A stretch of DNA of 20,243 nt from a virus. The notes beneath the pieces are model-generated. The model saw nothing but the letters and a program-made list of their open reading frames with translations. It had not been told where the DNA came from and searched no databases. Positions 1 to 20,243 of the stretch are shown here, piece by piece. Made by a program: the position numbers and the translations under genes. The stretch spans positions 1 through 20,243 of the IMG/VR virus record IMGVR_UViG_3300031227_005024. One strand, given 5' to 3'. Each line of letters starts with the position of its first letter. Positions within the stretch are counted from its first letter, which is position 1.

Positions 1-444
1 TTCCATAGACACGATTTGTTACCCAGTGGGGTAACGGAAAAGCAATCGTTACCCCGTGGGGTGGAACCGTTACCCCGTGGGGTGGAACCATTACCCAGTG
101 AGGTAACAAAATCATTACCCCAGGGGGTAAACACAAAAGAAAAGAAAGAAACTACTACAAAAGATACTTTACAAAAGAAAGAGTACGGAGAATTTAATAA
201 TGTCCTTCTAACTGATGAAGAGTCTCGGAAGTTAAAGGATAAGTTCGGAACCAGAGTACCTGAAATGATAGAGACCCTTTCCGCTGGTATTGAAAGCAAA
301 GGCTATAAGTATAAAAACCACTATGCAGCTATTTTATCGTGGGAGCGCAGAGATGAAATTCAGAAAGGAGGTAATGGCAATGACGGAACAAGAGCAAACC
401 CGGGGAACCGACCAGCTGGAGCGTTTGATGACATCGAGCATTAA
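1..444 (+). CDS. Phage replisome organizer / replication initiator, C-terminal part (5' end outside window)
   Basis: The reading frame is open from base 1, so the start lies upstream and only about 147 residues are seen. The visible N-terminal part holds five degenerate LP(S/R/Q)(G/E)V pentapeptides. These are the translation of DNA iterons, so the DNA rather than the peptide is probably under selection. A Lys/Glu/Thr-rich linker follows, then a helical tail with the motif FNNVLLTDEE and a KNHYAAILSW block. Tails of this kind are common in phage O-like or DnaD-like initiators that end in a 'readily replaced' C-terminus. Known members bind the phage origin and recruit the helicase loader. That role fits here because the next gene, overlapping by about 65 nt, encodes a DnaC-like ATPase. 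The expected N-terminal winged-helix DNA-binding domain would be upstream of the window and cannot be checked. Confidence 0.75.
   Translation, partial: FHRHDLLPSGVTEKQSLPRGVEPLPRGVEPLPSEVTKSLPQGVNTKEKKETTTKDTLQKKEYGEFNNVLLTDEESRKLKDKFGTRVPEMIETLSAGIESKGYKYKNHYAAILSWERRDEIQKGGNGNDGTRANPGNRPAGAFDDIEH
18..132. repeat. Array of five palindromic iterons (candidate replication origin)
   Basis: Five copies of an approximately 18-bp dyad begin at 18, 48, 69, 90 and 114. Copy 1 is GTTACCCAGTGGGGTAAC, with perfect 7-bp arms. Copies 2 and 3 share GTTACCCCGTGGGGTGGAAC. Copy 4 is TTACC-N6-GGTAA. Copy 5 has arms TTACCCC/GGGGTAA around AG. Start-to-start spacing is 30, 21, 21 and 24 bp, all multiples of three because the array lies inside a coding frame. 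An A-rich stretch follows directly: 32 A and 38 A+T in bases 131-180. Iterons inside an initiator gene followed by an AT-rich unwinding element are the known architecture of lambda ori within gene O. The assignment as origin is inference. Confidence 0.75.
131..180. other. A-rich, purine-biased candidate DNA unwinding element
   Basis: Bases 131-180 are 64% A and 76% A+T on the plus strand, much more skewed than the surroundings. They lie immediately 3' of the iteron array and within the same gene. In lambda ori an AT-rich, strand-asymmetric segment next to the iterons melts when the initiator binds. The same role is inferred here from position and composition only. The stretch also encodes the Lys/Glu/Thr-rich linker of the initiator, so part of the bias could be coding-driven. 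Confidence 0.5.
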
Positions 445-1207
445 AAGATATAACCGCAATGTTATCTGTGAGATATGCTCCACTCATTTTGAATCTACCA
501 TTTATGTGAGGGGAAACGGCTCGGAAACCAAGCCTGACTCTTTGTGTCCAGTGTGCCGCAAAGAAAAGGAAGAGCAAGAATGGACTGAACAGGAGAGGAG
601 ACATCAGGAAGAAGTAAAAGAAAAGCGGTTGGATTTATGGTATGAGCAGTACGGTGTTACCGGGATATTCATTGAGAAAACACTAAAGGATTTCAAGCGA
701 GAACTACAACCGAAAGCCTTTGATGCTGTGAAGAACTGGAAAGATACCTCGCTTGTTTTGTATTCTCCTGGGACTTATGGTGTGGGAAAGACACATCTCG
801 TTTCCGCTTTGGCATCGGAGTTAGTTGAGAACACCACTAACCAGCGAATGTGTCCGGTGCATTTTACTACCGAGCAAAAACTCCTGAATCGCATTCGGCA
901 GACCTATAACCGGAGGGATGAAGAGGGGGAAATGGAAGAGGATGTGTTCTCTGCATTGGAAAGATTTCACCTGCTGATTATAGATGATGTCGGCAAAGTC
1001 CGGCCCCGGGATTATTCCTTTCTGCAGGGTGTCTATTTTCGGATTATTGATGACCGATACACTGAAGAAGATAACATTATCTTAACCACTAATCTTGACC
1101 TAGCCGAACTTGAGACACATATCGGTGGAGCTTCTTCTGACAGACTAAGGGAGATGGCGGGGAAACAAGGGTTTATCAAAATGACAGGAAAGAGCGAGAG
1201 ACGATAA
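380..1207 (+). CDS. DnaC/IstB-like ATPase, probable phage helicase loader with N-terminal zinc finger
   Basis: This is a 275-residue AAA+ ATPase of the DnaC/IstB type, expected to load the replicative helicase at the phage origin. An N-terminal zinc-binding knuckle has CEIC at 30-33 and CPVC at 56-59. A charged helical linker of about 60-80 follows. Walker A is GTYGVGKT at 131-138 and Walker B is LLIIDD at 198-203; TTNLD further on fits the sensor-1 region. The start is ATG 380, because AAAGGAGGT at 364-372 sits 7 nt upstream. The upstream ATG at 374 would be too close, and starts near 290 lie inside the previous gene without a ribosome binding site. The gene overlaps the upstream initiator gene, as lambda P follows O, which supports the role. 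Zinc-finger DnaC-like loaders are common in phages of anaerobic bacteria and Firmicutes. Confidence 0.85.
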   Translation: MTEQEQTRGTDQLERLMTSSIKRYNRNVICEICSTHFESTIYVRGNGSETKPDSLCPVCRKEKEEQEWTEQERRHQEEVKEKRLDLWYEQYGVTGIFIEKTLKDFKRELQPKAFDAVKNWKDTSLVLYSPGTYGVGKTHLVSALASELVENTTNQRMCPVHFTTEQKLLNRIRQTYNRRDEEGEMEEDVFSALERFHLLIIDDVGKVRPRDYSFLQGVYFRIIDDRYTEEDNIILTTNLDLAELETHIGGASSDRLREMAGKQGFIKMTGKSERR

Positions 1208-1258
1208 CAAGCAAATCTTACTGTAAGATAAAGCGGTACCACCAGAGGAGATTAAAAG

Positions 1259-1561
1259 GTGGGACAAGACAGGGATAAAATAGCAATCACCGAGAAGCAG
1301 TTTGAGGGGCAGGTTAAGGACTTAGCCAAGATGTTTGGGTGGAAGTATTACCACACCTGGCGGAGCTTTCATTCACCTGCTGGGTACCCAGACTGCACTA
1401 TGGTTAGGGAAGGAAGGCTGGTTATTGCCGAACTCAAGACAGAGACGGGGCAACCTACACCTGAGCAATATGAATGGCTGGTTGCCTTAACTGAAGTCGG
1501 TCTAGAAGTTTACCTATTCCGCCCGAGTGACTTTGATACGATTGTTGAGGTTTTGAGGTGA
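1259..1561 (+). CDS. VRR-NUC domain nuclease
   Basis: This is a 100-residue protein made of a single VRR-NUC (PD-(D/E)XK) nuclease fold. GYPDC at 42-46 supplies the catalytic Asp45, and AELKTE places Glu58-Leu-Lys60 as the E-x-K pair. Phage VRR-NUC proteins are structure-specific endonucleases thought to act on branched DNA during recombination or replication. Length and motif spacing are normal for the stand-alone family. The start is GTG 1259, with AGAGGAG at 1244-1250 eight bases upstream. The stop (TGA 1559-1561) overlaps a GTG that opens an 18-codon frame leading into the next gene. Function in recombination is inferred from the family and from its place next to the replication genes. 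Confidence 0.85.
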   Translation: MGQDRDKIAITEKQFEGQVKDLAKMFGWKYYHTWRSFHSPAGYPDCTMVREGRLVIAELKTETGQPTPEQYEWLVALTEVGLEVYLFRPSDFDTIVEVLR

Positions 1562-1606
1562 AGGACTTGCTTCAATACTACAAAAATAAAATAGAGGAGG
1601 TGGAAA

Positions 1607-1858
1607 GTGTTTGAGGAAATAACAACGGGGGATTTGAATACTACAAGTGTCATGGGTAGAAATGGGGAGCGAATTTACCCGTGCCGATGTGGGCAAACGC
1701 ACAGGGGAGATTATGGACTTTATGAATTCGGGCATCATAACTGTTTTCACGAAACCGAATTACTCGGATTGCCTGCGGGTAAGGACATTCAAGCGATTTG
1801 CCCTCTGTGTGGGATGTCGTGGCGAGTAAAAATGGAGGTAGAGAATGTTTCTAGTTAA
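1607..1858 (+). CDS. Small zinc-binding protein of unknown function
   Basis: An 83-residue protein rich in potential metal ligands: C26-x-C28, His32, His43/His44, Cys46, His48 and C65-P-L-C68 followed by GMSW. The arrangement suggests one or two zinc sites, like small phage zinc-ribbon proteins, but I do not recognise a named family. It starts at GTG 1607, preceded by a good AGAGGAGGTGG ribosome binding site. Its 3' end overlaps the start of the next gene by 14 bp (ATG 1845). It sits in the co-directional early operon between the VRR-NUC nuclease and other small genes. A role in nucleic-acid binding or host takeover is possible but unsupported beyond the cysteines. Confidence 0.7.
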   Translation: MFEEITTGDLNTTSVMGRNGERIYPCRCGQTHRGDYGLYEFGHHNCFHETELLGLPAGKDIQAICPLCGMSWRVKMEVENVSS

Positions 1859-2117
1859 ACGGATGGAGGACTTTGATTTTAAGCCGACAAACAATTCTTT
1901 ATTGTCTTTATTAGGGCGGACTTCAATAGTAAGCATTGATACTTGGTATTATGTGGCTGCCGTATATGATGGGACGCAATACCAAGTATCAATAGAGGTT
2001 GAAACATCAGCGGTCGGGTATTTGCCAGTTTATGGTTGTCTTGATGACCTGAGAAAAGATTATCCCGATGCTGACTATGAGGAAATTCAATTAAAGGAGG
2101 CAAACAATGAAACTTAG
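1845..2117 (+). CDS. Hypothetical small acidic early protein
   Basis: A 90-residue protein of unknown function. It contains predicted beta segments (SIVSIDTWYYVAAVYDG, QYQVSIEVE) and ends in an acidic helix with DLRKDYPDADYEEIQLKEA. No catalytic motif, cysteine cluster or membrane segment is visible. The start is ATG 1845 with GGAGGT eight or so bases upstream; it overlaps the upstream gene by 14 bp and the downstream gene by 11 bp. That packing supports a real, translationally coupled early gene. The residues after the start read like an ordinary globular small protein. Confidence 0.65.
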   Translation: MFLVKRMEDFDFKPTNNSLLSLLGRTSIVSIDTWYYVAAVYDGTQYQVSIEVETSAVGYLPVYGCLDDLRKDYPDADYEEIQLKEANNET

Positions 2118-2433
2118 CTTGCTGACAAAAATAGCTAGAAAATTAGCATCTATGGATAACACCCCATTTGATGAATTAAAGGAGCACGCCACAAGCTTTA
2201 ATGAAAGTCCAACACAAGCTCATTATCTACGTAGAGCAAAAGCGGTTATCTTGGAGCTACTTGAAGTGGTAGAGGGTGCTGGACTGACACCCAACGAAAT
2301 AGTAGAAATACTAAAATCCCACTATCACTGGGCGCCAGAAGATGGCGGGATATACGGAATAGGGGAGAAAAAGGCAATAGCCAAAGCCCAACTCCAGAAA
2401 GTTAAAGAGGCTATCAAGGAGGGAATTAAATGA
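2107..2433 (+). CDS. Hypothetical early protein, mostly helical
   Basis: A 108-residue protein that appears almost entirely alpha-helical and charged, with a central AKAVILELLEVVEGAGLTPN segment and a Lys/Glu-rich C-terminal helix. A Gly/Trp stretch (HYHWAPEDGGIYGIG) interrupts the helices. I do not recognise the family. The start is ATG 2107 with AAAGGAGGC directly upstream at about 2093-2101. Its stop codon overlaps the next start as ATGA (2430-2433). No nuclease, ATPase or HTH motif can be pointed out. Confidence 0.65.
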   Translation: MKLSLLTKIARKLASMDNTPFDELKEHATSFNESPTQAHYLRRAKAVILELLEVVEGAGLTPNEIVEILKSHYHWAPEDGGIYGIGEKKAIAKAQLQKVKEAIKEGIK

Positions 2434-2588
2434 CTGACGAAGAAGCAAGGGAATTAGCAGAGGCTCATTGGAAATGGTTAGAAGTATTATTACACCAGAT
2501 ATATGTAGACGCTATGGTTCACGGTTGCGGTCACGGATTTGAGGACTGCGAAAGGAAATATAAGGTGGGCAAGTATGACGTACGATAA
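2430..2588 (+). CDS. Hypothetical 52-residue early protein
   Basis: A 52-codon frame beginning at ATG 2430, overlapping the previous stop as ATGA and served by AAGGAGGG at about 2417-2423. The product has an amphipathic N-terminal helix (EEARELAEAHWKWLEVLL) and a HGCGHGFEDC segment with two Cys and two His that could hold one metal ion. Short helical phage proteins ending in an HG-x-x-HG motif are frequent in early operons, but no function is known to me. The start overlap and ribosome binding site are the main support, since the gene is very short. Confidence 0.6.
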   Translation: MTDEEARELAEAHWKWLEVLLHQIYVDAMVHGCGHGFEDCERKYKVGKYDVR

Positions 2589-2640
2589 AGATGATTGAGA
2601 AAAAAGAACATGGGATTAAACATGGGCAGAAGGCATAAAG

Positions 2641-2681
2641 AGGAGCGATGATACCAAAGAGTAAGGGGTTTATTGAGAGTG
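2641..2681. repeat. Direct repeat copy 1 (41-bp long form, 32-bp core 2650-2681)
   Basis: The core runs from GATACCAAAG to TTATTGAGAGTG and is identical in three places (2650-2681, 3250-3281, 3939-3970). Copies 1 and 3 share nine more bases upstream (AGGAGCGAT). Each copy lies just before an accessory gene; this one precedes the DNA methyltransferase start by 22 nt. The core contains AAGGGG and ends in GTG, so it looks like a translation start region, but here the GTG opens only a seven-codon frame. Confidence 0.85.
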
Positions 2682-2702
2682 GAGATAAAGGAGGGGAGAT
2701 AA

Positions 2703-3206
2703 GTGAAAGTAGCATATGCAGACCCACCATATTTAGGGTGTTCTCATTTTTATCCAGAGCATCAAGAGATAGACCATAATAAACTGATTGAGGATTTAGT
2801 ATGGAATTACGAAATATGGGCGTTATCTTGTAGCTCTCCCAGTTTGGGCATTTTGCTCAATCACTACCTTCTCAAAGGTAGAACCAAGAGTGGTGTAGTT
2901 AGGGTCGCTGCTTGGGTAAAGCCTTTTTGTTCTTTCAAGCCGAATGTTAACCCAGGATATGCTTGGGAACCCGTAATATTTTCAACTAAACGAACACGCT
3001 TCACTAGAGAACAACCTACTATTCGGGATTGGGTATCTGCTAACATCACCTTAAAAAGGGGGATGAAGGGAGTTAAGCCGATAGGGTTTTGTTACTGGCT
3101 TTTTGAGTTATTGGGGATGCAGCCTGAGGATGACTTTGTGGATTTATATCCTGGTACTGGTGCTGTAACTAGGGCATGGGAGAAATGGAGAACAAAACTT
3201 ATTTAG
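2703..3206 (+). CDS. DNA methyltransferase, small beta-class (DPPY)
   Basis: A 167-residue site-specific DNA methyltransferase expected to transfer a methyl group from S-adenosylmethionine to an exocyclic amino group (N6-adenine or N4-cytosine). Motif IV DPPY is at residues 7-10, and the SAM-binding motif I appears near the C-terminus as DLYPGTGAV. This IV-before-I order is that of the beta class. The protein is short for the family, leaving only about 100 residues between motifs for target recognition. It starts at GTG 2703 behind AAGGAGGGG. No restriction endonuclease partner is next to it, so an orphan phage methylase protecting phage DNA from host restriction is the likely role. It is followed by repeat copy 2 and lies in a repeat-bordered accessory cluster. 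Confidence 0.85.
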   Translation: MKVAYADPPYLGCSHFYPEHQEIDHNKLIEDLVWNYEIWALSCSSPSLGILLNHYLLKGRTKSGVVRVAAWVKPFCSFKPNVNPGYAWEPVIFSTKRTRFTREQPTIRDWVSANITLKRGMKGVKPIGFCYWLFELLGMQPEDDFVDLYPGTGAVTRAWEKWRTKLI

Positions 3207-3249
3207 CGACTTTGAAACTGTGGCTTTTCTGCAATGAAGTGATTTAAGG

Positions 3250-3281
3250 GATACCAAAGAGTAAGGGGTTTATTGAGAGTG
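3250..3281. repeat. Direct repeat copy 2 (32-bp core)
   Basis: Identical to the 32-bp core of copies 1 and 3, starting GATACCAAAG and ending GAGAGTG. It lies in the 94-bp gap between the methyltransferase stop and the HTH gene start, ending 19 nt before ATG 3301. The upstream nine-base extension of the other copies is absent here, so the ATG that precedes ATACC in those copies is missing. Confidence 0.85.
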
Positions 3282-3300
3282 TATTATCAGAGGGAAATGA

Positions 3301-3915
3301 ATGACAACGATGCTAGTTAAAGCTGGTAGAAAAGGCGGTAGTGCTCATAAGCACAAATGGGCTGATGATGAGCGGGATATTGTCCGGAGGGACTATAACG
3401 GACATAATCAATCGGCTCACTTTATAGCTGATAAATTGACCTATATGACAGGAGATAAAATTACCTTTAATGCTGTCAAAGGGCAAGTCGCTATGATGGG
3501 CATTTCACAGAACAAAAGCCCTGCCTGGACAGAGAAGGAAATAGAAATCTTGATTGAGATGATAACTCAGTATTCGCCAATTACTATAGCGAGGCGGTTG
3601 CACCGGTCGGTTAATGCAGTTGTGTTGAAGTCAAAGGGGTTGGGGTATTCAAGGCGTATTAGGGATGGCTGGTTCACCAAGAAAGATGTCTGTGAGATAT
3701 TGGGAGTTGGCCATAAAAAAGTTCAGGGGTGGATTGATAGCGGCGCACTGGAGGCGACTTGGCACTCTAATATCAAGCCAGGAAAGAATGGAGGGGCTTG
3801 CTGGCATATAACTACTGAGGCATTACGGGGGTTTATAATAAGCCACTCCATTGAACTAACAGGGAGGAATGTTGATTTGATGGTGCTAGTGCAATTAGTG
3901 AGTGGGGATTTATAA
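3301..3915 (+). CDS. DNA-binding protein with Myb/GcrA-like repeats and a C-terminal HTH
   Basis: A 204-residue predicted DNA-binding protein. Residues 20-68 and 76-118 form two tandem helical units, each opening with W-x-x-x-E (WADDERD, WTEKEIE). The second has SPITIARRLHRSVNAVVLKSKGLG, a helix-turn-helix of the Myb/SANT or GcrA type. Residues 124-150 (WFTKKDVCEILGVGHKKVQ then WIDSGAL) look like a MerR/HTH_17 excisionase-type HTH, probably followed by a small wing (HITTEALRGFI). Such multi-HTH proteins occur in phages as regulators, but the target is unknown. The start is ATG 3301 with AGAGGG upstream. It is bordered on both sides by the 32-bp repeat. Confidence 0.7.
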   Translation: MTTMLVKAGRKGGSAHKHKWADDERDIVRRDYNGHNQSAHFIADKLTYMTGDKITFNAVKGQVAMMGISQNKSPAWTEKEIEILIEMITQYSPITIARRLHRSVNAVVLKSKGLGYSRRIRDGWFTKKDVCEILGVGHKKVQGWIDSGALEATWHSNIKPGKNGGACWHITTEALRGFIISHSIELTGRNVDLMVLVQLVSGDL

Positions 3916-3929
3916 TCAGCAGATAACTC

Positions 3930-3970
3930 AGGAGCGATGATACCAAAGAGTAAGGGGTTTATTGAGAGTG
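3930..3970. repeat. Direct repeat copy 3 (41-bp long form, core 3939-3970)
   Basis: Same 41 bases as copy 1. Here the repeat provides the apparent translation start of the following gene: AAGGGG at 3952-3957 and the terminal GTG at 3968-3970 are the ribosome binding site and start codon of the HNH-like gene. It lies 14 nt after the HTH gene stop. Confidence 0.85.
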
Positions 3971-4396
3971 AAACTATATAAATGTTGTTTTTGCGGTACG
4001 ACTGACCCTAGCAAATTTGAAAAGGGGTATAAGGGGAAGTGTGCATCTTGTCGGAGTAAAGAGCGTCGTCGCAACCCAGAATATAGAGAAAAGCAGGCTG
4101 CTTATTATAGACAATGGTATGCTGAGAATGGGCTGGAAAGAAGCTCTGGTTATCAAGATGCTATAATTTTATGGCAGGCTGCACATCCAAAGGCTATGAA
4201 GGCTAGATGGAAAGTCCTTAATGCCCTTAGGAAAGGTTCGTTGGTACGTCCTTTAAAATGTGGTATGTGTGGGAAGACACATTGCAGGATAAATGCACAT
4301 CATCCTGATTACGACTTTCCCTACGATGTTATGTGGCTTTGCTCTTCTTGCCATAAAAAGATACACTCACATAAAAATTATGAAATAAAGGTTTGA
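3968..4396 (+). CDS. HNH-like zinc-binding nuclease (possible homing endonuclease)
   Basis: A 142-residue two-part zinc protein. The N-terminal half has a zinc ribbon with C6/C9 and C25/C28 followed by a very basic Arg/Lys/Tyr segment. The C-terminal half has C98-x2-C101, NAHHPDY at 109-115, then WLCSSCHKKIH at 123-133. This layout (CxxC, HH, CxxCH, H) matches HNH/treble-clef nucleases common in phages. The order and the D-Y-x-x-P spacing fit the family, but the catalytic His (111/112) is inferred, not proven. Start GTG 3968 comes from the end of repeat copy 3. A TTG six bases upstream is also in frame. Free-standing HNH genes are often mobile homing endonucleases, which would fit the repeated borders. 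Confidence 0.65.
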   Translation: MKLYKCCFCGTTDPSKFEKGYKGKCASCRSKERRRNPEYREKQAAYYRQWYAENGLERSSGYQDAIILWQAAHPKAMKARWKVLNALRKGSLVRPLKCGMCGKTHCRINAHHPDYDFPYDVMWLCSSCHKKIHSHKNYEIKV

Positions 4397-4440
4397 AAAG
4401 TGCCAGAAAAAGAAGTAGATAAAGAGTTGGAGAGTGCTTT

Positions 4441-4674
4441 ATGGGTAGAGTAGATTACCACGAAGAGTGGCCGATTTGGCGGCTGATTTCTCAGGATGCC
4501 AGGAATAAGCTGCTGAAACTGCAGAAGAAGTATCATCCTTTGGAGCTGCTTGACCTGCCAGAAGACCCGGGCTCGCCGAATGTACGATATAACCCTAAGC
4601 CTGAGAGCCTTGACCAGATTATGAAATTGCTATCAAGGCGGCCCCATTATCCGAAGGGGGTAGGGTGGAAGTGA
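4441..4674 (+). CDS. Hypothetical 77-residue early protein
   Basis: A 77-residue protein with an N-terminal part rich in Trp and acidic residues (DYHEEWPIWRLISQDARNKL), then a helix and a Pro-rich middle (LPEDPGSP). I do not recognise a family and see no catalytic motif. The start is ATG 4441, with GGAG about eight bases upstream. The stop overlaps the start of the next gene as GTGA at 4671-4674, which suggests coupled translation with the zinc-finger regulator. A 17-codon GTG frame at 4400-4453 precedes and overlaps the start, but is too short to call. Confidence 0.6.
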   Translation: MGRVDYHEEWPIWRLISQDARNKLLKLQKKYHPLELLDLPEDPGSPNVRYNPKPESLDQIMKLLSRRPHYPKGVGWK

Positions 4675-5087
4675 GTTTAAGGTTTTACTGTGAATACTGT
4701 CTTGCCTCTTTCGCTCAGTTCAAGGATTTGGTTAATCACTATGAGGAGTACCACCGGCCCCGGGGGGTTATAGTCGCAACGGATGAAGCAGACAAGGAGT
4801 TCCTGGAGACTACGACTGATGCTGTTGGGTATGCCGGCGCTGACAGTGGCTGTGAGGCGGCCACAAATTACTTGGGTCGTCCCTCATCCTGCCTCAAGTG
4901 TCCCTTCCCTAAGTGCGTATTGGAGAAGCGAGGTGTTGGCATAGTCAGGGCAAAGAAGTTTACTAGGAACGATAGAATAAGGGAGCTGGCCGCCGGCGGT
5001 AAGACAGTAAAGGAGCTGGCCGCTTTCTTTAATGTGGGGATGAGGACAATCAAGAGGGCGGTAGAAAAGCGTGGAGGACACCGGTAA
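4671..5087 (+). CDS. C2H2 zinc-finger protein with C-terminal helix-turn-helix, probable regulator
   Basis: A 138-residue protein. Residues 7-28 form a textbook C2H2 finger: C7-x2-C10-x12-H23-x4-H28. A second cysteine cluster follows (C61, then C74-x2-C77-x4-C82 in SSCLKCPFPKC). Residues 98-133 hold a homeodomain-like HTH with GKTVKELAAFFNVGMRTIKR. The combination points to a DNA-binding regulator. It sits one gene before the late promoter, so control of the early-late switch is a reasonable guess but not shown. I chose GTG 4671, which overlaps the upstream stop as GTGA and has AAGGGGG about 9 nt upstream. GTG 4665 is an alternative only 3-4 nt from that site. Confidence 0.75.
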   Translation: MSLRFYCEYCLASFAQFKDLVNHYEEYHRPRGVIVATDEADKEFLETTTDAVGYAGADSGCEAATNYLGRPSSCLKCPFPKCVLEKRGVGIVRAKKFTRNDRIRELAAGGKTVKELAAFFNVGMRTIKRAVEKRGGHR

Positions 5088-5109
5088 ATACTTGATAGGT
5101 GAGAATTAA

Positions 5110-5607
5110 GTGGAATATTGGGTCAGTTATGGGTTATTCAATTTTAAGTCCCATCAGGTTATCTGGGCGATTCAAAACCGCTCATTCTTTGAGCAGGGGG
5201 AGTGGCCGCCGATGCCTGGTGAGTTTGAGACTGACTACTGGACTCCCATAGAGGATAGGACGGCATACCAAAAGAAGCACAACATTACCGGTGTGTGGGT
5301 GAAAACGACTGGTAAGAAATCCACCTATACAGATGCTCCAATAGGCAAGAGGAAAGTGAGGACTGAGGGTTCCTTTGTTACCCCAGCATTTGTTATCGGT
5401 GTTATCAAGAAACGCCTTGCCAAGACAGGAAAGGCTGGCGTGTCTTTGGTAGAGGAGATTGACAGCTTCGGAGACCAGCCAATGGACATTAGAGATTTAC
5501 GGACTACGGAGGCTAAAGACGCCTTAATATATATCTCAGGAGGGAAGGAAAAACTGATGAGCTTTTCAAAGTGGAGACTGCAAAGACTCTACAGGAGGGG
5601 GTGGTGA
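5110..5607 (+). CDS. Hypothetical protein upstream of the late promoter
   Basis: A 165-residue basic protein of unknown family and the last gene before the late control region. The N-terminal 50 residues are aromatic-rich (EYWVSYGLFNFKSHQVIWAI), followed by a Lys-rich middle (TTGKKSTYTDAPIGKRKVR) and a basic C-terminus ending in WRLQRLYRRGW. No catalytic or metal motif is visible. It starts at GTG 5110 behind AGGTGAG and follows the zinc-finger/HTH gene by 22 nt. In lambdoid phages the gene just before the late promoter encodes the antiterminator Q. Position and positive charge make this protein a candidate for such a role, but no Q-family motif is recognisable. Confidence 0.65.
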   Translation: MEYWVSYGLFNFKSHQVIWAIQNRSFFEQGEWPPMPGEFETDYWTPIEDRTAYQKKHNITGVWVKTTGKKSTYTDAPIGKRKVRTEGSFVTPAFVIGVIKKRLAKTGKAGVSLVEEIDSFGDQPMDIRDLRTTEAKDALIYISGGKEKLMSFSKWRLQRLYRRGW

Positions 5608-5664
5608 TGAAGTAGAAGGTAATATAGAATTATGAAGTCATTTAGTATTCATTGTTAGAGTTTC

Positions 5665-5693
5665 TTGACAAGAATAGCTTTGTGTGATATTCT
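5665..5693 (+). promoter_or_regulatory. Extended -10 sigma70 promoter (probable late promoter)
   Basis: TTGACA at 5665-5670 is separated by 17 bp from TATTCT at 5688-5693. TGA directly before the -10 gives an extended -10 element. The predicted start is near 5700. The -35 lies within the palindrome TTCTTGACAAGAA (5662-5674). No other near-consensus rightward promoter was noticed between here and the window end, so it probably drives the packaging and head genes. Confidence 0.75.
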
Positions 5694-5702
5694 AAGGAGC
5701 AA

Positions 5703-5721
5703 TAGGGCAAGGTATGCCCTA
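5703..5721 (+). ncRNA. Leader hairpin just after the late promoter
   Basis: TAGGGCA (5703-5709) and TGCCCTA (5715-5721) form a perfect 7-bp stem with a 5-nt loop, beginning about 3 nt after the predicted transcription start. Together with the terminator hairpin at 5731-5754 it would make a two-stem RNA of about 60 nt (roughly 5700-5760). Function is unknown. A cis-acting antitermination signal, a pause signal or a small RNA are all possible. Confidence 0.5.
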
Positions 5722-5730
5722 GACCAATTA

Positions 5731-5760
5731 GCTCACCCAAGAAAAAGGGTGGGCTTTTCT
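5731..5760 (+). terminator. Rho-independent terminator in the late leader
   Basis: GCTCACCC (5731-5738) pairs with GGGTGGGC (5747-5754) as an 8-bp stem with one G-U pair and an A-rich 8-nt loop, followed by TTTTCT. It lies only about 30-60 nt past the predicted start of the promoter at 5665-5693. It therefore either ends a short RNA or is regulated by antitermination. It can also end readthrough from the early genes. Confidence 0.8.
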
Positions 5761-5779
5761 ATATGGAGGATGGGGGAAT

Positions 5780-5932
5780 ATGGTAAGGTGGCCGCTCTTC
5801 GGTGTCAGGCGTCTGGGCTTTATGCTTGAACGCCGTGTCCTACCAGCTGCTCACCGCGACCGGAGAACGGGGCGCTTTCCTCTATCCTGGCTGGCTACTG
5901 TCGCTCTGTGGTGGTGGGAGTGGCGCCACTAA
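5780..5932 (+). CDS. Possible small GC-rich ORF before terminase (50 aa)
   Basis: A 50-codon frame starting at ATG 5780, with GGAGG at about 5765-5769 and a G-run nearer the start. The product is very basic at the N-terminus (RRLGFMLERRVL, HRDRRTGR) and hydrophobic and Trp-rich at the end (SWLATVALWWWEW). Bases 5791-5930 are 64% G+C, clearly richer than the flanks. The final codons overlap a perfect 12-bp palindrome. It may be a genuine small gene. Alternatively the segment may be a structured or packaging (pac/cos) site whose open frame is accidental. Confidence 0.4.
   Translation: MVRWPLFGVRRLGFMLERRVLPAAHRDRRTGRFPLSWLATVALWWWEWRH
5919..5930. repeat. 12-bp perfect palindrome upstream of terminase
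   Basis: AGTGGCGCCACT is identical to its reverse complement. It lies 16 nt before the start of the terminase small-subunit-like gene, at the end of a GC-rich island. It could be a protein-binding site; its place next to the terminase genes makes a role in packaging initiation conceivable, but this is only positional. Confidence 0.45.
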
Positions 5933-5946
5933 GGGAAGGGAAATAG

Positions 5947-6321
5947 ATGAAAGAAACAACTAAAAAGCAATTAAATCATAGTGGAAATAGAAGAGGGATG
6001 TCCCTTAATTCACACAAAAATATAGTCGTGGCGCAGAAAGCCCTTAAGAACAATAACCACGCCTCAAAGGACTACAGTATCACTCGTATTCTCAAGGAGA
6101 TGGCAGATGACCCTGCACCGGAGCGGTGGCTTGAGGTTGAAGATAAGGGGGAGGGGCTAACTTATAGACAAGCAGCTGCCAAGCGAATATGGATAGATGT
6201 AATCCGGGGTAATGCTAAGATAACCGGTGAACTGCTTGATAGGATAGAAGGTAAGGTAACACAGCCGGTGGCAGCGGAGGGAGAGATAACCCTGCGGGTG
6301 AAGTATGACGATAGGGACTGA
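5947..6321 (+). CDS. Terminase small subunit-like protein
   Basis: A 124-residue basic protein directly before and overlapping (17 bp) the terminase large subunit gene. The N-terminus is a basic, Asn-rich arm. Residues 45-100 are helical, with RILKEMADDPAPERWLEVED and GLTYRQAAAKRIWIDVIRGN, ending in a short ELLDRIEGKVTQPV tail. That tail (DRxEGK-x-xQPV before a short beta strand) is typical of small phage proteins that precede terminase large subunits and are annotated as TerS-like or DUF5681-like. The expected role is recognition of phage DNA for packaging. No clear HTH motif can be pointed out, so the call rests mainly on position and tail motif. The start is ATG 5947 with AAGGGA upstream. 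Confidence 0.65.
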   Translation: MKETTKKQLNHSGNRRGMSLNSHKNIVVAQKALKNNNHASKDYSITRILKEMADDPAPERWLEVEDKGEGLTYRQAAAKRIWIDVIRGNAKITGELLDRIEGKVTQPVAAEGEITLRVKYDDRD

Positions 6322-7594
6322 ATATACTGTCAGGCTAAGACGGCCACACGCTAAACAGGAGCCTATTCGTAACAGCAAGGCAAAGCGAAAGGCTGTCAGG
6401 GCTGGACGGCGTGGCGGTAAGACAGTCATTGCAGCCACTATATGCGTTGATAAATTCTTAGAGGGGCTTCGCCCTTTATACGCTACCCCTACCAGTGACC
6501 AGCTTGAAACTTGGTGGTTTGAGGTCAAGAGAGCACTGGCAGAGCCTATAGATGCTGGCATATATAAGAAGAATGAGACTGAGCACACTATAGAGAGGGA
6601 AGGTTCTAAGAACCGTATTAAAGGGAAGACTGCTTGGAACGCCGATACTTTACGGGGTGACTATTCAGATTTCCTGGTGCTTGATGAATACCAACTTATG
6701 AATGAGGATACCTGGGAGGTAGTCGGTGCCCCTATGCTACTGGATAACAACGGGGATGCAATGTTTATCTATACTCCTCCATCGTTGCGGAGTGCTGGAG
6801 TATCGAAGGCTCGGGACCCACGCCATGCTGCCAAGATGTTTGCGAAGGCTCTTGAGGATAAAACAGGTAGGTGGCAAGCCTTCCATTTCAGCTCTTATGA
6901 TAACCCTCATATCAGCAAAGAGGCACTGGGGGAGATAACACAGGACATGACCCAGGGAGCCTACCGCCAGGAGATACTGGCTGAGGATGACCCATTACAA
7001 ACCAGCCAGTTAGTCTATGGGAAGTTCAACGAGGCTACCTGCAAGATACCACGCTTCCCTATACCTAAAGAGTGGCTTCGTTTTTCAGGACACGACTTCG
7101 GTGGTGCTAATCCAGCCGCTTTGTTCATAGCCCAAGACCCGGCTACTGGGTATTTCTACGCTTACCACGAATATCTACCTGGGCCAGGCTACTCAACTGC
7201 ACAGCATGTGGAGGAATTCAAGGCGATTACTGATGGGACGACTGTATTAAAGCGAGCTGGTGGTAGTCATCAGGAAGATGAGATAAGGCAAGGCTATACT
7301 GCCCACGGCTGGCCGATACAAGAGCCAAAGATTCACCGGGTGTTGCCCCAAGTGGACAAGGTTATCGGTCTAATGGAGCTCAACAAGTATTTTATCTTCA
7401 ATGACCTATACCACTATCTTGAGGAGATAATGAACTGCCTCTGGAAGAGGGACACTAACGGTGTGATGACAGATGAGATACAGGACGAAAGCCAGTTCCA
7501 TCTATGTGCCTGTGCCAGGTATATCCTCAGTGACTTTACCCCGGAGACTGTGATTAAAGGGAAGGCACCGGTAACGGTTCACTCAGACAGATAG
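6305..7594 (+). CDS. terL: Terminase large subunit (packaging ATPase/nuclease)
   Basis: A 429-residue packaging motor. The N-terminal ATPase has Walker A AGRRGGKT at 33-40, Walker B FLVLDEY with Asp127-Glu128, and a coupling motif around FIYTPPS. The C-terminal RNase H-like nuclease opens with FSGHDFGG (Asp264 as the first acidic residue) followed by a beta hairpin (ALFIAQDPATGYFYAYHEYL). It ends with QDESQFHLCACARYIL, near where the last catalytic acid is expected. The protein translocates genomic DNA into the prohead through the portal and cuts it. The length is normal. It starts at ATG 6305, inside the end of the small-subunit-like gene, with GGGTGAAG upstream. The portal gene begins 10 nt after its stop. 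Confidence 0.93.
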   Translation: MTIGTEYTVRLRRPHAKQEPIRNSKAKRKAVRAGRRGGKTVIAATICVDKFLEGLRPLYATPTSDQLETWWFEVKRALAEPIDAGIYKKNETEHTIEREGSKNRIKGKTAWNADTLRGDYSDFLVLDEYQLMNEDTWEVVGAPMLLDNNGDAMFIYTPPSLRSAGVSKARDPRHAAKMFAKALEDKTGRWQAFHFSSYDNPHISKEALGEITQDMTQGAYRQEILAEDDPLQTSQLVYGKFNEATCKIPRFPIPKEWLRFSGHDFGGANPAALFIAQDPATGYFYAYHEYLPGPGYSTAQHVEEFKAITDGTTVLKRAGGSHQEDEIRQGYTAHGWPIQEPKIHRVLPQVDKVIGLMELNKYFIFNDLYHYLEEIMNCLWKRDTNGVMTDEIQDESQFHLCACARYILSDFTPETVIKGKAPVTVHSDR

Positions 7595-7604
7595 GAGATA
7601 TATT

Positions 7605-9281
7605 ATGGCTGACTATAAGAAGTTAGTTGAGAATAAGAAGGCTGAGCTTAGCGAACTCTACGATCGTATGGATGCAGACAGGGAGTTAGTGGAGCTAACT
7701 AAATATGCCCTAGAGGATGTAAACGGCAAGGCTGTCCCTAATAGCATCAGTGTTACCTTGAATGACCCGGCTGTGTTCGCGGCTAATGTAGAATCCTCTT
7801 TAGGTAGTGCCACGGAGCAGGTGGTGGTGGAGTCTGACGATAAGAACTTGGACACGGCATACATAGAAGACATGATAAGGGCATCGTTTGCCGCCGCTAA
7901 CTCTCGGCTGGTAAGACAGGGTAGATTCCCGCTAAATCCCTTCTTTGACCAACAGATGTGCCGGCGCGGAGGGGGTGCTGCCCGGTGTTACTTCAGGATA
8001 GATAAGAAGACAAAGACCCTTATTGCCGATATAGTACCCTGGGATAGGCGCTATACCTACTATGGGATGGGGGTTGATGGCTTGGCTTGGGGAGCTTACG
8101 AGACTACACGAAGCAAGGACATAATTGAAGTTGCATATCCCAAAGCTAGTGTTAAGGACGAGTCCGCTATAGTTCTTGATGTCTGGGATAAAGACCACAA
8201 CGAGGTTTGGATAGGGGAGGAGCAAATATCCGAACAGAAAAACCCCTACGGGTATCCGCCTGTTGTTATTCAGATAGTGCCAATGGGGTCTTTGCTGGCA
8301 GATGCTGGCAGCCTTGCCCGTCAGGGAGAGTCAATCTTCTTCCTTATCCGCGACCTTGTGCCTGAGTTGAACAGGCTGGTTAGCATTATACAGAGCTTGA
8401 ACATGAAGGCTCTTGACAATGCGCTACTGTGGAAGAGCACAGAAGGGACAGAGGCAACACCACCTACTCATAAAGACCTTACAACGCCGGGCTCAGTAAC
8501 GGCAGCCGATATTCAAGGCGGTTCTGAACCGGTTAATTATGGAGAGCTTAAACGGAGTGCCTATCTTCTGCACTCAATAATAGAGACGAGAGAAGAGAGG
8601 GGAAGCCTATCCAGTATTGACATGGGGACGCTTAATTTTCAGCTATCGGCTGTCGCTTTGATAGAGATTGGGGAGGGTAGGGACCAGGTATTTTTGCCAA
8701 GGCTTGGTGCTCGTGGTCTTCTCAAGCAGCAACTAGCCGAAATGATTATAGACCAGATTATAAAGACTGGTGCTACTAGCGTGGAGATTGGCTCAAGAGG
8801 TCATAAGAGGACATTTGATGCCCGCAAGCTAGTAGGTGAGTATGAGGTCGCTTTCAAATACTTCATCAAGTCGCCGAAGGTAGATGTAGCTCGCTTCTCA
8901 ATGGCAGCCGCGGCAGGGAACTTGATACCCGATAAAGCCAAGAGGCGTGATATTTTACAGAGGGAAGACCCGGATGGCGATGAAAGGCAACTGCGCTGGG
9001 AAGAGGCGGAGAGAATAAGTCCAGCTATCAAGATGGACAGGACAATCAAGGGATTACTGGAGATGGCCAAGAGGGGCGATAAGAATGCTGGGTTTGAGGC
9101 AGAGCTAATGTCAGCCGAGATGGGTATGAACCTTAAACAGATGCTGGCTGGGACTGCTGGTCAGCAACCAAAGCCAGAGGAAGCGGAGAAACCTCAACCA
9201 ATGGTGCCTCTATTCTCAGGAGGTGGGGGCAGGTCGTCAGCAAGGAAAGCCGAACCGAGAGAAAGTGAAGGAGAGGAATGA
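7605..9281 (+). CDS. Portal protein
   Basis: A 558-residue protein directly after the terminase, where phage portals lie. The N-terminus is helical and acidic. A beta-rich region follows (RCYFRIDKKTKTLIADIVPWD), then a GYPPVVIQIVPMGSL segment (about 216-230) and a long helical stretch ESIFFLIRDLVPELNRLVSI typical of podovirus/P22-type and SPP1-type portals. A crown-like C-terminal region ends in an acidic/Gly/Ser tail (GGGGRSSARKAEPRESEGEE). Twelve copies are expected to form the DNA channel and dock the terminase. The start is ATG 7605 with AGGAGA upstream. The stop overlaps the next start as ATGA (9278-9281). The assignment rests on position plus these blocks; no catalytic motif is expected. 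Confidence 0.85.
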   Translation: MADYKKLVENKKAELSELYDRMDADRELVELTKYALEDVNGKAVPNSISVTLNDPAVFAANVESSLGSATEQVVVESDDKNLDTAYIEDMIRASFAAANSRLVRQGRFPLNPFFDQQMCRRGGGAARCYFRIDKKTKTLIADIVPWDRRYTYYGMGVDGLAWGAYETTRSKDIIEVAYPKASVKDESAIVLDVWDKDHNEVWIGEEQISEQKNPYGYPPVVIQIVPMGSLLADAGSLARQGESIFFLIRDLVPELNRLVSIIQSLNMKALDNALLWKSTEGTEATPPTHKDLTTPGSVTAADIQGGSEPVNYGELKRSAYLLHSIIETREERGSLSSIDMGTLNFQLSAVALIEIGEGRDQVFLPRLGARGLLKQQLAEMIIDQIIKTGATSVEIGSRGHKRTFDARKLVGEYEVAFKYFIKSPKVDVARFSMAAAAGNLIPDKAKRRDILQREDPDGDERQLRWEEAERISPAIKMDRTIKGLLEMAKRGDKNAGFEAELMSAEMGMNLKQMLAGTAGQQPKPEEAEKPQPMVPLFSGGGGRSSARKAEPRESEGEE

Positions 9282-9406
9282 TGTCAAGGTGGAATTGCAT
9301 TAAGTTAACCATTGTTCTTTTTACTCTAATATTTGCATCTTATAAATTCCGCTCTGAACTTATTAAATCTGTTTGGGAGAAACTGAAGGATGAAATTCAC
9401 GATTGA
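9278..9406 (+). CDS. Tiny single-span membrane protein
   Basis: A 42-codon frame starting at ATG 9278, overlapping the portal stop as ATGA, with AAGGAGAGG just upstream; ATG 9281 is an equally possible start. The product has a short basic N-terminus, one hydrophobic helix (LTIVLFTLIFASY) and a charged C-terminal amphipathic helix (ELIKSVWEKLKDEIHD). The predicted location is the inner membrane. The function is unknown. A tiny membrane protein here may be a virion component or a holin-like factor. It overlaps the next small gene by 17 bp. Confidence 0.55.
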   Translation: MMSRWNCIKLTIVLFTLIFASYKFRSELIKSVWEKLKDEIHD

Positions 9407-9536
9407 AGACCACGAAAAGAAAATGAGAGGGATATTAAATCAGAAGCCACAGGAAAGTCAGAGTCAAAATGTGCTTCAATCCCTGCTAGATAAGGCAGGG
9501 AGGAAGATTAAAAAGCCCGGTGAGCAACAGGTATGA
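9390..9536 (+). CDS. Hypothetical 48-residue protein before the giant gene
   Basis: A 48-codon frame from ATG 9390, with an upstream GAAGGA. It begins inside the previous small gene and ends overlapping the giant gene start as ATGA (9533-9536). The product is polar and basic (MKFTIEDHEKKMRGI, then a Gln-rich middle and LLDKAGRKIKKPGE). No family is recognised. The continuous chain of overlapping stops and starts from the portal to the giant gene argues that it is translated, perhaps as a coupling link or small virion protein. Confidence 0.5.
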   Translation: MKFTIEDHEKKMRGILNQKPQESQSQNVLQSLLDKAGRKIKKPGEQQV

Positions 9537-12500
9537 GTGGTATTTCCGAATTACTACAACGCTACGGGACCTCTTTGGAGGAAACCAGAAAGCTAGTTCC
9601 CAAGCTGACTGAGGCAGTGAAGCAGAAGAAAGCTATCAAACCTCCAACAATTCCCACTGCGCCTCAGTTCTTTACACCTGAAGAGGTAAGGGGTATGGCG
9701 CTTGTTACTGAGACAGGAGAGCCTTTTCGTCTAGAGCCTGGATGGACACTTAAAGTAGTGCCACCGGTTGGCGGTGGCGAACCCAGAGTAAGCTATATCA
9801 GCCCTACAGGATGGGAGCAAACGGAAGAAGGGATATGGGTTGACCCTGAAGGGAATAGACATACCCCTGAGCAGATGCAGGCTGAGGAAGAGGAATATTT
9901 AAGGTCCATCCCGACACTACCAGTGGAGAGAGGACTGACCCCTGAGCAGCGTGTAGAGGAGGAGGCTTATCGGGAATATCAGCGACAGCTAAAGCTAGAG
10001 GGAATCTTCGGTAAAGTATTCCCACAGGAAGATGTTGAAGCGGTGCTTACTGGTATGGCAATCTCTGAGGATATGCCTGTCCCTGAACGAATAAGAGCTG
10101 AACAAGCGCAAGAGGAATTTCTGACCAGTCTCCGAGAGGTTGGTAGGACTGAAGACACTGAAGCTATATTGCAGATGATGGGAGCAGGCGAGGAGTATAT
10201 CAATGAATTATTTGCAACTCTGAGTGAATTCCCCACGGTAGGAGAGAGGCGTGCAATTCTTCAGGCGGAATTAGGTTTTAATCCTGCCCCGCCTGTTAAG
10301 AACTATGGAGAGAGACAGGAACGGGTAGCGACTTTTCAGGCTTACCGCAAAGCTGGCGGTAAATTATATGCAGACCAATGGGAACTGTACGGCATGCCTG
10401 CTAACCCCAGCGAAGAACTCCCCACGTTAAGCCCACAAGAGAGACAGGTTATTCTTGATAAGGAAGCTGAGAAGGGTAGGAATCTTATTAACCTCCTCGG
10501 GGAAGGGCTAACAAAATTACCAAAGCAAATAGCTGCATCTGTTCTTCAGGCAATCCAGGGGATAGGGGGAGCAAGTGTTGTTGACAGGGATTGGGCTGAC
10601 GAGTTTATTAAAGAAGCTCACACTGACATAGAAGAATTTACAGCGAAACTGGAAGCGAACTATGGTGAGTGGAATCTGCCGATAAGCCCAACGGATTTGG
10701 CTACGCTACCTCAGAATATGGCTTTCTCAATAACTTCAATGGGTGCTGGGCTTGGTGCTGGTCTACCAGTAGCTCTTCTGCCAGTACCAGGTGCGAGAGT
10801 GGCAGCGTGGCTAATCGGCTCCGGCGCTTCGGGTGTGGTCGCCTACAATATAACCTCATACCAGATAATGCAGGAATATCTGGAACTAAAGAATGAGGAG
10901 ATGATTGCGGCAACAGGCAGGGGTCTGACTGCTACGGAAGAGCAGGGGCTAAAGGATGGCTTTGAAGGGCAGGCAAGGGCGTATGGGCTTTGGGAGGCAA
11001 TACCAGAAGCCGTTAGTAATCTAGCCTTTGCTAAAATACTGACTTTGCCTCTAGGTAAAGTAGTCGGGAAGAATATAGCCACCAAGATTATAACGAAACT
11101 AACTGCCCTGTATGGGCAGGAACTACTGACGGAAACAATAACTCAGAAGGGGCAATCCGCCATAGAAGTAGACGCTGGCCTGAGAGCCGAGAGAATAAGC
11201 TGGGTGGAGGCTTTCAAAGAGATAGCCCCGCAGACGTTCCTCCTGACAACGGTAATGGGCGGAATTGGGCAGGTTGGTGTATCCTCCGTAAGGAAAATAA
11301 GAGAGTCGTTAAAGAAAGAGGCTGGAGAAAGCCCGTCATATGATACTATACGGGATAATATAACCGAGGATGTCTTTGATAAAGTAGAGACGGAAGCTAT
11401 TAAGGATGTGAAGGAAGTCCCCAAAGCCGAAGCTGGTATGCCCGAAGCTGGCTTGCAGGCTGGTGCATTTGGAGTTCCTGCTAAAGAAGTTAGACCTCTG
11501 GGCAAGGGTATAGTTACTCAAGCCAAGATGGAGGACTACCTCAAACTGGTAAAGTATAACGAAGCACAAACTGTAAACCGCATCTCGGAAATAGAAGGCT
11601 TGCTGGCAACGAAGGGCAGGCTTCCTAAAGGCGAGGGAACTAAACCAGAATTACAGATAGAATTAGCGAGACTAGGGGCGGAAAGGGATGTGGCGGAATT
11701 CCCCGAACAGATAGACAGTCTCATTAAAGAAGTAGCCGATGAATTGGGCAACCGCTCCTTACCATATCACGGGGCTGTTAGCGAAAACAAGTTCCCTGAC
11801 AGAACCACCAAACAACTTGATGAGATGATGAGGGTTTATGAGAAGGCTAAAGCAACTCTAGCGAAACCTGTAGAAGCACTACCAGAAGCCCTCAAACCTA
11901 CAGAGGAAGCACCTATAGAAGATGAGATACATAGGCAACTCGGCGAACTCGCTAAGATGTCTGAGATATGGTCAAAGAAATTAGCAGACAGGGAGCAAAC
12001 AAAGGTATCACTGGCAAGGTATGTTAGGGAAAACCTACCCCCTAATGTCAGGGGTAAGTATATTACATCAGTAGCAAGGGTTAAGACTGATGCTCAACTT
12101 CAGATACAGATAGCCAGGGTTCAGGAATTCGCTGAGTTAAATGCACAGAAAGTATTAAAGGTTGAGATTCGTAAGGCGATTAAGAAAGCCAGACCGAAGA
12201 TTAAAGACCACATATTAAAGGGGAAGTTCACACCTGAAACCCAAAGTCGGTTTGATGTTCTCAACCATAACCTTGAACTTGATAGAGACGTTGCCCGGGA
12301 TAAGATGGCAGAGAATAGTGCAGCATATCAAGAGGGCAAACTTGACTACGAACAGATGCTTAATGATAACGAGATGCTGAACTTCGCCGGCATTGATGGC
12401 ATGTCCGCTGAGGAATTAGCAAATACTTTAGAGTATATCAAGATATTGGAATCAATAGGCAGGTCAGATAGACAAGCCAAGCAGGAAGCGGAGAAGTCAA

Positions 12501-15500
12501 AGATTGCAGCTATCCGTTCTGATATTAGTAATATTCTCACCGGTGGAGCTGGGTTAAAGACAGGTATTGGTGCTGTCCCTACAGGGGAACTGGTAGCCAA
12601 AACAGGTTGGTGGGATACGTTCACCAACTGGCAATATGGTATAGATAACCTTGCCGATAAACTCAGCAAGCTAGACCCGACCTCCAAGCCGTATCAGAGT
12701 GTGATAAGCCAACTCGTGTCAAAAGTCCATAGGGCTACAAACCGACAGGTGAATGGCACTAAAGTTGCTTTCAATGATGTTAAAAGAATGGTCGGCGAGG
12801 TCTATGAGGTAAAGGGCAACCGCGATATTAACCAGACTCTTAATACTCTTGGGGAAGAAGTTAATCTGGGTGTCTTTGAATTTACTGAGGCTTATAAAGA
12901 GAATCATCCTGGGGCTGCCACCTTTGAATTAAGGATGACAAGAGACCAGATGATTGCTAAATATATGCAGGTACAGGATTCTACCCTTGATGGCGCCTTT
13001 GACGTTGGCATGGGATGGTCTCAAAAGGTTAAGGATGCGATAACTAATAATCTTTCTGCTAAGGAGAAGGCACTTGCCAACTCTATATTTAAGTTCTATG
13101 AAGATTATTACACTGACATCAGCGAAGTCTATCGGGAACTCTATAATATAGATATGCCAAAGAACTCTGTGTACTCGCCCAGATTCAGGGACTTTGAAGC
13201 CGATGTGCATGAGAGTGTCTTGACCTTACAGGATGCCCAAAGGTTCGCCGGTGTAACCGCTCAGAGTATCAAGGCAAGGCAACAGAGTAGGCGCCCCATA
13301 AAGTTCAATGGTGCTACTGAGCTTCTTAGCAATCACATACAGCAAATGGAACACTTCAAAGCTTGGGCCACTACAATGCGAGACATGCGGAGGGTGTTCG
13401 GGAACAAAGATATTAGACTGGCGATAGAGCAGTATCACGGTCGGGGAGTGATGAAACTAATAGACACTTTCCTGAATCAGATGGCGGGAGGTGGGATAGA
13501 AACAGCCGCGACCAATCGTGCTGCTGACTTTCTCAGGAGGAACTTTACTAAATCTATTCTGGCGATTAAGCCAGTTATTATGTTGAAGCAGATACCATCG
13601 CTGTTTGGCTATGTCTCTGAAATGAAAACTACTGAGTTTGTAGGCGGTATAGCTGACTTTTGGAGTAACCCGGTCACTAACTTCAGATTTCTTTATAACA
13701 ATTCTGAGATGTTCCGGGCAAGGATGGATGCAGGGTTTGAACGTGATATCCGTGCTGCCATGCAGAAACACGGTAAGAAACTAATATCCGGGCAGGGCAA
13801 ACTGACGGATTGGTTTCTGCTCCAAATCAGGTTGGGTGATGCTTTCGCTGTTACCCAGGGAATGTGGGCGAAATATAAAGCAGGATTAAATCAAGGACTT
13901 ACTCAGGAGTTAGCCATACAAGCCGCTGAGGATACTACCGGCAGGACTCAGCCTTCATTCGGTATAGATACCTTGTCCGCTATTCAGAACAGTGGTTCAT
14001 GGTTAAAGCTAATGACCATGTTTCAGAATCAGCCGAACAAGTATTTTAGGATGGTTAGCGATAATCTGAGGAACTACAAGTACGGCAGGGGAAGTAGAGC
14101 AAAAGCAGCTTCTACTATATTGTTGACCTGGTGTATTCTCCCGATGATGTTTCAATATATTGCAGATGCCTTTCAGTGGAAGCCTGAGAGACAATTAAGG
14201 GCAGGGCTACTCGGCCCGCTTAACTTTATACTAATAGGTGGTCAGTTAGTTCAATCTATGTGGGGATGGCTTACCGACCAGCCTTTTGATTATCAGATAA
14301 GTCCAGTGGCTCAAACAGGCAGAGACCTCCAGATGATATTCCTGAAAGCCAAGAAGATGATAGAGCAGGGGCTAGACCCCTTTGAGGATATTTCCGTAGA
14401 TGATATGGCTGCCCTTGTAGAATATCTTGCTAAAGCAACAGGGCAGGTAACAGGATTACCTACCCCTTACTTTGTTCAGCTTTCCAAACTGATACGGCAT
14501 AAATTTGAGAAGGGTGAAGAACTTGAGATTAAGGATTTCCTGTTCAGTGAGTGGGCATTAAAGCCACCTGAGAAAAACGCCGAGGAGAAGGTAGAGGATT
14601 TTAACCTTAAACTGGGTGAGATTAAAGAGGGGCAGGAAGACAAGCCTTTAACTGAAAAGGAATTACAGATATACGACACTGAAGATTGGCTCAGAGATAT
14701 AGGTAATGTTTTCGATAATGTTTTACCACAGGACGTTCTTGACGACACTAAATCCTCAAAGGAAAGCAAGGCATGGGCTGAATATGAGACCGCCCGGTCA
14801 AAGGCTGACATATTGCCGAACACATCACTTCACAAGATAAATACCGAGGATAATGGCGATACAATAATCAACTATTATCAGCAATGGAAAGCCAGGGAGA
14901 AGATAACCAGCCTGGAGAAATTAAAGGAATACGATAAACTATACCCTAAAGCATATCTGGGCAATGTGACCCGCCAGCAATACACCCTGCTTGTTAAATA
15001 TCTTGAGGCTGAGGGTAAGGATGCGTTTCTTGAAGAACACCCTGAGCTTAAAGTTAATCCCCGCAATGAATGGCTGAAGGCTAACCCGGCAGACAATGCT
15101 TTACTAGTCATAGGTGGTCAGGCAAAGATACTTACTCCTGAGGCATATAACGAGTTCAATAGACTTCTCAAAGAGCTCGATATACCTAATAATGCCATAC
15201 CTGAAATAACTTTACCACCTGAAGGCTCGGTTGAAAACTACTTCAAGTATAACGAGATGTTAGAGGAGTTTAGCGCTAATAGCTGGGAAGTCCAACTTCT
15301 ATTGGTTCAAGATAATGACTTGCGAGAGTTCTTGGGGAGGCAACTTGTAGAAACACCCATTAGAGCTCTTGAGTTAAAGATTAAGGGCAGGGAACTATCT
15401 GACCAATATGATGCCCTTGAAACAGACGAAGACAGGGCTAAATTAAAGGCTGACAATCCTGAGTGGGTAGCCGATATGAGGCGGATAGAGGCTATAGAGC

Positions 15501-16096
15501 ATGGAGCCTCCGATGATGTGATTGAGGGATGGGTTGAGCGAGGTAAGCTGGTAGATGAGTTCAGTGCCGGCAGTTCTGAAGTTAAACTCTGGTTAATTGA
15601 CCATCCCGAAACCTTCAAGTGGGCATTAGACCAAGAACTACTGACTGATGATGGTAGTGACTGGGATGAGAGAGCCTTGCGCCTCAATATGGAGATGCAA
15701 GGTTTAGATGAGGATTCCGAACAGTATAAAACTTTGCGATATAGGAGAGACGCTTATCAAAAAGACTTTCCTGAAAACCTGATTGACACTTATGTTGAAT
15801 GGTATAGTGGCCCGGCATTGAAAAAGCCAACAGATTGGAAGTATGACCTGTGGTATGAGGATGATTGGTTCTTAATTGAACACCCTGAATTTTACAAAAC
15901 TATGCTAGGGCGGAAGATATGGAAGCCACGAGAGTTGGAAAAAGTGCCAACACGCAAAGTCTTTGAGCTTTACAAGATGTGGAAGGATTTACCATTGGGG
16001 CAAGGGAGAAGGGAATTTGAGGCTAGACACTCTGACCTTGATATGTGGCTGCATGAGAAATTCGGCACGATGCTGGAGAGTGGAAGGAAGGGATAG
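9533..16096 (+). CDS. Giant virion-associated polyvalent protein (2187 aa), probable ejection protein
   Basis: At 2187 residues this is almost a third of the window. It starts at ATG 9533, overlapping the previous stop. The first 380 residues are polar, with Pro/Glu-rich linkers. A Gly/Ala hydrophobic stretch (about 392-442) and a second one (about 560-590) could cross or associate with a membrane. Residues about 610-1000 are mostly charged helices. Residues about 1070-1590 form a conserved-looking globular block, with LKQIPSLFGYV near 1350 and a TTGRTQPSFGIDTLSAIQNS / WLKLMTMFQ element near 1467-1500. Two more hydrophobic helices follow (about 1523-1548 and 1560-1583). This block resembles the large polyvalent proteins packaged in phage heads and injected with DNA. 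The C-terminal 290 residues contain EFS-x-x-S-x-EV-x-L repeats. No polymerase, peptidase or lysozyme motif was recognised, so the precise activity is unknown. Confidence 0.7.
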   Translation: MSGISELLQRYGTSLEETRKLVPKLTEAVKQKKAIKPPTIPTAPQFFTPEEVRGMALVTETGEPFRLEPGWTLKVVPPVGGGEPRVSYISPTGWEQTEEGIWVDPEGNRHTPEQMQAEEEEYLRSIPTLPVERGLTPEQRVEEEAYREYQRQLKLEGIFGKVFPQEDVEAVLTGMAISEDMPVPERIRAEQAQEEFLTSLREVGRTEDTEAILQMMGAGEEYINELFATLSEFPTVGERRAILQAELGFNPAPPVKNYGERQERVATFQAYRKAGGKLYADQWELYGMPANPSEELPTLSPQERQVILDKEAEKGRNLINLLGEGLTKLPKQIAASVLQAIQGIGGASVVDRDWADEFIKEAHTDIEEFTAKLEANYGEWNLPISPTDLATLPQNMAFSITSMGAGLGAGLPVALLPVPGARVAAWLIGSGASGVVAYNITSYQIMQEYLELKNEEMIAATGRGLTATEEQGLKDGFEGQARAYGLWEAIPEAVSNLAFAKILTLPLGKVVGKNIATKIITKLTALYGQELLTETITQKGQSAIEVDAGLRAERISWVEAFKEIAPQTFLLTTVMGGIGQVGVSSVRKIRESLKKEAGESPSYDTIRDNITEDVFDKVETEAIKDVKEVPKAEAGMPEAGLQAGAFGVPAKEVRPLGKGIVTQAKMEDYLKLVKYNEAQTVNRISEIEGLLATKGRLPKGEGTKPELQIELARLGAERDVAEFPEQIDSLIKEVADELGNRSLPYHGAVSENKFPDRTTKQLDEMMRVYEKAKATLAKPVEALPEALKPTEEAPIEDEIHRQLGELAKMSEIWSKKLADREQTKVSLARYVRENLPPNVRGKYITSVARVKTDAQLQIQIARVQEFAELNAQKVLKVEIRKAIKKARPKIKDHILKGKFTPETQSRFDVLNHNLELDRDVARDKMAENSAAYQEGKLDYEQMLNDNEMLNFAGIDGMSAEELANTLEYIKILESIGRSDRQAKQEAEKSKIAAIRSDISNILTGGAGLKTGIGAVPTGELVAKTGWWDTFTNWQYGIDNLADKLSKLDPTSKPYQSVISQLVSKVHRATNRQVNGTKVAFNDVKRMVGEVYEVKGNRDINQTLNTLGEEVNLGVFEFTEAYKENHPGAATFELRMTRDQMIAKYMQVQDSTLDGAFDVGMGWSQKVKDAITNNLSAKEKALANSIFKFYEDYYTDISEVYRELYNIDMPKNSVYSPRFRDFEADVHESVLTLQDAQRFAGVTAQSIKARQQSRRPIKFNGATELLSNHIQQMEHFKAWATTMRDMRRVFGNKDIRLAIEQYHGRGVMKLIDTFLNQMAGGGIETAATNRAADFLRRNFTKSILAIKPVIMLKQIPSLFGYVSEMKTTEFVGGIADFWSNPVTNFRFLYNNSEMFRARMDAGFERDIRAAMQKHGKKLISGQGKLTDWFLLQIRLGDAFAVTQGMWAKYKAGLNQGLTQELAIQAAEDTTGRTQPSFGIDTLSAIQNSGSWLKLMTMFQNQPNKYFRMVSDNLRNYKYGRGSRAKAASTILLTWCILPMMFQYIADAFQWKPERQLRAGLLGPLNFILIGGQLVQSMWGWLTDQPFDYQISPVAQTGRDLQMIFLKAKKMIEQGLDPFEDISVDDMAALVEYLAKATGQVTGLPTPYFVQLSKLIRHKFEKGEELEIKDFLFSEWALKPPEKNAEEKVEDFNLKLGEIKEGQEDKPLTEKELQIYDTEDWLRDIGNVFDNVLPQDVLDDTKSSKESKAWAEYETARSKADILPNTSLHKINTEDNGDTIINYYQQWKAREKITSLEKLKEYDKLYPKAYLGNVTRQQYTLLVKYLEAEGKDAFLEEHPELKVNPRNEWLKANPADNALLVIGGQAKILTPEAYNEFNRLLKELDIPNNAIPEITLPPEGSVENYFKYNEMLEEFSANSWEVQLLLVQDNDLREFLGRQLVETPIRALELKIKGRELSDQYDALETDEDRAKLKADNPEWVADMRRIEAIEHGASDDVIEGWVERGKLVDEFSAGSSEVKLWLIDHPETFKWALDQELLTDDGSDWDERALRLNMEMQGLDEDSEQYKTLRYRRDAYQKDFPENLIDTYVEWYSGPALKKPTDWKYDLWYEDDWFLIEHPEFYKTMLGRKIWKPRELEKVPTRKVFELYKMWKDLPLGQGRREFEARHSDLDMWLHEKFGTMLESGRKG

Positions 16097-16142
16097 GGGG
16101 TTTAAGGAACTATTTTAGGGGTTGAATGTGTGCCTTAGAACA

Positions 16143-16298
16143 TCAAGGGAAAGGGACTGCGGTAGGTTGATAGGCAAAAGGTTCGGGAATGATACCGAGT
16201 AAAGAGGCAAGGAAATATATTACAAATAAAATAAGAAGAGACGCAAGGACTTTATAATTAAGTATTAGATCAATTATCCGTTGCTTCTTTGTTCTCAT
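16143..16298 (-). CDS. Leftward small membrane protein (51 aa, or 65 aa from TTG 16340)
   Basis: A leftward frame in a late region otherwise read rightward. From ATG 16298 the product is 51 residues: a basic N-terminus (MRTKKQRIIDLILNYK), one strong membrane helix (VLASLLILFVIYFLASLLGI) and a short Pro/aromatic tail (PEPFAYQPTAVPFP). This implies an N-in single-span protein. The frame is open back to TTG 16340, which overlaps the stop of the upstream leftward ORF as TTGA and would add 14 residues by coupling. No ribosome binding site precedes either start. A consensus extended -10 promoter at 16305-16333 would begin its RNA at the ATG itself, making it leaderless. No family is recognised. A phage cargo ('moron') membrane protein such as a superinfection-exclusion factor is possible. 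Confidence 0.5.
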   Translation of the reverse strand: MRTKKQRIIDLILNYKVLASLLILFVIYFLASLLGIIPEPFAYQPTAVPFP

Positions 16299-16304
16299 AA
16301 CTAA

Positions 16305-16333
16305 ATTATAGCACATCTTGTCAAGATAGTTAA
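16305..16333 (-). promoter_or_regulatory. Leftward extended -10 promoter at the membrane-protein gene
   Basis: On the minus strand TTAACT (16333-16328) is followed by a 17-bp spacer and a perfect TATAAT (16310-16305). TGC before it gives an extended -10. The start would fall at or next to ATG 16298. The spacer is mostly the palindrome ATCTTGTCAAGAT (16315-16327), a plausible operator. Confidence 0.55.
16315..16327. promoter_or_regulatory. Palindromic candidate operator ATCTTGTCAAGAT
   Basis: Perfect 6-bp arms around one central base, lying between the -35 and -10 of the leftward promoter. Its inner 11 bp (TCTTGACAAGA on the minus strand) are identical to the palindrome at 5663-5673 that overlaps the -35 of the late promoter. 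A shared regulator is inferred. Confidence 0.45.
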
Positions 16334-16336
16334 AAA

Positions 16337-16450
16337 TCAAGTAAGGGTTAGGTGTTCTTTGAGCTTGGTTAAACTATCTCCCCAACTTTCTTGGGTTTTG
16401 CTCAATCCCCAAGCCTTTTGGAGAGAGGAATCTGACCATCCAAACTCCAC
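16337..16450 (-). CDS. Leftward 37-residue ORF of unknown function
   Basis: A 37-codon frame from GTG 16450 on the minus strand, with AAGGAA about 4-5 nt upstream and a near-consensus promoter (16502-16530) about 45 nt before the start. The peptide is soluble-looking, Ser/Trp/Lys-rich and internally repetitive (KAWGLSKTQESWGDSLTKL). Its stop overlaps the TTG start of the longer form of the next leftward gene (TTGA, 16337-16340), so the two may be co-transcribed and coupled. The opposite strand is also open here, so the coding call depends on the start signals and promoter. No family is recognised. Confidence 0.4.
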   Translation of the reverse strand: MEFGWSDSSLQKAWGLSKTQESWGDSLTKLKEHLTLT

Positions 16451-16455
16451 ATCTT

Positions 16456-16490
16456 CCTTAAGTTATCTTAAGTTCTTAAGGCTGTTTTTT
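16456..16490 (+). terminator. Possible weak terminator / triple CTTAAG element
   Basis: CCTTAAG (16456-16462) and CTTAAGG (16475-16481) can pair as a 7-bp, AT-rich stem around a 12-nt loop, followed after three bases by six T (16485-16490). A third CTTAAG (16467-16472) lies in the loop. It could end the rightward transcript of the giant gene, though the stem is weak. Read leftward, the same three palindromes lie in the 5' leader of the leftward ORF. Confidence 0.4.
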
Positions 16491-16501
16491 CAACCCAAAA
16501 A

Positions 16502-16530
16502 ATATTAACATTTTTATTCAAATCTGTCAA
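16502..16530 (-). promoter_or_regulatory. Near-consensus leftward sigma70 promoter
   Basis: On the minus strand a perfect -35 TTGACA (16530-16525) is followed by a 17-bp spacer and TAATAT (16507-16502). The predicted start is near 16495. It would transcribe leftward across the CTTAAG element into the 37-residue ORF and the membrane-protein gene, against the late operon. Confidence 0.65.
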
Positions 16531-16581
16531 GGGGGTAGAAGAAGTGAAGAGTAAGTAGAGGATGGCATAAGGGATTATTTC

Positions 16582-16609
16582 ATACCCGTCAAATCTTTAA
16601 GGCGGGTAT
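16582..16609 (+). promoter_or_regulatory. Hairpin just upstream of the scaffold gene
   Basis: ATACCCGTC (16582-16590) pairs with GGCGGGTAT (16601-16609) as a 9-bp stem with one G-U pair and a 10-nt loop. It ends about 10 nt before the AAGGAGG of the scaffold gene. The tail (ATTTCATTT) is only partly U-rich, so it may be a leaky terminator or a 5' mRNA-stabilising or processing structure that sets the high expression of scaffold and coat. Confidence 0.5.
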
Positions 16610-16634
16610 ATTTCATTTAAGGAGGTTTTTCAAA

Positions 16635-17342
16635 ATGCTGGACGAACCCAAGGGAACTGCACAGGACACATCTTCGGGTAATGCCGGACAGTCTTCTGGC
16701 AGCAAGAGTGGGACTACTTCAAAGGACAAGGGTAAGCTCTACACTGCTGCTAACATTTCAAAAATCCAGAGCGATGCTAAATCGGAGGCTGGAAGGCTAC
16801 AGAAGACAGCAGAGCAGGAAAGGGACACTCTCAAAGAGCAACTTCAGTCTACTACAAGTAGATTGGACTCACTTGAGAGAGAAAGAGATGAGTCCCGTCT
16901 CGCAGATGCAAGGGGAGACCCTGACCAACTCCGAACCTATCAACGGGAACAAGGTATAACAAAGCGGGAGCGAGAGGTTGAAGCCAAGGAATCAGACTAC
17001 GCCAGACGTGAGGGGCAATTAAAGGCGGACCGCGCTGAAGTTGATAAAGACAAAAGCGTGGTATCCATTGCCTATCTTGCTGCCAAACATGGCCTGGAAA
17101 CTGAGGAACTGGAGTCACTTGGTATCAGCGACCCCGAGATACTTGAGAAAGTCGCTGGGAAACTCGCTGCTGCTAAGCCTAAAGGAACCGGAGAGGAAGG
17201 CGGAGAAGGTGGGGAAGAGGAAAGCGAATTTATCCCTGACTCGGGCGAGGGAGCTGGTGGTGGAGCTGGAGCCCTTACCACAGAGAGCGTAGAGAAAAGC
17301 TCTATAGCTGCTGTGGAAAAGGCTTTGGGAAAAGCCTCATAA
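16635..17342 (+). CDS. Capsid scaffolding protein
   Basis: A 235-residue, highly charged protein immediately before the coat gene. Residues 1-35 are a Gly/Ser/Thr-rich disordered arm. Residues about 40-145 form a long coiled coil (SEAGRLQKTAEQERDTLKEQ and following). A short globular helical part follows (VSIAYLAAKHGLETEELESL), then a Gly/Glu linker and a C-terminal helix (SIAAVEKALGKAS). This layout is that of phage scaffolding proteins, which direct coat assembly into proheads and then leave. The start is ATG 16635 with AAGGAGG eight bases upstream, and the coat gene follows after 21 nt. The C-terminal helix is the likely coat-binding element. Confidence 0.85.
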   Translation: MLDEPKGTAQDTSSGNAGQSSGSKSGTTSKDKGKLYTAANISKIQSDAKSEAGRLQKTAEQERDTLKEQLQSTTSRLDSLERERDESRLADARGDPDQLRTYQREQGITKREREVEAKESDYARREGQLKADRAEVDKDKSVVSIAYLAAKHGLETEELESLGISDPEILEKVAGKLAAAKPKGTGEEGGEGGEEESEFIPDSGEGAGGGAGALTTESVEKSSIAAVEKALGKAS

Positions 17343-17363
17343 TAACTAAGGAGGAAACCTAAA

Positions 17364-18497
17364 ATGGGTAATACATTCATAACCCCACAGGCTGTAGCTA
17401 AACTGGCACTACCCACACTTCTAAACAATTTAATGATGGCCGGGTTAGTTTACAGGGACTATGCCAAAGAGTTCCGTAAAGTAGGTAATACCGTAAGGAT
17501 ACGAAAACCCGCTGTTCTCACCGCCATTGAGTTTGCTGGCGACCTGACCGGGGAATATCAGAACATCACTGAGAGCTATACAGATGTTCTGCTGGATAAA
17601 ATCATAGTTGTGCCGGTGGAAATCCTGGCAACAGACCTTACGCTTGACATTCTGAGTTTCAATACCCAAATAGTTGAACCTGCGGTGCAGGCTATCGCTC
17701 AGGAGTTGGACGTGAGGCTCTGCAAGCTCTACAAGGATGTTCCCTACTATTCAGACACCACTGACGCAACCGCCGTCTCCGACTTACTGGATGCTCGGAG
17801 AACCATGGTTCTCAACAAAATGCCCTTTGGTGCCCAGAGGTATGGGGTCATGTCTCCGCTCACGACTGCTGCCCTGCTTGCTCTGCCTGCTTTCCATGAA
17901 ATTGATAAGGTGGGCGAAACCAAACCTCTCAAAGAGGCTTCTTTAGGCCACAAGTTTGGCTATGACTTCTTTGAGAACCAGAACATCCAGAACCATGTTA
18001 CCCATGCCAGTATCGCTGCCGATGAATTTGGAACGGCTGCAATTTCTCTCGCTGGTGTTACGAGCATGTTGGTAAGTAATCTCGGTGCTGCTGGGACAAT
18101 CTACGATGGTACAATCTTCACCATAGCCGGTGACGACCAGAAGTATGTGGTAACGGCGGATGCTGCGATTGGTGGCGCTACAGCTACCATCAGCTTCTAC
18201 CCGGACCTGAAGGTTGCAACACCAATTGGCACTGAGGTAGTTACCTTCAAGAAGACAGTCGCCACCAGTATGGAGAACCTGATGTTCCACAAGAACGCCT
18301 TTGCGATGGTAACTGCTCCTATAGCCCCGCCGATAGGTGGAGCGAAGGGTGCCACCATGAACTACAAGGGCCTGACCATCAATGTAGTCTACGACTATGT
18401 GGGTTCACAGTTTAAGAACGTCATCACCTTCTCAGTTCTCTGTGGATTCAAGACCCTGACCCCTGAACTGGCCCTAAGACTATACGATGCAGCCTAA
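17364..18497 (+). CDS. Major capsid protein, P22 coat type
   Basis: A 377-residue coat protein with an HK97 fold of the P22 gp5 family. The N-terminus (TPQAVAKLALPTLLNNLMMA) and the E-loop region with GNTVRIRKPAVLTA are typical. The strand VPVEILATDLTLDI and the spine-helix region with VEPAVQAIAQELD follow. Residues about 225-300 form an inserted beta-rich domain (TIYDGTIFTIAGDDQKYVVT) like the P22 I-domain, ending in ENLMFHKNAFAMV, a signature of this group. The C-terminus LTPELALRLYDAA completes the P domain. The start is ATG 17364 with AAGGAGG nine bases upstream. Hundreds of copies would build the icosahedral head, with help from the scaffold encoded just upstream. Confidence 0.92.
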   Translation: MGNTFITPQAVAKLALPTLLNNLMMAGLVYRDYAKEFRKVGNTVRIRKPAVLTAIEFAGDLTGEYQNITESYTDVLLDKIIVVPVEILATDLTLDILSFNTQIVEPAVQAIAQELDVRLCKLYKDVPYYSDTTDATAVSDLLDARRTMVLNKMPFGAQRYGVMSPLTTAALLALPAFHEIDKVGETKPLKEASLGHKFGYDFFENQNIQNHVTHASIAADEFGTAAISLAGVTSMLVSNLGAAGTIYDGTIFTIAGDDQKYVVTADAAIGGATATISFYPDLKVATPIGTEVVTFKKTVATSMENLMFHKNAFAMVTAPIAPPIGGAKGATMNYKGLTINVVYDYVGSQFKNVITFSVLCGFKTLTPELALRLYDAA

Positions 18498-18528
18498 GAA
18501 AATCTAGGAAAGGAGGAAAGAAAGTAAA

Positions 18529-19770
18529 ATGGATACAGTTACACACTTACTACCAAAATTCCAATCCCGTCTCACGACCAAGATAGACACTGACGACACT
18601 TCCATAGTGCTTGAAAGCGTTACTGATATTCCTACTGCCCCATTCATGGCTATTCTTGATGACTCAAAGAGCACTGCGGAATGTGTTTGGGTTACGGCTG
18701 TTACCGTAGTCAGCAAGACGCTCACCGTGACCCGGGCGCAGAGGGGTACTACGGGTGTGGAGCATGTCGTAGGCACGCTGCTTTTTCACAGCGAAATCCC
18801 GTTAGGCGACCTGGGCTTCTTTGAGACATGGGTTACACCGGGCGACACAGGAAGACCCCTGGAGTCAAAGCTGATAACCGATGTGCTGCTGGGGGGCTGG
18901 GCTAATGGACTTAAAGGCTACGTGGACTGCAACGATACCGGTGGGAGCGTAGGTCTCCTATCAGGTGTCAACGGCGAGATACGCTTGCCTGATGGAGCTG
19001 GGCGTGGAGCCTACTACTCTCTCGAAGGGGAGATGGTATTCCAGACCAGTTCAACAATAACACCTTGGGGTTCGGACGCTGGCTTCATATATCTTGGTGC
19101 CAGTGGAGCGGGCATTGCCGACTTCGACAGCGATGGTAAGTTCATGTTAATAACAGGTCTTACGCCTGCTATTGGCAAGCTGCTCTCTGCTGATATGCAC
19201 ACTCTGAAAACCAGCATGGTTGTCGCCGGTGTGCACTATGCCAAGTATCTAGTCCAGAGTATTGCAGAGAACTACATCAGCCACTCCTTCTCAGTCATCG
19301 CAGATAATGACAGGATATTCAAACTCGCGGGTGATTGGGCGACTCCTAACACTCCAGATGGTCAAGGTCTAATAGAAGTCAACATTAACATCACGGGGCT
19401 AGTAGGGGGTTCAGCTTCTCTGTCCTCAACATGGGCAAACCTGGGTGATGCGGCTGAAATCCCTGGTTACGTGTTCCTACGTAACGATGGTATCTGGGAT
19501 GCTGGTGCAACCCTGACCACTGCTGTAGTTGCTTTCCAGAAATACCAGTGCATCCTCGATTCAGACCCACGTATCCTAACCCTGTGGAATCTGAACATGG
19601 CAACGGCAAATGATGTGCTCGATGCCCTGTTCGAGATAAACAGCAAGGCTGGAATTGGGTACATCGCTGGTGTGCATACCGCTGCGGTAGTCGGCAGCGT
19701 TCCTCTCACCTGTATTAACGGAGCTGATAAGCTCTATATCAGAGTCTACGCTGACGGCACCACCACATAG
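18529..19770 (+). CDS. Beta-rich virion protein (possible head decoration/fiber)
   Basis: A 413-residue, mostly beta protein directly after the coat gene. Residues about 13-85 resemble a small domain frequent in phage structural proteins (TKIDTDDTSIVLESVTDIP, then TLTVTRAQRGTTG-x-EH), often found at the N-terminus of capsid-attached or tail-fiber proteins. The rest is Gly/Thr/Asp-rich with strands such as RGAYYSLEGEMVF and LIEVNINITGLVGGS, and lacks catalytic motifs. A strong AAGGAGG precedes ATG 18529. Position and composition favour a head decoration protein or head fiber; a tail-attached protein is the alternative. Confidence 0.6.
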   Translation: MDTVTHLLPKFQSRLTTKIDTDDTSIVLESVTDIPTAPFMAILDDSKSTAECVWVTAVTVVSKTLTVTRAQRGTTGVEHVVGTLLFHSEIPLGDLGFFETWVTPGDTGRPLESKLITDVLLGGWANGLKGYVDCNDTGGSVGLLSGVNGEIRLPDGAGRGAYYSLEGEMVFQTSSTITPWGSDAGFIYLGASGAGIADFDSDGKFMLITGLTPAIGKLLSADMHTLKTSMVVAGVHYAKYLVQSIAENYISHSFSVIADNDRIFKLAGDWATPNTPDGQGLIEVNINITGLVGGSASLSSTWANLGDAAEIPGYVFLRNDGIWDAGATLTTAVVAFQKYQCILDSDPRILTLWNLNMATANDVLDALFEINSKAGIGYIAGVHTAAVVGSVPLTCINGADKLYIRVYADGTTT

Positions 19771-19784
19771 GAATCTAAAGCTTC

Positions 19785-19810
19785 GGGGGGTGGCTGGGCT
19801 TAAACCCCCC
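19785..19810 (+). promoter_or_regulatory. GC-rich hairpin between virion genes
   Basis: GGGGGGT (19785-19791) and ACCCCCC (19804-19810) form a perfect 7-bp stem with a 12-nt loop. It is followed by A-rich rather than T-rich sequence, so it is not a canonical terminator on the plus strand. It may lower expression of the downstream genes or protect the 3' end of the upstream mRNA. Confidence 0.5.
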
Positions 19811-19833
19811 ACTAAAATAAAACGGAGGGAATG

Positions 19834-20211
19834 ATGTTACTAAAAAATGGAGAAATCTTTAATGCAAAGGAACCACTCCAGAAACTACTGGCGGAAAAGC
19901 CACCATTTGCAGTCAGCTATGGGTTGGCGGTGCTGGCATCTAAACTGGATGTCCAGTTAGGAATCATTGAGAAGGTTCGCAATGGACTAGTCCAAACCTA
20001 TGGTGAAAAAAACCCTGATAATCCACAGCAAATAAAGGTAAATCCTCAAAGTGAGAGCTTCCCGAAGTTCGTTGCTGAATACAATGAGCTGATGTCAAAG
20101 GAAGTTGAAATCGTGCTTGATGTGGTCGAGATACCCTCTACTGTAGAGCTGACTGTTGAACCAACTGTCTTGCTGGCTTTATTGAAGTTCATCAAGATGG
20201 TAAAGAAATAA
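19834..20211 (+). CDS. DUF1617-like phage protein
   Basis: A protein of 125 residues (126 if ATG 19831 is used) after the virion genes. It is helical at first (EPLQKLLAEKPPFAVSYGLA, KLDVQLGIIEKVRNGLVQTY), then ends with EVEIVLDVVEIPSTVELTVE and a final hydrophobic helix. The pattern resembles DUF1617, a family of unknown function known from phages of Gram-positive bacteria and encoded in structural regions. I recognise it by overall pattern, not by a diagnostic motif. ATG 19834 is preferred because GGAGG at 19824-19828 is then about 5-6 nt away, against 2-3 nt for ATG 19831. The next gene begins 11 nt after the stop. Confidence 0.6.
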   Translation: MLLKNGEIFNAKEPLQKLLAEKPPFAVSYGLAVLASKLDVQLGIIEKVRNGLVQTYGEKNPDNPQQIKVNPQSESFPKFVAEYNELMSKEVEIVLDVVEIPSTVELTVEPTVLLALLKFIKMVKK

Positions 20212-20221
20212 AGGAGTAGAT

Positions 20222-20243
20222 ATGGAAAATGTTTTAACACTTG
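20222..20243 (+). CDS. Start of a further gene, truncated by window edge
   Basis: ATG 20222 follows AAGGAG by a proper distance and opens the frame MENVLTL, which continues past the last base. Only seven residues are visible, so no product can be named. Position after the DUF1617-like gene suggests another virion or tail gene. Confidence 0.55.

Follow-up and report, generated by a model that had tools for sequence, protein, structure and literature searches.

Introduction

Prophage cargo genes, or morons, offer the closest described parallel to the locus studied here. STMMW_20121 of the Salmonella prophage ST64B lies antisense to the lytic genes, has its own promoter and is described as occupying a region characteristic of moron loci (PMC7067206). 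We analyzed a stretch of viral DNA of 20,243 nucleotides (IMG/VR record IMGVR_UViG_3300031227_005024, positions 1 to 20,243; hereafter the window) that carries a small leftward gene, here called mem, within its late region. This gene resembles prophage morons such as STMMW_20121 in having its own (here predicted) promoter, in running against the lytic genes, in being variably present and in being carried, among the relatives, by temperate phages. It differs from STMMW_20121 in that its product is a single-span protein of 51 aa and its mRNA is predicted to be leaderless, and the likeness is one of locus layout.

A second parallel is found in the membrane proteins of superinfection exclusion (Sie). 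P22 SieA, HK97 gp15 and the lactococcal and streptococcal Sie/Ltp proteins are, like mem, envelope proteins that prophages encode in addition to their core genes, and blocking DNA entry is, in our judgement, the commonest role of such envelope proteins. mem differs in that no Pfam, PHROG or NCBIfam family resembles its sequence above threshold, and a role is proposed for it by analogy.

Results

A leftward unit of one gene in the late region

The interval between the giant late gene and the scaffold-like gene measures 538 nt, and the leftward elements that a preliminary description of this DNA had placed there are present in the sequence (Table 1). As that description had also stated, all other plausible genes of the window run rightward, and the leftward unit runs against them. 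The unit is real, but it consists of one gene, mem, rather than of a two-gene operon. The giant late gene gave no Pfam matches; it sits between a 558-aa gene, which follows the terminase, and the scaffold gene, and its size and content are highly variable among relatives.

Table 1. Positions of the leftward unit and its neighbors in the window.
Feature	Position	Strand	Basis and remarks
Giant late gene, 2187 aa	9533..16096	+	Left neighbor, convergent with mem; precedes the slot in relatives too
mem, 51-aa single-span membrane protein MRTKKQRIIDLILNYKVLASLLILFVIYFLASLLGIIPEPFAYQPTAVPFP	16143..16298	-	Sole real gene of the unit; homologues, dN/dS, AlphaFold, hydropathy
Predicted promoter P2, TTAACT-N17-TATAAT, extended -10 (TGC-TATAAT)	16305..16333	-	Consensus; 6 nt 5' of the mem ATG
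37-codon GTG frame, probably no gene	16337..16450	-	Chance about 0.26; without homologue; missing where mem recurs
Predicted promoter P1, TTGACA-N17-TAATAT, 10/12, TG-extended	16502..16530	-	Predicted by consensus; upstream of the leader
Hairpin, 9-bp stem, 10-nt loop	16582..16609	+	Borders the slot on the right, 25 nt 5' of the scaffold gene; part of the rightward mRNA
Scaffold-like gene, 235 aa	16635..17342	+	Right neighbor, immediately 5' of the coat gene; homologues 56-61% in L001-L003
Major coat protein, P22 gp5 family, PF11651	17364..18497	+	Pfam E 9e-42; PHROG 283

mem is a conserved protein with a single predicted span

We found three homologues of mem in IMG/VR, with identities of 61-75%. 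The homologue in L010 (4014-4169, minus strand) encodes 51 aa at 69% identity and lies in the same place and on the same strand as mem of the window, in a phage whose coat protein is 63% identical to the window's. The homologues in L092 (8001-8156, plus strand; 75% identical) and L091 (2609-2749, plus strand; 61-67% identical) belong to phages that carry a different coat protein. Across these two unrelated capsid proteins, all three homologues are found on the anti-late strand, 5' of the scaffold gene and convergent to the giant gene. This convergence with the end of the giant gene is constant, and the remaining neighbors differ in each homologue.

Four copies of mem are known, and selection was therefore measured on three pairs only; in these, synonymous change far exceeded replacement change (dN/dS = 0.17, 0.10 and 0.18), indicating that mem is under purifying selection at the protein level. 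The membrane frame had previously been given as either 51 or 65 aa. The shorter version, from the ATG at 16298, is the one that stands: L010 has an in-frame stop two codons 5' of the homologous ATG, which blocks the extension to the TTG, so the 65-aa version is not shared and the conserved product is 51 aa long.

In the AlphaFold prediction, residues 4-33 form a helix that follows a basic N-terminus, and the best 19-residue hydropathy window of the protein scores 2.68. Alignment of the homologues placed the best-conserved residues outside the helix in the tail, IP..FAY..TA.P.P. Given the basic N-terminus, the positive-inside rule predicts that this tail faces outward (N-in/C-out). Our best reading is that mem represents a new family, whose members span the membrane once in the N-in/C-out orientation.

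Nothing above threshold was found for mem in Pfam, NCBIfam, PADLOC, PHROG, PDB, or phage or plasmid records, and a protein search of phages with mem gave zero matches; the Pfam, NCBIfam, PADLOC and PHROG searches thus matched it to no known Sie family. The earlier characterization as an undescribed system without a known family is consequently apt for the protein family, whereas the kind of system is a known one. Several weaker matches were considered and rejected. A Haloarcula permease (plasmid search, E 0.1) was judged a chance match because it falls outside the OppC_N domain of that protein and has a different helix register. OppC_N itself (PF12911), in which a comparable helix leads into a PYDPTA-like tail, resembles mem in combining one helix with a tail containing Pro, Thr and Ala; it gave no match in the mem-bearing contigs G000, G006, G008 and G009 at E 10. 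A SieB Pfam match from a single mem member (E 0.32) is weak and was not taken as evidence, and the remaining weak Pfam matches, PF05296 (taste receptor) among them, are generic helix matches.

The 37-codon frame is probably not a gene

The preliminary description had read the unit as two genes, with a 37-codon ORF and its ribosome binding site preceding the membrane frame. The frame exists and is preceded by AAGGA, and its TGA (16339-16337) does overlap the TTG (16340-16338) that opens the 65-codon frame. Its standing as a gene did not hold up, however: a frame of at least 37 codons occurred in about 26% of simulated leaders (P ~0.26), tblastn of the 37-aa peptide against the fetched loci returned chance matches only, and none of the three relatives with mem (L010, L091 and L092) has the frame. 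The accompanying proposal of a soluble partner peptide in a toxin-antitoxin-like pairing is likewise not supported. Such a pairing calls for two conserved adjacent genes, and across the homologues mem alone is conserved, with neighbors that differ each time.

Two predicted promoters and a predicted leaderless start

Two distinct promoter sites matching the consensus at 10/12 or better were observed on the minus strand of the 538-nt interval, where 0.12 would be expected, and just one further site of this quality is present in the whole window. The upstream site, P1, had been reported as a perfect promoter. Its sequence and position were confirmed, but the -35 alone is perfect; the -10, after a 17-nt spacer, matches at 4/6, and TG lies one base 5' of it. 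The second site, P2, was absent from the earlier description and stops six bases short of the mem ATG.

This 6-nt gap between -10 and ATG recurs among the homologues, being found in the window (TATAAT), L092 (TATAAT) and L010 (TATTAT). In L091, TAGAAT lies 6 nt 5' of the GTG of the first cargo frame, which is a different membrane frame of 58 aa (2436-2612, plus strand). This frame stands in tandem 5' of the mem homologue, in the arrangement TTGACA-N8-TAGAAT-6-GTG, and has a weak holin-like Pfam match (E 0.023). The motif TTGACA-N8-TANAAT has three occurrences in 93 kb of these phages, all at such cargo starts. Moreover, mem is the sole gene on contigs G009 (L092) and G006 (L010) whose real start shows the 6-nt -10 spacing, the other matches being internal codons. 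Signals resembling a -10 about 12 bp 5' of the start codon mark leaderless bacterial genes (PMC3160421), and the -10 of P2, six bases from the ATG, predicts a leaderless mem mRNA on the same grounds. From this spacing we infer that the mRNA is translated in leaderless form.

P1 aligned with the cargo promoter of L012 (score 18 versus a shuffle mean of 9.8, P 0.0015; one test, on AT-rich sequence), which suggests that P1 may be a relic of an earlier cargo; it is possibly either such a relic or a second promoter of the slot. Directly 3' of the predicted P1 start, three CTTAAG palindromes fall within 24 bp (16457-16480) and form a candidate operator. A terminator scan of the minus strand found no terminator-like site for the leftward unit, and 46 bp separate it from the convergent giant gene.

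The giant-to-scaffold junction as a cargo slot

Relatives were located by means of the major coat protein, and we surveyed the junction in ten distinct phages, the window included, whose coat proteins share 58% identity or more with that of the window. The slot was empty in 5/10 (L001, L005, L009, L011 and L013), where 64-98 bp separate giant gene from scaffold gene, and filled in the window, L010, L012, L002 and L003, whose set of slot genes is shared by L004. Several leftward genes behind TTGACA-N17-TATAAT (read by eye) occupy the slot of L002, and that of L003 contains zinc-binding-like frames and a frame of HNH type (Pfam HNH, E 4e-4, slightly short of the curated cut-off). In L012, a 103-aa membrane protein whose coding sequence is unlike mem stands behind a promoter almost identical to the mem promoter of L010. 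Presence or absence of the block between the giant and scaffold genes had been proposed as a check on the unit, and by this measure mem is variable: only part of the phage group has it, most relatives lack it, and where the slot is not empty it otherwise contains different small genes.

Judged by these sequences, the giant-to-scaffold junction is an exchangeable cargo slot. We consider it possible, although doubtful, that the slot is moreover a dedicated plug-in site for small lysogenic membrane proteins, in which a leaderless anti-late promoter is kept and the frame behind it swapped; the kept promoter with a swapped frame comes from a single phage pair, L010 and L012.

A hairpin ending 23-28 nt 5' of the scaffold start codon, with a stem of 9-11 bp, was present in 11/11 phages (the window, L001, L002, L003, L009, L010, L011, L012, L013, L091 and L092). 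The stem sequence differs in most of these phages yet always pairs, with compensatory changes. Stems were delimited by exhaustive search; a MAFFT alignment of the scaffold leaders misplaced L013 and L094. The hairpin lacks a U run and is therefore no classical terminator, and it had no Rfam match at gathering thresholds. Possibly it acts as a 5'-UTR stabilizer or regulatory element of the capsid mRNA. Directly 5' of the hairpin, L010, L012, L013 and L092 share a second element: GGTCG-n3-GGCT and, after it, a small hairpin whose loop reads GCCAYAAR.

Phages carrying mem include temperate ones

Besides the window, G006 and G009 are the only mem-bearing contigs of at least 18 kb, and both encode tyrosine integrases (E about 1e-34). 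No integrase was found in the window's 20-kb record, which may be a fragment, or in the 13-kb contig G008, and a search for resolvase-type integrases returned none. In G009, a repressor-like HTH gene adjoins the integrase (read by eye). Beside the integrase start of the same contig (L113, about 16590-16650) lies a sequence resembling the 3' half of a tRNA, GGAGGTTCAAATCCTCTCACCCCGA (read by eye), a probable attP that could help find the host.

Discussion

The proposal of an independently expressed cargo gene is well supported by the anti-late orientation, the predicted promoter of its own, the presence and absence of the gene at the slot, the temperate relatives and the purifying selection. 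On these sequence data, we consider it very likely that a temperate tailed phage carries this unit as a moron of one gene. Expression of mem would probably take place in lysogeny, and the protein probably alters the surface of the infected host during viral dormancy.

By analogy with the Sie proteins, superinfection exclusion is the likeliest role for mem. A prophage would transcribe mem independently of the late genes, as a leaderless mRNA, and the protein would cross the cytoplasmic membrane once with its basic N-terminus inside. The conserved proline-rich tail, IPEPFAYQPTAVPFP, would be exposed outside and engage a host envelope protein, and this contact would most likely block DNA entry by related phages. 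Since the exclusion step is the weaker one and is based on analogy, we give the full statement, a mem moron with a role in superinfection exclusion, about even chances.

The foremost alternative is a moron with some other role in lysogenic conversion, in which mem would modulate a host membrane complex (a transporter, protease or sensor kinase) and have no bearing on phage entry. All the evidence for a moron fits this equally, and many small bacterial proteins with one span regulate larger membrane proteins. No specific point counts against it; neither a host partner nor a host homologue was found. We regard it as a real possibility, though a clearly less probable one than exclusion.

It is unlikely that mem is instead a lysis-tuning protein similar to a holin or antiholin. 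Its size and single span would suit a pinholin or antiholin, and its neighbor in L091 has the weak holin-like match given above. However, mem is coded against the late genes, most relatives must lyse and yet lack it, and the small membrane proteins that cluster close to the tail end and integrase of G009 and G006 are distant from mem, although this last argument is positional only.

Slightly less probable still is that the leftward transcript from P1 and P2 acts chiefly on late transcription, as antisense or interfering RNA, and that the protein is secondary. The orientation convergent to the giant gene, a P1 leader of about 200 nt ahead of mem and the scan without a leftward terminator are in keeping with such an RNA. 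Against it stand the strong protein-level selection on mem, a leader sequence that is unconserved in every relative and a transcript fold no better than shuffles (z -1.2). Rfam searches of the interval (E 1) and of nine loci (gathering thresholds) likewise gave zero matches. Finally, a two-gene operon, whose 37-aa soluble peptide and membrane peptide would act as a toxin-antitoxin or exclusion pair, could draw on P1 at 16530, a plausible ribosome binding site and the overlapping stop and start, but is highly improbable given a first frame that is within chance, without homologues and absent from L010, L091 and L092, and a conserved mem with a promoter of its own and a start at the internal ATG; the stop in L010 blocks the extension to the TTG.

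As a probable moron, mem adds an unnamed family of small proteins, represented by four sequences. Its start is clear, its slot is defined and its conserved tail can be mutated, which together make for a simple test of function. The most surprising element is a promoter kept while the reading frame is swapped, and mem itself exemplifies phage cargo whose translation is likely leaderless. For this uncultured phage group, the junction marks a site from which anti-phage or host-modifying genes may be harvested by synteny.
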